Assembly (NCBI RefSeq): GCF_900167415.1
Contig: NZ_FUWU01000011.1
Location: forward strand, 1 to 64,000
Reading direction: 5' to 3'
DNA: 64,000 bases
Origin: Fibrobacter intestinalis
Lineage (GTDB): Bacteria; Fibrobacterota; Fibrobacteria; Fibrobacterales; Fibrobacteraceae
The notes beneath the pieces were generated by a model, which ran no database searches, was not told the origin of the DNA, and saw only the letters and a program-made list of their open reading frames with translations. Below are positions 1-64,000 of this stretch, piece by piece. Each line of letters begins with the position of its first letter. The first letter of the stretch is position 1. The translations under genes and the position numbers were made by a program.

Positions 1-134
1 TAGCCACTTGACAGTACGGGAAGCAATTCCAGAGAATAGAAACAAGCGAGAAGCGAAGCAATTTCGAGCGAGGGCGTCGAGAAGACGGGGCCCGAGCCGC
101 TCATGCGAGGCGAGAGCTATGTCGCTGGAACGAG
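1..134 (+). other. 3' part of the 16S-23S spacer
   Basis: This stretch lies directly upstream of the 23S rRNA gene and is presumably the end of the internal transcribed spacer of the rRNA operon, the 16S gene being outside the window. I see no tRNA cloverleaf, no TTCGAATC-type T-loop and no CCA end in it. If spacer tRNAs exist they lie further upstream. An open frame runs through it into the rRNA but is not a gene. Confidence 0.6.
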
Positions 135-3072
<2,938 letters not shown>

Positions 3073-3189
3073 TTTTTCGGCGATGTGGCTTTGCCGCGCG
3101 TGGGCGGCTTGGTCCCTGCAGGCGCCCGTTCGGAGCTTCGCGCCCCGCACTTTCCTTCTCTGGGATCCCGTACTGAGAGTTTTCAATTT

Positions 3190-3300
3190 CGGCGGTCATC
3201 GACGGTGGGTCATACCCGTTCCCATTCCGAACACGGAAGTCAAGCCACCTGTCGCCGATGGTACCTGGCCTTCGGGCCCGGGAGAGTAGGTCGCCGCCGG
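3190..3300 (+). rRNA. rrf: 5S ribosomal RNA
   Basis: About 111 nt, roughly 118 bases after the 23S gene. The hallmark block CCCATTCCGAACACGGAAGT lies at 3221-3240 and the closing helix is formed by GGCGGTCATCGACGG at the 5' end and GAGAGTAGGTCGCCGCC at the 3' end. It completes the 16S-23S-5S order and is followed within ten bases by a strong hairpin terminator. Confidence 0.95.
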
Positions 3301-3306
3301 ATCCAC

Positions 3307-3340
3307 GGGCCCCTGCGCATCCGCGCGGGGGCCCTCCTTG
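3307..3340 (+). terminator. Rho-independent terminator of the rRNA operon
   Basis: A 12-bp GC-rich stem: GGGCCCCTGCGC (3307-3318), loop ATCC, GCGCGGGGGCCC (3323-3334), with one G-T wobble. A modest T-rich tail (TCCTTGTTTT) follows. It sits just after the 5S gene, as expected for the end of an rRNA transcript. Confidence 0.85.
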
Positions 3341-3428
3341 TTTTAAACGCCCGGGACGGACGCCGTCCGGGACCTCCTGCGCGGGGGACGCCCTCCCTGT
3401 CCCCGCTCCCTTGTGCTATTTTTTAAAC

Positions 3429-5309
3429 ATGACTCCTGCTAAACTTTCCATCCTGCTTTCTGTGACGGAGCCTTTCTCTCTGGAAGAATCGGCTTTCGAC
3501 GAACAGTTTTCACAAATAGCACGAGAGATTAGAACCCTTTTAGAAACGAATAAAATAAAATTCTCCCTTTATCTATCGGGAAGGGTGGCGGAGGTCTGGA
3601 ACAGGCGGAATATCGCCGATGTCGTGTATATGCGCCAAGCGATTCGGGATGGAAAGCTGGAAATTTTAGGCGGCAGCTTTTTTGATTCCATGCTGCCTCT
3701 TTTCCCTGCTGGCTTGCAGAAGTTGCAGTTGCAAATGCACTCGGCTCTGATGGAAAGAATTTTCCAGGTTGAACCTATCGGTTATTTCAATTCTTCGATG
3801 GCTTGGGAAATTGGTCTGACAGAAGTTTTAGCAAAGCAGAATTTACGCTATACTCTTGTTTCGGAAAAAAGTTTGCAGGAATGTATAGGACTTGCGACCC
3901 GCGTTACGGGCTGGTTTACATCGGAATTCGGGGATTTCGTCATGCAGCTTTTTCCTGTTGCAGAAGATTTAAGCCAGGCGTTGTTGCTGGACTCTGCTCT
4001 TTTGCAGGCAAAATTGGAATCTCTGATAAAAAATAAGGATCCTTGGATTGCAATAGAATCAGTGCCGGTCAGCGATACCGAATCGATTCGTCTTTTTTTT
4101 GAGAGATTGCAATCTAATTTGCTGAATTTTCCCTTCCAGTTATGGCCGATATTCCATTGGCTGGACGAACCTTCCGAAGGAAAAGTCAATTTAATGAGCG
4201 CAGTAGGAAACCATCTTGGCCTTCCTGTCGGTGCGCAAAGCTGCCGGGAATTGCTTTTGCGCCGTCCAGAAGCGGATTTGATGCACAAATCGTTGCTGAT
4301 TGCCAATTCTCATGCGGAATCGCTCTTGCAGGGCAAGGATTTACATGGCGTGCAGACGAAATTGCTTCCGCTGATGTCGCCGGTCTATTATGCGGATCTT
4401 TATGACAATAAGGGTGTACGGAGTCCGTTGGTCCGTTGGAAGGGGCATCGGATGATTGTAGAAGTGGAGGAAGAGATTGAAAAATTTTCAAAGATGGAAG
4501 GGCGTCGAGTCGAAGTCTCCGATTTTTTGAAAACCGGCAGCCGTCAAATTTTAGTGAACAATGCAAACCTGCAATTTCTTTTGGAGCAGGGCAGCGGAGC
4601 ATCCCTTCGTTCCTTAATTTATAAACCGGCACGGGTGAATTGGGTCAGTGCATTTCAGCAAAATGGAGATGTGCCTCGCGCCTTTGTCGATCATTTGCTT
4701 TCGCCGTCTTTATCGGATGCCATGCAAATAGAGGCCGCTTTAAACGATGGACTGGGAGCTCTGAACGCTCCTTATGAATATCGGATTGAGCGAAAGGACA
4801 ATGCTTTGGGCATTTGGTTGCGCTCGGAACAGATTGTCGATTTGAACGGGCAAAATCATGTGACGCATATTGACAAGGATATTTCTTTGGGCAAGTCGGA
4901 TTCGCAGTTGGATTTTTCTTATTCGATAGCGAACGGGACCTTTGCCGATTTGGACGGCTATTTTGGTACGGAATTAAATCTTGGGGTGCGGAAATTTGAA
5001 CAGGGTCGAGCGTATAAATTAAAAATAGACGGGAGAAGTATTGACCCCGATATTCCGCTGCCGTGTATTTTCCCGGAAGTTTCAGAAATTTTGATTAAAG
5101 ACGGCCTTTTGTCCCAGGCGTGCCGCATTTCTTTTTCACAGCCGGCCAAGGTCCTATTAAGCTGGATTATGGGTTCGCACGATACTGCGGCTCCGACGAT
5201 TGTGCAGGGGGTTCGCATATTCTTTTTTTGGAATCTGAAATTATCTTCGGTGACGGAGGAACGTTTCAAGATTACCATGAATTTTTCGAAACGGGGCTTT
5301 TTTAGATGA
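3429..5309 (+). CDS. GH57-family-like protein with DUF1926-type C-terminus, catalytic motifs degenerate
   Basis: 626 residues. The N-terminal third aligns by eye with GH57 4-alpha-glucanotransferases: a strand near residues 5-12 where the family has HNHQP (here SVTEP), LSGRVAEVW near 54, LEILGGSFFDSMLPLFP near 78 (family GGFYEPILP), and NSSMAWE around 121-127 where the family has TERVW(Q/E). Ser123 falls where the nucleophile Glu of the Thermococcus litoralis enzyme (Glu123) should be. No DDGEKFG-like acid/base motif is visible near 210-220. The C-terminal half looks like DUF1926 (LVNNANLQFLLEQGSGASL, then RAFVDHLL and FGTELNLGV). The start was chosen because the longer frame would run into 5S rRNA; its ribosome-binding site is weak. 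The stop overlaps the next ATG (ATGA). I infer a carbohydrate-binding or regulatory pseudoenzyme rather than an active transferase. Confidence 0.7.
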   Translation: MTPAKLSILLSVTEPFSLEESAFDEQFSQIAREIRTLLETNKIKFSLYLSGRVAEVWNRRNIADVVYMRQAIRDGKLEILGGSFFDSMLPLFPAGLQKLQLQMHSALMERIFQVEPIGYFNSSMAWEIGLTEVLAKQNLRYTLVSEKSLQECIGLATRVTGWFTSEFGDFVMQLFPVAEDLSQALLLDSALLQAKLESLIKNKDPWIAIESVPVSDTESIRLFFERLQSNLLNFPFQLWPIFHWLDEPSEGKVNLMSAVGNHLGLPVGAQSCRELLLRRPEADLMHKSLLIANSHAESLLQGKDLHGVQTKLLPLMSPVYYADLYDNKGVRSPLVRWKGHRMIVEVEEEIEKFSKMEGRRVEVSDFLKTGSRQILVNNANLQFLLEQGSGASLRSLIYKPARVNWVSAFQQNGDVPRAFVDHLLSPSLSDAMQIEAALNDGLGALNAPYEYRIERKDNALGIWLRSEQIVDLNGQNHVTHIDKDISLGKSDSQLDFSYSIANGTFADLDGYFGTELNLGVRKFEQGRAYKLKIDGRSIDPDIPLPCIFPEVSEILIKDGLLSQACRISFSQPAKVLLSWIMGSHDTAAPTIVQGVRIFFFWNLKLSSVTEERFKITMNFSKRGFFR

Positions 5310-5998
5310 ATGCGGAACAGATAGATTTATTCATCGAAGAAATAAAAGACGGCCTGTATCTTCGCATTTGTGGGACGTTTGGCTTTACCCAGTTGGCATC
5401 GTTGCGCGAAAAAGTAACCGGCTTGTTAAATAAACCGGGCAAAATTTTTTTCCTGGATATTGATAAAGCTCGTTTTTGCGATGAAGAATACCAGTCCCTG
5501 TTTCTGTTTTTTTTGGAAAAGGCGAAGCAAAATGGAACGGAACTGGTTCTTGTTTTTTCTGGCGAAGAGAACAAAGCTTTTTTCAGCAGTTACGCCCATA
5601 TATTTACGATAACGCAGAATTGGAAAAATTTTAGGCAGTCGGGAATTTTTGCCACATTAAAAAAAATGGGAGTGTCTTATAGTCGGCAGACGGGAATCCG
5701 TTTAAGTCCGCTGATCGCCTTGCTTTTGATAGGAATTTTGGTGGGGCATTTTTTTGCGCTGTATGGGATTATCCGAAATCAAAACAGGGAACTTCGGCTT
5801 CGGGAAGAACGTTTGTTAGAAATGGACAAAGAAGCGCAAAGTATGCAGAACGAATTGGATTATCTGCAATCGGTCATAGGCCCGTTAAAAAATTTGGGCT
5901 TGATTGTGGATTCCACGACTTCTAAAAAAACAGAAATTCGGGTGCGGAACTGGACCAAATATCTGGATCGCCTGGAGGATCGGCGGCGTGAAAAGTAG
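5306..5998 (+). CDS. STAS-like domain protein with one membrane segment and coiled coil
   Basis: 230 residues. Residues 1-110 resemble a STAS (anti-sigma-factor antagonist) fold: alternating strands and helices with GLYLRICGTFGFTQLASLREKV and FFLDIDKARFCDEEYQSLF. There is no clear phosphorylatable Ser in the usual D-S-S/T-G context, so phosphoregulation is doubtful. A hydrophobic segment follows at about 132-153 (LSPLIALLLIGILVGHFFAL), then a charged heptad-like stretch of about 50 residues (NRELRLREERLLEMDKEAQS) typical of a coiled coil. Start and stop overlap both neighbours (ATGA upstream; 11 bases with the transglycosylase downstream), so the three genes are probably translationally coupled. 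Role unknown; the context suggests the cell envelope. Confidence 0.65.
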   Translation: MNAEQIDLFIEEIKDGLYLRICGTFGFTQLASLREKVTGLLNKPGKIFFLDIDKARFCDEEYQSLFLFFLEKAKQNGTELVLVFSGEENKAFFSSYAHIFTITQNWKNFRQSGIFATLKKMGVSYSRQTGIRLSPLIALLLIGILVGHFFALYGIIRNQNRELRLREERLLEMDKEAQSMQNELDYLQSVIGPLKNLGLIVDSTTSKKTEIRVRNWTKYLDRLEDRRREK

Positions 5999-6686
5999 TT
6001 TCCGCCTGTCTTCCCTATTCGCCTTTTCCGCTTTGGCTTTGCTTTGCGCCTTCCTTTTGGCTTTTGTCGGTTTTTGGGCGTATAATTCTACGCAGCTGAA
6101 AAAGGTTGCGGTACAAGAATCGCAAATCGGCAAGGAAATTTCAGAACTTGCCAAATACCAGAATTGGACGTTGGATTATGTCAGGATTTATTTGGCTTTG
6201 GGGATTCTTTCAAAAAACAAGATGCCTCCGGAACAGAAAATCCAGTTGAGCGATGAAATTTGGATGATTTCAAGAAATTATGGATTTGACCCGCTGTTGA
6301 TTCCGGCGATTGTGTATCAGGAAAGCCGGGGAAATCCGAATGCGAAAGGCCGGTTTCGTAGCGGAGCGGAATCGGGAGCTTATGGCTTGATGCAGCTCAA
6401 GCTTCCGACTGCTCAAGCAATTGGAAAACGTTTTGGAATCGAAATTGAAAATGCAGAAGATTTGATGCACCCCGAAATAAGCGTTGTTATTGGGAGTGCT
6501 TATCTGATGCGGCTGGTCGGTAGATATGGGGATTTGAAAAAAGCCATTATTGCTTATAATATTGGACAGGGCGGTGTGGATACGAAAATTCGTTCCCGTT
6601 CCCCGATTCCCACGAATTATTACGAAGAGGTTTTGGCTAAATATCGGAAATTGAAGCGGCTTATCTACGAACAAATCGGAGAATGA
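5988..6686 (+). CDS. Membrane-anchored lytic transglycosylase (SLT domain)
   Basis: 232 residues. It is predicted to cleave the MurNAc-GlcNAc bond of peptidoglycan in the periplasm, leaving 1,6-anhydroMurNAc ends. Residues 9-31 form a signal anchor (LLCAFLLAFVGFWAY). The SLT domain spans about 90-220: IPAIVYQESRGNPNAK with catalytic Glu112, the GAYGLMQL block, and AIIAYNIGQGG near the end. The GTG start at 5988 was chosen because GGAGG lies at 5973-5977, upstream at a normal distance; the in-frame ATG at 5904 would overlap the upstream gene by 95 bases and spoil the signal sequence. The downstream tolC-like gene begins 25 bases later. Confidence 0.85.
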   Translation: MKSSFRLSSLFAFSALALLCAFLLAFVGFWAYNSTQLKKVAVQESQIGKEISELAKYQNWTLDYVRIYLALGILSKNKMPPEQKIQLSDEIWMISRNYGFDPLLIPAIVYQESRGNPNAKGRFRSGAESGAYGLMQLKLPTAQAIGKRFGIEIENAEDLMHPEISVVIGSAYLMRLVGRYGDLKKAIIAYNIGQGGVDTKIRSRSPIPTNYYEEVLAKYRKLKRLIYEQIGE

Positions 6687-6711
6687 CTCTAGGATTTCTA
6701 AATTTTGCAAA

Positions 6712-8076
6712 ATGATTTTTAAAGTTCTTCCTTTGTTGCTTATTGCGGTCGCTTTCTCGACAGAAGTGCGGTATGACTGCGAAGGCTTTGTGGAAAGGGG
6801 ACTTTTAAAAGACCCGCTGTTGGCGGAATCCCGTTTTTCGACGGAAGCGAAGAAAAATAAAATTCAGGAAATCAAAGCTTCGGCGATTCTCAGCAAATTT
6901 GAAGTTTCCATGATGGTGGGGCCGGCTCCCGGTTTAAAAGACGATGTGGACGACTGGGGAGATACCGTGGACACTTGGGACTTCACCAAAATGGGACCGT
7001 TTTTCGGCACGGAAATAAAAGCGATTCAGCCATTAAATTACGGCCAGTATAAAGCGGGAAAAAAGGCTGCGGAAGCGGATTTGCGGCAGCAGGAGATGAA
7101 CGTCGTTTCCAAGGAGCATGAAAAGAGTGTCGAGTTGCAAACGTACTATTACAATTATTTGTTGGCGTTGGAGATGAATCGATTGGTGGAAGACGCTCAA
7201 AAACAAATGGATCGCGCCGAAGAAAAATTGGAAGAAGCTTTGGACAACGACGAACCGAATGTCTCTCAAACGGATTTGCTGAAAATCAAGGCGGGACGCC
7301 ATACGTTGGACGAAGCGGTGATCGATGCACAAAATGGAATGACTCGCGTGCAGCTGGCGATTCGGTTCTCGCTTGGACTGGATTCGACGGAGGTCTTTGT
7401 GGCGATGGATTCTTCGCTTGTAGAGAGGGCGGAATATTTTCCGACTCTTGAAGAGGCGAAAGACATGACGATTCAGCACAATCCCGAATTGAAGCGCCTG
7501 GTCGCCGGTTTGGAAGCTCGGACTCACCAGCTGGATCTCGCTTCGGCAAAGCTCGGCCCGCAGTTTTTTATCATGGGCGAATTTTCGTATGTCAAATCTT
7601 GGGCGGGAAATCGGACTGCGGTACAGAAAAATGCCTTTGCTCAGGATGCGGTGAACAGTATTTCGGGGGCAGTCGGTTTTGGGGTCCGTTACAATTTGAA
7701 TTTGTGGAACAGCTGGAGTTCTTATGTTTCTGCTCGAACCGAACTTCGCGGACTGAAACTAAAACAAAATTATGCGAAGGACGGTGTTTTGCTGCAAATG
7801 GAAGAACAGTATGTGCAAACCCAGGGAGCCAAGAAAAAGTTGGAAAGTCTGCGTTCTAGTTTGCGTGCGAGCGAATCGATTTTGAAAAGTGCCGCCATGA
7901 AATACGATTTGGATCCTTCAAATGCGGGAGAACTGGTTTCTGCCTACAAAGACAATCTCCAGTTGAAAAAGTCTTATTACTATGCGGTCTGCAAATACAA
8001 CATTGCTTTTGCGGAACTTATCCGTCGGATGGGACTATCCCTGTCCGAATACCATAAACTCTATCCGGGGAATTGA
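6712..8076 (+). CDS. TolC-family outer-membrane efflux protein
   Basis: 454 residues with a short signal sequence (about 1-16). It shows the internal two-fold repeat of long amphipathic helices expected of the OEP family: ELQTYYYNYLLALEMNRLVEDAQ with DLLKIKAGRHTLDEAV in the first half and LEARTHQLDLASAKLGPQFFIMG onward in the second. Between the helical parts are strand-like segments (AVGFGVRYNLNLWNSWSSY) for the outer-membrane barrel. No inner-membrane pump or adaptor gene lies beside it; the next gene, four bases on, is an MlaC-type lipid carrier. The pair may therefore serve envelope lipid traffic rather than drug export, but that is inference. Confidence 0.8.
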   Translation: MIFKVLPLLLIAVAFSTEVRYDCEGFVERGLLKDPLLAESRFSTEAKKNKIQEIKASAILSKFEVSMMVGPAPGLKDDVDDWGDTVDTWDFTKMGPFFGTEIKAIQPLNYGQYKAGKKAAEADLRQQEMNVVSKEHEKSVELQTYYYNYLLALEMNRLVEDAQKQMDRAEEKLEEALDNDEPNVSQTDLLKIKAGRHTLDEAVIDAQNGMTRVQLAIRFSLGLDSTEVFVAMDSSLVERAEYFPTLEEAKDMTIQHNPELKRLVAGLEARTHQLDLASAKLGPQFFIMGEFSYVKSWAGNRTAVQKNAFAQDAVNSISGAVGFGVRYNLNLWNSWSSYVSARTELRGLKLKQNYAKDGVLLQMEEQYVQTQGAKKKLESLRSSLRASESILKSAAMKYDLDPSNAGELVSAYKDNLQLKKSYYYAVCKYNIAFAELIRRMGLSLSEYHKLYPGN

Positions 8077-8079
8077 TGT

Positions 8080-8661
8080 ATGAAAATTCAAACTCTTCTT
8101 GTCGCCGTTTTTCTTCCGTTTGCTGTTGCCTTTGCGGCAGATCCTGTGACGGCGATTTCTAAAAATGACAAGGAATTGCAAGTCTTGCTGAAAAAACAGA
8201 GCCTTTCCAAAAAGGACAAGGAAAAGGTCAAGGGATTGTTGAGCGATGTGTTCAATTTCAATCTTCTGGCCGAAAAATCGTTGCCGAAAGAAACTTGGAA
8301 CGGTCTTGATGAGGCGGCGAAAAAACAGTTTGCCTCGGAATTTCAGAGGATGGTTCGCAATTCCAGCGCAAAACGTTTGGAAATGTACCGCACGGATAGC
8401 ACGGTTTACGAAGCTCCGAAAATGAAAAAGAACAACGCCGAAGCGAATGTGACGGCTCATCTTTGGTATCGGGGCAAGGAATCGGTTCTTGTTTATAAAA
8501 TGAACCTGGTGGGCGACGTGTGGATGGCTTGGGATTTGGTCATCGACGACCTTTCGACGGCGAGAAATTACAAGGAACAGTTTTCCACGATTTTGAAAAC
8601 TAAGACATTTGCCGAACTTCTTGAAATAGTCAAAAAGAAAGCCGACGAAAACGAAGAATGA
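8080..8661 (+). CDS. MlaC/Ttg2D-family periplasmic phospholipid-binding protein
   Basis: 193 residues with a signal peptide ending AVAFA-A at about 20. The mature part has the MlaC layout: a helical region with FNFNLLAEKSLPKETWNGL and FASEFQRMVRNSSAKRLEMY, then a beta-rich part with AEANVTAHLWYRG, VYKMNLVGDVWMAWDLVIDDLST and NYKEQFSTILKT. MlaC proteins ferry phospholipids between outer- and inner-membrane Mla complexes. No mlaA, mlaD, mlaE or mlaF lies in the window, so the partners must be elsewhere. It overlaps the next gene by ATGA, implying coupled translation. Confidence 0.8.
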   Translation: MKIQTLLVAVFLPFAVAFAADPVTAISKNDKELQVLLKKQSLSKKDKEKVKGLLSDVFNFNLLAEKSLPKETWNGLDEAAKKQFASEFQRMVRNSSAKRLEMYRTDSTVYEAPKMKKNNAEANVTAHLWYRGKESVLVYKMNLVGDVWMAWDLVIDDLSTARNYKEQFSTILKTKTFAELLEIVKKKADENEE

Positions 8662-9536
8662 TTTTTGATGCGTTTGTCATACTGACGACGATTCTTTTGG
8701 GCGGACTGTTGCTGTTTCCGGTAAAAGTCCGCTTTTTGTTTGCGGGCAAAAGGAACGAAGGAAAATTTGAAGTTCGCCTTTTTCGCAAAAAAATTTATGC
8801 TTTCGGTTCGGAAAAGATTTCCGAGGAAGATGCCGACTCGGATTTGAAATTGCCGGAGGATTTCGAAGAGCTGGCCAGCAAAAAGGACGATTTCGATTCC
8901 GAAAATCCATGGAAGGAATCCCTGTCGGAAGAAAAGACAACGCGTCCGCTTGATGCCGGTGAAAATTGCAGCCCGCCTTCTTTTGAAAAGAAGAGCGATT
9001 CGGCTGCTGAAAAAAATACTTCAGCGACAAAAAAAAAGGTAGATAAAGAGAAAAAAACGAAAAGAAGAAAAGCCAAAAAAGAAAATTCGGATCGAGAATT
9101 TTTGACCTTGATTGTCGAACCGGTTTTTGAAAAGAAAATTCTAAAAGGCGTTTTTCGTTTGGGCCGGTCGTTTTTTCGTTTATTTCATTGCCGCTTTGAG
9201 CCGACTGTTGTGGAGGGAATCCGTTGGAATGAGGACTATGAACGAATGGGCTATGTGGTCGGTGGATTGAATGCGATGAGTGGAATTGTCCCGTTTTTTG
9301 AAAATTGGATTTTTCTTGCGGATTGGACGGGCGAAAAGCCTTTGAGGATTGAAGGCGGATTTGTAGCCTCTTTTTCAATTGCTAGAGTTTTGGGATTTAT
9401 TTTTATCAGCGCTAAAACGATTGCGGAATTGACGATGTATTATTTTTGGAATCGACGGCGATATCGGAAAAATCCGGAGAGCGTTCGGCTCGTGTTCTGG
9501 CGGCGTTGGATTGTTCGTTTTTTATCTTCCCCTTAA
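8658..9536 (+). CDS. DUF2953-like membrane-associated protein, function unknown
   Basis: 292 residues. One N-terminal membrane segment (about 3-24, VILTTILLGGLLLFPVKVRF) is followed by a strand-rich stretch. Residues about 55-160 are very rich in Lys, Glu, Asp and Ser and probably disordered. The C-terminal 100 residues contain GYVVGGLNAMSGIVPFF, an aromatic-rich strand pattern and a second hydrophobic helix (VASFSIARVLGFIFISAK). Layout and C-terminal pattern recall DUF2953 proteins, but identity is low and the call is tentative. It is coupled to the MlaC gene by a 4-base overlap, so it may work in envelope homeostasis. Confidence 0.5.
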   Translation: MIFDAFVILTTILLGGLLLFPVKVRFLFAGKRNEGKFEVRLFRKKIYAFGSEKISEEDADSDLKLPEDFEELASKKDDFDSENPWKESLSEEKTTRPLDAGENCSPPSFEKKSDSAAEKNTSATKKKVDKEKKTKRRKAKKENSDREFLTLIVEPVFEKKILKGVFRLGRSFFRLFHCRFEPTVVEGIRWNEDYERMGYVVGGLNAMSGIVPFFENWIFLADWTGEKPLRIEGGFVASFSIARVLGFIFISAKTIAELTMYYFWNRRRYRKNPESVRLVFWRRWIVRFLSSP

Positions 9537-9549
9537 ATAGAGAATTTGT

Positions 9550-10257
9550 ATGCAAAAATTAACCGTAGAAAGATTGCTGTCCCGCTTGGGATTTGGAACC
9601 CGGAAAAATTGTAGGGCACTGGTGCGCTCTGGATTGGTTGCCATCGCCGGAAGAACTATCGAAGATCCATTTGAAGAGTTGGAAAAGAAGCCGGAAATCC
9701 TCGAGGTCAATGGTGAAGAGGTTTCGACCGCGGAAGAGCTGTATTTGATGATGAATAAACCTTGCGGATATGAATGCAGCCATCAACCAAGAGACTATGA
9801 ATCCGTATTTGACTTGCTTCCTCCCCGATGGATTGAAATGGGTTTGAATTGTGTTGGGCGTTTGGATGCGGACACTCACGGTCTTCTTTTGCTTTCAAAT
9901 CAGGGGCAGTTTATCCATCGGGTGGAAAGTCCGAAAAAAGGAATGCTCAAAACTTATGAAGCGCGGCTGGCCCGTCCGATTACCGAGGCGCAAGTTCGGA
10001 TTTTGAAAGAAGGCGTATTGTTGAAAGGAGAAAAGAAGCCTTTCATTGCTCGAAAATTGGAAAAAATTTCTGATACACTCGTGCGCATTTCGATTGCAGA
10101 GGGCGTGTATCACGAAGTGCGCCGGATGTTTGCCGCCGTGTCAAATCACGTGGAAGAGCTTCAGCGGATTTCGATTGGGGACTTGCTCTTGGACTCTTCG
10201 CTTGAAAAAGGCGCATGGCGAAACTTGACTCCGGAAGAAGTCGCCCTGTTTATTTAA
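9550..10257 (+). CDS. rsuA: Pseudouridine synthase RsuA/RluB/RluE family
   Basis: 235 residues. An S4-like RNA-binding domain occupies about 1-60 (VERLLSRLGFGTRKNCRALVRSG). The catalytic domain contains MMNKPCGY at 67-74, GRLDADTHGLLLLSNQG with catalytic Asp106, KTYEARL, and the family's C-terminal YHEVRRMFAAVSNHV block. The length and the form of the GRLD and HEVRRM motifs fit RsuA, which makes pseudouridine 516 in 16S rRNA, slightly better than RluB. RluE remains possible. It is followed by a convergent HU gene only 27 bases away. Confidence 0.8.
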   Translation: MQKLTVERLLSRLGFGTRKNCRALVRSGLVAIAGRTIEDPFEELEKKPEILEVNGEEVSTAEELYLMMNKPCGYECSHQPRDYESVFDLLPPRWIEMGLNCVGRLDADTHGLLLLSNQGQFIHRVESPKKGMLKTYEARLARPITEAQVRILKEGVLLKGEKKPFIARKLEKISDTLVRISIAEGVYHEVRRMFAAVSNHVEELQRISIGDLLLDSSLEKGAWRNLTPEEVALFI

Positions 10258-10284
10258 AACGATAGCTCGCCGATTGTCTTGGTG

Positions 10285-10620
10285 TCAGACTGTTTTTGCT
10301 GTGGAAACTTTTTCTGTTTGAAGTTCCACTGAACGTGCGATAGCCGCTTTGAGTTCCGCGGAAAATTTAAATGTCGGTATGGTTCTGGATTTTAAAAATA
10401 CCGGTTCGCCCGTTCGAGGGTTGCGCACAGGACGGGCTTTCCGAACTTTATTGGCAAACGTGCCAAATCCACGGATTTCAATGGAATTTCCCTCGACGAG
10501 GGATTCTCCCACGAAATCCAGGAATTGTTCCACAACAACACGCACTTTGTTTTTGACAATGCCTGTGGATCGGCTTACCGATTGAATTAAATCTTGTTTT
10601 GTTCTATTCGCCACGTTCAA
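10285..10620 (-). CDS. HU/IHF-family DNA-bending protein
   Basis: 111 residues. It has the HU fold signature: TKQDLIQSVSRSTGI at the N-terminus, IEIRGFGTFANKVRKARPVRNPRTGEPV forming the DNA-grasping beta arms with the conserved RNPRTG, and a final strand-helix FKFSAELKAAI. A C-terminal tail of about 15 residues exceeds the usual 90-residue length. The likely start is TTG at 10620, placed 10 bases after AGAGG (minus strand); a GTG two codons in is the alternative. It is transcribed divergently from the dus gene and convergently with rsuA. HU proteins shape the nucleoid and assist replication and recombination. Confidence 0.88.
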   Translation of the reverse strand: MNVANRTKQDLIQSVSRSTGIVKNKVRVVVEQFLDFVGESLVEGNSIEIRGFGTFANKVRKARPVRNPRTGEPVFLKSRTIPTFKFSAELKAAIARSVELQTEKVSTAKTV

Positions 10621-10718
10621 AATATAAGAACCTCTGGCCGAAAAAATTACATTTGCTGCGAGATAAATTCTTTTTTTGTCTTGTAATTGTTGGCTATTTC
10701 GTGGATAAATGTGAAGAA

Positions 10719-11804
10719 ATGTTGAAAAATGAATTTCAGTTTGCCGGAGTCGGCGTTTCTCCCTGTACGGTGCTTTCTCCTATGGCCGGCGTGACCGACG
10801 CTCCTTTTCGCCGATTATGTCGGATTTTGTCCGGAAATCGAATGGGACTTCTGGTTTCGGAATTTGTATCGACAGATGGAACTTCGCCGTTTGTTTTGAA
10901 AAATCGCAAACAGCTCCATTTTTACCCGGAAGAACGCCCCTTTGGAATTCAAATTTTTGGCCGGGATCCGGAGCGGATGGCTTATGCGGCTCAAGTTCTT
11001 GAATCTTTGCGGCCCGATTACATTGAAGTCAATGCGGGCTGTCCTGTTCCAAAAGTCGCTGGGAAGGGTGGAGGCGCGGGGCTTTTAAAGGACTTGCCGC
11101 GACTGGCCAAAATTCTTTCGGAAGTCAAAAAGGCGATAGCGATTCCGATGACGCTCAAATGTCGTGTCGGCTGGGATGAAAATTCCATCAATGTCATGGA
11201 AACTTTGAAAATTGCAGAAGTGGAAGGGGCTGATATGCTGACGGTCCATGGCAGAACACGAGTGCAGGGGTATAACGGTTTTGCGGACTGGAACTTGATT
11301 GGCGAAGTTGCTGCTGCGGCAAGGATTCCTGTGGTCGGCAACGGCGATGTTTCCAGCGTTCAATCCGCTCTTGAAAAATTGGAAAAATATGCGATTAGCG
11401 GAGTTTCCATTGGACGAGGAGCTTTGCACAATCCGTGGCTTTTTGGTGAAATTGCGGACGCATTAGAAGGCAAACCTGCGCGGGATGTGTCCGCACAAGA
11501 AGCTTGTGGTATTTTCAAAATTTATTACGAATTGATGGCGGAAGAATGCGAATCTTCGCCTTTTGGAATGCTTGGGCGATTGAAACAGCTGGCGGCCAGA
11601 CTATGCAAGGGCTTTGAACCGGACTCGTCGGAATTTCGGCAGCGGGTATTGACAAGCCAGAGCTTAGAAGAGCTTTTTGAAAATGCGGACAGGTTTGCAG
11701 AATTTGCGCAAAGCAACGGAATACGCTTTAATCCTTCGCGCTTGGTTAATTTGAACGGTCGCAAGGAAAATTCGGTTTCGTTTGACAGGCAATTCAAAGG
11801 CTGA
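10719..11804 (+). CDS. dusB: tRNA-dihydrouridine synthase (DusB-like)
   Basis: 361 residues from the ATG at 10719; the longer frame back to 10599 would overlap the HU start and adds a non-family leader. FMN-dependent TIM-barrel enzyme reducing uridines in the tRNA D-loop. Visible motifs: LSPMAGVTDAPFRRLC at 19-34, NAGCPVPKVAGKGGGAGLLKD with catalytic Cys108, TVHGRTRVQGYNGFADW, and GNGDVSS plus SIGRGALHNPW for FMN phosphate binding. It ends 11 bases inside the convergent allophanate hydrolase gene, so the two stop codons overlap on opposite strands with no room for a terminator between them. Confidence 0.87.
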   Translation: MLKNEFQFAGVGVSPCTVLSPMAGVTDAPFRRLCRILSGNRMGLLVSEFVSTDGTSPFVLKNRKQLHFYPEERPFGIQIFGRDPERMAYAAQVLESLRPDYIEVNAGCPVPKVAGKGGGAGLLKDLPRLAKILSEVKKAIAIPMTLKCRVGWDENSINVMETLKIAEVEGADMLTVHGRTRVQGYNGFADWNLIGEVAAAARIPVVGNGDVSSVQSALEKLEKYAISGVSIGRGALHNPWLFGEIADALEGKPARDVSAQEACGIFKIYYELMAEECESSPFGMLGRLKQLAARLCKGFEPDSSEFRQRVLTSQSLEELFENADRFAEFAQSNGIRFNPSRLVNLNGRKENSVSFDRQFKG

Positions 11805-13497
11805 GGAAATACTTTCGCCAGTCGCCAAATTCGGAAATATTCTTGCCGATTTTTTGCACTATTGGTTCTCCTAAAAATCCGGAAACTTCCGTTCCGTTTT
11901 CCAAGCGGATTTTCCCGATGCTGAGTGGCGCGGGGATCTGGGAAATAAATTTTCCGAATTCTTCCGCTGGGAGCGCGTAGAGCTCTACATGGAAGGAACT
12001 TCCGCCTTTTTCCGCACGGACGAGTGCTGGTTTGGGAATGTTCCCAGGAAGGGCGAACATGGTGTATTCCGCAGCAGTTTTTTGGGTCCCTAGAAATTCG
12101 GCGTCTTCGAGTTCCCCATGAAGAGGCATTCCCTGTAGATGCGCTCCGCAAACAGCAATCGCCATTTTGGGCGCTAGGAACGAACGGAGCTTTTCTGCGG
12201 CGGAGAAAAGGACATTTTCCGCGAAGGCTTTACCGACGAGAGTGACACCGAATGGCAACTTCCCCGCAAATCCCACAGGAATGGCTAGCGCCGAAAAGTC
12301 GAGGAGATTCATGTAGTTTGTATAGTATCCGAGATTCGAGTTGAGGCGGATCGGATCGGCTTCGACTTCGGCTGTCTTGTAGCAGGTGCCGACGGTTGGC
12401 GTCATAAGAAAATCGACTTGATCCATCTCCCGGTCGGCAAGAGCTTTTGCGTGGCGCAGTTTGTGAAATGCGTCGAAGATTTGCGACGGATGCGGCGTTG
12501 ATGGAGGAATAATAATTTTGCGTGTCACGGGATGAATTTGTGCGGAATGCTCTTCGATGAATTTTCCGACAGCGGAATACCGTTCAAAAACCCAAGGTCC
12601 TTCGTACAAGAGTCGAGCCGCTTCGAGAAAAGGTTTAAAATGGATTCGTCGCATTTTTCCGCCGGCTTTTTCCGCAGCTGTGATGGAGTCTTCGAAGAGT
12701 TTCCGATAATTTTCGTTTCCAAAAAAATTAAGTTCCGATTCTTCGGGAACGCCGAACGTCCAATTTCCCGGAAGGTGCGCCAAGTTTTCAGGAGCTTTTC
12801 GCGAATAATCGTCGTCTTCGTCATAGCCTTTTGCAATTTCGAGAAGCCGCTTTGCATCGCTTAAATTGAGCGCAAAGAGAGAAACGCAGTCAAGACTTCG
12901 GCATGCGGGGACGACTCCTTTTGTGCTTAAAAGTCCACAAGTCGGTTTCACGCCATAAAGATTGTTGAATGCCGCAGGGACGCGCCCGGAACCTGCCGTG
13001 TCCGTTCCGAGGGAAAAAGAGCAAAGTCCATAGGCGAGTGCTGCTGCGGATCCGCTGCTAGATCCTCCAGAAATGTATTCGGGAGCGAATCGGTTGGGGA
13101 TTGCGCCGTAGGGAGTACGCACTCCGACAAGACCTGTGGCGAATTGATCCATATTTGTCTTGCCGAGGGGAATGGCTCCTGCGCGAATGAGCTTGCCCAC
13201 GACGGTTGCGGAACGGTTTGGGGTGTAGGCGAATGCTGGGCAGCCGGCTGTCGTTTCGCAGTTTTCGAGGTCGATGTTGTCCTTGATGGCGAAGGGAATT
13301 CCGTAGAGCGGAAGATCGCGGGGAGATTTCAAATGCAGGTTTTTCAGATAGCGGGAAAGGGATTCGTCGGAAGTATGCGAAATCCAAATGGAAGCCGGCG
13401 CTTCAGCGATTTTTTTCTTTAATTCGGTTATAACTTTTTCGGGAGTCGTGGATCCATCGCGATAGGCAGAAAGCAATGAGCGGATGTCTAGTTTCAT
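11794..13497 (-). CDS. atzF: Allophanate hydrolase
   Basis: 567 residues. It hydrolyses allophanate to ammonia and CO2, the last step after urea or guanidine carboxylation. The N-terminal amidase-signature domain has Lys72 (PFAIKDN), the GGSSSGS serine (about 147) and the nucleophile Ser170 in DTAGSGRVPA, giving the Ser-cisSer-Lys triad. The C-terminal domain from about 445 (AVCGAHLQGMPLHGEL, ending GEPIVQKIGKNISEFGDWRKY) matches the separate C-terminal domain of AtzF/DUR1,2-type allophanate hydrolases. ATG 13497 was chosen for the AAGAGG just upstream; the frame extends further only through the operator. A perfect palindrome at 13511-13535 sits immediately upstream. It lies downstream of the ROK gene on the same strand, opposite the carboxylase operon. 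Confidence 0.92.
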   Translation of the reverse strand: MKLDIRSLLSAYRDGSTTPEKVITELKKKIAEAPASIWISHTSDESLSRYLKNLHLKSPRDLPLYGIPFAIKDNIDLENCETTAGCPAFAYTPNRSATVVGKLIRAGAIPLGKTNMDQFATGLVGVRTPYGAIPNRFAPEYISGGSSSGSAAALAYGLCSFSLGTDTAGSGRVPAAFNNLYGVKPTCGLLSTKGVVPACRSLDCVSLFALNLSDAKRLLEIAKGYDEDDDYSRKAPENLAHLPGNWTFGVPEESELNFFGNENYRKLFEDSITAAEKAGGKMRRIHFKPFLEAARLLYEGPWVFERYSAVGKFIEEHSAQIHPVTRKIIIPPSTPHPSQIFDAFHKLRHAKALADREMDQVDFLMTPTVGTCYKTAEVEADPIRLNSNLGYYTNYMNLLDFSALAIPVGFAGKLPFGVTLVGKAFAENVLFSAAEKLRSFLAPKMAIAVCGAHLQGMPLHGELEDAEFLGTQKTAAEYTMFALPGNIPKPALVRAEKGGSSFHVELYALPAEEFGKFISQIPAPLSIGKIRLENGTEVSGFLGEPIVQKIGKNISEFGDWRKYFLSL

Positions 13498-13510
13498 TAG
13501 GAACCTCTTG

Positions 13511-13535
13511 ACTTTATAAAAACCTTTTATAAAGT
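13511..13535. promoter_or_regulatory. Palindromic operator in front of allophanate hydrolase
   Basis: Perfect inverted repeat: arms ACTTTATAAAA (13511-13521) and TTTTATAAAGT (13525-13535), 3-base spacer. It lies 14 bases upstream of the allophanate hydrolase start, touching its ribosome-binding site, so a bound protein would block transcription or initiation. The same half-site recurs at 14677-14699 and 14767-14793. The ROK regulator encoded next door is the obvious candidate ligand. Confidence 0.8.
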
Positions 13536-13636
13536 AGTTTTGCGGAGAGAAAAAATAAAGAGAAATGCAAAAAAAATCGATCCAAAAATGTGAATCGATT
13601 TTCAAATTCGTTCAAAAATGTTGAAACAAGCCCCGA

Positions 13637-14632
13637 TCAGATTTTTAAAAGCCTTTGAATGGATAGTTGCGCAATTCCGGCAAAGTATTCTTCTTGCGTA
13701 TTCGGCTGGATGAGGAGCTTGGGCAATTTTGATTTAGCGAATCGCATTTGCAAACGTTTTTCAAAGTTCAGCTTTTTTAGATCTTCCGAGAGGCAGCCGG
13801 TGAGAAGAATGACTGCGGGGTCGAAGAAGACGATTGTCGCTTGGACGACTTGCAAGATGCCGGGCAGTGCTCGCTTTGTGTTGTCGAAAAATCGCCGCTG
13901 GCTCCCTTTGGGAAAGGGGAAGGGGAAATAGGAAAGTTCGCCGGAAAGACTCGAATGTCCGCGGACGATATTCCCATCGACGAGAAATCCTCCGGCAGGC
14001 GGGTTGCCTTTTGGAAAAAAGAGAATGGCTATGTCTTTTTCGTTTTGGTTTACACGCGAGTAGCCTAGTGCGATGGAATTCATGTCGTTTTCGACGAAGA
14101 CGGGAATTTTGAGCGCGCTTTCTAATTCGCTTTGGACTGCGCGCCCGTCTAATTCGGGGAAATCGCTAAAGGCGACGATTCCTTCGTGGATGCAGCCTTG
14201 AACGCCGAGGGTGACGAGTCGGATGGCCGGATTCTTTTTCAAAATTCCCATTGCCATTTTTTTCAAGGTGGGAAGATTCACTTGGTGGACGAGGGAGGAA
14301 CCTTGGCTGTGCGTTTTTTCAGAGACATCGACAACTCTGTAGTAGATTTTTTCCGTACCATTCTCGGAAATGGCGAGAAGGCTGAGAAATTGCGTTTTCT
14401 CGGCGCAGTAGCGGTAAGCTTGTGCCGGGCGTCCTCCATTGGAGAGTCGGAGGTTTTCCGCTACAGCGTCTCCGGATTTGGCCATTTCGTTTAGCAGGTT
14501 TCCGCAAGTGGCGACAGTCAATCCCGTGCGTTTGGCGATTTCGGGTTTTGTCGCAGAACCGAGCGCAATGAGTGCCCGTTTGATTTGCAAAATGTTTTGC
14601 TGTTTGATTTTTATAATGGAATTGGAGGACAT
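13637..14632 (-). CDS. ROK-family transcriptional regulator of the guanidine/urea locus
   Basis: 331 residues. The N-terminal winged-helix domain (KQQNILQIKRALIALGSATKPEIAKRTGLTVATCGNLLNEM) is the NagC/XylR type. The ROK domain follows with VFVENDMNSIALGY, GGFLVDGNIVRGHSSLSGELSYF and a C-terminal helix-strand block. The CxCGxxGC zinc motif usual after the GE(L/I)xH segment is absent, and the glycine-rich phosphate loop of sugar-kinase ROKs is not seen, so sugar phosphorylation is unlikely. ROK regulators normally sense sugars; here the gene stands between allophanate hydrolase and the transporter-carboxylase operon and three matching palindromes surround it. I infer it is the local regulator, autoregulated through the site at 14677. 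The ligand is unknown and could be guanidine, urea or a pathway intermediate. Confidence 0.8.
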   Translation of the reverse strand: MSSNSIIKIKQQNILQIKRALIALGSATKPEIAKRTGLTVATCGNLLNEMAKSGDAVAENLRLSNGGRPAQAYRYCAEKTQFLSLLAISENGTEKIYYRVVDVSEKTHSQGSSLVHQVNLPTLKKMAMGILKKNPAIRLVTLGVQGCIHEGIVAFSDFPELDGRAVQSELESALKIPVFVENDMNSIALGYSRVNQNEKDIAILFFPKGNPPAGGFLVDGNIVRGHSSLSGELSYFPFPFPKGSQRRFFDNTKRALPGILQVVQATIVFFDPAVILLTGCLSEDLKKLNFEKRLQMRFAKSKLPKLLIQPNTQEEYFAGIAQLSIQRLLKI

Positions 14633-14676
14633 CTTGGTTAAAAGATAAATTCAAATTTTAACGTAATGAGAAAAAT

Positions 14677-14699
14677 CTTTATAAAAATGTTTTACAAAG
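14677..14699. promoter_or_regulatory. Near-palindromic operator in front of the ROK gene
   Basis: Arms CTTTATAAAA (14677-14686) and TTTTACAAAG (14690-14699), 3-base spacer, one mismatch between arms. It is the weakest of the three copies and lies 45 bases upstream of the ROK start codon, which suits moderate autoregulation. Confidence 0.65.
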
Positions 14700-14766
14700 T
14701 ATGCTTGATTTCTGGGAAAACGACGAAAAAGGGCTAAAATGTTTTTTCTCTCTACAAATCTGTCGG

Positions 14767-14793
14767 GACTTTATAAAAAGTTTTTATAAAGTC
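14767..14793. promoter_or_regulatory. Palindromic operator in front of the ABC transporter-carboxylase operon
   Basis: Perfect 13-bp inverted repeat: GACTTTATAAAAA (14767-14779), one central G, TTTTTATAAAGTC (14781-14793). It lies about 110 bases upstream of the substrate-binding protein start. The half-site core CTTTATAAAA is the same as at 13511 and 14677, though the centre is 1 base rather than 3. No guanidine-I riboswitch signature is visible between here and 14903. Confidence 0.8.
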
Positions 14794-14902
14794 GGAGTGA
14801 AAAAAATAAAAAGCGGCGAAATTCGTTGAAAAAACGGAAACTTTTCGATTTTGGCATTGCTTTTGCTTTGTGGACTGCAAAAACTCTTCACGCGAGGTAC
14901 TT

Positions 14903-15886
14903 ATGAAAATGCCAAAAATCCTTCTTGCCGCGGCCATGGGTCTTGCGGCGACACTTTACGCTGAAAAGCCGGTCTTGAAAATTGCTTATAGCGATTGGCC
15001 AGGCTGGACTGCTTGGGAAATTGCCGACAAAAAGGGATTTTTCAAGAAGCACGACGTGAATGTAAAACTCGAATGGTTCGAATATGGGCCGTCTATGGAT
15101 GCTTTTGCCGCGAAGAAAGTCGATGCGGTTGGAGTGGCGAATGGCGATGCGATGGTCTTGAATGCAACGGGTGCACGGAACGTGACGATTTTGATAAATG
15201 ACTATAGTAACGGAAATGATAAAATTGTTGGAGCTCCGGGAATTTCTTCCATCAAGGATTTAAAAGGGAAGAAAGTCGGCGTGGAAATCGGTTGCCTTTC
15301 CCATGCACTTCTCATCAACGCCCTTTTGAAGAATGGTCTCAAGGAATCGGACGTGACTCTGGTGAACATGCCGACTCACCAAGCGCTCCAAACTTTGGAA
15401 AGTGGCGAAGTCTCGGCAGTTGTTGCCTGGGTTCCGCATTCCGTAAATGCGCTTGAGAAGGTGACGGGTTCCAAGGAGCTTTATACGAGTGCTGACGAAC
15501 CGGGCATTATCTATGATGTCTTGGCCGTTTCGCAAGAATCGCTGATGAAGTACAAGGACGAATGGATGAAAGTCGTTGCTGCGTGGGACGATGTGGTCGC
15601 CTACATGAATGATCCTAAAAACAAGAAGGAAATGGTCAAAATCCTGGCGGATCGCGTTGGTGTTCCGGAATCGCAATATGCGAAGTTTATCGGCGGAACG
15701 CGTTTCTTGCGGCTGAACGAATCGATCAAATTCTTCAACAAGAAGGATTCTTCTTACGGGTCGATTTACGGTTCGAGTAAACGAGTCGATGAATTCTTTG
15801 TGAAGAACAAAGTCTATGACAAACACGTTGATGTGAACCGCTATATCAATCCTTCGTTCACAGAAAAGCTCGTTAACGGAAAGTAG
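14903..15886 (+). CDS. ABC transporter substrate-binding protein (SsuA/NMT1-like), probably for guanidine or urea
   Basis: 327 residues. Signal peptide about 1-19 (ILLAAAMGLAATLYA). The mature protein follows the nitrate/sulfonate/taurine binding-protein plan: LKIAYSDWPGWTAWEIADKKG near the start, FGPSMDAF-like segment EYGPSMDAFAAKKVDAVGVANGD, ISSIKDLKGKKVGVEIGCLSH, and a C-terminal helical lobe. ATG 14903 follows GCGAGG at a good distance. It is the first gene of an eight-gene unit; the permease follows after 29 bases. Proteins of this family commonly accompany UAAP1/UAAP2 and urea/guanidine carboxylase genes, which is the basis for the substrate guess. Confidence 0.82.
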   Translation: MKMPKILLAAAMGLAATLYAEKPVLKIAYSDWPGWTAWEIADKKGFFKKHDVNVKLEWFEYGPSMDAFAAKKVDAVGVANGDAMVLNATGARNVTILINDYSNGNDKIVGAPGISSIKDLKGKKVGVEIGCLSHALLINALLKNGLKESDVTLVNMPTHQALQTLESGEVSAVVAWVPHSVNALEKVTGSKELYTSADEPGIIYDVLAVSQESLMKYKDEWMKVVAAWDDVVAYMNDPKNKKEMVKILADRVGVPESQYAKFIGGTRFLRLNESIKFFNKKDSSYGSIYGSSKRVDEFFVKNKVYDKHVDVNRYINPSFTEKLVNGK

Positions 15887-15915
15887 AAAAGACAAATTAA
15901 CCCGGGACGTAAAAC

Positions 15916-16980
15916 ATGAACTGTCCAATTGGAATACGAAAGGAAGCCGGGAAGCGCGGAAGAATAATTTTGGCCATTCTTTCGTTCGCCTTGCCGCTCG
16001 CGCTTTGGTGTGCGGTAAGCTATATCCCGTTTATTTATCATCCGCTGATTCAAATAACGGATGCGGGCGGAAGTATGTTTTGCGAACCGGGCGATGAAAT
16101 CGCCAGAGAAAATTTTGAGGAAGAGAGTGCGAACTTGCTTGCAGAGGGAGAGGCTCCGATGAAAGGCGTGCGCGTGAATCCCGCTTATCTACCGGCTCCC
16201 CATTCTGTAGCGAAAGCGCTGGTGACCGCTTTCCGCACGCCGCCGAAACGCGATGGGGACGTCTGGTTTTACGAAAGTATTTTGCATTCGATAAAAATCG
16301 TTTTCCTAGCGTTTTTCCTTTCGAGTCTTGTCGGACTTCCTCTTGGCATTCTCAGCGGTTCCATTCCTTTTGTGGAAAGGCTGACCGCTCCCTTTATCGA
16401 GTTTTTTCGGTATTTTCCAGCTCCGGTTTTTGGGGCGCTCGCTGTCGCTGTTCTCGGCATTAACGATGCCCCGAAAATCGCAATTATCATTATTGGAACT
16501 TTTTTTCAACAAGTTCCGATGCTATCCGCAACGACGCGTCATGCGGATCCGGCTTTGACAGAAGCGGCGCGGACTTTGGGTGCGTCTCCTTTACGCGTGC
16601 TGATAAAAGTCATTATTCCAGAAATTGCGCCGAAAATTTACAAGGATATGCGAATCCTGCTCGGTTGGGCTTGGACGTATTTGATTGTCGCGGAAGTAGT
16701 CGGTACGAGTTCCGGCATTACCTGGTTCATTAATCAACAAGCGAAGTATCGGAATTTCGATAACGTTTATGCGGCGATTGTCATTTTAGGAATCATCGGA
16801 CTCGGTTGCGATCTTGTTCTTTCAAGAATAGGAAAGGACTTGTTCGCTTGGGAAGATGGGCGCGTGAGTTTCCTCGTGAAATTGCGTCGGGAACTAACCG
16901 CTCCAAAGAACTACGTATTTTCCTTTCGCTTGACAGAAGCGGAAAAAGAATTGAAGGAAAAGAATAATGGAAAACTTTGA
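15916..16980 (+). CDS. ABC transporter permease (SsuC/TauC-like)
   Basis: 354 residues. The BPD_transp_1 domain covers about 115-300 with several membrane helices and the EAA loop [24 protein letters not shown] that docks on the ATPase. Between the first helix (about 19-40) and the core lies a hydrophilic stretch of about 75 residues, longer than usual and presumably periplasmic. The C-terminal 40 residues are charged and cytoplasmic. The gene overlaps the ATPase gene by 14 bases, supporting a single complex. Confidence 0.85.
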
Positions 16981-17806
16981 TTTCATTATTGAAGCGAAAA
17001 ACATCGTGAAAGATTTCGCTGAAAGCGATGGCGGCTTGCGTCGCGTCCTCGACGGAATTTCTTTTGGAGTGAAACGTCGCGAATTTCTTTCGATCATCGG
17101 ACCATCGGGATGTGGAAAGTCAACGCTCATTCGCATTGCTGCCGGTCTTGAAACGGCGACGGACGGATGCTTTTTGTTGGACGGCAAGAAGGTTTCCGGT
17201 ACGGGAGCCGAGCGAGGAATGGTGTTCCAAAAATACACGCTTTTCCCTTGGCTTTCGGTGAAGCAAAACGTGATGTTCGGGCTTGAATCGTCGGGATTCG
17301 GGAAGGATGAAGCGGAAGAAACGGCGAGGCAATGGCTGGAAATCGTCGGGCTTGACAGGTATTCGGAATACTATCCGAAGCAACTTTCGGGTGGTATGCA
17401 ACAACGTGTCGCCATTGCCCGTGCGCTTGCCCCGCAACCTCGAGTTCTTTTGATGGACGAACCTTTTGGCGCTCTGGATGCACAAACGCGTTCGCAAATG
17501 CAAAAATATTTGCTCGAAGTCTGGAAGAATATCGACATCACGATTCTTTTTGTGACGCACGATTTGGACGAAGCCGTATTCCTTTCGGACAGGATTCTGA
17601 CTCTCCAGGCAAACCCCGGCAAGGTAAAAGAATTTGTAGAAGTCGATGTGCCGCGTCCGCGGAACGAAGAAAGCCTGTTCCTTCCGCAATTCGTAGAAAC
17701 GCGGAAGTATGTGGAAGACCTGATTCATCCGACGGTGGAAAACAAGGTTCCCGTGGAAACGTTTAACATCGTGAACATGGTCGGAAAGAAAAACTCGACC
17801 AAGTAA
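16967..17806 (+). CDS. ABC transporter ATP-binding protein (SsuB/TauB-like)
   Basis: 279 residues. Walker [10 protein letters not shown] at 45-53, Q-loop region [12 protein letters not shown], signature LSGGMQQR, Walker [14 protein letters not shown] and the switch His in FVTHDLDEA are all intact. The C-terminal extension of about 40 residues after the nucleotide-binding domain is typical of the nitrate/sulfonate/taurine ATPases. It powers import through the preceding permease. A 36-base gap with AAGAGG leads to the UAAP1 gene. Confidence 0.9.
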
Positions 17807-17842
17807 AATTCACCAACAAAATTCCAACAAGAGGTAAATACT

Positions 17843-18559
17843 ATGGAAAACGAAAAAGTTTTGACTTCAAAAACGATTGCGGGTGGCTGGAACTATTCCC
17901 GCATTGTGAAACGCGGTCAGAAAATCCGACTTACAGATTTGGAAGGCGGCGCAAACGCTTCGCTCCTTTGCTACAACGCAAAGAATTTTACGGAACGCTT
18001 TAACTTGGGCGATTCTTTGAAAATTCAACATGTCTGTCGCATTGCCGAGAATTGCTGCCTTTACAGCGATATGGGACGCATTCTTTTAAGCGTTGTCAAG
18101 GATACAGTCGGCTGGCATGATCCGCTTTGCGGTTGTACGCACGCGAACTTGATCAAGGAACGCTTTGGTGAGCACGACTATCAACATTATCAAAATGATT
18201 TTTTCCGAAATGGTTACGATTCCCTTTTGGTGGAAATCGGCAAATATGGAATGACCAAGCGCGATTTTACGGAACTCGTGAACTTCTTCTCGAAAGTCGT
18301 GGTGACATCGGACGGCAAGATGACGTTTGTCGAAAACAATTCAAAACCCGGCGATTATGTGGAACTACGCGCCGAAATGGATACGCTTGTCGTTATCGAC
18401 ACGGGAATGCACCCGCTGAATCCATCGAAGGAATATCTGCGGAAGCCGGTCAAGGTGGAACTCTTGCCTTGCGAATTTTCGGTGGCAGATGATCCATGCT
18501 TCATCTGGTGCCCAGAAAATGGTCGTGGGTTTGCCAACACGGCAGATTACAATCTTTAA
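17843..18559 (+). CDS. Urea carboxylase-associated protein UAAP1 (DUF1989), carboxyguanidine deiminase subunit
   Basis: 238 residues. DUF1989 family. Motifs typical of UAAP1: GGWNYSRIVKRGQKIRLTDLEGGANASLLCYNA near the start, YSDMGRILLSVVKDTVGWHDPLCGCTH at about 72-98, YGMTKRDFTELVNFFSKV, and a final MHPLNPSKEYLRKPVKVEL. It lacks the QLNNPCNxYNPTP block of its two downstream paralogues. In characterised guanidine loci, UAAP1 and UAAP2 proteins form the heteromeric carboxyguanidine deiminase (CgdAB) that yields allophanate and ammonia; before that discovery they were only called urea-amidolyase-associated. Which of CgdA and CgdB this is I leave open. The Cys and His of the GWHDPLCGCTH segment are plausible metal ligands. 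Confidence 0.85.
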   Translation: MENEKVLTSKTIAGGWNYSRIVKRGQKIRLTDLEGGANASLLCYNAKNFTERFNLGDSLKIQHVCRIAENCCLYSDMGRILLSVVKDTVGWHDPLCGCTHANLIKERFGEHDYQHYQNDFFRNGYDSLLVEIGKYGMTKRDFTELVNFFSKVVVTSDGKMTFVENNSKPGDYVELRAEMDTLVVIDTGMHPLNPSKEYLRKPVKVELLPCEFSVADDPCFIWCPENGRGFANTADYNL

Positions 18560-18574
18560 AAGGATGGTTTCAAA

Positions 18575-19228
18575 ATGGTGACGAAATATTTGGAAAGCTC
18601 CCTTCGGGAAGAAGACGCCGTCTATTCGGAAGATGTGCCTGCAGGCGAAGGCTGGATGCACTTAATTAAAAAAGGCCAGATTTTCCGCATTTTGGATCTC
18701 GAAGGAAATCAGGCCGTTGATACGCTATTCATCAGCGCTACAAATCCAGAAGAACGCTACAGTGTGCAGCAAACTGTGCAACGTCAGGCGAATTGTTTGG
18801 TGGGTGTCGGCACGAAGCTCTATTCAAATGACGACAATCCGATGCTTACCGTTATTGCGGATACCTGCGGCGATCACGATACGCTAGGGAGCGCATGCTC
18901 TTGCGAAAGCAACACTTGCCGCTATGCTTTGGACAAACGTTATATGCACGCATGCCGTGAATCGTTTCTCAAGGTTTTGCTTGCGAAGCCTGGATTTGAT
19001 AAGCGAGATCAAGTGAACAATTTGAACTTTTTCATGTACGTTCCCTTTGATGAACAGGGAAATTTGAATTTCGCAGATGGCATTTCGAGCCCGGGAAAGT
19101 ATGTGGAAATGAAAGCGGAAATGGATGTGTATGCCGTTGTGAGCAATTGTCCGCAACTGAACAATCCCTGTAACGCGTATAACCCGACTCCGGTGAGAAT
19201 GCTCATCTGGGACGAGGAGGATCTATGA
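18575..19228 (+). CDS. Urea carboxylase-associated protein UAAP2 (DUF1989), first copy
   Basis: 217 residues. Same fold as the UAAP1 protein but of UAAP2 type: KKGQIFRILDLEGNQAVDTL, SNDDNPMLTVIADTCGDHDT followed by LGSACSCESNTCRYALDKRYMHACRES, FADGISSPGKYVEM, and CPQLNNPCNAYNPTPVRMLIW. This copy follows the textbook UAAP2 pattern more closely than the next one, so it is the better candidate for the deiminase partner of UAAP1. It carries an unusually dense set of cysteines in 105-125. AAAGGATGG precedes the ATG. Its stop overlaps the next start (ATGA). Confidence 0.85.
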   Translation: MVTKYLESSLREEDAVYSEDVPAGEGWMHLIKKGQIFRILDLEGNQAVDTLFISATNPEERYSVQQTVQRQANCLVGVGTKLYSNDDNPMLTVIADTCGDHDTLGSACSCESNTCRYALDKRYMHACRESFLKVLLAKPGFDKRDQVNNLNFFMYVPFDEQGNLNFADGISSPGKYVEMKAEMDVYAVVSNCPQLNNPCNAYNPTPVRMLIWDEEDL

Positions 19229-19860
19229 AGCTGAAAGAAAGCGATCGGAAATTGGAAGAAGCGGTCTATGATGTGACCGTTTATGCGGGCGAAGGCAAGA
19301 TGCTCCCGCTTCGGAAGGGCCAGGTTCTTCGGCTGATCGATGTGGAAGGAAATCAGTCTGGAGACATTCAAATTTACAACGCCCACGATACGGCAGAACG
19401 TTACAGCGCTCCGAATACGATAACCGCACAAAGGAATACGATGATTGAGGTGGGGACGGTCATCCGTTCCAACGACGACAATCCGATGCTCACCGTGATT
19501 GCGGACACTTGCGGAGAGCATGATACTCTCGGCAGCGGATGCTCTGCCGAAGGAAATGTTGTGCGTTATACGGACAAGACGAGATATATGCACAGTTGTC
19601 GCGACACATTCGTCCGGACTCTTGAAGATTTCGGGATGAGCAAGCGTGATCAGGTCTGCAATTTGAATTTTTTCACAAAGGTCATTTTGGACGACAAAGG
19701 ACGCTTGGAATTTGCGGACGGCATTTCGGGACCGGGAAAGTATATCGAAATGCGCGCGGACATGGATGTTCTTTTTTTGCTTTCGGATTGCGCGCAATTA
19801 AACAATCCGTGCAATGATTACAACCCGACTCCCATCCGGATGGTCGTTTTCGATGCGTGA
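19225..19860 (+). CDS. UAAP2 paralogue (DUF1989), second copy
   Basis: 211 residues, roughly half identical to the preceding protein by eye and so a tandem duplicate. It keeps SNDDNPMLTVIADTCGEHDT, RYMHSCRDTF, FADGISGPGKYIEM and CAQLNNPCNDYNPTPIRM. It differs in the Cys-rich stretch (GSGCSAEGNVVRYTDK), having lost two cysteines, and in DIQIYNAHDTAERYS. GAGGAGG gives a strong ribosome-binding site. Typical loci have one UAAP1 and one UAAP2; this second UAAP2 is extra and may replace, extend or retune the complex. Confidence 0.83.
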   Translation: MKLKESDRKLEEAVYDVTVYAGEGKMLPLRKGQVLRLIDVEGNQSGDIQIYNAHDTAERYSAPNTITAQRNTMIEVGTVIRSNDDNPMLTVIADTCGEHDTLGSGCSAEGNVVRYTDKTRYMHSCRDTFVRTLEDFGMSKRDQVCNLNFFTKVILDDKGRLEFADGISGPGKYIEMRADMDVLFLLSDCAQLNNPCNDYNPTPIRMVVFDA

Positions 19861-20680
19861 AATTATCTATAGAGAATTTTCCCAAGAAGATTTGGACGCT
19901 GCATACGACAATACGCGTGCAGTTTTTGAAAGTGCAAAAATCTTGGAAGGATTTGAAGTGCGCAGCGCAGAAATTGCCGCAGCGTTTCCGGACACGATGG
20001 ATATTCCGTACGGAACGCTTCCGCGTGAGAAAATAGACTATTTTCCGGGAAATCCAGGAAGTCCGATTCTTGTCTTTATCCACGGCGGGTATTGGCAAAT
20101 GCGGCGAAAGGAAACTTTTCGTTTTTTGGCGAAGGGGCCGCTTTCTTTGGGTTTCCATGTGGCATCGGTTGGCTATACTCTCGCACCGAATGCATCGCTG
20201 CCGGAAATTGTCCAAGAAATCCGTTCTGCGTTGGATTTTCTTCGTAAGAATGCGGGACGTTTCGCCGCCGATGTCTCCCGGATATTTGTTTCGGGATGGT
20301 CCGCCGGGGCGCATCTAGCCGTTTCCGTTCTCTCCGAGAAAAATGTGTGCGGCGCTCTCGCTATCAGCGGCATTTACGATCTGCTTCCGATTTCCAAGTC
20401 GTATTTGAATAAATCTCTGTCCCTTTCGGAGTGCGAAATCCAAAACTTGAGCCCGATGCGTTCCCCTTGCATTGCAAAGCCCGTTGTCGTCGCTTGCGGT
20501 GCGGATGAACTTCCGGAACTCCGGCGTCAAAGCTTGGAATTTGCAGAGTTGCGATCCCATGAACGAATCCCCGGCTATTTTGCCGAATTGCCCGGCAAAA
20601 ATCATTTTTCCATTCTCGAGGAGCTAGAAAATCCGAATGGCATTTTAACTCTTCTGTTGAGAATTCTCTCCGTTTCTTAA
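19853..20680 (+). CDS. Alpha/beta hydrolase, kynurenine-formamidase-like
   Basis: 275 residues. N-terminal REFSQEDLDAAYDN is typical of the arylformamidase-type hydrolases. The oxyanion motif HGGYW is at 77-81, the nucleophile elbow GWSAGAH has Ser150, the acid is probably the Asp in CGADELPE and the His is in GKNHFSIL. The start overlaps the UAAP2 stop by 8 bases (ATGCGTGA), so the enzyme is made together with the deiminase. It sits between the deiminase and the carboxylase genes, which suggests it acts on an amide or carbamoyl compound of the same pathway. No tryptophan-degradation gene is nearby, so the kynurenine label should not be taken as function. Confidence 0.75.
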   Translation: MREIIYREFSQEDLDAAYDNTRAVFESAKILEGFEVRSAEIAAAFPDTMDIPYGTLPREKIDYFPGNPGSPILVFIHGGYWQMRRKETFRFLAKGPLSLGFHVASVGYTLAPNASLPEIVQEIRSALDFLRKNAGRFAADVSRIFVSGWSAGAHLAVSVLSEKNVCGALAISGIYDLLPISKSYLNKSLSLSECEIQNLSPMRSPCIAKPVVVACGADELPELRRQSLEFAELRSHERIPGYFAELPGKNHFSILEELENPNGILTLLLRILSVS

Positions 20681-20707
20681 AAAGTTTTCATTATTCAAGG
20701 AGTTTGT

Positions 20708-23700
20708 ATGTTTCGCAAAGTTCTGATTGCCAATCGAGGCGAAATTGCGTGCCGAGTGATCCGTACGTTGAAAACGATGGGAATCCAATCCGTTGCCGTC
20801 TATTCGGATCCAGACGAATCTGCGGCACACGTTCTGATGGCGGACGAAGCGGTTTGCATCGGGCCTGCTGCAGCCAAGGAAAGCTATCTGAATGTGCCAG
20901 CCATTTTGAAAGCGATTAAAAAGACTGGAGCCGAAGCGGTGCATCCGGGCTATGGATTCCTTAGTGAAAATGCGGATTTTGCGAAGGCTCTAGAAGAAAA
21001 TGGAGTCTCGTTTATTGGACCGACTCCGAAACAGCTTGTGGAATTTGGCATGAAGCATCGCAGCAAGGAACTTGCCGAGAAATTCGGCGTTCCCCTGGTT
21101 CCCGGAACAGGTCTTTTAAAAGACATTGAAGATGCGATTCGTGGTGCAGATGAAATCGGCTATCCGGTAATGTTGAAAAGTACGGCGGGTGGTGGTGGCA
21201 TCGGCATGACGATTTGCCGTTCCGAAGAAGACCTGCGAAATAGCTTTGACAAAATTCGACATTTAAGCGAAAATAACTTTAAGGACTCTGGACTTTTCGT
21301 CGAAAAGTATGTGGAACGCGGTCGCCATGTTGAAGTGCAGATTTTTGGGGATGGCGAAGGAAATGCCGTTGTTCTCGGTGAACGCGATTGCTCTGTGCAA
21401 AGGCGCAACCAGAAAGTCGTCGAAGAAACTCCGGCTCCGAATCTGCCGGAAATGACGCGTGAAGCTTTGCACGCTGCAGCATTGCGATTGGTTCAAGGAG
21501 TCAAGTACCGTTCTGCGGGAACCGTAGAATTTATCTACGATGCGAAAAATGACAAGTTCTATTTTCTGGAAGTGAATACCCGCTTACAGGTGGAACACGG
21601 AGTGACTGAAACCGTGTTCAATGTTGATCTTGTTCGCTGGATGATCGAGCAGGCTGCGGGAATCCGCCCGTTTGAAATCGGACAGAAATTTGCCCCTCAA
21701 GGGCATGCGATGGAGTTTCGTGTTTATGCGGAAGACCCCGGCAAAAATTACCGCCCTTCGAGCGGTCTTTTGACGGAAGTCTCATTCCCGGAAGGCGTGC
21801 GCATTGATACCTGGGTTTTGCGCGGGACAGACGTTAGCGCATTCTACGATCCGCTTCTGGCGAAGGTTATTGTCGCTGGCAAGGATCGGAACGAAAATAT
21901 CGAAAGGGCGAAATTGGCTCTTGCGAAAGTGCGACTCTGCGGATTTGAAACAAATATCAAGCTTTTGAAAGATGTTCTTGAAATGGCCGCTTTTGTCACG
22001 GGAAATGTTTCTACTTGGATTCTGAACGATTATCAATACAAGAATCGCACGTTCGAAATTCTCGCACCGGGCCTCCAAACGACTGTCCAAGATTATCCGG
22101 GTCGCTTGAAACTATGGGATGTTGGCATTCCACCTTCTGGCCCGATGGACAATTACAGTTTCCGCTTGGCGAATAAAATTGTCGGCAATGCGGAAGGCGC
22201 TGCCGGTATTGAAATGACGATTTCCGGTTGCTCGGTGTGCTTTCATACGGAAACGGTTATCGCTTGGACGGGCGGCGATTTTCCGGCGAAACTGAATGAA
22301 CAGGCGTGTCCGAAAAATGCTCCGGTCAAAATTTCGGTAGGCGATGTTCTGAAATTCGGCATGACGAAATGTGGCAACCGCGCTTATTTGGCAATTCGAG
22401 GTGGCATTGACGTGCCGGATTATCTGGGCAGCAAATCGACGTTTACGCTAGGCGGTTTTGGCGGCCATGGCGGTCGCGCTCTTTCGGCGGGCGATATTCT
22501 CCATATTGGAAACGACATGGATGGACATCCGGTTAACCCCTCTCCGAAGGCGATTCCTGAACTGACTTCCGAATGGAATATCGGCGTGATATATGGTCCG
22601 CATGGCGCTCCGGATTATTTGACGGAAAAGGATATCGAAGAATTTTTCGGTGCGACTTGGGAAGTGCATTACAACTCGTCGCGGACTGGCATCCGCTTGA
22701 TTGGACCGCAACCGAAGTGGGCTCGCCCGGACGGCGGGGATGCGGGCCTGCATCCTTCGAATTTGCATGATAACGCGTATGCCGTCGGAACTGTCGATTT
22801 TACGGGAGATATGCCGATAATTCTCGGTGTCGATGGACCAAGTCTCGGCGGTTTCGCATGCCCGGTGACTATCGTTTCAGCGGAACTTTGGAAAATGGGT
22901 CAGCTGAAGAGTGGAGACAAAGTTCATTTTGTTCCCATTTCCGTGGAAAAAGCAGAAGAAATCCGGTTGGCCCGGGAAGCGAATTTGCAAAATCCGGAAA
23001 AGGCCTCTGCAGAAATTCCTGCTCTCGAAGCCGTGCCGGTGACGACACCCATTATTGCCGAATTTCACAAAGAAAACGAGATGGAGCGCATTGTCGTCCG
23101 CGCCGATGGCGACGACTATTTGCTGCTCGAATTCGGACCCGCGGTAATTGACTTGCGGCTCCGTTTCACGGCGCATGCCTGGATGCTTGCCGTAAAAGAT
23201 CGGATGCAGGATTTCGTTATCGATGTAACGCCCGGCATTCGTTCCATCCAGATTCATTATGACATCAGGAAGATTCGCCAAGGCGAAGTTCTAAAAATTC
23301 TCAAGGAACTTTCGGAACATTTGAAAAAGAACAAGGTGACGAAGGTCCCGACAAGAACGGTTTATTTGCCGCTTTCTTGGGATGATCCGCAGACTCGCAT
23401 CGCCATTGAAAAATATGTGACAACAGTTCGCCCCGGCGCGCCTTGGTGCTGCCCGAACAACATCGAGTTCATCCGCCGCGTAAATGGACTCGATTCGATT
23501 GAAGACGTCAAGAAAATCGTTTTCGATGCGGACTACCTCGTCATGGGGCTTGGCGATGTCTATTTGGGTGCGCCTGTCGCGACTCCTCTCGATCCGCGAC
23601 ATCGCCTGGTGACGACCAAGTACAATCCTGCGCGCACGTGGACTCCGGAAAATGCCGTGGGCATCGGCGGAGCTTACATGTGCGTCTATGGAATGGAAGG

Positions 23701-24310
23701 CCCGGGCGGTTATCAATTTGTAGGAAGAACGGTGCAAATGTGGAACCGGTTCAAAAAGACTGCAGACTTTCCGTTGCCGTATTTGCTGCGCTTTTTTGAC
23801 CAGATTCGCTTTTACGAAGTTTCTGCAGATGATCTTTTGCAGATGCGGAAGGATTTCGTCGCGGGTAAGTTCCATGTCAAAATCGAGGAAAGTTCGTTCG
23901 ACATCACGGAATACGAGAATTTTCTCGCGGACAACGCTCAATCGATTGCCGCTTTTGAAATCAAGCGGAAAACGGCTTTTGAAGAGGAAAAGGAACGCTG
24001 GATTCGCACGGGGCAATTCACCTTTGAAATCCACAGTGCCGAATCGGCTCCTGTTGCCGAGGTGACGCTTTCCGAAGGCGAAGAAGGTGTCTATTCGCCG
24101 GTCGCCGGAAGCCTGTGGAAACTTGTCGTCAGCGAAGCCGGGAAGCGTGTCAAGGCTGGCGAGACTCTGGCTGTCCTTGAAAGCATGAAGACGGAAATCC
24201 CCGTTGTCGCGGACGAAGATGTCGTCGTTTCGCAGGTCTTTGCGAAGCCCTCGATGGAAGTGCGTTCCGGCCAGTGTCTGTTTGCTGTTAAACCTTCGCC
24301 GTGTTCTTAA
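20708..24310 (+). CDS. Biotin-dependent guanidine/urea carboxylase
   Basis: 1200 residues, a complete single-chain enzyme. Biotin carboxylase domain 1-450 (VLIANRGEIACRVIRT, the ATP loop KSTAGGGGIGM, LEVNTRLQVEHGVTE). Carboxyltransferase domain, with its two KipA/KipI-like halves, about 455-1090 (QDYPGRLKLWDVGIPPSGPMD; GGHGGRALSAGD; HPSNLHDNAYAVGTV; YGMEGPGGYQFVGRT). Biotin carrier domain at the C-terminus with LESMKTEI and biotinyl Lys1161. Asp697 in the VDFTGD motif takes the place of an Asn (NFTGD) seen in yeast-type urea carboxylases; as I recall, Asp here (Asn1330 in the K. lactis enzyme) marks guanidine carboxylases. It has no fused allophanate hydrolase, which is encoded at 11794. AGGAG precedes the ATG. 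Confidence 0.88.
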   Translation: MFRKVLIANRGEIACRVIRTLKTMGIQSVAVYSDPDESAAHVLMADEAVCIGPAAAKESYLNVPAILKAIKKTGAEAVHPGYGFLSENADFAKALEENGVSFIGPTPKQLVEFGMKHRSKELAEKFGVPLVPGTGLLKDIEDAIRGADEIGYPVMLKSTAGGGGIGMTICRSEEDLRNSFDKIRHLSENNFKDSGLFVEKYVERGRHVEVQIFGDGEGNAVVLGERDCSVQRRNQKVVEETPAPNLPEMTREALHAAALRLVQGVKYRSAGTVEFIYDAKNDKFYFLEVNTRLQVEHGVTETVFNVDLVRWMIEQAAGIRPFEIGQKFAPQGHAMEFRVYAEDPGKNYRPSSGLLTEVSFPEGVRIDTWVLRGTDVSAFYDPLLAKVIVAGKDRNENIERAKLALAKVRLCGFETNIKLLKDVLEMAAFVTGNVSTWILNDYQYKNRTFEILAPGLQTTVQDYPGRLKLWDVGIPPSGPMDNYSFRLANKIVGNAEGAAGIEMTISGCSVCFHTETVIAWTGGDFPAKLNEQACPKNAPVKISVGDVLKFGMTKCGNRAYLAIRGGIDVPDYLGSKSTFTLGGFGGHGGRALSAGDILHIGNDMDGHPVNPSPKAIPELTSEWNIGVIYGPHGAPDYLTEKDIEEFFGATWEVHYNSSRTGIRLIGPQPKWARPDGGDAGLHPSNLHDNAYAVGTVDFTGDMPIILGVDGPSLGGFACPVTIVSAELWKMGQLKSGDKVHFVPISVEKAEEIRLAREANLQNPEKASAEIPALEAVPVTTPIIAEFHKENEMERIVVRADGDDYLLLEFGPAVIDLRLRFTAHAWMLAVKDRMQDFVIDVTPGIRSIQIHYDIRKIRQGEVLKILKELSEHLKKNKVTKVPTRTVYLPLSWDDPQTRIAIEKYVTTVRPGAPWCCPNNIEFIRRVNGLDSIEDVKKIVFDADYLVMGLGDVYLGAPVATPLDPRHRLVTTKYNPARTWTPENAVGIGGAYMCVYGMEGPGGYQFVGRTVQMWNRFKKTADFPLPYLLRFFDQIRFYEVSADDLLQMRKDFVAGKFHVKIEESSFDITEYENFLADNAQSIAAFEIKRKTAFEEEKERWIRTGQFTFEIHSAESAPVAEVTLSEGEEGVYSPVAGSLWKLVVSEAGKRVKAGETLAVLESMKTEIPVVADEDVVVSQVFAKPSMEVRSGQCLFAVKPSPCS

Positions 24311-24342
24311 AAATATCTCTGTCGCGATTTATTCCACTTATA

Positions 24343-24383
24343 AAAAATCCTTGAAAAAGTCGTGAGCTTTTTCAAGGATTTTT
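24343..24383. terminator. Bidirectional terminator between the carboxylase and the porin-lipoprotein pair
   Basis: Perfect 17-bp stem: AAAAATCCTTGAAAAAG (24343-24359), 7-base loop, CTTTTTCAAGGATTTTT (24367-24383). A-run and T-run flank it on both sides, so it can stop transcripts from both strands. It ends the eight-gene nitrogen operon (plus) and the lipoprotein transcript (minus). Confidence 0.9.
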
Positions 24384-24420
24384 GCTTTTCGCCAGACTTT
24401 ATTTGGCGTGATGATAGGGA

Positions 24421-24594
24421 TTACTCTTCGGAATCTTCCGAAGAATCATCCGTATCAGCAGACGAACTGCTTACATAACCGCTTTCGTTGACAATGCCGG
24501 ATTTGTTGTAATCTCCGGATACAACGTCGGCACTGCAAGCGATAAACAAAGAAAGAGACAGAAGGAATAAAAATGCAATCGTTGTTTTTTTCAT
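24421..24594 (-). CDS. Small lipoprotein
   Basis: 57 residues. MKKTTIAFLFLLSLSLFIAC is a type II signal sequence with lipobox cysteine at 20. The mature part is only 37 residues, contains VVSGDYNKSGIVNESGYVSS and ends in a run of Ser, Asp and Glu (DDSSEDSEE). CTAAGGAGAT precedes the ATG and overlaps the stop codon of the upstream porin-like gene, so the two are surely co-transcribed. Acidic tail and outer location suggest a surface or porin-associated role, but none is known to me. Confidence 0.75.
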   Translation of the reverse strand: MKKTTIAFLFLLSLSLFIACSADVVSGDYNKSGIVNESGYVSSSSADTDDSSEDSEE

Positions 24595-24606
24595 TTTTCA
24601 ATCTCC

Positions 24607-26166
24607 TTAGAAGTTCAGGAAAAATCCCATATTGAGGAACAGGTTTTCGCCATTGAATGCCGCCGCAAAAGACTTTTCATAGACAACGTCTTCGAGGCTT
24701 GCTTCTACGGCGAGCATCTTCCACTGGAAGCGTAGACCGAGTTGGGCTTTGGTTTGCGAGGAGTGGATTTGCATCAGCGATTCTTCGGAATCGTCGTCAT
24801 ATTTGACGGTTTCATAGCCAAACACCAGGATATTGTGGGAAAGGCCGCCGAATGCGAACCAGTTGTCTGTGATGGCAACGTCCGCCCAGATATTCGGCGT
24901 AATCTGGAGACCAAATTCCATGTGTTCTTTATAAGTGTCCGAAGCGGCGTCGCCTTTGTCAAAGATTTGCACGGCAAACATGTTATTGGAACCGAGCATT
25001 ACGCGGGCCATATCGTTTTGAAGAACTTTAAAGGCGAAGTTGAAATACGGGTCGATTTCGATGCGGCTATTCGGAGAGGTGATGTCCACCGTTTTTCCGC
25101 CAGAGGTAAGCTCCTGTGTTTCCGTGTTCCGTAAAAATTGCAATCCTGCGGACCAGCCGAAATCTCTGGCACTGGGATTATTTGTCAAGCCGATAGAGCC
25201 GCTTAGACGCCAAAGATCATTTTCTTCTTCATCGGTTGTTTCTTCGTCGCCTGTGGTGAGCCAATCCGCGCTGATGGCAAGAGCCAGTCCACCGATGGGC
25301 ATAGCGAAATTCAAACCTACGTCGTCGCCAACGTTGATGGTCGTCGTTTCCACTTCATCGCCGCCGTCCGGTTTTTCGGTACGATAATTTTTGGAAATGC
25401 CGATATCCACACCTAAGCCGAAAGAAGGCGAAGCGATACCGATGGTCATCAGGCCGACTTCTCCAACGGAATTGTCGAGGCCGCCATAAAAGGTCAATCC
25501 CTTTTTGAAAGAAACATATCCCTTATTGTTTGTAGGTTCCACATAGAGGAATTGGTCAAAGGACATCATATAGGGAAGTCCGAGACGAAGGCCGACGGTG
25601 GGTGCAGCGAGTTCGTTTCCCACGAAATTGTACGAGTTGCCGCGAAGAACCGATAGCTTGGCATCTAATGGGCTGAGCGGTTCAAGCTTTTTTTCTTCGA
25701 CAGGCTGAGCGGCTGGAACGGCTTGTGTGGGCGTTCCTTGAACCGGTTGAGCGACAGGCATCATCTGAACGCCTTGTGCCGTTTGAACGGGGACCATCAG
25801 CGTCGCTTGCGGTTGTTCGGCGGTCTGCATTTGCGTCGGCTGAGCAGCAGCAGGAGCGGCTTGCATTTGCGTTCCTTGAACCGGCTGGGCGACAGGCATC
25901 ATCTGAACGCCTTGCGCCGTTTGAACGGGCACCATCTGCGCCGCTTGCGGTTGTTCGGCGGTCTGCATTTGCGTTGGCTGAGCGGCAGGAGCGGCTTGCA
26001 TTTGCGTTCCTTGAACCGGTTGAGCGACGGGCATCATTTGAATGCCCTGCGCTGTTTGAACGGGCACCATTTGAACGCCTTGTACGGGCGCCGTCTGTGT
26101 GTATGAAGCATCTTGTGCAAAAGTTGCGGATGCGATAATCGCCCCGCAGCTAGCCCATAATTTCAA
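24607..26166 (-). CDS. Outer-membrane beta-barrel protein with N-terminal PVQ/QM repeat region
   Basis: 519 residues from a TTG start at 26166, chosen because CGGAGG lies 10 bases upstream and the product then begins with a proper signal peptide (KLWASCGAIIASATFAQ). Residues about 25-170 hold nearly three copies of a 45-46-residue repeat rich in Pro, Val, Gln, Met and Ala (PVQTAQGVQMMPVAQPVQGT). The rest is strand-rich with alternating hydrophobic residues, many Gly and aromatic girdles, and ends FLNMGFFLNF, the terminal Phe expected of a barrel folded by BamA. I do not recognise a specific porin family. The repeat region may be a periplasmic or surface spacer. Confidence 0.75.
   Translation of the reverse strand: MKLWASCGAIIASATFAQDASYTQTAPVQGVQMVPVQTAQGIQMMPVAQPVQGTQMQAAPAAQPTQMQTAEQPQAAQMVPVQTAQGVQMMPVAQPVQGTQMQAAPAAAQPTQMQTAEQPQATLMVPVQTAQGVQMMPVAQPVQGTPTQAVPAAQPVEEKKLEPLSPLDAKLSVLRGNSYNFVGNELAAPTVGLRLGLPYMMSFDQFLYVEPTNNKGYVSFKKGLTFYGGLDNSVGEVGLMTIGIASPSFGLGVDIGISKNYRTEKPDGGDEVETTTINVGDDVGLNFAMPIGGLALAISADWLTTGDEETTDEEENDLWRLSGSIGLTNNPSARDFGWSAGLQFLRNTETQELTSGGKTVDITSPNSRIEIDPYFNFAFKVLQNDMARVMLGSNNMFAVQIFDKGDAASDTYKEHMEFGLQITPNIWADVAITDNWFAFGGLSHNILVFGYETVKYDDDSEESLMQIHSSQTKAQLGLRFQWKMLAVEASLEDVVYEKSFAAAFNGENLFLNMGFFLNF
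25738..26080. repeat. In-frame tandem repeat inside the porin-like gene
   Basis: Three copies begin at the TTGAACCGG at 25738, 25876 and 26011 (plus strand), spaced 138 and 135 bases, i.e. 46 and 45 codons. Copies are highly similar with a few substitutions and one codon indel, so unequal crossing-over or slippage has been recent. The repeat also keeps long open frames on the opposite strand, which are shadows. Confidence 0.88.
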
Positions 26167-26252
26167 GTTTATGAATCCTCCGTATGGTGATAGAACGTGT
26201 ACAGAGAAATATAATAACTTAACGGACATTCACTTTTTCTAATTTTAAGAAT

Positions 26253-27290
26253 ATGCGAATTTTAAATTCTTTCGTTTTTATTTTTGCTTTTGCAGGAATC
26301 GTTTTGGCAGCAGCCGGAAATGAAATTCAACAGCCCTCCGGCAATTTTCGCCATACGGATAATTCGGATTTTTTTGCTAAAGCGATGAAGTCTGAAAAAT
26401 CCACCGAAGCGTGGACCTATTCTTTCGTATTTGATAATGGTACGCGCGCCTATGTAAATTATGCGACGATCATCATTCCGACTTCGGGGAAGAAAATCGG
26501 TTGCGATATTGCGTTTGTCGGGCTAAAAGGCAAGAATTCCAATATCGGTCGGCAATATCCGCTGGAGCGTTTTTCCGAAGACAAATCTAAAGTTCGCATT
26601 TCCATCAAAGAGGAATATCTGATGGAGAATAAGCCTGGTAAAGGACATCGGGTTCTCTTTACGGCGAACAAGGAAAATTTTGGTTCCTTTCTTTTGAATG
26701 TGACATTTTCCAGCGCGCACAAGGGAATGGTTCCTGGCAATGGCAATTGGAAAGTCGGCGATAACCAGTATGGCTCGGCGATTTTGATTCCCTACGGACG
26801 GGTGAGTGGAAAAATCGCTCATGACAAGGACACGCTGGAAGTGAAAGGCTATGGCTATATGGAGCATACCTGGCAATCGGGAAATGCGACGGACATCGCC
26901 GTTCGGGCATTCAATTTGAGCGAAGCGACAAAAGGCACTTATGCCGGTCGTATCGCAATCGACAAGAAGGGAAATCCTTTCGGGTATTTGTTGCAGCAAA
27001 CGACCGACGGAACGCAGATTCTTTTTCCGAAAAGAATTGTTGCAGACGGTAAAGATTACAACGGCAAGAATTTTCCTAAATCGCCTCTTCAAGTTCTGTG
27101 GCAAAATGCGCCGGATACGCTGACCATAGATATGACCAAGCCCCGGCAGAAATTTTCCATGCTCGAAAATTTTGATGGTTGGTTTGCCAAAAAAGCGACA
27201 AAACTGATGCTCGGCGGAGAAATCTATTTTTGGCGCGGACGCTCCAAGGCGAACGGCAATGTTTTTGATTGGAGCATTACAGGATTTTAA
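26253..27290 (+). CDS. Secreted CrtC/AttH-like lipocalin-fold protein
   Basis: 345 residues with a signal peptide about 1-19 (FVFIFAFAGIVLAAA). Strand-rich throughout. The block VSGKIAHDKDTLEVKGYGYMEHTWQSG near 185-210 resembles the conserved G-x-GYxEHxWG of the carotenoid 1,2-hydratase (CrtC), AttH and Svf1 families, which share a double lipocalin-like fold. No other carotenoid gene is present, so a lipid-ligand role is more likely than hydratase activity. It is divergent from the porin-like gene, with only 86 bases between the starts, and the hisA gene starts 3 bases after its stop. Confidence 0.6.
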   Translation: MRILNSFVFIFAFAGIVLAAAGNEIQQPSGNFRHTDNSDFFAKAMKSEKSTEAWTYSFVFDNGTRAYVNYATIIIPTSGKKIGCDIAFVGLKGKNSNIGRQYPLERFSEDKSKVRISIKEEYLMENKPGKGHRVLFTANKENFGSFLLNVTFSSAHKGMVPGNGNWKVGDNQYGSAILIPYGRVSGKIAHDKDTLEVKGYGYMEHTWQSGNATDIAVRAFNLSEATKGTYAGRIAIDKKGNPFGYLLQQTTDGTQILFPKRIVADGKDYNGKNFPKSPLQVLWQNAPDTLTIDMTKPRQKFSMLENFDGWFAKKATKLMLGGEIYFWRGRSKANGNVFDWSITGF

Positions 27291-27292
27291 AT

Positions 27293-28054
27293 ATGACTTT
27301 ATTTCGTCCCTGTATCGATATTCATCAAGGCAAAGTTAAACAGATTGTCGGCGGGACCCTTTCGGATTCGGAAACGCCCCTGACGCATTTTACCAGCGAA
27401 CATTCTCCGGCTTATTTCGCCCATCTTTACAAAAAAGACGGATTGAAGGGCGGGCACGTCATTATGCTCGGCAAGGGCTGCGCAGAAGCTGCCAAGGAAG
27501 CTCTGCAAGCATATCCGAACGGGTTGCAAGTCGGCGGCGGCATTACTCCGGAAAATGCCAAGGAATTTTTGGATGCTGGAGCGAGCCATGTGATTGTCAC
27601 CAGCTGGATTTTTAACGGCGGAAAGTTGGATATGGAAAAAGTCAAGGCGCTTTCATTTGCCGTCGGAAAAGAAAAGCTCGTTCTGGATTTGAGCTGCCGC
27701 AAAACCGCAAACGGTTGGAATGTCGCCACAAACCGCTGGCAGACGATTACCGATTCCGAAGTGGACGAAAAACTTTTGGAATCCCTTGCTGCATACGCCA
27801 GCGAATTTCTGGTTCACGCAGCCGATGTGGAAGGCCTGGAAAAAGGAATGGATGAATCGCTCATCCGCTTTCTCGCTCAAAAAAGCCCGATTCCTGTGAC
27901 TTATGCCGGCGGAGCAAAAAGTATTGACGATTTAATCCGCTGCAATGAAATTTCAAGTGGACGGGTGGATTTGACAATCGGCAGTTCTTTGGATATTTTT
28001 GGCGGAACAGGTACTCGCTATGCAGAATGCGTTCAATTCAACAACCGACACTAG
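27293..28054 (+). CDS. hisA: HisA, eukaryotic-type ProFAR isomerase
   Basis: 253 residues. 1-(5-phosphoribosyl)-5-[(5-phosphoribosylamino)methylideneamino]imidazole-4-carboxamide isomerase of histidine synthesis, a TIM barrel. It matches the yeast HIS6 type all along: FRPCIDIHQGKVKQIVGG, HVIMLGKGCAEAAKEAL, LQVGGGI, VIVTSWIF, LVLDLSCRKT, WQTITD, EFLVHAADVEG, VTYAGGAKSIDDL and VDLTIGSSLDIFGG. The usual bacterial HisA lacks the DLSCRK and AADVEG forms. The catalytic Asp in the first strand (CIDIH) is present. No other his gene is in the window. Its end overlaps the glycosyltransferase start by 35 bases. Confidence 0.92.
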   Translation: MTLFRPCIDIHQGKVKQIVGGTLSDSETPLTHFTSEHSPAYFAHLYKKDGLKGGHVIMLGKGCAEAAKEALQAYPNGLQVGGGITPENAKEFLDAGASHVIVTSWIFNGGKLDMEKVKALSFAVGKEKLVLDLSCRKTANGWNVATNRWQTITDSEVDEKLLESLAAYASEFLVHAADVEGLEKGMDESLIRFLAQKSPIPVTYAGGAKSIDDLIRCNEISSGRVDLTIGSSLDIFGGTGTRYAECVQFNNRH

Positions 28055-29426
28055 GCCTTCGATTTTCGGAAGAACGGTCACGAGCGTTTTTCCCAAGTTT
28101 TTTTCGTTCAAACATCAGCCGCCGGGCAACATTCGCACTTGCATGATTCCGCCCATTGTCTTTTGGGAAATTCTCAGAAATTTGCCGAAACTTTTAAAGC
28201 TCCGCTTCTATTTGAAAAAAAAACGGGCGGAACATTCTGCAGACGATATTTGTGTCGCGTTCTACTCGGACAATTTGGATGAAGTGAACGGCATTGCCAA
28301 TAATTTGCGCCATGTCATTTCTTTTATGCGAGGACACGGCTATAAGGCGGCTCTTGTCGGAAACGCTTTTAATACGCGGGAAAGGGGAGTGGTGGAAAAT
28401 GGCTACGTCATTCTTTTGCCTCGCATTTTTAGCATGGAACAGCTGGGTTATGCAAATAGCGAACTGGCCATTCCGCATATTGCGCCGGCACTTCGTCTGC
28501 TGAAGCGTTATCCCGTTGATTTGATTGAAGTGGAAACGCCGAGTCCCGGAGCGTGGGCGGTTGCTTTGTGCGCCAAAGTTGCGGGAATCAAGGTGATAAG
28601 CCATTATCGCACAGACGTTCCGACTTACACAAAGACGCTGGTCAAAGCGAAGTGGATGCACCGTTACGTTTTAATGCTCATGCAGATTTTTTACGGTTTT
28701 ACGCGCCCGGTCATTAGCCCGTGTAAAGACTACATGAACATTTTAAATAAGGACATCAAAGTTCCATTCAAAGATATTGAAATTATTCGGCGCGGAATCC
28801 CCCTGGACAATTACAGCCCGGATTTTCGTGGTAAGGGAACGTGGGAACGCTTTTCGGATTCCAAAAACAAAGTTCGCTTTGTCTATGTCGGTCGAATTTC
28901 CAAAGAAAAAAATCTTCCGCTGCTCAAAAATCTGTGGCTGGAATTTAGAAAGTCTCATGATGATGCGGAGCTGATGTTTGTCGGTGACGGCTGGTATTTG
29001 GAAGAGCTTAAAAAGGATTTTGCCGGTGCGCCGGAAGTGCATTTTGCAGGTGTTCAGGGCGGTGAAATTTTGGCGGGTCTTTACGCCGATGCGGACTTTT
29101 TGCTTTTCCCCAGCACCACGGATACCTTTGGAAATGTTGTTGTCGAAGCGCTTGCTTCGGGAACGCCTGCCATTGTAAGTGATAAAGGCGGCCCGCAAGA
29201 TATTGTTTTTGGCAAGGACTGCGGTTACATCCTTCCCAGCGATGATGCGACGGCGTGGATGAATCAGCTTGACGAATGTATTCAATTGCGTCGAAACGAG
29301 TCGTCTTATTTGCCGATGCGCGAAAACGCTTATAAGCGCAGTAAGGATTTTACGTTGGAAAAAGCGGCAGCCGCTCAATGGGAATTTTATAAAAAGGTTT
29401 ATCACGAGTATTATTTCGGCAAATAG
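28020..29426 (+). CDS. GT4-family glycosyltransferase
   Basis: 468 residues. GT-B fold: the N-terminal Rossmann half has AFYSDNLDEVNGIANNLRHV and IEVETPSPGAWAVALCAKVAG plus SHYRTDVPTY, a pattern of the MgtA/PimB-like alpha-mannosyltransferases. The C-terminal half has FVYVGRISKEKNLPLL, LMFVGDG and the nucleotide-sugar motif FPSTTDTFGNVVVEALASGTPAI. No signal peptide or membrane span, so it likely works at the inner face of the membrane on a lipid-linked acceptor. The start at 28020 gives a 35-base overlap with hisA; a later ATG at 28143 is possible. The acceptor is unknown. Confidence 0.8.
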   Translation: MQNAFNSTTDTRPSIFGRTVTSVFPKFFSFKHQPPGNIRTCMIPPIVFWEILRNLPKLLKLRFYLKKKRAEHSADDICVAFYSDNLDEVNGIANNLRHVISFMRGHGYKAALVGNAFNTRERGVVENGYVILLPRIFSMEQLGYANSELAIPHIAPALRLLKRYPVDLIEVETPSPGAWAVALCAKVAGIKVISHYRTDVPTYTKTLVKAKWMHRYVLMLMQIFYGFTRPVISPCKDYMNILNKDIKVPFKDIEIIRRGIPLDNYSPDFRGKGTWERFSDSKNKVRFVYVGRISKEKNLPLLKNLWLEFRKSHDDAELMFVGDGWYLEELKKDFAGAPEVHFAGVQGGEILAGLYADADFLLFPSTTDTFGNVVVEALASGTPAIVSDKGGPQDIVFGKDCGYILPSDDATAWMNQLDECIQLRRNESSYLPMRENAYKRSKDFTLEKAAAAQWEFYKKVYHEYYFGK

Positions 29427-29430
29427 ATCC

Positions 29431-30492
29431 CTGTGCAAGTGGTTTGTAGAGAGCAGGGAATCGTTTCCTTGGCGTTCGGAGAATTTGTACGAATTTCGAA
29501 ATCCTTATGCGGTTTGGATAAGCGAAACGATGTTGCAGCAGACGCAGGTTTCTGCGGTGCAAACGGCATTCAAAAAATGGATGCAGGATTTTCCGGATGT
29601 ATTGACGCTTGCAAAGGCAAAAGAAAACGATGTTTTGCAGCATTGGCAAAGGCTTGGCTATTACAGTCGGGCGAAAAATATTTTACGGACAGCAAAAATT
29701 CTTGCGGAAAACGGAGGAATGTTTCCGCAGACGCGCAAAGAATTGGAACAGTTGCCGGGAATAGGCGCTTATACGGCGGGAGCCATTTTAAGCCTTGCAT
29801 TTCATTTGGCTGAAGCGATTTTGGACGGCAATCTTGTCCGCATTTTTGCCAGATTGCATTTGTGGGATTTTTTGCCCGCCGAAGGGAAAAAAGAAAAAGA
29901 TTTTTATTGGGATGAAGCGTTTCGTTGGGCGAAAGCGGATAAGGCGTTTTTAACAAACGAAGCTTTGATGGAACTCGGACGGAAAATTTGCAAACGCTCA
30001 AATCCGGATTGTGAAAACTGTCCGCTTCAAAAAATCTGTCAGGCAAAACAGGAAAATCGGCAAAATGAATTTCCGAAAAAGAAAGTAGTCCGCTACGAAT
30101 CGTGGACGGGTTTTGCGCTTGTCGTTTGCGACAAAAATGAAAATTTTTTGTTGCGAGTCTCTCCTCGTTCTCCGTTTCTTAAAAATCAGTTGATGTTCCC
30201 GCTTTTTGAATACGCCGACGCGTTTCGCAATCGGATTCCTGGAATTGTAGAGTCCGAGATTCCTTGGGAAAAAATCGACCAGTGCAGTTGGGCTGGAATT
30301 GTAGAGCATTCCATTACCCGTTACAAGATTCGCTGCCGAGTGTTAAAAGTACAAATCAAACCGAATGCGGTTTTAGATGGAATCTGGGTTCCGGCTTCGG
30401 AACTTTTTGAAAAACTACCATCTAGCTTTGCGCAAAAAATCGCTCAAGTGGCAGAGGAAGATGCTGGGTTGTCTAAGAATCCCCTTTTCTGA
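29431..30492 (+). CDS. mutY: A/G-specific adenine glycosylase MutY
   Basis: About 353 residues. It removes adenine mispaired with 8-oxoguanine. FPWR and WISETMLQQTQVSAV (catalytic Glu) open the HhH-GPD domain, LPGIGAYTAGAI is the helix-hairpin-helix, ILDGNLVRI carries the catalytic Asp, and C-X6-C-X2-C-X5-C (CKRSNPDCENCPLQKIC) holds the 4Fe-4S cluster. A NUDIX-like 8-oxoG recognition domain follows. The start is unclear: in frame upstream of the domain there is only a TTG at 29269, which would overlap the glycosyltransferase gene by 158 bases, and rare codons such as CTG 29431. I used CTG because it gives the usual MutY N-terminus. Confidence 0.85.
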   Translation: MCKWFVESRESFPWRSENLYEFRNPYAVWISETMLQQTQVSAVQTAFKKWMQDFPDVLTLAKAKENDVLQHWQRLGYYSRAKNILRTAKILAENGGMFPQTRKELEQLPGIGAYTAGAILSLAFHLAEAILDGNLVRIFARLHLWDFLPAEGKKEKDFYWDEAFRWAKADKAFLTNEALMELGRKICKRSNPDCENCPLQKICQAKQENRQNEFPKKKVVRYESWTGFALVVCDKNENFLLRVSPRSPFLKNQLMFPLFEYADAFRNRIPGIVESEIPWEKIDQCSWAGIVEHSITRYKIRCRVLKVQIKPNAVLDGIWVPASELFEKLPSSFAQKIAQVAEEDAGLSKNPLF

Positions 30493-30561
30493 AATACGCG
30501 CGATAGGATCTTTTTACAACAAGAAGGCGCAATATACTGCGGAAAAATATATACATTCGGG

Positions 30562-32052
30562 GTGATGCAACTGTCTTGTAAAACGATGTCCGCAGAAGAA
30601 GCCGCGGAACTGATTCGGCACGATGAAATTCTCGGCGTTTCGGGATTTACCCTTGCCGGTTATCCCAAGGCGGTTCCAACAGCGCTTGCAAAACGGGCGG
30701 AACGCCTGCACGCTCAAGGAAAGCCGTTTCAAGTATCCCTTTTTTCAGGGGCTTCGACCGGGGACGAATGCGATGGTGCGCTCGCTCGGGCCAACGCTAT
30801 TCGGTATCGCGCGCCCTACCAATCGAATAAAGATTTGCGCACCGCTATCAATCAGGGAAAAATCTTTTATACCGACGCCCATCTGGGTATAATGGGACGT
30901 TGGATTCGTTCGGGAGCTTTGCCGCATCCGACGACAGCCATTATAGAAGCGACGGAAGTTTCTGATGACGGAAAAATTCGGCTTTCCACTTCTTGCGGAA
31001 ATTCGATGGAATTTCTGCAAATGGCTGACCGCATTATCGTCGAGTTGAACTCCCTTTACGGCGATGCTTTGGCGGGCATTCACGATTGTTATTTACCCGA
31101 TATGCCTCCTCACGCTCGTCCTATTCCCGTCTCTCATGTTTTGGATCGTGTCGGAACGGATTTTGTGCAAGTCGATCCGGAAAAAATTGTGGCGATTGTC
31201 CACACGCAAGCGGGCGACTGTGTGCACCCTTTTACAGAACCCGACGAAATTTCTAAAACCATTGCCGGGCACATTTTGGAATTTCTTGCGCACGAAAGAA
31301 AAAAGGGACGGCTGCCATCGGGACTTCCTTATCAGAGTGGGGTGGGCAACGTGGCGAATGCCGTCCTCACTGCGATGGCGCGCAATCCGCTGCAAGAGCC
31401 GATAAGCCTTTTTACCGAAGTCATTCAAGAAGCCGTCTTTGAATTGATTCAGTCGGACAAATTGATCGGTGCGAGCGGGACTGCTTTGACGTGTTCCGCC
31501 AAAGCTCGGGAATATTTTCTGGCGAATGCGTTTGCGCTTAAACGGAAATTTGTTTTGCGCCCTCAGGAAGTGTCGAATCATCCCGAAGTCATTCGGCGAT
31601 TGGGCGTTATTGCGATGAATACGGCAATCGAATGCGATATTTTCGGGAACGTCAATTCGTCCCATATCTGTGGTTCTTCAGTGATGAACGGCATCGGCGG
31701 CTCTGCTGACTTTTCGAGAAATTGCCTGCTGGGATTCTTTATGACGCCTTCTACGGCAAAAAACGGGACCATCAGTGCGATTGTGCCGCTGGTTTCGCAT
31801 TTGGACCATTCCGACCATGAAACTGACATTTTTGTTACGGAACAGGGGCTGGCCGACCTGCGCGGACTGGATCCCGTTGCTCGTGCGCATCGCATAATTG
31901 ACGCCTGTTCGCACCCCGACTACCGCCAACAATTAAATGATTATTTAAACTATAGTGTGAAGTCCGCCAAAGGAAAGCACATTCCCATTGCTCTTGACCG
32001 AGCGTTCAATATGCACTTGCGTTTTCTTTCCGACGGCTCCATGAAGGAATAA
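30562..32052 (+). CDS. Acetyl-CoA hydrolase/transferase family: succinyl-CoA or propionyl-CoA CoA-transferase
   Basis: 496 residues. It belongs to the class I CoA-transferases of the acetyl-CoA hydrolase family (AarC, ScpC, Cat1). The active-site glutamate is Glu286 in LFTEVIQ, and the CoA-binding glycine-rich stretches GASGTALTC and ICGSSVMNGIGGSADFSRN are present. Standing directly upstream of a methylmalonyl-CoA decarboxylase, it most likely moves CoA between propionyl-CoA or acetyl-CoA and succinate. The start is GTG 30562 or ATG 30565, next to GGGG; ATG 30586 is also possible. A separate promoter for the following mmd genes may lie in the 59-base gap. Confidence 0.87.
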   Translation: MMQLSCKTMSAEEAAELIRHDEILGVSGFTLAGYPKAVPTALAKRAERLHAQGKPFQVSLFSGASTGDECDGALARANAIRYRAPYQSNKDLRTAINQGKIFYTDAHLGIMGRWIRSGALPHPTTAIIEATEVSDDGKIRLSTSCGNSMEFLQMADRIIVELNSLYGDALAGIHDCYLPDMPPHARPIPVSHVLDRVGTDFVQVDPEKIVAIVHTQAGDCVHPFTEPDEISKTIAGHILEFLAHERKKGRLPSGLPYQSGVGNVANAVLTAMARNPLQEPISLFTEVIQEAVFELIQSDKLIGASGTALTCSAKAREYFLANAFALKRKFVLRPQEVSNHPEVIRRLGVIAMNTAIECDIFGNVNSSHICGSSVMNGIGGSADFSRNCLLGFFMTPSTAKNGTISAIVPLVSHLDHSDHETDIFVTEQGLADLRGLDPVARAHRIIDACSHPDYRQQLNDYLNYSVKSAKGKHIPIALDRAFNMHLRFLSDGSMKE

Positions 32053-32111
32053 CAAAATTCTTTGGAATTCTATTTTTCATTTGAAACTGCAAAATTTCAA
32101 AGGAACATGAA

Positions 32112-33665
32112 ATGGCAATTAGACAAGAATTACTGGATCAACTTGAAGAACGCAGAAAATCTGCTCTTTCCTCCGGCTGTGGTCCGGAGAAAGCGGAAGC
32201 TCGTCATGCGAAAGGGCTTTTGACCGCTCGCGAACGGATTGATGACCTTGTAGATGCGGGTTCCTTCCAAGAAGCGGGAATGTTCGTGGAACATGATGTC
32301 CGCGGATTCGGCTTTGAAAAAAAGCATCTTGCCGGTGACGGCGTTGTGACAGGAATAGGCAATGTGGATGGTCGGCCGGTGACCGTGATTTCTCAGGATT
32401 TTTTGGTGAGTGGAGGTTCCCTCGGCAGCCGTCATGCGCAAAAAATGTCCGAAGCCATGCAACGCGCGATTGAACTCGGTACGCCGATTATTTCGGTGAA
32501 CGATTCCGGTGGAGCGCGCATCCAGGAAGGCGTCAAGAGCCTTGCTGGTTATGGGAAAGTCTTTCGGGCGAATGTTCTGGCATCGGGAGTCGTTCCTCAG
32601 ATCGCGGTCATTGCGGGACCTTGCGCTGGCGGTGCATCCTACAGTCCAGCATTGATGGACTTCTGCATTCAGCTCAAGGACAATTCCAATATGTTCATCT
32701 GCGGTCCGCAGGTGATTAAAGCTTCTACCGGCGAAGAGGCTCCTCTTGAAAAGTTTGCTTCGGCGACGGCGCATGCCACGGTTTCCGGCAACGTTCATTT
32801 TGTGGCGAACGACGACAAGCACGCGACCCAGATTATCAAAAAGCTTCTCAGCTTCTTGCCGTCGAATAATGCGGAGCAGCCTCCGCACAAACTCACCGAC
32901 ATCGTTTTAGACGATGATTCCGGCATGAACGAAATCATTCCGTCCGATTCTAACCATCCGCTTGATGCGTACAAAGTAATCGAACGTCTGGTGGATCCGA
33001 ACGAATGGCTTGAAGTCAAGCGCGACTTTGCGAAAAATATCATTACGGGCTTTGGCCGCATTAATGGTATGGTCGTGGGCATCGTTGCGAACCAGCCGAC
33101 TTACAAAGCGGGTTGCTTGGACATTGATTCGTCGGACAAGGGCGCTGAATTTGTGATGTTCTGCGACGCATTCAATATCCCTATTGTCACTTTGACGGAT
33201 GTGCCGGGCTTTATGCCGGGACTCGCTCAGGAACGCGGAGGTATCATTCGTCATGGGGCGAAAATGCTTTATGCGTATGCGTCTTGCACGGTTCCTCTGG
33301 TGACGGTGATTATGCGCAAGGCTTACGGCGGAGCTTACATTGCTATGGCATCAAAGGATCTCGGTGGCGATGTCGTTTTCGCTTGGCCCACAGCGGAAAT
33401 CGCCGTGATGGGAGCGGAAGGCGCAGCAAAGATTATTTACAAGAAAGAGCTTGCCGCGGCTGAAAATAAAGACGAGCTGTATAAATCTCTCGTTGCCGAC
33501 TACCGCGAAAAATTTTCGAAGCCTTACCAGGCCGCGGAATCTGGAATCATCACTGATGTTATCAATCCCGCGGAAACAAAGGCAAAAGTTTCTCTCGCTT
33601 TGAGGACTTTGCTTTCGAAGCGGGTAAAACGTCCCAATAAAAAACACGGATTGAGTCCCCTATGA
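32112..33665 (+). CDS. mmdA: Methylmalonyl-CoA decarboxylase alpha subunit (carboxyltransferase)
   Basis: 517 residues. It removes CO2 from an acyl-CoA and passes it to biotin. It is of the 12S transcarboxylase/PccB type: GSLGSRHAQK and NDSGGARIQEGVKSLAGYG in the first crotonase half, PTYKAGCLDIDSSDKGAEFV, TLTDVPGFMPGLAQERGGIIRHGAKML and KAYGGAYIAM in the second, ending in RVKRPNKKHG. The acyl-CoA-type alpha subunit, not a pyruvate-carboxylase-like OadA, argues for methylmalonyl-CoA over oxaloacetate. Start and stop (overlap of 4 bases downstream) place it first in mmdA-D-C-B. Confidence 0.9.
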   Translation: MAIRQELLDQLEERRKSALSSGCGPEKAEARHAKGLLTARERIDDLVDAGSFQEAGMFVEHDVRGFGFEKKHLAGDGVVTGIGNVDGRPVTVISQDFLVSGGSLGSRHAQKMSEAMQRAIELGTPIISVNDSGGARIQEGVKSLAGYGKVFRANVLASGVVPQIAVIAGPCAGGASYSPALMDFCIQLKDNSNMFICGPQVIKASTGEEAPLEKFASATAHATVSGNVHFVANDDKHATQIIKKLLSFLPSNNAEQPPHKLTDIVLDDDSGMNEIIPSDSNHPLDAYKVIERLVDPNEWLEVKRDFAKNIITGFGRINGMVVGIVANQPTYKAGCLDIDSSDKGAEFVMFCDAFNIPIVTLTDVPGFMPGLAQERGGIIRHGAKMLYAYASCTVPLVTVIMRKAYGGAYIAMASKDLGGDVVFAWPTAEIAVMGAEGAAKIIYKKELAAAENKDELYKSLVADYREKFSKPYQAAESGIITDVINPAETKAKVSLALRTLLSKRVKRPNKKHGLSPL

Positions 33666-34438
33666 CAACAACAGAACAACAAAAAAGCATAGTCGGCCCT
33701 TATCCCGTTCCTGAACGGTTTAAGGAACAGTTAGCGATTATGCCTGACTCGATTAGCGCGCCCATTAAAGAGCAGCTGACCTTAATGCCCGATTCGACGG
33801 TTCTCGAAATTTACGAAGGCGGGCACAAGACTTCTGTCCTTTACAAGACGAATGCGCAATCTCGTGAAGCGAACGCTCGTCAAGACAGCATTAGAACGGA
33901 AAATGGTTCTGGCAATGTTTTGCCGATTGCTAAAGCGAAACTCGGTTCCCAGTATATGACGGAACAGGGTGAAGTGCAGACGTTCTCTTTCGGAAAGCTC
34001 GTGGAATTTCAGGCGACGGGTCTGATTATCGTGATGATTGTCATTATCAGCATCATGATTCTCACCTACTTGATGGGCTATGTCGTGAACAAATTCGTTG
34101 TTCCGATTACCACCAAAAAATCTGCGGCCCCTACTGCGCCGGCTGCTCCTGCGCAGGCTTCCATGGCTCCTGCTCAATGTTCTCTAGATCCGAACGCTCC
34201 GAGTGTTCATCCTGGATTTACGAATAAGCAGTTGCAGGCTTTCTTAAGCATTGCGGCCATTTCCGCTTTGGATATTCATCCGGGTCTTACGAACGAACAG
34301 CTGGCAATGATTTTTGCTGTTGCTGCCGCCGAAGTTCTCGGATCTCCCGTGAATGTCGTCAAATTCAAACCCCAAAATTCGACCGAATGGGCATGGACAG
34401 CTCAAGGTCGTGCAGAACTACAAACCAACGGGCTCTAA
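33662..34438 (+). CDS. mmdD: Decarboxylase delta/gamma-type membrane subunit (OadG/MmdD-like), extended
   Basis: 258 residues, much longer than the usual 80-115 of OadG/MmdD. Residues 1-110 are an added hydrophilic region containing two similar stretches, PERFKEQLAIMPDS and APIKEQLTLMPDS. A single membrane helix at about 121-143 (GLIIVMIVIISIMILTYLMG) is followed by an Ala/Pro linker. Two related segments then follow, VHPGFTNKQLQAFLSIAAIS and IHPGLTNEQLAMIFAVAAAE, the second leading into the family's terminal VLGSPVNVVKF block. The delta subunit assembles the pump and brings biotin carrier and carboxyltransferase to the membrane. It overlaps mmdA by ATGA. Confidence 0.72.
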   Translation: MTTTEQQKSIVGPYPVPERFKEQLAIMPDSISAPIKEQLTLMPDSTVLEIYEGGHKTSVLYKTNAQSREANARQDSIRTENGSGNVLPIAKAKLGSQYMTEQGEVQTFSFGKLVEFQATGLIIVMIVIISIMILTYLMGYVVNKFVVPITTKKSAAPTAPAAPAQASMAPAQCSLDPNAPSVHPGFTNKQLQAFLSIAAISALDIHPGLTNEQLAMIFAVAAAEVLGSPVNVVKFKPQNSTEWAWTAQGRAELQTNGL

Positions 34439-34456
34439 GCTCAAGAGGAAAACACC

Positions 34457-34837
34457 ATGAAGAAAACCCTCCGTATCAGTTTTGAAGGTAAGAGCTACGA
34501 TGTCGAAGTCGAAGTTCTCGATAACAATCAAATTGCTCCTGTTGCTGTTGCTCCTGTTGCCGCGGCTTCAGTTGCTCCCGCACCTGCTCCGGTTGCCGCG
34601 CCCGCACCCGCAGCTCCTGCTGGCGGCACCCCGGTCCCAAGCCCGATGATGGGCATTGTATTCAAACTCAAAGTCAAAGTCGGCGACAAGGTGGCCAAGA
34701 ATCAGGAAGTCGCCGTTCTCGAAGCGATGAAAATGGAAAACTCCATCATCAGCCCTTGCGATGGAACGGTAGCATCTATCGCTGTCAAGGAACAGGAATC
34801 GGTCTCCGAAGGCCAGGTTCTGATGACCATCGCCTAA
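34457..34837 (+). CDS. mmdC: Biotin carboxyl carrier subunit of the decarboxylase
   Basis: 126 residues. Residues 1-25 form a short strand-rich piece (LRISFEGKSYDVEVEVL), 26-58 are a flexible Ala/Pro/Val linker, and 59-126 are a biotinyl domain with Lys92 in EAMKMEN. The mobile linker lets biotin shuttle carboxyl groups from MmdA to the membrane pump MmdB. It sits between the delta- and beta-subunit genes with 18- and 13-base gaps. Confidence 0.92.
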   Translation: MKKTLRISFEGKSYDVEVEVLDNNQIAPVAVAPVAAASVAPAPAPVAAPAPAAPAGGTPVPSPMMGIVFKLKVKVGDKVAKNQEVAVLEAMKMENSIISPCDGTVASIAVKEQESVSEGQVLMTIA

Positions 34838-34850
34838 AGGAATTTTACCT

Positions 34851-36014
34851 ATGAGCGGTATCCTAAACTCAGTCGCAGAGATGTTCTCGTCCGGTACGGG
34901 ATTTTCCATGATTACCGGACCGATGATCATCATGTGGATTGTCTGTTTTGTGCTGATGTATCTGGCCATCGTCAAGAAGTATGAACCATTGCTTCTTTTG
35001 CCGATTGCGCTGGGTGCGCTCGCCGTAAACATCCCAAGCCGAGGTTTCTACGAAGGGGGCTGGGGTATTGAAGGAATGTTTACTCCGACAGCGGGCCTTT
35101 ACTACTATATCAGTCAAGGCATCCATCTAGAACTTTTCCCTCCTATTATCTTCCTTGGTGTCGGTGCCATGACCGACTTTGGACCGCTGATTGCCAACCC
35201 GCGTACTCTGATTCTCGGAGGCGGTGCGCAATTCGGCGTGTTTATCACGATGTTCTGCGCGGTTGCCTTTGGCGGATTTACTCTCGGCGAGGCGGCTTCG
35301 ATTGGCATTATCGGTGGCGCGGATGGACCTACATCCATTTTTACTGCGAATAAACTCGCTCCCCATCTTATTGGACCGATCGCGGTTGCTGCATATACCT
35401 ATATGGCTTTGGTTCCTTTAATCCAACCGCCGATTATGCGGGCGATGACGACTCCTAAAGAGCGCGTGATTCGCATGAAAAGCCTGCGCAAGGTTTCCAA
35501 ATTGGAACGCATCGTTTTTGCCGTTATGGTGATGGTTGTGTGCATTTTGGTCGTTCCAGATGCGTCGGCTTTGATTATCATGCTCATGATGGGAAACATC
35601 TTCAAGGAGTCCGGTGTGGTGGATCGCTTGGTGAAAACTTCCCAGAATGAACTGATGAACATTGTCACCATTTTCTTGGGAACTTCCGTTGGGCTTACGA
35701 TGTCCGCCGATATTTTCCTTCAACCGAAGACGTTGATGATTATCGCGATGGGCGTTGTCGCTTTTGGATTCTCCACGTTTGGTGGACTTTTGCTTGCCAA
35801 AATTATGAACAAGTGTTCGCCCAATAATCCGGTGAATCCTTTGATTGGTTCCGCGGGCGTTTCTGCGGTTCCGATGGCGGCGAGGGTTTCTCAAGTGGAA
35901 GGCGCAAAATATGATCCGCAGAACTTCCTTCTGATGCACGCGATGGGACCCAATGTCTCCGGCGTTATTGGAACGGCGATTTGTGCGGGATATATGATTT
36001 CTCGGCTCGCCTGA
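34851..36014 (+). CDS. mmdB: Sodium-pumping decarboxylase beta subunit
   Basis: 387 residues with about ten membrane helices. It decarboxylates carboxybiotin and couples this to Na+ export. It shows the family's blocks: PLLLLPIALGALAVNIPSRG, LGVGAMTDFGPLIANPRTL (with the conserved Asp), GGADGPTSIFTANKLAP, TPKERVIRMKSLRKVSKLERIVF between helices, and NPLIGSAGVSAVPMAARVSQ near the end. The C-terminus LLMHAMGPNVSGVIGTA is also typical. With MmdA, MmdD and MmdC it completes a four-subunit pump. A hairpin terminator follows at 36034. Confidence 0.92.
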   Translation: MSGILNSVAEMFSSGTGFSMITGPMIIMWIVCFVLMYLAIVKKYEPLLLLPIALGALAVNIPSRGFYEGGWGIEGMFTPTAGLYYYISQGIHLELFPPIIFLGVGAMTDFGPLIANPRTLILGGGAQFGVFITMFCAVAFGGFTLGEAASIGIIGGADGPTSIFTANKLAPHLIGPIAVAAYTYMALVPLIQPPIMRAMTTPKERVIRMKSLRKVSKLERIVFAVMVMVVCILVVPDASALIIMLMMGNIFKESGVVDRLVKTSQNELMNIVTIFLGTSVGLTMSADIFLQPKTLMIIAMGVVAFGFSTFGGLLLAKIMNKCSPNNPVNPLIGSAGVSAVPMAARVSQVEGAKYDPQNFLLMHAMGPNVSGVIGTAICAGYMISRLA

Positions 36015-36033
36015 TTTTGCCGAATTTATTTAG

Positions 36034-36058
36034 GCCTCGACATTTGTCGGGGCTTTTT
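36034..36058 (+). terminator. Terminator after mmdB
   Basis: GCCTCGACA (36034-36042) pairs with TGTCGGGGC (36045-36053) with one G-T wobble, followed by TTTTT. It closes the CoA-transferase/mmd transcript before pta, which then needs its own promoter in 36060-36130. Confidence 0.75.
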
Positions 36059-36131
36059 CTATTGGCGAATTTTGTGCGATGTCCGGTTGAATTTTCTATA
36101 ATAATGATTGAAAAATTCTCGGAGTAAAAAA

Positions 36132-37565
36132 ATGAAACATATCTTTCTCGTTGCGCCGGCTGCTGTCGGCATTGATCTGGCTTACGCCACAAAATCCGTT
36201 TTTGAAACCGTCCAAAAGGAATCCGCCTCTGCTGAAATGTGGGTTGCCGCTGAAAAAGTGCCCGCGATTCTCCAATCTGTCGAAGCGGATTCTGCTATGG
36301 AAGCCATTGTGGGGATTGTTCAGGAATCTTCTGCAGAGACGTTGGTCGTTGCCGGGGTTTCTTTTCAGGAAAGCGTCCGCGCGGAGCAAATAAATATGCT
36401 GTTGGCTGCGGCTCTTGATGCGGATGTCGTTCTCGTTGCGGATTCCGACGAGTCGGGAGCTCTTGTTGCTGCCGACTTTGCTCTGCAAAAAATTCGGGTG
36501 GCTTTTGTTTGTGCCGAGGGCGATTGCGCCCATGCGGAAGCGGTAAAGAAAATTCTGGACAATGAAACCGAGCATCGGATTTCCCAAGCGGAATTTCGTC
36601 GGAATCTGATTCGGTTGGCTTCGCACCATCTCAAACGGATCGTTCTTCCAGAAGGAGCCGAACCTCGTACGCTGAAGGCGGCAATAGAAGCTTACAATCG
36701 CAAAATCGCCATTCCCGTTTTGATTGCGAAAAAGGCCGATGTTGAAGCGGAAGCCGCCCGGCAGAACTTGACGATTCCCGATGGATTTGAAATCATTGAA
36801 CCGACTGCGGAATTGGCTGAAAAATATGTGCCGCTGCTGGTGGAACTTCGCAAAGCTAAAGGGATGACCGAAGAAAAAGCCCGAGAGACTCTTAAAGATT
36901 CGGTTTTCCTCGGTACGATGATGCTCAAGAAAAATGAAGTGGATGGGCTGGTTTCGGGTGCCGTCCATTCGACTGCTGATACGGTTCGTCCCGCCTTGCA
37001 GATTATCAAGTGCGCGCCTGGCGTCAAATCCATCAGTTCCGTATTTTTTGTGTGCCTCCCTTCGCAGACTTATGTGTTTGGCGATTGCGCAATCAACCTG
37101 AATCCGACCGATGAAGAACTCGCAGGCATTGCTATCCAGAGCTACGATACGGCCAAGGCTTTCGGTATTCCGGCTCGGGTCGCCATGCTCAGTTATGGCA
37201 CGGGAAAAAGCGGCAAGGGCGATGATGTGGAATTGGTCGTTAATGCGACGCAAAAAATTCGGGAAGCCCGCCCTGATATTCCTGTCGATGGACCGCTGCA
37301 ATACGACGCGGCTACCACGGAAGACGTTGCAAGGCTGAAGGCTCCAGAAAGCAAGGTAGCTGGCAAGGCGACTGTGTGCATTTTCCCCGATCTTTCGGCG
37401 GGAAACATCTGCTATAAGGCTGTCCAGCGTTCCGCTCCGGGAGTTATCGCCGTGGGGCCTATGCTTCAGGGACTTGCTAAACCCGTGAATGACCTTTCCC
37501 GCGGTGCGCTCGTCGAAGATATCGTATATACCATCGCTCTGACTTCGATTCAAGCACAGGCCTAA
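36132..37565 (+). CDS. pta: Phosphate acetyltransferase, short form
   Basis: 477 residues. It interconverts acetyl-CoA and acetyl phosphate. The C-terminal PTA_PTB domain (about 160-477) is complete: [76 protein letters not shown] and [17 protein letters not shown]. The N-terminal 150 residues resemble the AAA_26 and DRTGG region of long Pta proteins but have no P-loop; the whole is far shorter than the E. coli enzyme (714). ATG 36132 follows TCGGAG. Acetate kinase is not in the window. Confidence 0.88.
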
Positions 37566-37578
37566 TTCTTTTGCGCGG

Positions 37579-37605
37579 AAAGCGGGGTGGATGCTCCGCT
37601 TTTTT
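37579..37605 (+). terminator. Terminator after pta
   Basis: AAAGCGGGG (37579-37587), 6-base loop, CTCCGCTTT (37594-37602) with one G-T wobble, then TTTT. It lies 14 bases after the pta stop. Confidence 0.78.
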
Positions 37606-37761
37606 ACGCCAAAGTTTTTCATTTTGGCGTATTTTGCGTTTTTTCTGCTCATTTTCGTATTGATGCAGGATACAAGCCGTGCTTTAAAGGAAAAAAATTA
37701 TCCGTTTTTCGCCGTTTTAATATACTTTGGGGGTAAACCTACTCACCGAGGAGTTTTCGGA

Positions 37762-38568
37762 ATGAATTTTAAAATATTTGCCGCCGTTGCAGCCCTTTGT
37801 GTTGCCCCGTCTTTTGCCATTGTTGGAATCGGTTTTCATTACGCTCCGAATTTCGGTACTAGCATGGATGCGGTACAGAACGAACATTTGCTCGATTTGT
37901 CCGCGAGCAAAGACGAGTCTTCCCTCTCTCTCGGTTCGGTGGATTATCGCCACGGCTCCTTTAGCGGCGTTCAGGGATTCGGTATTAAAGTTTGGGTGGA
38001 CTTCCTTCCGATTATCGATGTGGAAGCGACTTATAATTTGCAGTGGGGTTCCTACAGTTCGACCCTGACTTTAAACGGTGCAGACGGTTCGGTAAAAGAA
38101 CAGGATATCGAATTGGAATTTGACGGGGTTCCTTTCGGCAAGGCTTCTCCGAAATTCATTGCGATGAACGGCGACCTTTCTATCACCTATCCGATCACGA
38201 GTCTTCCGATCATTCGACCCTATATCGGTGGCGGTATTACTTACTATCTCAGCACTCCGGTGATGACGACAAAATTCATCAAAAAATATACGGACCATCT
38301 TGATGGTGAACTTAAAACGGCATTCCTTGCAGGAACGATGACCGAAGATCAGATGAAACAGCTGGCTCATAATCTTTCCGAAGAATTGCAGGACGACGGA
38401 TTGAATACGAATTTGGGCGGACACATTCTTGTGGGTGTTCGCGCCAAGCTGCCGATTATTCCGATTGCGGCTTATGTGAATGGAAAGTATTATTTTGGTG
38501 TGGACTATGATTCTGCCGTTGACGCTTCTTCTTTTGTTTTGGAAGCCGGCGTAGGCTTTGCTCTTTAA
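37762..38568 (+). CDS. Outer-membrane beta-barrel protein, function unknown
   Basis: 268 residues from ATG 37762, preceded by GAGGAG; the frame runs further upstream without sense. Signal peptide MNFKIFAAVAALCVAPSFA. The mature protein is strand-rich with glycine and aromatic alternation (IVGIGFHYAPNFG, IRPYIGGGITYYL, LGGHILVGVRAKLPIIPIAAYVNGKYYFG) and ends ...VLEAGVGFAL, the pattern of small eight- to ten-stranded barrels. A charged insert (KFIKKYTDHLDGELKTAFLAG, about 170-205) probably forms a loop. It lies 14 bases upstream of the response regulator, so this envelope protein is probably co-transcribed with the two-component system. Confidence 0.65.
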   Translation: MNFKIFAAVAALCVAPSFAIVGIGFHYAPNFGTSMDAVQNEHLLDLSASKDESSLSLGSVDYRHGSFSGVQGFGIKVWVDFLPIIDVEATYNLQWGSYSSTLTLNGADGSVKEQDIELEFDGVPFGKASPKFIAMNGDLSITYPITSLPIIRPYIGGGITYYLSTPVMTTKFIKKYTDHLDGELKTAFLAGTMTEDQMKQLAHNLSEELQDDGLNTNLGGHILVGVRAKLPIIPIAAYVNGKYYFGVDYDSAVDASSFVLEAGVGFAL

Positions 38569-38582
38569 TCGTTGGAGTTTTC

Positions 38583-39296
38583 ATGGATAAAAAGAATTCA
38601 AATGTGACGATTCTCGTTATAGAAGACGAAATTGCGATTGCAGAAGGTCTTGTGGATCTTTTGGAATTTCAAGGCTATCGTGTAAAGCATGTCGCTGATG
38701 GCATTTCAGGTTTGGAAGAAGGTTTGAGCGGCAAATACGGGCTGATTCTTTTGGATTTGATGCTCCCCGGCATGGACGGCTTTACCGTTTGCGATAAAAT
38801 CCGCGAAAAGGACAAGGATATTCCGATTATCATTCTTTCGGCAAAAAATACCGACAAAGATATTATCGACGGGCTCAAATACGGAGCGGACGATTATGTT
38901 CCAAAGCCTTTTGCTGTCCCCATGCTGCTGGCTCGTATTTCTGCGGTTTTACGCCGTGCGCGCCAGACTATGGAAGGCGATGGCAAATTGGTCGCGGGGA
39001 ATCTCCGGGTGAATTTCCGGGAATACAGCGGTTTCCGCGGTTCCGAAAAATTGTCGTTCACGCGAAAGGAAATTGAAATTCTGGAATATCTGTGGAATAA
39101 TCGGGATCGTGCGGTTCCCCGGGCGGAATTGCTGAATAAAGTCTGGGGCTACGAAAACGCAGAATCGGTTGATACTCGAACCGTGGATATCCACATTACA
39201 AAGCTTCGCAAAAAAATTGAAGACGACCCGTCGCATCCGTGCCTGCTGGTCACATTCCGCGGCGAAGGCTATCAACTCAGAGAAACACCGGACTGA
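38583..39296 (+). CDS. OmpR/PhoB-family response regulator
   Basis: 237 residues. The receiver domain (9-125) has the acidic pair in VIEDE, phosphoacceptor Asp58 in LLDLMLPGMDG, Thr/Ser in LSAKNT and Lys in VPKPF. The winged-helix effector domain (about 135-233) has LSFTRKEIEILEYLWNN, VPRAELLNKVWG, DTRTVDIHITKLRKKIEDDP and TFRGEGYQL. It overlaps the kinase gene by 1 base (TGATG), so the pair is a cognate two-component system. The signal is unknown; the upstream barrel gene suggests an envelope cue. Confidence 0.92.
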   Translation: MDKKNSNVTILVIEDEIAIAEGLVDLLEFQGYRVKHVADGISGLEEGLSGKYGLILLDLMLPGMDGFTVCDKIREKDKDIPIIILSAKNTDKDIIDGLKYGADDYVPKPFAVPMLLARISAVLRRARQTMEGDGKLVAGNLRVNFREYSGFRGSEKLSFTRKEIEILEYLWNNRDRAVPRAELLNKVWGYENAESVDTRTVDIHITKLRKKIEDDPSHPCLLVTFRGEGYQLRETPD

Positions 39297-41098
39297 TGAA
39301 TCGGCTCAAGCTGATTTTCATCTTCTTGTTTTTGGTGATAGCGATTCCGGTCGCTATCCTTTTAGTTAATTCCTATCAGCATTTTGAAACGGAATCCCAA
39401 TACGCTTACAAGGAACAGGCGTATTTTATTTTGCAAATGCTGAATCAGCGTATTTACGATGATTTGGCTATCGAAGAGCAACGCTCGTATTCGGAATATC
39501 GTTTTATTCGGGCGGTTCCCATTATCGGCGGCGAGGAAGTCACCATTTCCAAGCTGGCGGAAATGCCCATTCGCAGTCATTATGGCGGCATGATCGGCTA
39601 TTTTCAGCTGGATCCGGACGGTGGAATGCACACACCTGTTTTGCCGGATGGGATTCTGGAAAAAATCCCCGTGGAAGATCGGGCGAAACGGGAAATCGTG
39701 CGGGACAGCATCCAGAATGTGCTGAAGCAATTGGATTTGCACAATGAAGGTTTGCGGCGGACGCAGGTGCAGGCCAGCACCCAAGACAGTTTGGATCGCC
39801 TTTATGGAAAAAATCTGAAACTCGCCGTCAAATTGAATGATTCCAAAAAATTCCAGCGGCGTTACGAGCAAAGTTCCCAAACGGAAAGTTTTCTTTTTGA
39901 TGTGGAATCGGCGAGAATTCTCCGCATTTCGGAAAACGGGCGGGAAGAAACCGAAGACGATTCTCTTCAGGTGCCCAATATCCTTGAAGTGGAAATCGAT
40001 CCTTTCCAGGCGACTCTTAACGAGAATTACATCGTCTATTATCGTAACGTGTGGAGAAACAACGAACAGTTTATCCAAGGTTATGCCGTGCGAGTCCGTC
40101 CTTACTTGGAAAATCTGGTCATCAATGAATTGCAGTTCAATCCGGCGGAACAGGGCATTTCCTTGGAATTTGGCACCAAGCAAAAACCCTTTGTGACTTT
40201 TGGTAGCAAAGCCAATTCCCGAGGTGTCTTGCTGGAAATCCCGCTGCAATTCCCTTTGAACGAAATGCTGCTTTCCGTTTATTTGACGGATGCGGGTTCC
40301 AGTCACAGCTGTTTCTTTTTGATTTTAATCGGTCTGGTGATGTTCACTGTCTTGGCGGGGGGATTTATCGCCGTTTTCCGTTCGACGAGGAGCCAGCTTC
40401 AGCTTGCCAACAAGCGGCAGGATTTTGTTTCGGCGGTAAGTCATGAATTGAAAACGCCGCTGACAGCGATTCGGATGTATGCGGAATTGCTGCAAAATTC
40501 CTGGGTCGCCAATGAAACAAAACGCCAGAAATATTACGGCTTAATTGTGGGCGAAACGGAAAGGCTTTCCCGGTTGATTCAGAACGTGTTGAACCTTTCC
40601 AAATTGGAACGCGGAAACTGGAACGTGCAATTCACCCGGATCAATCCCAAGACGATTCTCGATACTTTTGTTTCGACCTACACGCAAAACGTGGAAAAGA
40701 ACGGATTTGATTTGACGGTCACGAGCGATATTTGCAATATGCAGCTGACTTTGGATAAAGACGCCGTGATGCAAGTTCTGATGAATGTGGTGGACAATTC
40801 CCTCAAATTTGCGAGAAATTCTGCCTACAAGATGATTGCGCTGGAGTTGCGCGTTGCCGAAAACGATGTGTATTTTGTGGTTCGGGATTATGGACCCGGC
40901 ATTCCGCCCAAGGAAATGGAGCACGTCTTTGACGAGTTTTATCGGGTGGGTAACGAAATGACGCGTACGACGTCGGGAACGGGAATCGGCCTTTCTATGG
41001 TCAAAAAGCTTTGCGATAAGACCAATATGAAGGTGGAAATTGAAAATGCGAATCCCGGATTGCGGACAAAACTGCACTTGCCGATGCTGGATATTTAA
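39296..41098 (+). CDS. Sensor histidine kinase
   Basis: 600 residues. First membrane helix about 5-26, a long periplasmic sensor of about 310 residues of no family I recognise, second helix about 341-361 (FFLILIGLVMFTVLAGGF). The cytoplasmic part has HisKA with His383 in SHELKTPLTAIRMYAELL and a HATPase domain with DNSLKFARN (N box), DYGPGIPP (G1) and GTGIGLSMV (G2). It phosphorylates the regulator encoded just upstream. The start ATG 39296 overlaps the regulator stop. The large sensor domain is rich in charged residues and has few cysteines. Confidence 0.9.
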   Translation: MNRLKLIFIFLFLVIAIPVAILLVNSYQHFETESQYAYKEQAYFILQMLNQRIYDDLAIEEQRSYSEYRFIRAVPIIGGEEVTISKLAEMPIRSHYGGMIGYFQLDPDGGMHTPVLPDGILEKIPVEDRAKREIVRDSIQNVLKQLDLHNEGLRRTQVQASTQDSLDRLYGKNLKLAVKLNDSKKFQRRYEQSSQTESFLFDVESARILRISENGREETEDDSLQVPNILEVEIDPFQATLNENYIVYYRNVWRNNEQFIQGYAVRVRPYLENLVINELQFNPAEQGISLEFGTKQKPFVTFGSKANSRGVLLEIPLQFPLNEMLLSVYLTDAGSSHSCFFLILIGLVMFTVLAGGFIAVFRSTRSQLQLANKRQDFVSAVSHELKTPLTAIRMYAELLQNSWVANETKRQKYYGLIVGETERLSRLIQNVLNLSKLERGNWNVQFTRINPKTILDTFVSTYTQNVEKNGFDLTVTSDICNMQLTLDKDAVMQVLMNVVDNSLKFARNSAYKMIALELRVAENDVYFVVRDYGPGIPPKEMEHVFDEFYRVGNEMTRTTSGTGIGLSMVKKLCDKTNMKVEIENANPGLRTKLHLPMLDI

Positions 41099-41345
41099 GA
41101 CCGGCATTTAGACGTGAACGAACTTTATCGGCGAGCCTTTGAAGAGAATGCTTCGGCATTTCTGCGGCCAGAGAGAATGTTTTGTCTTCGGAATTGTAAT
41201 TCTGTTTTTTGTTAATGAATGTCCGTTTATCTTGGCCGAAGACCTTTTAAGAATCAAAAAAATCCAGCAAACATTTTATCTCAAAATGGTTATACCTTTG
41301 TCGCCCATCTTTTTTTAAATTTCCAAGCAGAAAAGCGAGGCTCTT

Positions 41346-42695
41346 ATGACAAAGGAAGACATTCTCGAAAACCCGGACAACTACGATCTTTCCATTGAAA
41401 CCGTTGGCAAAGGCACTTTGGTTTCCCCGATGAAAGGACTGAAATTCGTTGACGACAGCAAACGCGTCAGTTTGGCAACGGATGTGGAGTCCTTGGAAAA
41501 ATTTGTCCATTCGAGCAAAGGAATTCCTTCGCTGGAAGCGGCGGGACCTCGCGAAATGATTTATCATGACCCGTCTTGGACTCGGGCGGCGATTGTCACT
41601 TGTGGCGGGCTTTGCCCCGGTTTGAACAATGTGATTAAAAGCCTTGTTCGTGTTCTGTGGTTTGATTATGGCGTGCGCAATATCTTCGGCATTCCTTACG
41701 GATATCGCGGATTGAATCCGGATTATGGATACGCTCCCAAGATTTTGGATCCGGACATTGTCGATAATATCCAGGAAGACGGCGGCACGATTTTGGGCAG
41801 TTCCCGTGGCGAACAAAGTTCTGAAGTGATGGTGGATACGCTCATGCGCTTGAACATCAATATGCTTTTTTGCATTGGCGGGGACGGTACTCTTCGGGGA
41901 GCCCGTGATATCGCTAAAGAAGTCAAGCGCCGTCATCAGCCGATTTCGGTGATAGGCATTCCTAAAACCATTGACAACGATTTGAATTTGGTGGACCGGA
42001 CGTTCGGCTTTGAAACCGCTGTTTTGGCCGCTTGTGCAGTCATCAATAGTGCGCATTGTGAAGCGAATGGTGCTTACAATGGGCTTGGACTTGTCAAGCT
42101 GATGGGAAGGGATTCGGGATTTATTGCTGCCGATGCCGCTTTGGCTACGACCGTTGTGAACTTTTGCCTGATTCCCGAAGTTCCTTTTAAATTAGAGGGT
42201 GAAGGCGGGCTGTTTAACGCTTTGGAAAATCGCTATGCCATCGGCAAAACGCACGCCGTTGTTGTCGTCGCCGAAGGTGCGGGACAGCATTTGTTCAAAG
42301 GTCTTCCGCAAAGAAAGGATGCTTCGGGAAATATCCTCAAATACGATATCGGCGACTATCTGGTGGAAAAAATCGATGAGCATTTCAAAAAAATCGGAAT
42401 GGAAATCAACATCAAATATTTTGACCCAAGTTACACGGTCCGCAGTATTCCCGCCAAAGGAACCGATGCCATTTTTTGTCATCAGCTTGCAGAAAATGCC
42501 GTCCATGCGGGGATGGCTGGCAAAACGAATATGGTCGTGGGCAGCATGAATGGAAAATTTACGCATGTTCCTATCGACTTTGCTGTCAGCGAACGCCGTA
42601 AAATCAAGCCCGATAGCCCGCTTTGGCACGCCGTTCTCGGCTCTACTCGGCAATTGGATTACTTTAACGGAAAACAAAAACGTAAAAAGCAATAA
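41346..42695 (+). CDS. pfkA: 6-phosphofructokinase, ATP-type of the plant/kinetoplastid-like group
   Basis: 449 residues. GGDGT at 178-182 has Gly at the position that is Asp in pyrophosphate-using enzymes, predicting ATP as phosphate donor. The catalytic loop PKTIDNDLNLVDRTFGFET has Lys where classical bacterial PfkA has Gly, as in the long PFKs of plants and trypanosomes. Also seen are VTCGGLCPGLNNVI, GRDSGFIAA and DPSYTVRSIPA. An N-terminal leader of about 75 residues precedes the catalytic core. GCGAGG precedes the ATG. It stands alone after a 248-base intergenic region in which I see no clear site. Confidence 0.88.
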   Translation: MTKEDILENPDNYDLSIETVGKGTLVSPMKGLKFVDDSKRVSLATDVESLEKFVHSSKGIPSLEAAGPREMIYHDPSWTRAAIVTCGGLCPGLNNVIKSLVRVLWFDYGVRNIFGIPYGYRGLNPDYGYAPKILDPDIVDNIQEDGGTILGSSRGEQSSEVMVDTLMRLNINMLFCIGGDGTLRGARDIAKEVKRRHQPISVIGIPKTIDNDLNLVDRTFGFETAVLAACAVINSAHCEANGAYNGLGLVKLMGRDSGFIAADAALATTVVNFCLIPEVPFKLEGEGGLFNALENRYAIGKTHAVVVVAEGAGQHLFKGLPQRKDASGNILKYDIGDYLVEKIDEHFKKIGMEINIKYFDPSYTVRSIPAKGTDAIFCHQLAENAVHAGMAGKTNMVVGSMNGKFTHVPIDFAVSERRKIKPDSPLWHAVLGSTRQLDYFNGKQKRKKQ

Positions 42696-42739
42696 ATCGT
42701 AACAAACAAGCGGACAAAGATTTTTAATTTATAGCTACT

Positions 42740-42883
42740 ATGCTCAAGAAAGAAGAAAAAGTCATCATCCGCACAGCTCTTATGGAGTATCGCAACCTTC
42801 TTTTTAAGGCATTCCATGGAACTGAAGAAGAAAAAAGCCGGATTGCTTCGGTGAACAAGCTTCTTCAGACTTGGAAAATCTAG
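42740..42883 (+). CDS. Possible small protein of 47 residues
   Basis: Frame from ATG 42740 to TAG: highly charged, predicted mostly helical (MLKKEEKVIIRTALMEYRNL, then HGTEEEKSRIASVNKLLQTW). It fills the 199-base gap between pfkA and the next gene and would end 12 bases before that gene's ATG. Codon choice looks like its neighbours. The ribosome-binding site is weak. I do not recognise it; it could also be chance. Confidence 0.45.
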   Translation: MLKKEEKVIIRTALMEYRNLLFKAFHGTEEEKSRIASVNKLLQTWKI

Positions 42884-42894
42884 CCGGGAAAGCG

Positions 42895-43641
42895 ATGTTT
42901 CGCATTGTTGTTTGCCTTTTTTTGCTGGCGGGAATCGCTCTTGCCAACAAAGATTTGGAAACGGGAAATTATTGGTTTGATAACCGAGCGCAAAATTCCA
43001 AAAACGACCATGCGGATTCTTCCATTGTTGAAAAGATGATCAACGCTTATAAACGTGCGCTGAAAGATTCTTCGGTGCAAGAAAAAGCGGCAGAGCGTCT
43101 TTTGTATGCCTATTATTTTAAGGGCTGTTATGCGGTTTCGGATCACAAGACCCGTTTGAAGCTTTTTGCCGAATCCAAAAAATTCGGCGAAGAAATGTAT
43201 GCGAAATACCCGAAAAACAAGGTTATCATTTCGCTTTATGCTCAAAATCTTTCGCTGTGGGCGAACGAATATGGAGCGTTTCAGGCGGTTAAAGAAGGCA
43301 TTGCCAAAAAAGTGCGGGATCTTTCCACAGAAGCGGAAAACTGGCAGTTTTTGGGACGAGCGCATCAGTTGCTCCCTTACATTCCCATTCTTTTGAACTG
43401 GCCCGATAAAGATCTGGCAGATAAGTATTTAGTGATGGCGCATCAAAAAGAACCGGAGGACATCAATACGATGCTCTTTATTGCGGAATTGCGAACGGAC
43501 CAAAAGCGTTATCAGGAAGCTTTGCAAATGGTCGAAGAAGCTTTAAAACGCGGAGTTCGCCCGACGTTTGTCGTCGAAGACAAGCGAACCCGCTGGAAAT
43601 TGAAAAATCTTCGCCAGAAAATCAAAGAAAAGATGGAATAA
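42895..43641 (+). CDS. Secreted TPR-like protein, function unknown
   Basis: 248 residues. Signal peptide about 1-17 (FRIVVCLFLLAGIALA). The mature part is helical with repeat-like pairs of helices: IVEKMINAYKRALKDSSVQEKAAERLLYAYYF, then helices near KNKVIISLYAQNLSLWANEYGAF, WQFLGRAHQLLPYIPIL and EDINTMLFIAELRTDQKRYQEALQMVEEALKRG, the last being a good TPR match. The layout recalls TatT-like periplasmic TPR proteins. ATG 42895 was chosen over an upstream TTG because it gives a clean signal sequence. Confidence 0.6.
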   Translation: MFRIVVCLFLLAGIALANKDLETGNYWFDNRAQNSKNDHADSSIVEKMINAYKRALKDSSVQEKAAERLLYAYYFKGCYAVSDHKTRLKLFAESKKFGEEMYAKYPKNKVIISLYAQNLSLWANEYGAFQAVKEGIAKKVRDLSTEAENWQFLGRAHQLLPYIPILLNWPDKDLADKYLVMAHQKEPEDINTMLFIAELRTDQKRYQEALQMVEEALKRGVRPTFVVEDKRTRWKLKNLRQKIKEKME

Positions 43642-43745
43642 GGCTGAAGTCGGAAGACCGCCCTAACTGCCGACAAGTCGCCCTTTCTTATTTTCACTAG
43701 CCCTTTGGTGGATAAGGTGGCGACAGAGCTTCCCCTTGTTAGACT

Positions 43746-45023
43746 TTATTCAATCGACGGATAGGATTCCTGATCCGAAATGGCTTCGTCCAAATCCTTC
43801 AACGGGAACTTCAAAAGGGCTTCCCAATTCGCCACATACAGGGTGTCACCGACGGCAACCATATCAAAAGAAGCGTCGCGAACAAGGCAACTTAGGTGGG
43901 AACACAAGTTGCCAAAAACCCATCGCCAGCCCTTTTCCTCATTTCCATAGGGTTCTCCATAGTCACCCATGTAAACATAAGGTGCCGCATTACTACCTGC
44001 AACAAACAAATGTTTTCCATCCGACGCCAAGGAAAAACGGTTAAACGGACCGCTCTTATAAACTCTATGCCCACGATAGGGGTCGGCAAAAGGGTCCGTC
44101 GTGTCAATAGTCTCGTCGTAGGTCTCAATGACGCTGTCTATAGGGTTCCACAAGTCCAATGCTTCGTCATATTCAAGGATGCTGGTAGAAGAATATTGAC
44201 CTATAACATAGATTTTACCCTTATGCACTACGATGTCCATGACAATCTCTGTCGTATCATTTTCATCAAGCCATGTTGCCCAACTAGGGTATGGATATTT
44301 CGCCATCTTTTTCCAGCTGCCGTCATAGCGCCACATGCCACGGGCACCGCTAATCGTGTACAACTTGCCATTTAGCTCAACCCCCTTGTGGAACTGCATC
44401 GGGTTTTCCTTGGGCGAATCGTAGTTATACGTGATATCCACCCATCCGGTATCCGTCTGCATTTTCATCGCAAGCTTTATGGTTTCGTTGCGCTTATCGG
44501 TACGGTCCTCGAAGCCGGCAAGGCATACAACGGGGCGGCCTTGGTAAATGGCAATTCCATAGACGTTGTACAAACCGAGCGAATCAAATGGGTGCGCATA
44601 TATCACGTCCCATGTACTGCGATCGAAATCGTACTTCAGAACCTTGCCGCTAAGCTGGGTCCCGGCATAAAGGCCGGTGGAGTCCCCGTACACGTAACGA
44701 ATCCACTCGGAACTGACAAGTGCGTCCCAATGAGTCGATCCGATCTTCGAGGCGAACACCCTTGGGGTATTGGTGCCAGGCTCCAGGGAAGTATACTCGT
44801 TGCTGGACCAGTAATCGTCAACCAGAACAATCCTGTCGCCGACATGATAAATAGATTTCAGGCCTCCAAACGACTTGGATTCGTCTAGCACCGGGATGAA
44901 ATCCCCCTTGCGCCAGCCAAAATCCGGATCGAATTCTTTCTCTCTGTAGGCCTGCGTTACCGAAGATTCGTCGAAACAGGCGAACAGAAGCAACGCCAAA
45001 AGGAAAATGCACAGATTCTTCAT
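43746..45023 (-). CDS. Lipoprotein with beta-propeller-like repeats
   Basis: 425 residues. MKNLCIFLLALLLFACFDES has a lipobox ending at Cys16. The rest is strand-rich with spaced repeats of the type V(V/G)LNGKLYTISGARGMWRYDG, VVHKGKIYVIGQYSSTSILEYD, SLASDGKHLFVAGSNAAPYVY and VAVGDTLYVANWEALLKF, each a four-strand blade pattern as in kelch or similar propellers. GGAGG precedes the ATG. It starts 1 base after the stop of the small gene upstream (TGACATG), so translation is coupled. Base composition and style look slightly different from the surrounding genes, but no mobile element is near. Confidence 0.65.
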   Translation of the reverse strand: MKNLCIFLLALLLFACFDESSVTQAYREKEFDPDFGWRKGDFIPVLDESKSFGGLKSIYHVGDRIVLVDDYWSSNEYTSLEPGTNTPRVFASKIGSTHWDALVSSEWIRYVYGDSTGLYAGTQLSGKVLKYDFDRSTWDVIYAHPFDSLGLYNVYGIAIYQGRPVVCLAGFEDRTDKRNETIKLAMKMQTDTGWVDITYNYDSPKENPMQFHKGVELNGKLYTISGARGMWRYDGSWKKMAKYPYPSWATWLDENDTTEIVMDIVVHKGKIYVIGQYSSTSILEYDEALDLWNPIDSVIETYDETIDTTDPFADPYRGHRVYKSGPFNRFSLASDGKHLFVAGSNAAPYVYMGDYGEPYGNEEKGWRWVFGNLCSHLSCLVRDASFDMVAVGDTLYVANWEALLKFPLKDLDEAISDQESYPSIE

Positions 45024-45024
45024 G

Positions 45025-45345
45025 TCAAATCCTCCATACATACTGGAGATTCAAGAGACTGGGCGCATCGTATGCCTTGCATTCTTCAACGGAAGGTGCT
45101 TTCCCGAAAATCACATTTCCTTCGGAAACAAGCAACGCAATTCCGCAGACGGTTTTGTCGAAGGGACTCCAGTCTGTCAAATGAAGCCCAACATTCTCAC
45201 AAACATTGTAAGGCAAATAAGTCTCGTCATAAGGAACATTCCATTGAACTTCTTCTGTAATTTTTGAAGGATAATTATTAAAAGATTTTACGGCGTCATT
45301 ATAATCCGTTTCTGCAAAAGCTGTTGCAGAAAACAATGCGAACAA
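45025..45345 (-). CDS. Small secreted protein, start codon uncertain
   Basis: About 106 residues. The N-terminus LFALFSATAFA-ETDYND looks like the end of a signal peptide, but starting at TTG 45345 leaves it too short and without a basic residue. Reading back in frame gives K-A-R-L-L before it, preceded by ATA at 45358-45360, then no usual start before an in-frame stop. Either an ATA/TTG initiates or an original ATG has mutated. The mature part has three Cys (NVCENVG, TVCGIALL, EECKAYD) and many aromatic residues. It is coupled to the propeller lipoprotein gene. Function unknown. Confidence 0.5.
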   Translation of the reverse strand: MFALFSATAFAETDYNDAVKSFNNYPSKITEEVQWNVPYDETYLPYNVCENVGLHLTDWSPFDKTVCGIALLVSEGNVIFGKAPSVEECKAYDAPSLLNLQYVWRI

Positions 45346-45612
45346 TAATCTTGCTTTTATAAAGCATTCTCGTTAAAAAATGAAAAGTTACTGTAAATTT
45401 TAATAAGTTATAAAATCGTTCCAGCTTTGTCGATGTTAAGTCGTTAAAAATGACGGTTGCTAACAAAAAAATGCTTCAAAATTCTTTCATAAAGTCGCAA
45501 TTATGTGAGTGTGATTAACAGAGGCTTGGCGCATTTCAGATGCGCAAGAGCGACTACACTGAACATACTTGCGTAAGGAATGAGGCGGTCACTTTCACCT
45601 AGCCACTACCCA
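45346..45612. other. AT-rich intergenic region without a gene
   Basis: 267 bases between the small secreted-protein gene and the end of rarA. No frame with a start and ribosome-binding site. It should hold the promoter of the minus-strand pair. At its rarA end, 45599-45621, there is a CTAGCCACTACCCACTAATAA stretch resembling, in reverse complement, the TTAG-rich stretch at 61590-61655. Confidence 0.5.
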
Positions 45613-46923
45613 CTAATAACTTTTTCTCTCCTCGCTCTTCGCTTTTTTGATGGCCTTTAATTCGGCGAGGCGGTCGGCGAGTTTTTTTTCTTTGCCGTAT
45701 TCTGTCGGCGTATAAATTTCTGTGCCGACAAGTTCTTTGGGCAGATGTTCTTGTGCGGAATAGGCTCCTGGGCTGTCGTGATCGTATAAGTAGCCGTTGC
45801 CGTAACCCAGTTGCTTGCCGACTTGGGTGACCGAATTGCGGAACGCTCTTGGTACGGGCAAAGTTCCCGTCCGCTTGATAATCTGATCGGCGGTCATGCT
45901 GGCGACTTCTACGCTGTTGCTTTTGGGCGCAAGAGCCAAGTAGATGGCAACTTCATCCAGCCCGATGAGCCCTTCGGGAACCCCCAAAAAATCAAAAGCT
46001 TCCCGGGCGGCGGTAGCGAGTAAAATCGCATTGGGATCGGCGAGTCCCACGTCTTCCATCGCCATACGGATAAGACGGCGTAAAATAAATCGCGGGTCTT
46101 CGCCTCCTTGCAGCATCCGGTGCAGCCAATAAACGGCAGCGTCCGGGTCGCTTCCTCGAACGGACTTGTGAAGAGCCGAAATCAGGTTGTAATGTTCTTC
46201 GCTGGACTTGTCGTAACGGAGCGGTTTTTTATACTGGATTTCGTCCAGCATTTTTTCGTCGATGGTTTTGCGCCCGCCCAAATTTTTGGCGATCCATTCG
46301 ATTTGGTTTAGCAGAAAACGCGCATCGCCATCGGCTTGGGCGACGAGTTTTGCTATGGATTCTTCGGAAATTTCAACGTCTTGAAGCCCGAGCCCGCGGG
46401 GGTGTTCCTTGAGAGCGAGAAGCGCCAATTGGGAAAGTTCCGTCGTCGAAAGCGGAGCGAATAGAATCAGCTGGCATCGGGAAAGGAGCGCTGAATTGAC
46501 TTCAAACCCCGGATTTTCCGTCGTTGCGCCAATCAACGTAATCGTTCCGTCTTCGACCGCTTTGAGAAGGGCGTCCTGCTGGCTTTTATTGAAACGGTGG
46601 ATTTCGTCGATAAATAGAATCGTCCTCAGGCCCATTTCCAAATTCGCTTTGGCTTCGGCGAGAACCGCCTTGACTTCTTTGACGCCGCATTCTACGGCGG
46701 AAAGGGAAACAAAGCGCTTTTGGGTGTGCATCCGGATGACGTTGGCCAAACTGGTTTTTCCACAGCCCGGAGGCCCCCAGAAAATCATGCTGGGTACGGA
46801 ATCGCTTTCGACGCTTTGCCGAAGCATGCTCTTGTCTCCCAGAATTTTGTTCTGTCCTAAAAATTCGTCGAGGGAAGTCGGGCGTAAACGTTCCGCCAAG
46901 GGCTTTTCATTGGGATTGTTCAT
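45613..46923 (-). CDS. rarA: Replication-associated recombination protein A (RarA/MgsA)
   Basis: 436 residues. AAA+ ATPase related to clamp-loader subunits that acts at stalled replication forks. It opens LAERLRPTSLDEFLGQ, with Walker A GPPGCGKT at 50-57, Walker B ILFIDEIHRFNKSQQDALL, sensor 1 IGATTENPGFEVNSALLSR with arginine finger, and the RarA C-terminal domain (YDKSSEEHYNLISALHKSVRGSDPDAAVYWLHRML). The C-terminus also has the family's YLYDHDSPGAYSAQEHLP. ATG 46923 is chosen since it begins the family N-terminus. Confidence 0.93.
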   Translation of the reverse strand: MNNPNEKPLAERLRPTSLDEFLGQNKILGDKSMLRQSVESDSVPSMIFWGPPGCGKTSLANVIRMHTQKRFVSLSAVECGVKEVKAVLAEAKANLEMGLRTILFIDEIHRFNKSQQDALLKAVEDGTITLIGATTENPGFEVNSALLSRCQLILFAPLSTTELSQLALLALKEHPRGLGLQDVEISEESIAKLVAQADGDARFLLNQIEWIAKNLGGRKTIDEKMLDEIQYKKPLRYDKSSEEHYNLISALHKSVRGSDPDAAVYWLHRMLQGGEDPRFILRRLIRMAMEDVGLADPNAILLATAAREAFDFLGVPEGLIGLDEVAIYLALAPKSNSVEVASMTADQIIKRTGTLPVPRAFRNSVTQVGKQLGYGNGYLYDHDSPGAYSAQEHLPKELVGTEIYTPTEYGKEKKLADRLAELKAIKKAKSEERKSY

Positions 46924-47112
46924 CGCGTGCAAATATAGCAACGATTTTGTGCAGTGCACAAGAAAGGAGGGGCTCTATTTTAACCGGAGAGGAAAAGGGA
47001 AATTTTGAACGTTTCTTTAAGCGAGGAATGCGGGGCGAACATTTTTGGCGTTTTCGTTTGCAAAAGCCGTTCAAATTGCTAATTTTGGAGCCGATATTTA
47101 CGAGGTATCTCT

Positions 47113-47754
47113 ATGGCAGTTGAAGCCCAAGAAGCCAATTTCTTTACAACGAAACTGGACTTCATCGTCAACTGGGGACGTAAAAACTCCCTGTGGCCTT
47201 TCCCTTATGGAACGGCATGTTGTGCGATTGAATTTATGAGTACGGAAACAAGCCCCTACGACCTTTCTCGGATAGGGTCCGAATACGTCCGCTTTACACC
47301 GCGCCAGTCCGATGTTCTGGCTGTTCAAGGAACGATTACTTACAAGCAGGCGCCGATTCTCAAACGTATTTACGAGCAGATGGCGGAACCGAAATGGGTC
47401 ATTGCTATGGGAGCCTGCGCAACGTCCGGCGGCATTTACGATTGCTATTGCACGGTGCCCGGGATTGATAATATTATTCCTGTGGATGTTTATATCGGCG
47501 GTTGCCCCAGCCGTCCCGAGGCGTTCTTCGATGCTATGTTCGAAATCCAGAAAAAACTTTCGGACGAATCCTATATGCTGCAGCGCAAGGAACGTGTGAA
47601 GGAACAGTGGGAAGCTTTGCAGGCTAAAACGGCGCAGGCCAAAGCCGAACTGGCGGAATATTCGCACGAGAAAGTTCGGGAATGGAAAGAAAAGGCGGAA
47701 AACATCAAAGATTCCGCAATCCGCAAGGCTGAATTTTGGAAGGAGAATCCGTAA
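47113..47754 (+). CDS. nuoB: NADH-quinone oxidoreductase subunit B with C-terminal helical tail
   Basis: 213 residues. It carries cluster N2, the last iron-sulfur centre before quinone: ligands in ACCAIEF, GACATSGG and GGCPSRPEA. Family members end soon after the SRPEA helix; here about 60 further residues (SYMLQRKERVKEQWEALQAK to the end) form a long, highly charged, probably coiled-coil tail. It is the first gene of the nuo operon; no nuoA precedes it, only 189 bases of intergenic DNA after the divergent rarA. The stop overlaps the nuoC start (TAATG). Confidence 0.92.
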   Translation: MAVEAQEANFFTTKLDFIVNWGRKNSLWPFPYGTACCAIEFMSTETSPYDLSRIGSEYVRFTPRQSDVLAVQGTITYKQAPILKRIYEQMAEPKWVIAMGACATSGGIYDCYCTVPGIDNIIPVDVYIGGCPSRPEAFFDAMFEIQKKLSDESYMLQRKERVKEQWEALQAKTAQAKAELAEYSHEKVREWKEKAENIKDSAIRKAEFWKENP

Positions 47755-48407
47755 TGGCAGTCTCTGAAGAAAATGTGAAGGAACCGGTTGTCGCGACAGC
47801 CGAAGCCCGCAAGTCCTTTGAAGAGCAGGCGCTTGCCCGCTTGGAAAATTTCGGAGGCGTTCGTTCCGAAAAAAATCCGTGGAGCTTGACGGTCGTCGTG
47901 AATAGCGCTCGGTTGCATGATGCGGTTCTCGCTGTCCGCGATGAACTCGGACTCGATATGCTGCTCGACATTGTCGGCATCGACTACTTGGGATTCAAAG
48001 ACTACGCCGGACCACGGTTTGCGGTCGAATATGTTTTCAAAAGCGTCTATGACCCGGCCAAGCGTCTTATTTTGAAAGTCTTTGCTGAAGAAGCGGACTT
48101 GAAAATCCCGACTATTTCCGATCTTTATGAAATTGCGAATTGGCAGGAACGCGAAGTTTATGACCAGTATGGCGTGACTTTTGTCGGGCATCCGGACTTG
48201 CGCCGCTTGTTGAACCATGTTGAATTTGTTGGGCATCCGCTCCGCAAGGATTATCCGGCGCATCGCCGCCAGTGGCTTTCCACGAACGATTATCTGTATC
48301 CGGCACTGGAAAAGCGGCTGGAATCCAAAGGCTACAAGATTTTGGAACGTCCGGAAGAAATCCTGCCGAACGAAGTTGAATTTTTGCAAGGGAGCATCAA
48401 GAAATGA
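47754..48407 (+). CDS. nuoC: NADH-quinone oxidoreductase subunit C
   Basis: 217 residues from ATG 47754, preceded by AAGGAG. The 30-kDa subunit domain has FAVEYVFKSVYDPAKRLILKV, IPTISDLYEIANWQEREVYDQYGV, and HPDLRRLLNHVEFVGHPLRKDYPA, the hallmark C-terminal motif. A roughly 35-residue Glu/Ala-rich N-terminal leader is extra. It is separate from NuoD, unlike the fused E. coli NuoCD. It overlaps nuoD by 4 bases. Confidence 0.92.
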   Translation: MAVSEENVKEPVVATAEARKSFEEQALARLENFGGVRSEKNPWSLTVVVNSARLHDAVLAVRDELGLDMLLDIVGIDYLGFKDYAGPRFAVEYVFKSVYDPAKRLILKVFAEEADLKIPTISDLYEIANWQEREVYDQYGVTFVGHPDLRRLLNHVEFVGHPLRKDYPAHRRQWLSTNDYLYPALEKRLESKGYKILERPEEILPNEVEFLQGSIKK

Positions 48408-49597
48408 AAGTTCTCACTCCTGATGGCGAACAAAAGAACTTGATGGTGCTGAATATCGGCCCGTCGCATGGTGCCACGCATGGCTGCCTTCGCTACATTA
48501 CGGCTTTGGACGGCGAAAACATCGTCGCTTCCGTGGGCGAAATCGGCTACTTGCACCGCGGATTTGAAAAAATGGCGGAACGGGGAAATTGGCAGCAGGT
48601 TTTGCCGCTCACGGACCGCCTCGACTATTGCTCGGCGATGATGAACAACTTTGCCTATTGCCGCGCAGCCGAACAAATGCTCGGTATCGAAATCCCCGAA
48701 CGCGCCAAAGTGCTGCGGGTGATTGTCAATGAACTTTCCCGTATTGCGGACCACTTTATTTGCGTTGCCGCCGCTGCGCAGGACCTGGGTTCGACGACAG
48801 GTTTCTTTTACCTGTTCGACTCCCGGGAAATGACGATGCGCATTTGGGAAAAATTGACCGGTGCTCGCTTGACGAACAGCTATGGGCGAATCGGCGGGCT
48901 TTATCGCGACACTTACGAAGGCTTTGAAGAAGACGTTCTTCGCGTGTGCAAACAGGTCGAAAAGAACTTGCACGATGTGCACGCTTGCTTTGACAGAAAC
49001 CGCATTTTCTTGGACAGAACGGTCGATGTGGGAAACATCAGCCCGGAAAAGGCAATTCAGTTTGGCTGGACCGGACCTTGTCTGCGGGCGACCGGAGTCG
49101 CTAGCGACTTGCGCAAAGACGAACCGTATTGGGATTACGAAACCTACGACTGGAACGTGGTGACGGGAACTCACGGCGATGTTTATGACCGCCTGATGGT
49201 GCGCCTCGCCGAAGCGGAAGAATCCGTGAAAATCATCCGGCAAGCGTTGAAGCGCTTGGCTCCGGGCCCTGTGAGCGTCGAAGACCCGCGCATCCGCATT
49301 CCTTCGCATGAACGCATCTATCAAGAAATGGAAGCGTTGGCGGGGCACTTTAAAAGCGTCCTCGAAGGCATTCGCATTCCAGCCGGGGAATACTATTCCG
49401 GCTCCGAAACCGCGAACGGAGAACTCGGCTTTACCCTGATTTCCGATGGCTCCGGTCATCCCTGGCGTGTAAAAGTCCGTCCGCCCTGCCTGACGCAGTT
49501 TGCGGCCTTCCATGAACTGGTCGAAGGAAATCTGATTGCGGACTCCATTGCCTGTCTTTCGAGTATCAATATCATTGCGGGAGAATTGGACAGATGA
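48404..49597 (+). CDS. nuoD: NADH-quinone oxidoreductase subunit D
   Basis: 397 residues. The 49-kDa subunit lines the quinone site with NuoB. GPSHGATHGCLRYITALDGE, the quinone-headgroup region GYLHRGFEKMAE, DYCSAMMNNFAYCRAAE and the TNSYGRIGGLYRDTYEGF block are seen, and the end has SDGSGHPWRVKVRPPCLTQ. GPSHGATHGCLR replaces the commoner GPQHPATHGxLR. Overlaps both neighbours by 4 bases. Confidence 0.93.
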   Translation: MKVLTPDGEQKNLMVLNIGPSHGATHGCLRYITALDGENIVASVGEIGYLHRGFEKMAERGNWQQVLPLTDRLDYCSAMMNNFAYCRAAEQMLGIEIPERAKVLRVIVNELSRIADHFICVAAAAQDLGSTTGFFYLFDSREMTMRIWEKLTGARLTNSYGRIGGLYRDTYEGFEEDVLRVCKQVEKNLHDVHACFDRNRIFLDRTVDVGNISPEKAIQFGWTGPCLRATGVASDLRKDEPYWDYETYDWNVVTGTHGDVYDRLMVRLAEAEESVKIIRQALKRLAPGPVSVEDPRIRIPSHERIYQEMEALAGHFKSVLEGIRIPAGEYYSGSETANGELGFTLISDGSGHPWRVKVRPPCLTQFAAFHELVEGNLIADSIACLSSINIIAGELDR

Positions 49598-50685
49598 GTA
49601 TTATTAAAGGCGCCATTCAAGATGTGGCGAACAATACGCTTGCCTATACGCATGGAGCGAATCCGGTCGAAACGCTTCCGTCTCCGGCAGAGCAATTTGG
49701 ACATGCTAATCCGATTCAAAAGCAGCCGACTTGGGCAGAAATCGCCCCCAAGCTTGAAACGGCGGCGATCAAAGCCCGTGTTGCCGATATGCTTTCCCGC
49801 TATCCTGTGAAGCAGGGGGCGCTTCTTGAAGTCCTGTGGATTGCTCAAGACGCTATTGGATGGCTTCCGCACGAAGCGATTCGTTGGGCTGCCGATGTCT
49901 GTGCCTGTTCTCCGGCGCACGCCTACGGCGTTTCGACTTTCTACACGATGTACAAGCACGTTCCGACGGGAAGATTTCTTTTGCAATTCTGCCACAACGT
50001 GAGCTGCCATTTGCGCGGGGCGGAAAGCATGCTGGAATACGCCCGCAAGTCGCTGAACTTGAAACCGGGCGAAACGACTCCGGACGGTCTTTTCACCATT
50101 GTGGAAGTGGAATGCCTTGCCGCTTGCGGAAACGCTCCTGCGATGCTGGTGAACGACGACTACGCGACCGATGTGGAAAACGGTGAACTGGTGATGAAGC
50201 CCGGCGTTTGCTTGACCCCGGAACGTTTTGATAAAATTTTGCAGTGGTGCTACGCTCGTGAAGAAAAATTCCCGAATGCGGAACCTCCTCGGGAAGTTCT
50301 TGGCGGCGTGGTGAAAGGACACGGCGGACATCCGGGTGCTCCCGGGGCGACGGCAAAGCCGCAAAATCCGACGTATGCTCCTCCGGCTCCGGTTTTGAAT
50401 GTCGTCGCTCTTGTCGATGAAAACGGCGCGACCCTTACCTGGAAAAGTGCTCCGGAATGTACAGAGCTTTCTGTGGAAAAAAATATGAACGGTTCCTGGA
50501 CGGAAGTCGGCAAACCCGGCGTTAAAGACAAGACGTTTGTAGATGCTTCGGGCAAAGTCGGTGACGAATATCGGATGATTGCGACGAGCGGAACCCGTAC
50601 GGCGAAGCCTTCTCCAGTTTCTAAAGCCAAGGCGGCTCCGCTTCCCGAAGATTCCGCAGCACCAGTAACGGCAAAGAAGGTCTGA
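49594..50685 (+). CDS. nuoE: NADH-quinone oxidoreductase subunit E fused to a fibronectin-III-like domain
   Basis: 363 residues, about double the usual 160-180. The thioredoxin-like 2Fe-2S domain is at about 50-215 (LLEVLWIAQDAIGWLPHEAI, VSTFYTMYKHVPTGRF) with cluster ligands in CHNVSC and CLAACGNAP. A Gly/Pro/Ala linker follows (GGVVKGHGGHPGAPGATAKP). Residues about 262-347 read as a fibronectin type III-like sandwich: PPAPVLNVVALVDENGATLTW, LSVEKNMNGSWTEVG, TFVDASGKVGDEYRM. FnIII domains usually bind proteins or sugars outside the cell; this one would face the cytoplasm. Overlaps nuoD by 4 bases. Confidence 0.9.
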   Translation: MSIIKGAIQDVANNTLAYTHGANPVETLPSPAEQFGHANPIQKQPTWAEIAPKLETAAIKARVADMLSRYPVKQGALLEVLWIAQDAIGWLPHEAIRWAADVCACSPAHAYGVSTFYTMYKHVPTGRFLLQFCHNVSCHLRGAESMLEYARKSLNLKPGETTPDGLFTIVEVECLAACGNAPAMLVNDDYATDVENGELVMKPGVCLTPERFDKILQWCYAREEKFPNAEPPREVLGGVVKGHGGHPGAPGATAKPQNPTYAPPAPVLNVVALVDENGATLTWKSAPECTELSVEKNMNGSWTEVGKPGVKDKTFVDASGKVGDEYRMIATSGTRTAKPSPVSKAKAAPLPEDSAAPVTAKKV

Positions 50686-50687
50686 TT

Positions 50688-51998
50688 ATGCAAGAGTCGA
50701 TGAAAGTTTGTACGGGAAATTTTGGAAAGAACGCCCAGAGCATCGATGCCTACAAGAAGCTCGGCGGCTACTCTACGATTTCCGAGCATCTTTTTGAAAT
50801 GTCCCAGTTTGAAGTGATTGACCGCGTGCAGCGTTCTGGACTTCGCGGGCGTGGCGGTGCGGGATTTCCCACGGGAATGAAGTGGAGCTTTGTTCCCCGC
50901 AATACGGGCAAGCCCGTCTATATTGTGGTGAATGCCGATGAAGGCGAAGGCGGAACGTTCAAAGATCACTTTTTGCTTTTGGAAGATCCGCATCGTTTGA
51001 TCGAAGGCCTGATTATCGCTGGATGGGCGCTGGGGGCCCGCAGTGCCTACATTTATGCTCGCGGCGAATTTCTGCCGTGCATCGAAAGCGTGAACAAGGC
51101 TTTGAACGAAGCGTATGCAGCAGGTTATCTGGGTGAAAACATCCTGGGAACCCAATTCAGCTTTGACATTTTCGTCCATCGTGGCGCCGGCGCTTACATT
51201 TGCGGTGAAGAAACGGCTCTCATCAATTCGCTGGAAGGCCAAAAGGGACAGCCCCGTTTGAAGCCGCCTTTCCCGGCGGTCGCTGGCGCATGGGCATCGC
51301 CGACCTGTGTGAACAACGTCGAAACGATTATGTCGTTGCCTTGGATTTTTTCGCATCCAGTCGAAGAATACACCAAAATGGGAACTCCCAGAGCTCACGG
51401 CACAAAAGTCTTTTGCGTCTCGGGCGACGTCAAGCGTCCGGGAATCTACGAAGCTCCTTTGGGAACTCCGCTCATGGAAATGCTCGAAAGCGAGGAATAC
51501 TGCCAGGGCGTCATCGGAAAACTGAAAGGCGTCATTCCGGGCGGCTCTTCTTGTCCGCCGCTTCTTCCCGAAGAATGCGAGCACGCTACTTTGGACTATG
51601 AGTGCATGGCTTCGCTGAAAACCATGTTCGGTTCTGGCGCCATCATCGTCTTTAACGATTCGCACAATGCGGTCGATATTTTGGACGTTCTCGGGCATTT
51701 CTACTCGCACGAATCCTGCGGACAATGCACTCCCTGCCGCGAAGGAACGGGATTTGCCAAGCGCGTTCTGGACGCCATTGTCAAGGGCGAAGGTCACGAC
51801 GGCGACATCGAGCTGTTGCAAAGCATTTCCGCGGGTTTTGGCGGAACGACGATTTGCCCGCTCTCCATTTCCTTGGGCGGTCCGCTGAACGTGTACACGA
51901 GAAAATATCGTGCCGACTTTGAAGAATACATCGCAAAAAATCCGAAACATGCGGAACCTCGTTTAAGATCAACCGTTCGTTTGGGAGCATACTGGTAA
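50688..51998 (+). CDS. nuoF: NADH-quinone oxidoreductase subunit F
   Basis: 436 residues. It binds FMN and NADH and the N3 4Fe-4S cluster. RSGLRGRGGAGFPTGMKW and VVNADEGEGGTFKDHFLL bind FMN and NADH; GAGAYICGEETALINSLEG is the family signature; SCGQCTPCREG plus TTICPLS provide the four cysteine ligands. The full NADH-binding module is thus present with NuoE and NuoG. It follows nuoE after 2 bases and precedes nuoG by 4. Confidence 0.95.
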   Translation: MQESMKVCTGNFGKNAQSIDAYKKLGGYSTISEHLFEMSQFEVIDRVQRSGLRGRGGAGFPTGMKWSFVPRNTGKPVYIVVNADEGEGGTFKDHFLLLEDPHRLIEGLIIAGWALGARSAYIYARGEFLPCIESVNKALNEAYAAGYLGENILGTQFSFDIFVHRGAGAYICGEETALINSLEGQKGQPRLKPPFPAVAGAWASPTCVNNVETIMSLPWIFSHPVEEYTKMGTPRAHGTKVFCVSGDVKRPGIYEAPLGTPLMEMLESEEYCQGVIGKLKGVIPGGSSCPPLLPEECEHATLDYECMASLKTMFGSGAIIVFNDSHNAVDILDVLGHFYSHESCGQCTPCREGTGFAKRVLDAIVKGEGHDGDIELLQSISAGFGGTTICPLSISLGGPLNVYTRKYRADFEEYIAKNPKHAEPRLRSTVRLGAYW

Positions 51999-52002
51999 TA
52001 TT

Positions 52003-53607
52003 ATGAGCAATCATTACAACATGCCTCACCTTCCGACTGCCGACAGTCCCCGAGTTACTATCGAGGTTGACGGCAAAAATGTGGAAGTGCCTGGCGATAC
52101 GAACCTGCTCGAAGCGTTGAAAGCTGTGGGCATCGAAACTCCGCACATCTGCTACCATCCGTATCTTCCGGTTTCCGGCAATTGCCGCCAGTGTCTGGTC
52201 GAAACGGAAGGCCCGCGTGGAAAAATGCTGATTATTTCCTGCTTCACCCCGGTGAAAGAAGGAATGAAGGTGTTTACTCCGCGCTCCAGCGAACGGGTAA
52301 AAAGCGCTCGCTCCGCGGTTTCCGAATTTATGCTGTTGAACCATCCGCTCGACTGTCCGATTTGCGACAAGGCCGGCGAATGCTCTTTGCAGGAAAATTA
52401 TGTCGAAGCGGGCAAGGCTTCGGGGCATCTTTATCCGGAGATCGGCAAAAATTATCACGGCAATCCCGATCACCAATTCTACGATACCAAAGGTCAGCTT
52501 CGCGGTGGCAAGCGCATCGATCTTGGCCCACGGATTTCTTTGGATGAAGAACGCTGTGTGCAATGTGACCGTTGCGTCCGCTTTATGCGCGACGTGTGTC
52601 ACGACGAGCAGTTGCAACTGGCTGCCCGAGCGGATAAAACCTACATCACGACTTTCCCCGGAAGCAAGCTGGATCACGAATACGATTTGTGCGTTTCCGA
52701 CATTTGTCCGACGGGTGCTTTGACGGCCAAGTATTTCCGTTTTCAGCAGCGGACTTGGATGCTCAAGCGCACGGCGAGCGTTTCCATGGACGATTCCTTG
52801 GGCGCGAACATCTGGATTGACCACAATGAAGGATTTATCTGGCGAGTGATGCCTCGTTGCAATCCTCAGGTGAATCGAACTTGGATTTCGAACACGAGCC
52901 GTTTGGCTTTTCAGGAATTTTCCAAAAATCGTCTTCCTGTCGGGAATCTGGATTCTGTCCAGGCGGCCTTGAATGGCGATGGAAAAATCGCGTTTGTTCT
53001 CGGCGGCGCAGCGACGAATGAAGATGCCGCTGCCCTTAAGACTCTTGTCCATAAGCTCGGCGATCGCGCGGAAGTATTCGTCGGCACGTTTGAACCGGTA
53101 AAATCTCCCGACGGCATTTCCAAAAGCGGGGATCCGTTGGCGAATCGCGCTGGCTTTGCGCTTTTCGGCTTTACGCAGACCGCAGAGGATCTGGCGCGTC
53201 GTGCGTCCGAATTTAAAACGCTGGTTTCGCTTTCCGCCGACTTGTGGGGAAGCGACGCTCAAAAGGCAAGCGCTTTGGAAACGATTCCGACCCGCATTGC
53301 TATTTCGGCAAAAAATGACGAGACCGCAAAAAAATCGTCTATCGTCTATGGCGTCAATCATTGGTCCGAAGTGAACGGCACGATGGTGAACGTGCATTCC
53401 ATTTTGCAAAAACTGAATGCGGCCCCTACGGCTCCTAGCGCGGACTTGCTTCCGCTTTATCAGGTGCTTTTCGCCCTTGCCGGTGAAAACGTGGAAAGTG
53501 CCGCGGTAGCTTACCAGAAAGCGGGCGAGTTTGCTCCGGTTCTTGCCAAATTCTCTTTTGATGCGATCCATAGCACGGGCGAATTGCTCGATGGAGTTGC
53601 CGTATGA
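52003..53607 (+). CDS. nuoG: NADH-quinone oxidoreductase subunit G, short form
   Basis: 534 residues, against roughly 700-900 for most NuoG. The N-terminal iron-sulfur part is complete: 2Fe-2S ligands in HICYHPYLPVSGNCRQC and IISC, the His-Cys3 cluster HPLDCPICDKAGEC, and the 4Fe-4S ligands CVQCDRCVRFMRDVC with ICPTGAL. Beyond about residue 300 only a reduced remnant of the molybdopterin-oxidoreductase-like domain remains, with no extra N7 cysteines. The gene overlaps nuoH by 4 bases, so the shortness is not an obvious frameshift. Confidence 0.9.
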   Translation: MSNHYNMPHLPTADSPRVTIEVDGKNVEVPGDTNLLEALKAVGIETPHICYHPYLPVSGNCRQCLVETEGPRGKMLIISCFTPVKEGMKVFTPRSSERVKSARSAVSEFMLLNHPLDCPICDKAGECSLQENYVEAGKASGHLYPEIGKNYHGNPDHQFYDTKGQLRGGKRIDLGPRISLDEERCVQCDRCVRFMRDVCHDEQLQLAARADKTYITTFPGSKLDHEYDLCVSDICPTGALTAKYFRFQQRTWMLKRTASVSMDDSLGANIWIDHNEGFIWRVMPRCNPQVNRTWISNTSRLAFQEFSKNRLPVGNLDSVQAALNGDGKIAFVLGGAATNEDAAALKTLVHKLGDRAEVFVGTFEPVKSPDGISKSGDPLANRAGFALFGFTQTAEDLARRASEFKTLVSLSADLWGSDAQKASALETIPTRIAISAKNDETAKKSSIVYGVNHWSEVNGTMVNVHSILQKLNAAPTAPSADLLPLYQVLFALAGENVESAAVAYQKAGEFAPVLAKFSFDAIHSTGELLDGVAV

Positions 53608-54965
53608 TGGAAATTATTGATTCCAAAACCTGGATTGAATGGCTCCTGACTTTGGCGAAGCTTTGCCTCGCCTTTGTTCCCGTGCTTTTCATTCTGCTTC
53701 TTATTCCGATGGAACGCCGTGGCGCCGGATTCATTCAGGACCGTCAAGGCCCGAACCGTTCCTACGTCAAGCTTCCGTTCTTTGGGAAAGTCCGGTTTTT
53801 CGGCTGGGTGCAAAACGCCTGCGACGGTCTGAAGCTGTTTTTCAAGGAACAATACGCTCCGGCGAATGTGAACAAAGTCCTGTTCGCGCTCGCTCCGGCG
53901 ATTCCTTTTGGGCTCACTCTCCTGACGCCTTGCGTTCTTCCGTATTTCGCTTCATTGAATTTCACTTTCGGTGATACGGTTGTGCATATTCCCGCGGCGA
54001 ATATCGATACGGATGTCGGCATTCTTCTGATGTTCGGGCTTTCTTCGCTTTCCGTTTTTGGAACGGTGCTTTCGGGTTGGGCTTCCAAATCCAAATTCCC
54101 GTTCCTCGGCGCATTGCGCGCGACGGCGACGAGTATTAGCTACGAAGTCTGCTTGGGAATTTCGATGATGGGCATGGTGCTTCTCGCTGGAACCTTTAGC
54201 GTCGAAGGCATTGTCGGTTGGCAGGAACAGCACGCTTGGGGCATTTTCGTTCAGCCGGTCGCATTCTTCTGCTTCCTTCTTGCGGCCATCGCCGAAACGG
54301 GACGTCCTCCGTTTGACGTTTCGGAAGGCGACCCGGAACTGGTTGCCGGTTATCACACGGAATACGGCGCCATGCAATTCGGTATGTTCTACATGGGCGA
54401 ATACGGCCACGTCGGAATCAACAGTATTTTGATGGCGACGCTCTTTTTGGGCGGCTACTCGATTCCGTTCATGACGACCGCCGATATTCAGGCGAATTTG
54501 GGAACGGTTTTGGCGGTTCTCTTTGGCATTTGCGCATTCCTTGCTCTGGCGTTCCTGCACATGGTTTATCGCTGGCTGCGAGCGTTCAACAAGGGACAGG
54601 CTTCCAACAAAGCGGAAATCAACCGCGAGTATCTGCTTTACAAGACCATCGCTTGGATTGCGGTTCCCGTGTTCATTGCCTTGGCAATCGTTTCCGGTCT
54701 CTTTATCCATCCGGAAGCGACGATGGTGAACGGCCTTCCGATTTATGGAATCGGCACCGCTTTAGGTACGGCGGCTTTGCAGTTCCTAGTTTTGATGATT
54801 AAAACCGTATTCTTCTGCTGGGTTTGGATTTGGGTGCGCTGGACGCTTCCGCGCTTCCGCTATGACCAGATTATGCATCTCGGCTGGAAGATTCTTTTGA
54901 ACATCGCACTTTTGAACTTGGTCGTGACGGCGATAATCGCCAAACTCGTCATGGGAGGCAACTAA
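53604..54965 (+). CDS. nuoH: NADH-quinone oxidoreductase subunit H with large insertion
   Basis: 453 residues, against about 330 usually. Core motifs: IPMERRGAGFIQDRQGPNRSY, DGLKLFFKE, the quinone-pocket stretch AETGRPPFDVSEGDPELVAGYHTEYGAMQFGMFYMGEY, and the ending RWTLPRFRYDQIMHLGWK. Between LFLGGY and LMIKTVFF an insertion of about 95 residues adds two membrane helices (VLAVLFGICAFLALAFLHMV, TIAWIAVPVFIALAIVSGLF) and a charged loop RAFNKGQASNKAEINREY. It anchors the peripheral arm and forms the quinone tunnel. Overlaps nuoG and nuoI. Confidence 0.93.
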   Translation: MMEIIDSKTWIEWLLTLAKLCLAFVPVLFILLLIPMERRGAGFIQDRQGPNRSYVKLPFFGKVRFFGWVQNACDGLKLFFKEQYAPANVNKVLFALAPAIPFGLTLLTPCVLPYFASLNFTFGDTVVHIPAANIDTDVGILLMFGLSSLSVFGTVLSGWASKSKFPFLGALRATATSISYEVCLGISMMGMVLLAGTFSVEGIVGWQEQHAWGIFVQPVAFFCFLLAAIAETGRPPFDVSEGDPELVAGYHTEYGAMQFGMFYMGEYGHVGINSILMATLFLGGYSIPFMTTADIQANLGTVLAVLFGICAFLALAFLHMVYRWLRAFNKGQASNKAEINREYLLYKTIAWIAVPVFIALAIVSGLFIHPEATMVNGLPIYGIGTALGTAALQFLVLMIKTVFFCWVWIWVRWTLPRFRYDQIMHLGWKILLNIALLNLVVTAIIAKLVMGGN

Positions 54966-55531
54966 TGGTTCGCGTCGTAAAGCACAAGTCGATGAACTGG
55001 ATCGAACGCTTGTATATATTCGAAGCGTTCCGAGGCCTTTACACCACCATCAAGCATTTTCTTCGCGGCTTTTTCCGCTATGAAACGCTGCCGACTACGG
55101 GTTATCCGGAAGTAAAGCCTTACATTCCGAGGGATTACCGCGCAAAGCACCGTATGATGCTTCGTCCCGATGGAACGCCGCGCTGCGTGGCGTGCTTTAT
55201 GTGCGCAACGGCTTGCCCTGCGCACTGCATTTTCATTGAAGCGGCGCAATCCGAAGACGGACGCATTGAAAAGCGCGTCGCCCGTTTTGATATAGACCAT
55301 TCCGTTTGCATTTTCTGCGGTCTTTGCGTAGAAGCTTGCCCGCTGGATGCGCTTCGGATGGATACTTGTGAAACAAGCTTTGTGCACCGCAAGCGTGAAG
55401 ATTTTATCGTCTCGCTCTACGATTTGACCAACTGGGACCCCAAGGATTATCCGGATGACCCTCAAAGTCAGGTCGCTCCCGGCGGTACAAAAAACAAGCA
55501 GGCACTTGCTGCTTGGGGAGAAGTCCAATAA
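54965..55531 (+). CDS. nuoI: NADH-quinone oxidoreductase subunit I
   Basis: 188 residues. Two 4Fe-4S clusters (N6a, N6b) held by CVACFMCATACPAHCI and CIFCGLCVEACPLDAL. The N-terminal ETLPTTGYPEVKP and the LRPDGTPRC lead are typical of the subunit. It wires electrons from NuoG to NuoB. The first base of its ATG is the last base of the nuoH stop. Confidence 0.94.
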   Translation: MVRVVKHKSMNWIERLYIFEAFRGLYTTIKHFLRGFFRYETLPTTGYPEVKPYIPRDYRAKHRMMLRPDGTPRCVACFMCATACPAHCIFIEAAQSEDGRIEKRVARFDIDHSVCIFCGLCVEACPLDALRMDTCETSFVHRKREDFIVSLYDLTNWDPKDYPDDPQSQVAPGGTKNKQALAAWGEVQ

Positions 55532-56076
55532 TGCTAGCTCTCGTTTATTTCATTCTTTTATCCGTCATCGCGGTCGGCTGTTCCATTTGCATTTTGCTGA
55601 ATCGGCATCCGCTCTACGCTTCTATTGCCATGGTGACGACGATGCTTTCGCTCGCGGGCATTTATGGTTTGCTCGGAAGTCCTTTCGTCGGCGTCGTCCA
55701 GGTGATGGTCTATGCCGGAGCCATCATGACGCTCCTCATGTTCATCATTTTTGTGCTGAACGGTTCTCGGGACAACCGCACGAAACGCTTTGACAAGACG
55801 TCGCTTTTTGTTCTAGTTTCGGTGATTGCAATGGCGCTTCTTGCAGCGGTTGCTCTTTGCCGCTCCGCTTTCGACTTTGATGCCGGCGCGGTCAGGGGAT
55901 CTGTCGATGTGACGGCGAAAACCCTTTTCGATATGAATGCCAGCGGGCAAGGCTACTATCTGATATTCCTTTCCATTGGGCTGGTTCTTCTTTCGGCAAT
56001 GGCTACAGCCGTTATACTCGCCCGCAAGCGCATCGCTTCGGATCCGGAAACGGCAAAGTCTGAGGAGGTTCACTAA
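55531..56076 (+). CDS. nuoJ: NADH-quinone oxidoreductase subunit J
   Basis: 181 residues from ATG 55531, which overlaps the nuoI stop by 1 base. Five membrane helices are visible; the third contains the conserved GVVQVMVYAGAIMTLLMFIIFVLN, whose pi-bulge region couples quinone chemistry to proton pumping. The last helix (GYYLIFLSIGLVLLSAMATAV) and a short charged tail follow. Confidence 0.92.
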   Translation: MLALVYFILLSVIAVGCSICILLNRHPLYASIAMVTTMLSLAGIYGLLGSPFVGVVQVMVYAGAIMTLLMFIIFVLNGSRDNRTKRFDKTSLFVLVSVIAMALLAAVALCRSAFDFDAGAVRGSVDVTAKTLFDMNASGQGYYLIFLSIGLVLLSAMATAVILARKRIASDPETAKSEEVH

Positions 56077-56384
56077 TGCAAGCGATTTATGTGCAAATCC
56101 TGGCACTCATTCTCCTGTCGCTCGGTATCGCAACGGCCTTGTGCCGTCGAAACGTGTTCTTTGTTCTTATGGGCGTTGAACTCGCTCTGAATGCAGTGAA
56201 CTTGAGCATCATCGGATTTTCTAAAACGCTCCCCGGCGTTGAAAGCGTCGTGGGGCAGATTGTTCCGCTGTTCACCATCGCCGTCGCTGCTGCGGAAGCT
56301 TGCGTCGGTCTGGCGATTGTCATCCTGATTTTTAGAAACCAGGACAGCGTGGACATTGACAATTATTCCAATATGAGGGGGTAA
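56076..56384 (+). CDS. nuoK: NADH-quinone oxidoreductase subunit K
   Basis: 102 residues with three membrane helices. It has GVELALNAVNL with the conserved membrane Glu and FTIAVAAAEACVGLAIVI with the second one, both in the proton path. Length is normal. Overlaps nuoJ by 1 base, and nuoL follows after 6 bases. Confidence 0.94.
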   Translation: MQAIYVQILALILLSLGIATALCRRNVFFVLMGVELALNAVNLSIIGFSKTLPGVESVVGQIVPLFTIAVAAAEACVGLAIVILIFRNQDSVDIDNYSNMRG

Positions 56385-56390
56385 TAAAAT

Positions 56391-58349
56391 ATGATTCCTC
56401 TTTGGCTCATCCCTCTGTTTCCGCTGGCAGGAACAATCGTTCTCGCCCTGATTGCGGTCGCGTCTTCGGACAGCAAAAAAGGTCCGGACGAAGGTCTTGT
56501 CGGCTTTTTAGGCGTTCTGTTTCCGCTGTTGGCTTTTGTCGCCACGGGACTTCTGGCGTGGAACATGCCTCAAGACGGCATTCACCAGACTCTCGGCAGC
56601 TGGATTGACTCGCCGTTGCTTTCTGTCCATTTCGGGCTTCTTTTTGACGGGCTTTCCCGGACAATGCTCCTGTTCATCACGGGAATCGCGACGCTCATCA
56701 TTCTGTACTCGACCGGTTATATGCACAAAGATCGCGGATTTGCCCGTTTCTTTGCTTACATGAATCTCTTCCTGTTCAGCATGGTCGTGCTTGTCCTTTC
56801 CGATTCTCTGGTGCTGACTTTCCTCGGCTGGGAAGGCGTCGGGCTTTGCTCTTACCTGCTTATCGGATTCTGGAATAAGGATTTGAACAATTGCAAGGCG
56901 GCGAATAAAGCGTTCTTGGTGAACCGGGTCGGTGATGTCGGCTTTTTGCTCGGCATGGCGATTCTCGTTACCATTGGCGGTTCGGCGTTTTTGAACTATG
57001 CGGATTTGACGGCGTGGCTTGTGAATCCCGCATTTCGCGATGTGTTGATTGCGAACCTTCCGCTTTTGACGGTGGCGGGGCTGCTCTTTTTCTGGGCGTG
57101 CACCGCAAAGAGCGCGCAGATTCCGCTCCTTACTTGGTTGCCCGATGCGATGGCCGGTCCGACTCCGGTGTCGGCTCTTATCCATGCGGCAACGATGGTG
57201 ACCGCCGGCGTTTATCTGGTCGCTCGCCTTTCGCCTTTGTTCGTGCGGCTTCCCTATGTGCTGACGATTATCGCTATTGTGGGTATGCTGACGGCTTTCT
57301 GGGCGGCCATCGCTGGCCTTTTGCAAAACGACATCAAAAAGGTTCTTGCTTATTCGACCATTTCCCAGTTGGGTTACATGTTCATGGCGGCGGGAGCGGC
57401 TGCATTTGACGTTTCCATTTTCCATGTCTTTACGCACGCTTTCTTCAAGGCGACTTTGTTCTTGGGTGCGGGCGCGGTGATGCACGCTCTTGCTGGCGAA
57501 CAGGATATGCGCAAAATGGGTGGCTTGCTCAAGAAAACGCCGATTACGGCAATGACGATGCTTTTCGCCTATCTCGCTATTATCGGTTTCCCGGGATTCT
57601 CCGGATTCTTCTCCAAAGACCTGATTTTGGAACGTCTTTTTGCGTTCAACCCGTCTCTTGGCCCTGTTCTTTATACAATCGGTCTGATTACCGCTGTCAT
57701 TACGGCAGTTTACATGACCCGCTTGATGGTTCTCGTTTTCTTGGGCAAGTATCGCGGCGACCTTCCGGAATCCCATATTCACGAAGCACCTCTTTCAATG
57801 ACTTTCCCGATGGTTGTTCTGTCCATTGGTTCCGCCTTTTCGGGATACGCTTGGAATGTCTTTGTTTCGGGTGCGAATTGGTTTGAACGCTGGCTCGCTC
57901 CGGTCGTGGACGGTGCACAGAAATTTGCTGCGGCTGTTCGCCCAGAAATGGAAATGGAACCGTCGGTTTTGGTGTTCGCTATTCTAGGGACGATTGCTGC
58001 GGTGGCGGGCGCATTCGTCGGTTACGAAATTTTCACCCGCAAGCGCATTCCTGAACTGAAAAAGAATGCGACTACAGTTCCGGAAGGCAAAGCCGGTTGC
58101 TGGACGTTCTTCTTTGATTTTATTCACAACGCTTTCATTACAGCTTTTGAAGCTGCCGCTTGGTTTGTGGATGCCATCATCGACAAGTTCATTCAGATTT
58201 TGCAATGGATGATTTGCTCCATCGCCTTGATTTTAGGTGACGGAATCCGGAACCTCCAGGTTCGTAAAATCCGCCTGCAAGTGGGATTCAGCATTGCCGG
58301 CATGGTACTTATCGCCATTGCGGTCTATTTCTGCGGAGGACTCTTCTAA
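56391..58349 (+). CDS. nuoL: NADH-quinone oxidoreductase subunit L
   Basis: 652 residues, antiporter-like subunit with about 16 helices and the lateral helix. Key segments: FLGWEGVGLCSYLLIGFW with the conserved Glu, RVGDVGFLLGMAIL, KSAQIPLLTWLPDAMAGPTPVSALIHAATMVTAGVYL with the channel Lys, and VLAYSTISQLGYMFMAAG followed by FFKATLFLGAGAVMH. The C-terminal part has a normal-looking lateral helix region. Overlaps nuoM by 1 base. Confidence 0.95.
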   Translation: MIPLWLIPLFPLAGTIVLALIAVASSDSKKGPDEGLVGFLGVLFPLLAFVATGLLAWNMPQDGIHQTLGSWIDSPLLSVHFGLLFDGLSRTMLLFITGIATLIILYSTGYMHKDRGFARFFAYMNLFLFSMVVLVLSDSLVLTFLGWEGVGLCSYLLIGFWNKDLNNCKAANKAFLVNRVGDVGFLLGMAILVTIGGSAFLNYADLTAWLVNPAFRDVLIANLPLLTVAGLLFFWACTAKSAQIPLLTWLPDAMAGPTPVSALIHAATMVTAGVYLVARLSPLFVRLPYVLTIIAIVGMLTAFWAAIAGLLQNDIKKVLAYSTISQLGYMFMAAGAAAFDVSIFHVFTHAFFKATLFLGAGAVMHALAGEQDMRKMGGLLKKTPITAMTMLFAYLAIIGFPGFSGFFSKDLILERLFAFNPSLGPVLYTIGLITAVITAVYMTRLMVLVFLGKYRGDLPESHIHEAPLSMTFPMVVLSIGSAFSGYAWNVFVSGANWFERWLAPVVDGAQKFAAAVRPEMEMEPSVLVFAILGTIAAVAGAFVGYEIFTRKRIPELKKNATTVPEGKAGCWTFFFDFIHNAFITAFEAAAWFVDAIIDKFIQILQWMICSIALILGDGIRNLQVRKIRLQVGFSIAGMVLIAIAVYFCGGLF

Positions 58350-60010
58350 TGTTATACATTTTGGTTTTTGCTCCGTTCCTTGCGGCTCTTTTGATGCTTG
58401 CCGCTTCTGGAAAAGATTCCCGTTCGGCGTCTCGCTTGGCGGTTATTCTTTCTTCGCTCCTCTTTGTTTCGGGGCTTTCCCTGCTGGTTTCGGGCGATTA
58501 CAATACGACCCCGATTCAGTGGTTCACCATTCCCGGCGCAGATGTCACGGTAACTTTTGCGTTTGCTGTCAATGGCTTTTCGGCGTGGATGGTGTTTTTA
58601 GCAAATATCATCACCCTTGCCGCCTTGATTTGCGCTAGGAAATCGGCGGGGAGCAACTATCGCAATTATGCGGTCGGCCTCTTTACGCTTTTGGGAGCTT
58701 TGAACGGAACGTTCCTCGCGATCGATGCGGTGCTGTTCTTCTTCTTCTTTGAAGCACTTGTATTCCCGGCGGCCATTTTAATCGGTTCTTACGGCGGACA
58801 GGAACGGCGCGCGGCTTCGCTCAACTTTGCGATTTACACGTTGGTCGGTTCCGCTCCGATGGCGGTGGCGCTTTGGTATTTGATAACCATGGCGGGAACT
58901 TCTTATATCCTTCCGGTCGCCCAAGCGGCGCAAACGCTTCCCGAAACGACCCAAGCAATTCTTTTCTGGTGCTTCGCTCTGGCTTTCTGGGTAAAGACTC
59001 CGCTCTTCCCATTGCACGGCTGGCAGGCGCAGACATACGCGGAAGCGCCTGCGGGACTCAGTGCGGTTTTAACGGGAGCCATGTCTAAAGCGGGAGTCTA
59101 TGGATTCTATTTCTGGGTTCTCGCAATTTTCCCGGCGGCCTCTTTCCAAAACGCCAAGCTGCTGATGGGAATGGGACTTTTGACGGCTCTTTATGGTGCC
59201 TTCATGGCGATGCGGGCAAAGGACATCAAAAAACTTCTCGCCTTCAGTTCCATGAGCCATCTTGGACTTGCCATTGCGGGACTTTTTACCCTTTCCATCG
59301 ACGTTTTCCCGGCTCTTCTGGTTTTGCTTGTCGGGCACGGACTTTCAGCATCGGCGTTGTTCATTCTTTCGGGCTCTGCTGAACGCTTTGCGGGCCATCG
59401 CCTGCTCGATAAAATGGGCGGCTTGGCAAACCGCAATCCGGTCTTTGCCTTCTTCTTTGGAATTGCGAGCGTTCTGGCTATCGCTATTCCGGGAACGGCG
59501 GGATTTATTGGGGAATTTTTGGTGCTTGTCGGCCTGTGGGGCGTTTGCAAAGTCGCCGCAGTCGTTGCTGGAATTTGCATCATTTTGACGGGCGTCTATA
59601 TGCTTCGTCTGATTCAGAAGGTTTTGTTCGGGCTTCCGGGCGAAATTTCGGAAGAACAGCAGAAGTTGCGCTTTCCGATTGCCGATGCCGTGGCGACGGC
59701 TCCGCTCCTGCTCCTTTTGATTGTTTTTGGCATTCACCCGCAGCCGATTTCCCGTACGCTGGATTACACCACGTCTGCGCAGCAGCAAGAAGAGGAAATC
59801 GAAGCGGCGATTTCGGCGGCGGCAGTTCAACCGCTTTCCGCAGAGGATTCGGCAAAAATCGCTGAAGTGATGGCGGCTTTTGCGGACAGCTCGGCGCAGG
59901 TTGCCGACGTTCAGTTGGATTCCGCAACAAATCAAATGCAGACTTCTGAAATGCAAAAAAATACCGAGATGAAAACAGAAAACGGGGAGGCGCAAAATGA
60001 CGTCCGCTAG
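58349..60010 (+). CDS. nuoM: NADH-quinone oxidoreductase subunit M with disordered C-terminal tail
   Basis: 553 residues. Antiporter-like core: FFFFEALVFPAAILIGSYGG with Glu, WVKTPLFPLHGWQAQTYAEAPAG with Lys, KKLLAFSSMSHLGLAIAGLF and GHGLSASALFIL. After the last helix near 475 comes a tail of about 75 residues rich in Gln, Glu, Ala, Ser, Met and Asn (AQQQEEEIEAAISAAAVQPL, then EMQKNTEMKTENGEAQNDVR), not seen in typical NuoM. The tail coding region contains the ribosome-binding site GGGGAGG for nuoN, which overlaps by 14 bases. Confidence 0.92.
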   Translation: MLYILVFAPFLAALLMLAASGKDSRSASRLAVILSSLLFVSGLSLLVSGDYNTTPIQWFTIPGADVTVTFAFAVNGFSAWMVFLANIITLAALICARKSAGSNYRNYAVGLFTLLGALNGTFLAIDAVLFFFFFEALVFPAAILIGSYGGQERRAASLNFAIYTLVGSAPMAVALWYLITMAGTSYILPVAQAAQTLPETTQAILFWCFALAFWVKTPLFPLHGWQAQTYAEAPAGLSAVLTGAMSKAGVYGFYFWVLAIFPAASFQNAKLLMGMGLLTALYGAFMAMRAKDIKKLLAFSSMSHLGLAIAGLFTLSIDVFPALLVLLVGHGLSASALFILSGSAERFAGHRLLDKMGGLANRNPVFAFFFGIASVLAIAIPGTAGFIGEFLVLVGLWGVCKVAAVVAGICIILTGVYMLRLIQKVLFGLPGEISEEQQKLRFPIADAVATAPLLLLLIVFGIHPQPISRTLDYTTSAQQQEEEIEAAISAAAVQPLSAEDSAKIAEVMAAFADSSAQVADVQLDSATNQMQTSEMQKNTEMKTENGEAQNDVR

Positions 60011-61400
60011 TTTGATGAATCTCTTGCCGATGATCATCGTCGCTTTGGGCGCGATGGTGTGCATCGCAACGGAACCTTTTATCGCCGACAAAAATAAGCA
60101 GAAAGTTCTTCCCTGGGTGGCAAGTGCCTTTTTGCTTTTGGGTTTTGTTTCTTTGCGCTTTGTCCATGTCGGGGCTGAATCGCTGTTCGGCTTTTTGGAA
60201 CTGGATACTTTGCGCATGTTTTTGCTGGCGACCGTCCTTCTTTGCGCGTTCCTCGGCATTGGCGGTTTGCAGGTGACACTCGCTCGGGAAAAATATCCGG
60301 CGGGCGAGCCTTATGGACTGACTCTTTTGGCTACGGTCGGTGTGATGATGATGGTGCAGTCGGTGGATTTCCTCCCGCTGTTCATCGGAATGGAACTTGC
60401 CGCGTATCCGGTTTACGGTTTGGTCGGACTCCGCAGAAAAGATCGCAATGCCAACGAAGCGACTTTCAAATACTTTGTCACCGGTGCCGTTTTCAGCGTC
60501 CTTTTCCTCTATGGGATGGCGCTTGTCTATGGCGCAACGGGAACTACGCATTTTGGCGGTAAGCAGATTGCTGGCCGCGAAAGCCTGTATTCGCTTGGCG
60601 TTCTGATTTCGGCATTTGCTCTTCTCTTTAAGGCGGGAGCCGCTCCGGTACATTTCTGGGTCGCCGACGTCTATACCGGAGCCTCTGTGGCCGTTACCGG
60701 TTTTATGGCGGCGGTTATCAAGGTCGGCGCATTGAGTGCTCTCGGTGCTCTTTGGATGCGCTCCGGATTTGAAAAGCTGGCTCCGGTCATCATTGTCGTG
60801 GGCATCCTTTCCATTGTCATCGGCGCGTTCTCCGGGCTGGTGCAAAAGTCGATTCGCCGGATATTCGCTTTCTCTGCGGTGATGAATGCGGGATTTATCG
60901 TCCTCGGTCTTTTGCTCAAAGATTTGGGAACTATGTACTACTTCCTTATCACCTATGCCATTGGTTCTTCGGGTGCTCTTGCCGCCATTGCGGCGTTTAG
61001 CGGGAAAGGCGATGCCAAGGAAAATCTGGACGATATCCGTGGACGCGGTCGTCGTCATCCGTTGGAAGGAGTCGCTGCGGTGATTTGCCTTGCCAGCTTG
61101 GCCGGACTTCCGCCGCTTTCGGGATTCCTCGCCAAATTCGTCCTCTTTACTGGCGTTGTCAAAACGGGGTACATTGCCTTGGCCGCATTTGGTTTTGCCC
61201 TTTCCATTGTAGCGATGTATTATTACTTGCGGATTGCCATAGCACTTTTTGCTCCCGCTCCCGCAGACGAGTCGCATCCATGCTGCTGTTGCGTCAGCAA
61301 TTCCACCCGATTCCTTTTGCGATTTGGCGTGGTTGTTGCAGCTCTGGTTTTGGCTGCGATGGCTTTTGTGCCGGTTCTTTTGCCGGTTGTCAAATTCTAG
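59997..61400 (+). CDS. nuoN: NADH-quinone oxidoreductase subunit N
   Basis: 467 residues. Antiporter-like subunit with GMELAAYPVYGLVGLRRKDRNANEATFKYFVTGAVFS, FKAGAAPVHFWVADVYTGASVAVTGFMA and FAFSAVMNAGFIVLGL. Near the end, before the last helix, stands ADESHPCCCCVSNS with four consecutive cysteines at 429-432, an oddity for this subunit. Last gene of the operon; a terminator follows after 18 bases. Confidence 0.94.
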   Translation: MTSASLMNLLPMIIVALGAMVCIATEPFIADKNKQKVLPWVASAFLLLGFVSLRFVHVGAESLFGFLELDTLRMFLLATVLLCAFLGIGGLQVTLAREKYPAGEPYGLTLLATVGVMMMVQSVDFLPLFIGMELAAYPVYGLVGLRRKDRNANEATFKYFVTGAVFSVLFLYGMALVYGATGTTHFGGKQIAGRESLYSLGVLISAFALLFKAGAAPVHFWVADVYTGASVAVTGFMAAVIKVGALSALGALWMRSGFEKLAPVIIVVGILSIVIGAFSGLVQKSIRRIFAFSAVMNAGFIVLGLLLKDLGTMYYFLITYAIGSSGALAAIAAFSGKGDAKENLDDIRGRGRRHPLEGVAAVICLASLAGLPPLSGFLAKFVLFTGVVKTGYIALAAFGFALSIVAMYYYLRIAIALFAPAPADESHPCCCCVSNSTRFLLRFGVVVAALVLAAMAFVPVLLPVVKF

Positions 61401-61418
61401 CGAAGGATAAGAAAATGA

Positions 61419-61449
61419 AAATCCGAGAGCTTCTGCTTTCGGATTTTTT
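61419..61449 (+). terminator. Terminator of the nuo operon
   Basis: AAATCCGAGAGC (61419-61430), loop TTCT, GCTTTCGGATTT (61435-61446) with one G-T wobble, then TTT. It is the only strong plus-strand hairpin found after nuoN and supports one long nuoB-N transcript. Confidence 0.85.
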
Positions 61450-61699
61450 GTTATGGACGTATTTTCTTTAGGAAAATTTCGCAGAATTTTTCGCTTTTTT
61501 ATTTGTGGAAGAGTTGCGCGGCAAAAATTTGGATCGGAAGGATAGGGACGAAGGAAAAGGACCGTTTATGATTTGCTTGAAATCGCGTGATTAGGGGTTA
61601 GCGGTTAGTTGGAAGTTATGAGTTGGGAGCTGGAACTGAAAACTAATAACTAAATTTAATTGCAAGTATTTGCTGGAAGATTGTCCATAATTCCCACAA
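61450..61699. other. Intergenic region with degenerate TTAG-type repeats
   Basis: No credible gene. From 61590 to about 61655 a degenerate tandem pattern runs TTAGGGG, TTAGCGG, TTAGTTGG, then GAAGTTATGAGTTGGGAGCT and AACTAATAACTAAAT. A similar stretch in the opposite sense is at 45599-45621 (CCACTACCCACTAATAAC). Both lie between genes; they may be copies of a dispersed intergenic repeat. Confidence 0.5.
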
Positions 61700-61723
61700 A
61701 AAATGCCGCATGCGCGGCATTTT
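61698..61723 (-). terminator. Terminator of the FISUMP-protein gene
   Basis: AAATGCCGC (61701-61709), loop ATGC, GCGGCATTT (61714-61722), a perfect 9-bp stem. On the minus strand the hairpin is followed by six T, so it terminates the leftward transcript. Confidence 0.85.
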
Positions 61724-61744
61724 CAAATTCTCAATTTTATTCCA

Positions 61745-62848
61745 TCAGTCTCCGTCAATGCAGCGAACCGAGTAGCCGTTTTCCGGACGCGGAGCCAATT
61801 CACGCACCATGTTGTCGCCCATGCGTCCGAGGACCCAAATCCAAATGGTCGAATTGCGACCGTTCTGCGAACTCCAAAAGGCGGTATATTCTCCCATTTC
61901 CACGTAGCGATGCCCGCGGCCCAAAATTTCGCGTCGCCCGGATCCAAACGCCGTAAATCCGTATTCGTCGGTTCCGCCTCCGCCTTGCCAACCGGAACGC
62001 GCTTTGAGTTTCGAGGCAAAGGCTTCGCATTTTTGAACGCCGTCATAGCAGCCGGTTAGGCCCGTGAGCATGTCTTGCCATTCCCTGTCCCGCGGCAAAT
62101 GAAATCCTTTGGGGCAAGCCTTGCGCGCACCCTCCAAAGAATACAAGCGCCCGCTTCGGCTACAATAAGTATCCTTGTCGTCGTAGCACCAGGACTCTCC
62201 CGGAATGTTGTAGTTCATATTTTGCGCAAGCCAGGTTCGACCATCGATTTTTATCACCCGGTAAACTTGTCCGTCCCGCGTGTCCGTGATGAATCCGGAA
62301 TTGCGTTTGACTTCCTGGAAATGCTCCTGTTCCCGAATCCGAAACGCCGCCAGCGAATCCCGCTTGACTTTTTCCGAGCGTTCTTTATTCGCTTTCCAGT
62401 ATTTTTGCGCTGTGGCATTTTTGAATTTGATGCGCAGATCTTTTAGCGCATACAATTCGTCGTCGCAAGCCAAATCCACGCCCTTGATATCGACAATCAA
62501 ATTTTCTTTTCCGAAAGCCTGTGGCCCTTGGACGTAAGAAATCCACGCTTCTTTCGTTTTGTTGCAAAGCCCGTAGAAACGCTTGTTCTCGATGGTGTCG
62601 GCAGGGACTTTCATCACGCCGGAAACCACAAATTCCACATTGTCGCCTTTTACTGCAAACGATACAGGCTGCTTTTCTCCGTAATATTCGTAGGTCATAA
62701 AACGGACTTGCCCGACAATGGGAACGCTTTCGTATTCCCCCGAACCTTCTGCATGAAAAATCGCATCCCATGTACGTGGGGGCGTTGCCTGCGCCAATCC
62801 CGCCAACATCATCACGCCAAATCCCAACATTCCCGCCAGTTTATTCAT
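61745..62848 (-). CDS. Secreted FISUMP-domain protein
   Basis: 367 residues. Signal peptide about 1-22 (MLGFGVMMLAGLAQA). Residues about 25-160 are a strand-rich domain of unknown type with AIFHAEGSGEYESVPIVGQV and a Lys-rich helix. Residues about 178-365 are a FISUMP domain: DTRDGQVYRVIKIDGRTWLA, QNMNYN, SRSGRLYSLEGARKACPKGF, HLPRDREWQDML, GGGTDEYGFTAFGSG, FWSSQNGR and the closing NGYSVRCIDGD. The domain is expanded in Fibrobacter and its function is not settled; a surface or extracellular role is assumed. It is followed by its own terminator and lies 1 base after the hemB stop region. Confidence 0.88.
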   Translation of the reverse strand: MNKLAGMLGFGVMMLAGLAQATPPRTWDAIFHAEGSGEYESVPIVGQVRFMTYEYYGEKQPVSFAVKGDNVEFVVSGVMKVPADTIENKRFYGLCNKTKEAWISYVQGPQAFGKENLIVDIKGVDLACDDELYALKDLRIKFKNATAQKYWKANKERSEKVKRDSLAAFRIREQEHFQEVKRNSGFITDTRDGQVYRVIKIDGRTWLAQNMNYNIPGESWCYDDKDTYCSRSGRLYSLEGARKACPKGFHLPRDREWQDMLTGLTGCYDGVQKCEAFASKLKARSGWQGGGGTDEYGFTAFGSGRREILGRGHRYVEMGEYTAFWSSQNGRNSTIWIWVLGRMGDNMVRELAPRPENGYSVRCIDGD

Positions 62849-62849
62849 T

Positions 62850-63854
62850 TTATTTTTCCTCTTGTAAGAGTTTTGCCGCTTCTTTTGCGAAATAGGTCCA
62901 AATGATTTTTGCGCCAGCGCGCTTGATTCCCATGAGGCTTTCTAGAACGACTCGACGGCGATCCAGCCAACCGTTTTGAGCCGCAGCGCAAAGCATGGCA
63001 TATTCGCCGCTGACCTGATACGCAGCGACAGGAACTTCCGAAAAATCCGCCACTTCGCGCAAAACGTCCAGATAGTAGCACGCCGGTTTTACCATCACCA
63101 TGTCGGCGCCTTCTTCGATGTCCAGGGCGACTTCGCGAATCGCTTCCTTGCGGTTTGCCGGATCCATCTGGTATGTTTTTTTGTCGCCCGCTTTGGGTGC
63201 AGAATCCAAGGCGTCTCGGAAAGGCCCGTAAAATGCGGATGCGTATTTGGCACTGTACGCCATAATGGAAGTCCTTGTCAGCCCTTCGGCGTCCAATGCT
63301 GCCCGAATCGCTCCGATGCGTCCATCCATCATGTCGGATGGGCAAACAAAATCGGCTCCGGCTTTCGCATGGCAGACCGCCATTTTGCACAGGACTTCCA
63401 CCGTTTCGTCGTTGAGGATTTCACCCGTCGGCGAAACAATGCCGTCATGCCCGTCGATATTGAACGGATCCAGGGCGACGTCCGTCATCACGACAACTTC
63501 CGGAAATTTTTCCTTGATGGCCCGAACGCAAGTCGGTACAAGTCCGTCGGGATTGAAACTTTCGCTGCCTGTCCGGTCTTTTTTTTCTTCGGCAATGCTG
63601 GGGAACGGAGCGATGGCTTTAACGCCCAACGCCACGCATTCTTCGATTTCTTTCAACAGGACATCGACGGTTTTGCGGGTCATTCCCGGCATCGAAGGAA
63701 TTTGTTCCTCTCGCTGGGAACCTTCCATGATGAACACCGGATAAACCAGATCTTTCACGGAAAGTTCCGTTTCGCGAACCAAATCACGAACCGTTACGCT
63801 TTTTCGGTTACGGCGCGGACGCTGAGTCAAATCTAAAGAAAAGGGATGATTCAT
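62850..63854 (-). CDS. hemB: Delta-aminolevulinic acid dehydratase (porphobilinogen synthase)
   Basis: 334 residues. It condenses two 5-aminolevulinates to porphobilinogen for haem or corrinoid synthesis. Schiff-base lysines are Lys203 (YSAKYASAFYGPFR) and Lys256 (MVKPACYYLDVL). The metal region DVALDPFNIDGHDGIV at 125-140 has Asp instead of the zinc-binding cysteines, so the enzyme is the Mg-type as in Pseudomonas. N-terminal RRNRKSVTVRDLVRETELSV is the allosteric arm. It lies directly downstream of dapB on the same strand, 6 bases apart. Confidence 0.94.
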   Translation of the reverse strand: MNHPFSLDLTQRPRRNRKSVTVRDLVRETELSVKDLVYPVFIMEGSQREEQIPSMPGMTRKTVDVLLKEIEECVALGVKAIAPFPSIAEEKKDRTGSESFNPDGLVPTCVRAIKEKFPEVVVMTDVALDPFNIDGHDGIVSPTGEILNDETVEVLCKMAVCHAKAGADFVCPSDMMDGRIGAIRAALDAEGLTRTSIMAYSAKYASAFYGPFRDALDSAPKAGDKKTYQMDPANRKEAIREVALDIEEGADMVMVKPACYYLDVLREVADFSEVPVAAYQVSGEYAMLCAAAQNGWLDRRRVVLESLMGIKRAGAKIIWTYFAKEAAKLLQEEK

Positions 63855-63860
63855 AATTCC

Positions 63861-64000
63861 TCAACGCATTCTGCCGGAACGCAGAACGTCCATCATATCG
63901 AAAGGTTTTGCGGAACCTTTTTTCAATTCTTCCGCCAAAAAATTCACGGCATCGACGGAGCCTTCCGCATAGATTTTCCGCCCGCATACGTTGTGCTGAA
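63861..64000 (-). CDS. dapB: 4-hydroxy-tetrahydrodipicolinate reductase, C-terminal end
   Basis: Only the last 45 codons are in the window; the gene continues past 64000. The frame reads QHNVCGRKIYAEGSVDAVNF, then LAEELKKGSAKPFDMMDVLR and SGRMR. The SR(k/e)xfAxGAvxAaxfL pattern and the final (Y/F)DMxDVL are the C-terminal hallmark of DapB, which reduces the dihydrodipicolinate precursor in lysine and diaminopimelate synthesis. The call rests on this short stretch. Confidence 0.72.
   Translation of the reverse strand, partial: QHNVCGRKIYAEGSVDAVNFLAEELKKGSAKPFDMMDVLRSGRMR

Follow-up and report, generated by a model that had tools for sequence, protein, structure and literature searches.

In Paenibacillus, the ROK repressor XylR recognizes a 25-bp site of the form ACTTAGTTT-N7-AGACAAAGT (PMC9104551), and in Corynebacterium glutamicum the ROK-type regulators CysR and SsuR respond to effectors that are not sugars (PMC2580772). 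Guanidine carboxylase operons elsewhere are controlled by guanidine riboswitches (PMC12186494). The guanidine carboxylases themselves are recognized by aspartates at the positions equivalent to 1330 and 1584 of the K. lactis protein, and the pairs of DUF1989 proteins are the subunits CgdA and CgdB of carboxyguanidine deiminase (PMC11410670). NtrC/sigma-54 regulons that include 'urea carboxylase' genes have been described in Burkholderia cenocepacia (PMC5491218) and for the proteobacterial COG3665 (PMC12316311). According to a 2025 review, no protein is known that senses guanidine to control genes.

The locus analysed here, whose features are collected in Table 1, lies in a stretch of 64,000 nucleotides of Fibrobacter intestinalis DNA (hereafter the window). 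It carries three matching palindromes, O1, O2 and O3, which with high likelihood, judging from the sequences compared below, are the binding sites of one local regulator of a guanidine-use gene cluster.

Table 1. Predicted regulatory sites and genes of the locus, numbered as in the window
Feature	Position	Strand	Description
Allophanate hydrolase	11794..13497	-	TIGR02713 671.9 bits (cut-off 511); ATG at 13497
Operator O1 (predicted)	13511..13535		ACTTTATAAAA-ACC-TTTTATAAAGT; perfect 11-bp arms
Terminator-like hairpin and T-run after ROK	13572..13603	-	Match to the consensus only; 2 found as against 2.3 expected by chance
ROK-family regulator, 331 aa	13637..14632	-	Winged helix and SxGGR linker; ROK domain degenerate
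Operator O2 (predicted)	14676..14700 (arms 14677-14699)		CTTTATAAAA-ATG-TTTTACAAAG; arms 9/10
Operator O3 (predicted)	14767..14793		GACTTTATAAAAA-G-TTTTTATAAAGTC; perfect 13-bp arms
Sigma-54 promoter	14851..14866	+	TTGGCATTGCTTTTGC; GG 14853-14854, 10 bases, GC 14865-14866
Transporter-carboxylase operon	14903-24310	+	ABC transporter through carboxylase
Periplasmic substrate-binding protein	14903..15886	+	NMT1/SsuA-like; weak likeness to urea-carboxylase-associated TIGR03427
ABC transporter permease	15916..16980	+	Family models
ABC transporter ATPase	16967..17806	+	Family models
DUF1989/UAAP1, carboxyguanidine deiminase subunit type	17843..18559	+	TIGR03425 301.6 bits (cut-off 206)
DUF1989/UAAP2, carboxyguanidine deiminase subunit type	18575..19228	+	TIGR03424 306.7 bits (cut-off 284.7)
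Third DUF1989 paralogue, UAAP2-like	19225..19860	+	Below cut-off (268.1 bits vs 284.7)
Alpha/beta hydrolase	19856..20680	+	Operon member kept in relatives
Guanidine carboxylase (family models: urea carboxylase)	20708..24310	+	Asp697 = K. lactis 1330; Asp at K. lactis 1584

The original prediction had placed three palindromes before allophanate hydrolase, before the ROK gene and before the transporter-carboxylase operon, and all of them are present in the sequence with the arms and coordinates that it gave. Between O1 and the ATG of allophanate hydrolase there are 13 bp, and the palindrome abuts the Shine-Dalgarno sequence of that gene. O2, the ROK-proximal palindrome (the 14677 site), lies 43 bp upstream of the ROK ATG (14632) and is weaker, with 3 mismatches to the 25-bp consensus; O3 (the 14767 site) is the transporter-proximal one. 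The supposition that such a set is improbable by chance is borne out: with up to 3 mismatches, the 25-bp pattern matches three places in the window as against 0.00 in 100 shuffles, and in the 3.29-Mb genome it matches three places, all at the locus, the reversed control pattern matching none. The genome search for the consensus that had been suggested thus returned no copy elsewhere, and a wider regulon was rejected for want of a fourth site within 3 mismatches. Scored with a matrix of 17 sites, the three window sites reach 34.3, 33.2 and 28.2 bits, values that are partly circular because the matrix includes these same sites; the next-best place in the window scores 8.6 bits, and 60 simulated 64-kb sequences never gave more than 12.4. 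Perfect 10-bp arms separated by 0-8 bp occur at four places in the window, of which two are these palindromes.

The consensus of the 17 sites is ACTTtaTAAAA-N3-TTTTataAAGT. Across a comparison set of 60 genomes, all 15 sites with 0-1 mismatch lie at the ROK/allophanate hydrolase/transporter locus, and at 3 mismatches the number of sites away from it resembles that of the reversed control. Two such outlying candidates were discarded, a 2-mismatch site inside a long open reading frame of G001 (L054:2838) and a 3-mismatch site of G021 that is not at a guanidine gene (L055:7684). Close orthologues of the ROK protein, 41-49% identical, are found in five relatives of the genus and three of the family, and the proposed comparison of orthologous intergenic regions reveals the consensus in all eight, one or two palindromes adjoining ROK and often allophanate hydrolase as well. 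Together with the confinement of the consensus to the locus, this recurrence supports the local regulon that had been predicted. Seven of the 11 arm pairs are invariant or vary once among the 17 sites, and the 3-bp centre varies freely in sequence and is constant in length. Because the substitutions in one half-site (positions 9/25 and 10/24) are uncompensated in the other arm, the palindromes appear to be DNA operators and not RNA hairpins.

The arrangement of the sites follows that of the genes. The position of O1 is conserved in G001-G005 and also before the allophanate hydrolase of G017, a 94%-complete assembly in which the site has 1 mismatch and neither ROK nor carboxylase was found. In the genus relatives a single site, some 34-39 bp before the ROK start codon, serves both distances in the divergent ROK/transporter gap; in the window genome this gap is longer and holds two sites, one near each promoter. 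ROK and allophanate hydrolase stand about 18 bp apart in G033, with no site between them, whereas the larger gap of G000-G005 contains one. G021 has lost both the carboxylase and allophanate hydrolase and retains ROK with a 1-mismatch site upstream. In G025 the site is weak (3 mismatches), and at allophanate hydrolase, which has moved elsewhere in that genome, no more than a degenerate copy is present; G017 and G025 thus count against ROK as the binder. The ROK protein evolves fast (46-49% identity within the genus, L046-L050) in comparison with the transporter and the carboxylase (80-90%), and the operator is nearly unchanged.

The neighbouring genes had been correctly recognized as allophanate hydrolase, ROK and a transporter-carboxylase operon; the carboxylase, however, is of the guanidine type. 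This 1200-residue biotin carboxylase possesses both signature aspartates, that at 1330 being shared, in the alignment, by 8/8 family members having the gene, and by these residues it is a guanidine carboxylase and not a urea carboxylase. By family models, the same cluster also encodes the two carboxyguanidine deiminase subunits together with allophanate hydrolase. The signature residues and the DUF1989 pair thus identify a guanidine carboxylase pathway provided with an importer. The earlier reading overlooked this specificity as well as the sigma-54 promoter discussed below, and both alter the purpose of the regulon. Other features of the operon deserve mention. Three DUF1989 genes stand in tandem (17843-19860) instead of the usual pair, and the third, UAAP2-like, was found in every relative whose operon could be read. 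The alpha/beta hydrolase resembles hormone-sensitive lipase and is conserved in the guanidine operon. A perfect palindrome, CTTGAAAAAGTCGTGAGCTTTTTCAAG, at 24350-24376 directly after the carboxylase stop codon, is probably the operon terminator. Elsewhere in the same class, other Fibrobacterota (G040-G050) possess guanidine-type carboxylases with Asp at 1330, and the carboxylase of G042 has Asn there, the urea type; the carboxylase loci of G040-G050 contain neither palindrome sites nor an Rfam match. As for riboswitches, no guanidine riboswitch reaches the Rfam gathering score in the window or in seven orthologous loci, the cluster gives none even at E 10, and the guanidine-I class, searched with restricted scoring, was found in 0/60 relatives.

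The candidate regulator is the ROK protein encoded between O1 and O2. Its ROK domain scores above threshold (PF00480, 33.8 bits, cut-off 22.9). Its predicted fold, modelled from 50 sequences with a pLDDT of 91.4, supersedes an earlier model from nine sequences in which the pocket (209-239) stood below 50, and it lies nearest to ROK regulators (Z 24-27), among them Lmo0178, solved on its operator. A winged helix is formed in the model by helices 2-23, 28-35 and 39-52 and strands 55-62 and 68-74. The G65-G66-R67 linker and the residues Asp182 and Glu231 of the former sugar pocket are invariant in the 50 sequences. The set of motifs of ROK sugar kinases and sugar-binding proteins (DxGGT, GTGxG, ExGH, CxCGxxGC) was not found: the kinase (phosphate-binding) motifs, the zinc cysteines and the histidine of ExGH are absent, the latter replaced by Tyr, Phe or Cys, while the glutamate of ExGH and an ENDMN signature are retained. 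Within the family the orthologue occurs in exactly the eight genomes with the carboxylase, that of the window included, and in G021, and nowhere that lacks the palindromes. Since sites adjoin the allophanate hydrolase start, and since one persists beside ROK in G021, which is devoid of the pathway, ROK is the favoured binder. From the co-occurrence, G021 and the predicted fold, we consider it quite probable that the ROK protein binds the palindromes.

Relatives of this protein in the Bacillales (Paenibacillus, Bacillus, Exiguobacterium and others; L078-L152) share the ENDMN signature and are likewise devoid of the zinc motif, which, with DxGGT, is present in 0/69 of them and also absent from the Fibrobacter proteins. 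An MFS-like transporter gene follows that of the ROK protein in most of the seven loci that were read. These proteins form a branch of the ROK family, apparently not described before, with a ligand that may be something other than a sugar. At about 30% identity they have no guanidine genes nearby, and they are thus uninformative on the ligand of the Fibrobacter protein. The hairpin after ROK, if functional, would set allophanate hydrolase apart as a transcription unit of its own; for both genes, the search for sigma-70 promoters gave matches at chance level only.

In front of the transporter gene, the sigma-54 promoter consists of a GG-N10-GC element in a TTGGCA/TTGC context. The element is kept in 8/8 orthologous regions, and the window genome encodes rpoN and five strong enhancer-binding proteins. 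The centre of O3 is 85 bp from the -12 GC in the window, as against 106-108 bp for its counterparts in seven other genomes, a difference of about two helical turns, and the palindrome stands 80-82 bp from the TTGGCA box in seven genomes. The spacers are only 26-40% identical between lineages despite their nearly fixed length. This near-fixed spacing, with its two-turn shift, indicates that the O3 copy seems to be held in phase with the promoter. The sigma-54 pattern occurs six times in the window's genome. One occurrence (G000:C95:11939-11954, L183) precedes a glnB (PII)-like gene with an ammonium-transporter-like gene close by, names that rest on our reading of the sequences, and suggests sigma-54 nitrogen control in Fibrobacter. 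An enhancer-binding protein with GAF and AAA+ domains in a NifA-like layout, encoded directly after a gltD-like gene (G000:C66:13332-13832, L169), is a candidate nitrogen regulator.

The position of O3 would also suit the enhancer site of an activator, and the main alternative is consequently that an NtrC- or NifA-like enhancer-binding protein uses the palindrome as its upstream activating sequence, ROK being a bystander or acting elsewhere. Enhancers usually act from the distance at which O3 and its counterparts are found, about 97-120 bp upstream of where transcription is expected to begin; the spacing of these sites to the promoter is conserved apart from the two-turn shift, and the genome offers rpoN and the five enhancer-binding proteins, including the one after the gltD-like gene. 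This explanation nevertheless seems unlikely to us. Of the sites that it has to account for, O3 is upstream of a sigma-54 promoter, but O1 abuts the ribosome-binding site of allophanate hydrolase with no such promoter between, and the G021 site, retained only with ROK, has none visible beside it. Moreover, the other sigma-54-like promoters of the genome, that of the glnB-like gene included, are devoid of the palindrome (best score -6.7 bits, as against 28-34), and the number of enhancer-binding proteins is similar with or without the cluster, whereas ROK tracks it.

The model we propose, which we regard as probable, is that ROK is a pathway-specific, operator-binding repressor, released by guanidine or an intermediate and layered on sigma-54 nitrogen control. 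A ROK dimer would place one winged helix on each half-site of the 25-bp operator. When the substrate is absent, ROK bound to O1 would block allophanate hydrolase, ROK bound to O2 would limit its own synthesis, and ROK bound to O3 would occupy the place where the sigma-54 activator binds or loops, thereby keeping the import-and-carboxylation operon off. The entry of guanidine, or of an intermediate such as carboxyguanidine or allophanate, into the degenerate sugar-kinase pocket would cause ROK to release the DNA. Even then, transcription of the main operon would depend on the sigma-54 RNA polymerase together with an enhancer-binding protein, the two probably signalling nitrogen shortage, and the promoter would behave as an AND gate that opens when the substrate is present and nitrogen is short. 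The analysis shows the sites with their confinement and conservation, the conserved sigma-54 promoter, the guanidine-type carboxylase and, as a predicted model, the ROK fold; the binding of ROK, the repression, the ligand and the nitrogen signal are what we infer in this scheme.

The identity of the ligand could be otherwise. ROK might repress in response to a sugar or another carbon signal, which would put the cluster under carbon and not substrate control; sugars are the effectors of most ROK repressors (PMC9104551, PMC2580772), and two acidic residues of the sugar pocket, Glu231 and Asp182, do not vary. We judge this improbable, given that the protein has lost its phosphate-binding motifs along with the zinc cysteines and the histidine of ExGH, and that the ROK gene is co-inherited with the guanidine genes. 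As acids, Asp182 and Glu231 could instead hold a guanidinium ion. That ROK binds guanidinium through these two residues, and would thus be the first guanidine-responsive transcription factor and the stand-in for a riboswitch at a sigma-54 promoter, is a tentative proposal, one that we take seriously without holding it for the likelier outcome.

The sign of the regulation could also be reversed, ROK binding its sites as an activator required for full expression in the presence of the substrate, as CysR and SsuR do in Corynebacterium. O3 is indeed upstream, with its helical phase conserved, and activators of the ROK type are known for the use of sulphonate and sulphate (PMC2580772). A protein seated on O1, immediately ahead of the allophanate hydrolase ATG, would however hinder expression and not help it, and this location makes repression the favoured sign. 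Furthermore, sigma-54 promoters require an AAA+ activator, and ROK proteins are not AAA+. We therefore find activation by ROK rather improbable. A role as RNA hairpins, be it as attenuators, leaders or terminators, is hardly credible for the palindromes. Once transcribed, their long perfect arms would base-pair, and O1 would fall within or close to the leader of allophanate hydrolase, but it is the sequence that is conserved and not the pairing, with uncompensated arm changes and a centre that is always 3 bp, there is no Rfam match, and O3 is outside the transporter-carboxylase transcript because it lies upstream of the sigma-54 start.

As a ROK regulator with its operators, the repressor of our model is of a known kind. 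XylR of Bacillus and Paenibacillus, Lmo0178 of Listeria, and Mlc and NagC of E. coli also combine a winged helix and a ROK domain with a Gly/Arg linker, and ROK repressors with palindromic operators are likewise encoded divergently from an adjoining target operon. The site of Paenibacillus XylR even has the 25-bp length and the ACTT...AAGT ends of the Fibrobacter operator, whose inner half-site is TATAA in place of the GTTT of the known system. The differences lie in the target, which is nitrogen (guanidine) catabolism and not sugar catabolism, in the loss of the ExGH histidine and the zinc motif, and in the sigma-54 type of one of the target promoters. CysR and SsuR resemble the Fibrobacter protein as divergent ROK-type regulators of nutrient use, but they govern sulphur metabolism and act largely as activators. 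The search of the open literature (subscription journals lay outside it) found neither a guanidine-linked ROK regulator nor a study of a Fibrobacter urea or guanidine carboxylase, and nothing in the literature searched anticipates the control of guanidine catabolism by a ROK protein at a sigma-54 promoter.

The pathway, for its part, has the same content as the operons under guanidine-I and guanidine-II riboswitches in Raoultella, Klebsiella and Vreelandella (PMC12186494, PMC12508155), with which it shares an ABC importer, carboxyguanidine deiminase genes, a guanidine carboxylase and an allophanate hydrolase. In Fibrobacter, where no guanidine riboswitch was detected, a protein regulator with DNA operators is predicted in its stead. 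Sigma-54 or NtrC control of a similar cluster is known from the 'urea carboxylase' regulons (PMC5491218, PMC12316311), to which Fibrobacter adds a ROK regulator dedicated to the cluster, with palindromes located where an enhancer would be. The existence of guanidine-sensing transcription factors becomes directly testable at this locus, where a named protein and a 25-bp operator are at hand along with three target promoters and, in G021, a natural control genome. The locus also illustrates how nitrogen control through sigma-54 and control by the substrate may come together in a gut cellulose degrader.
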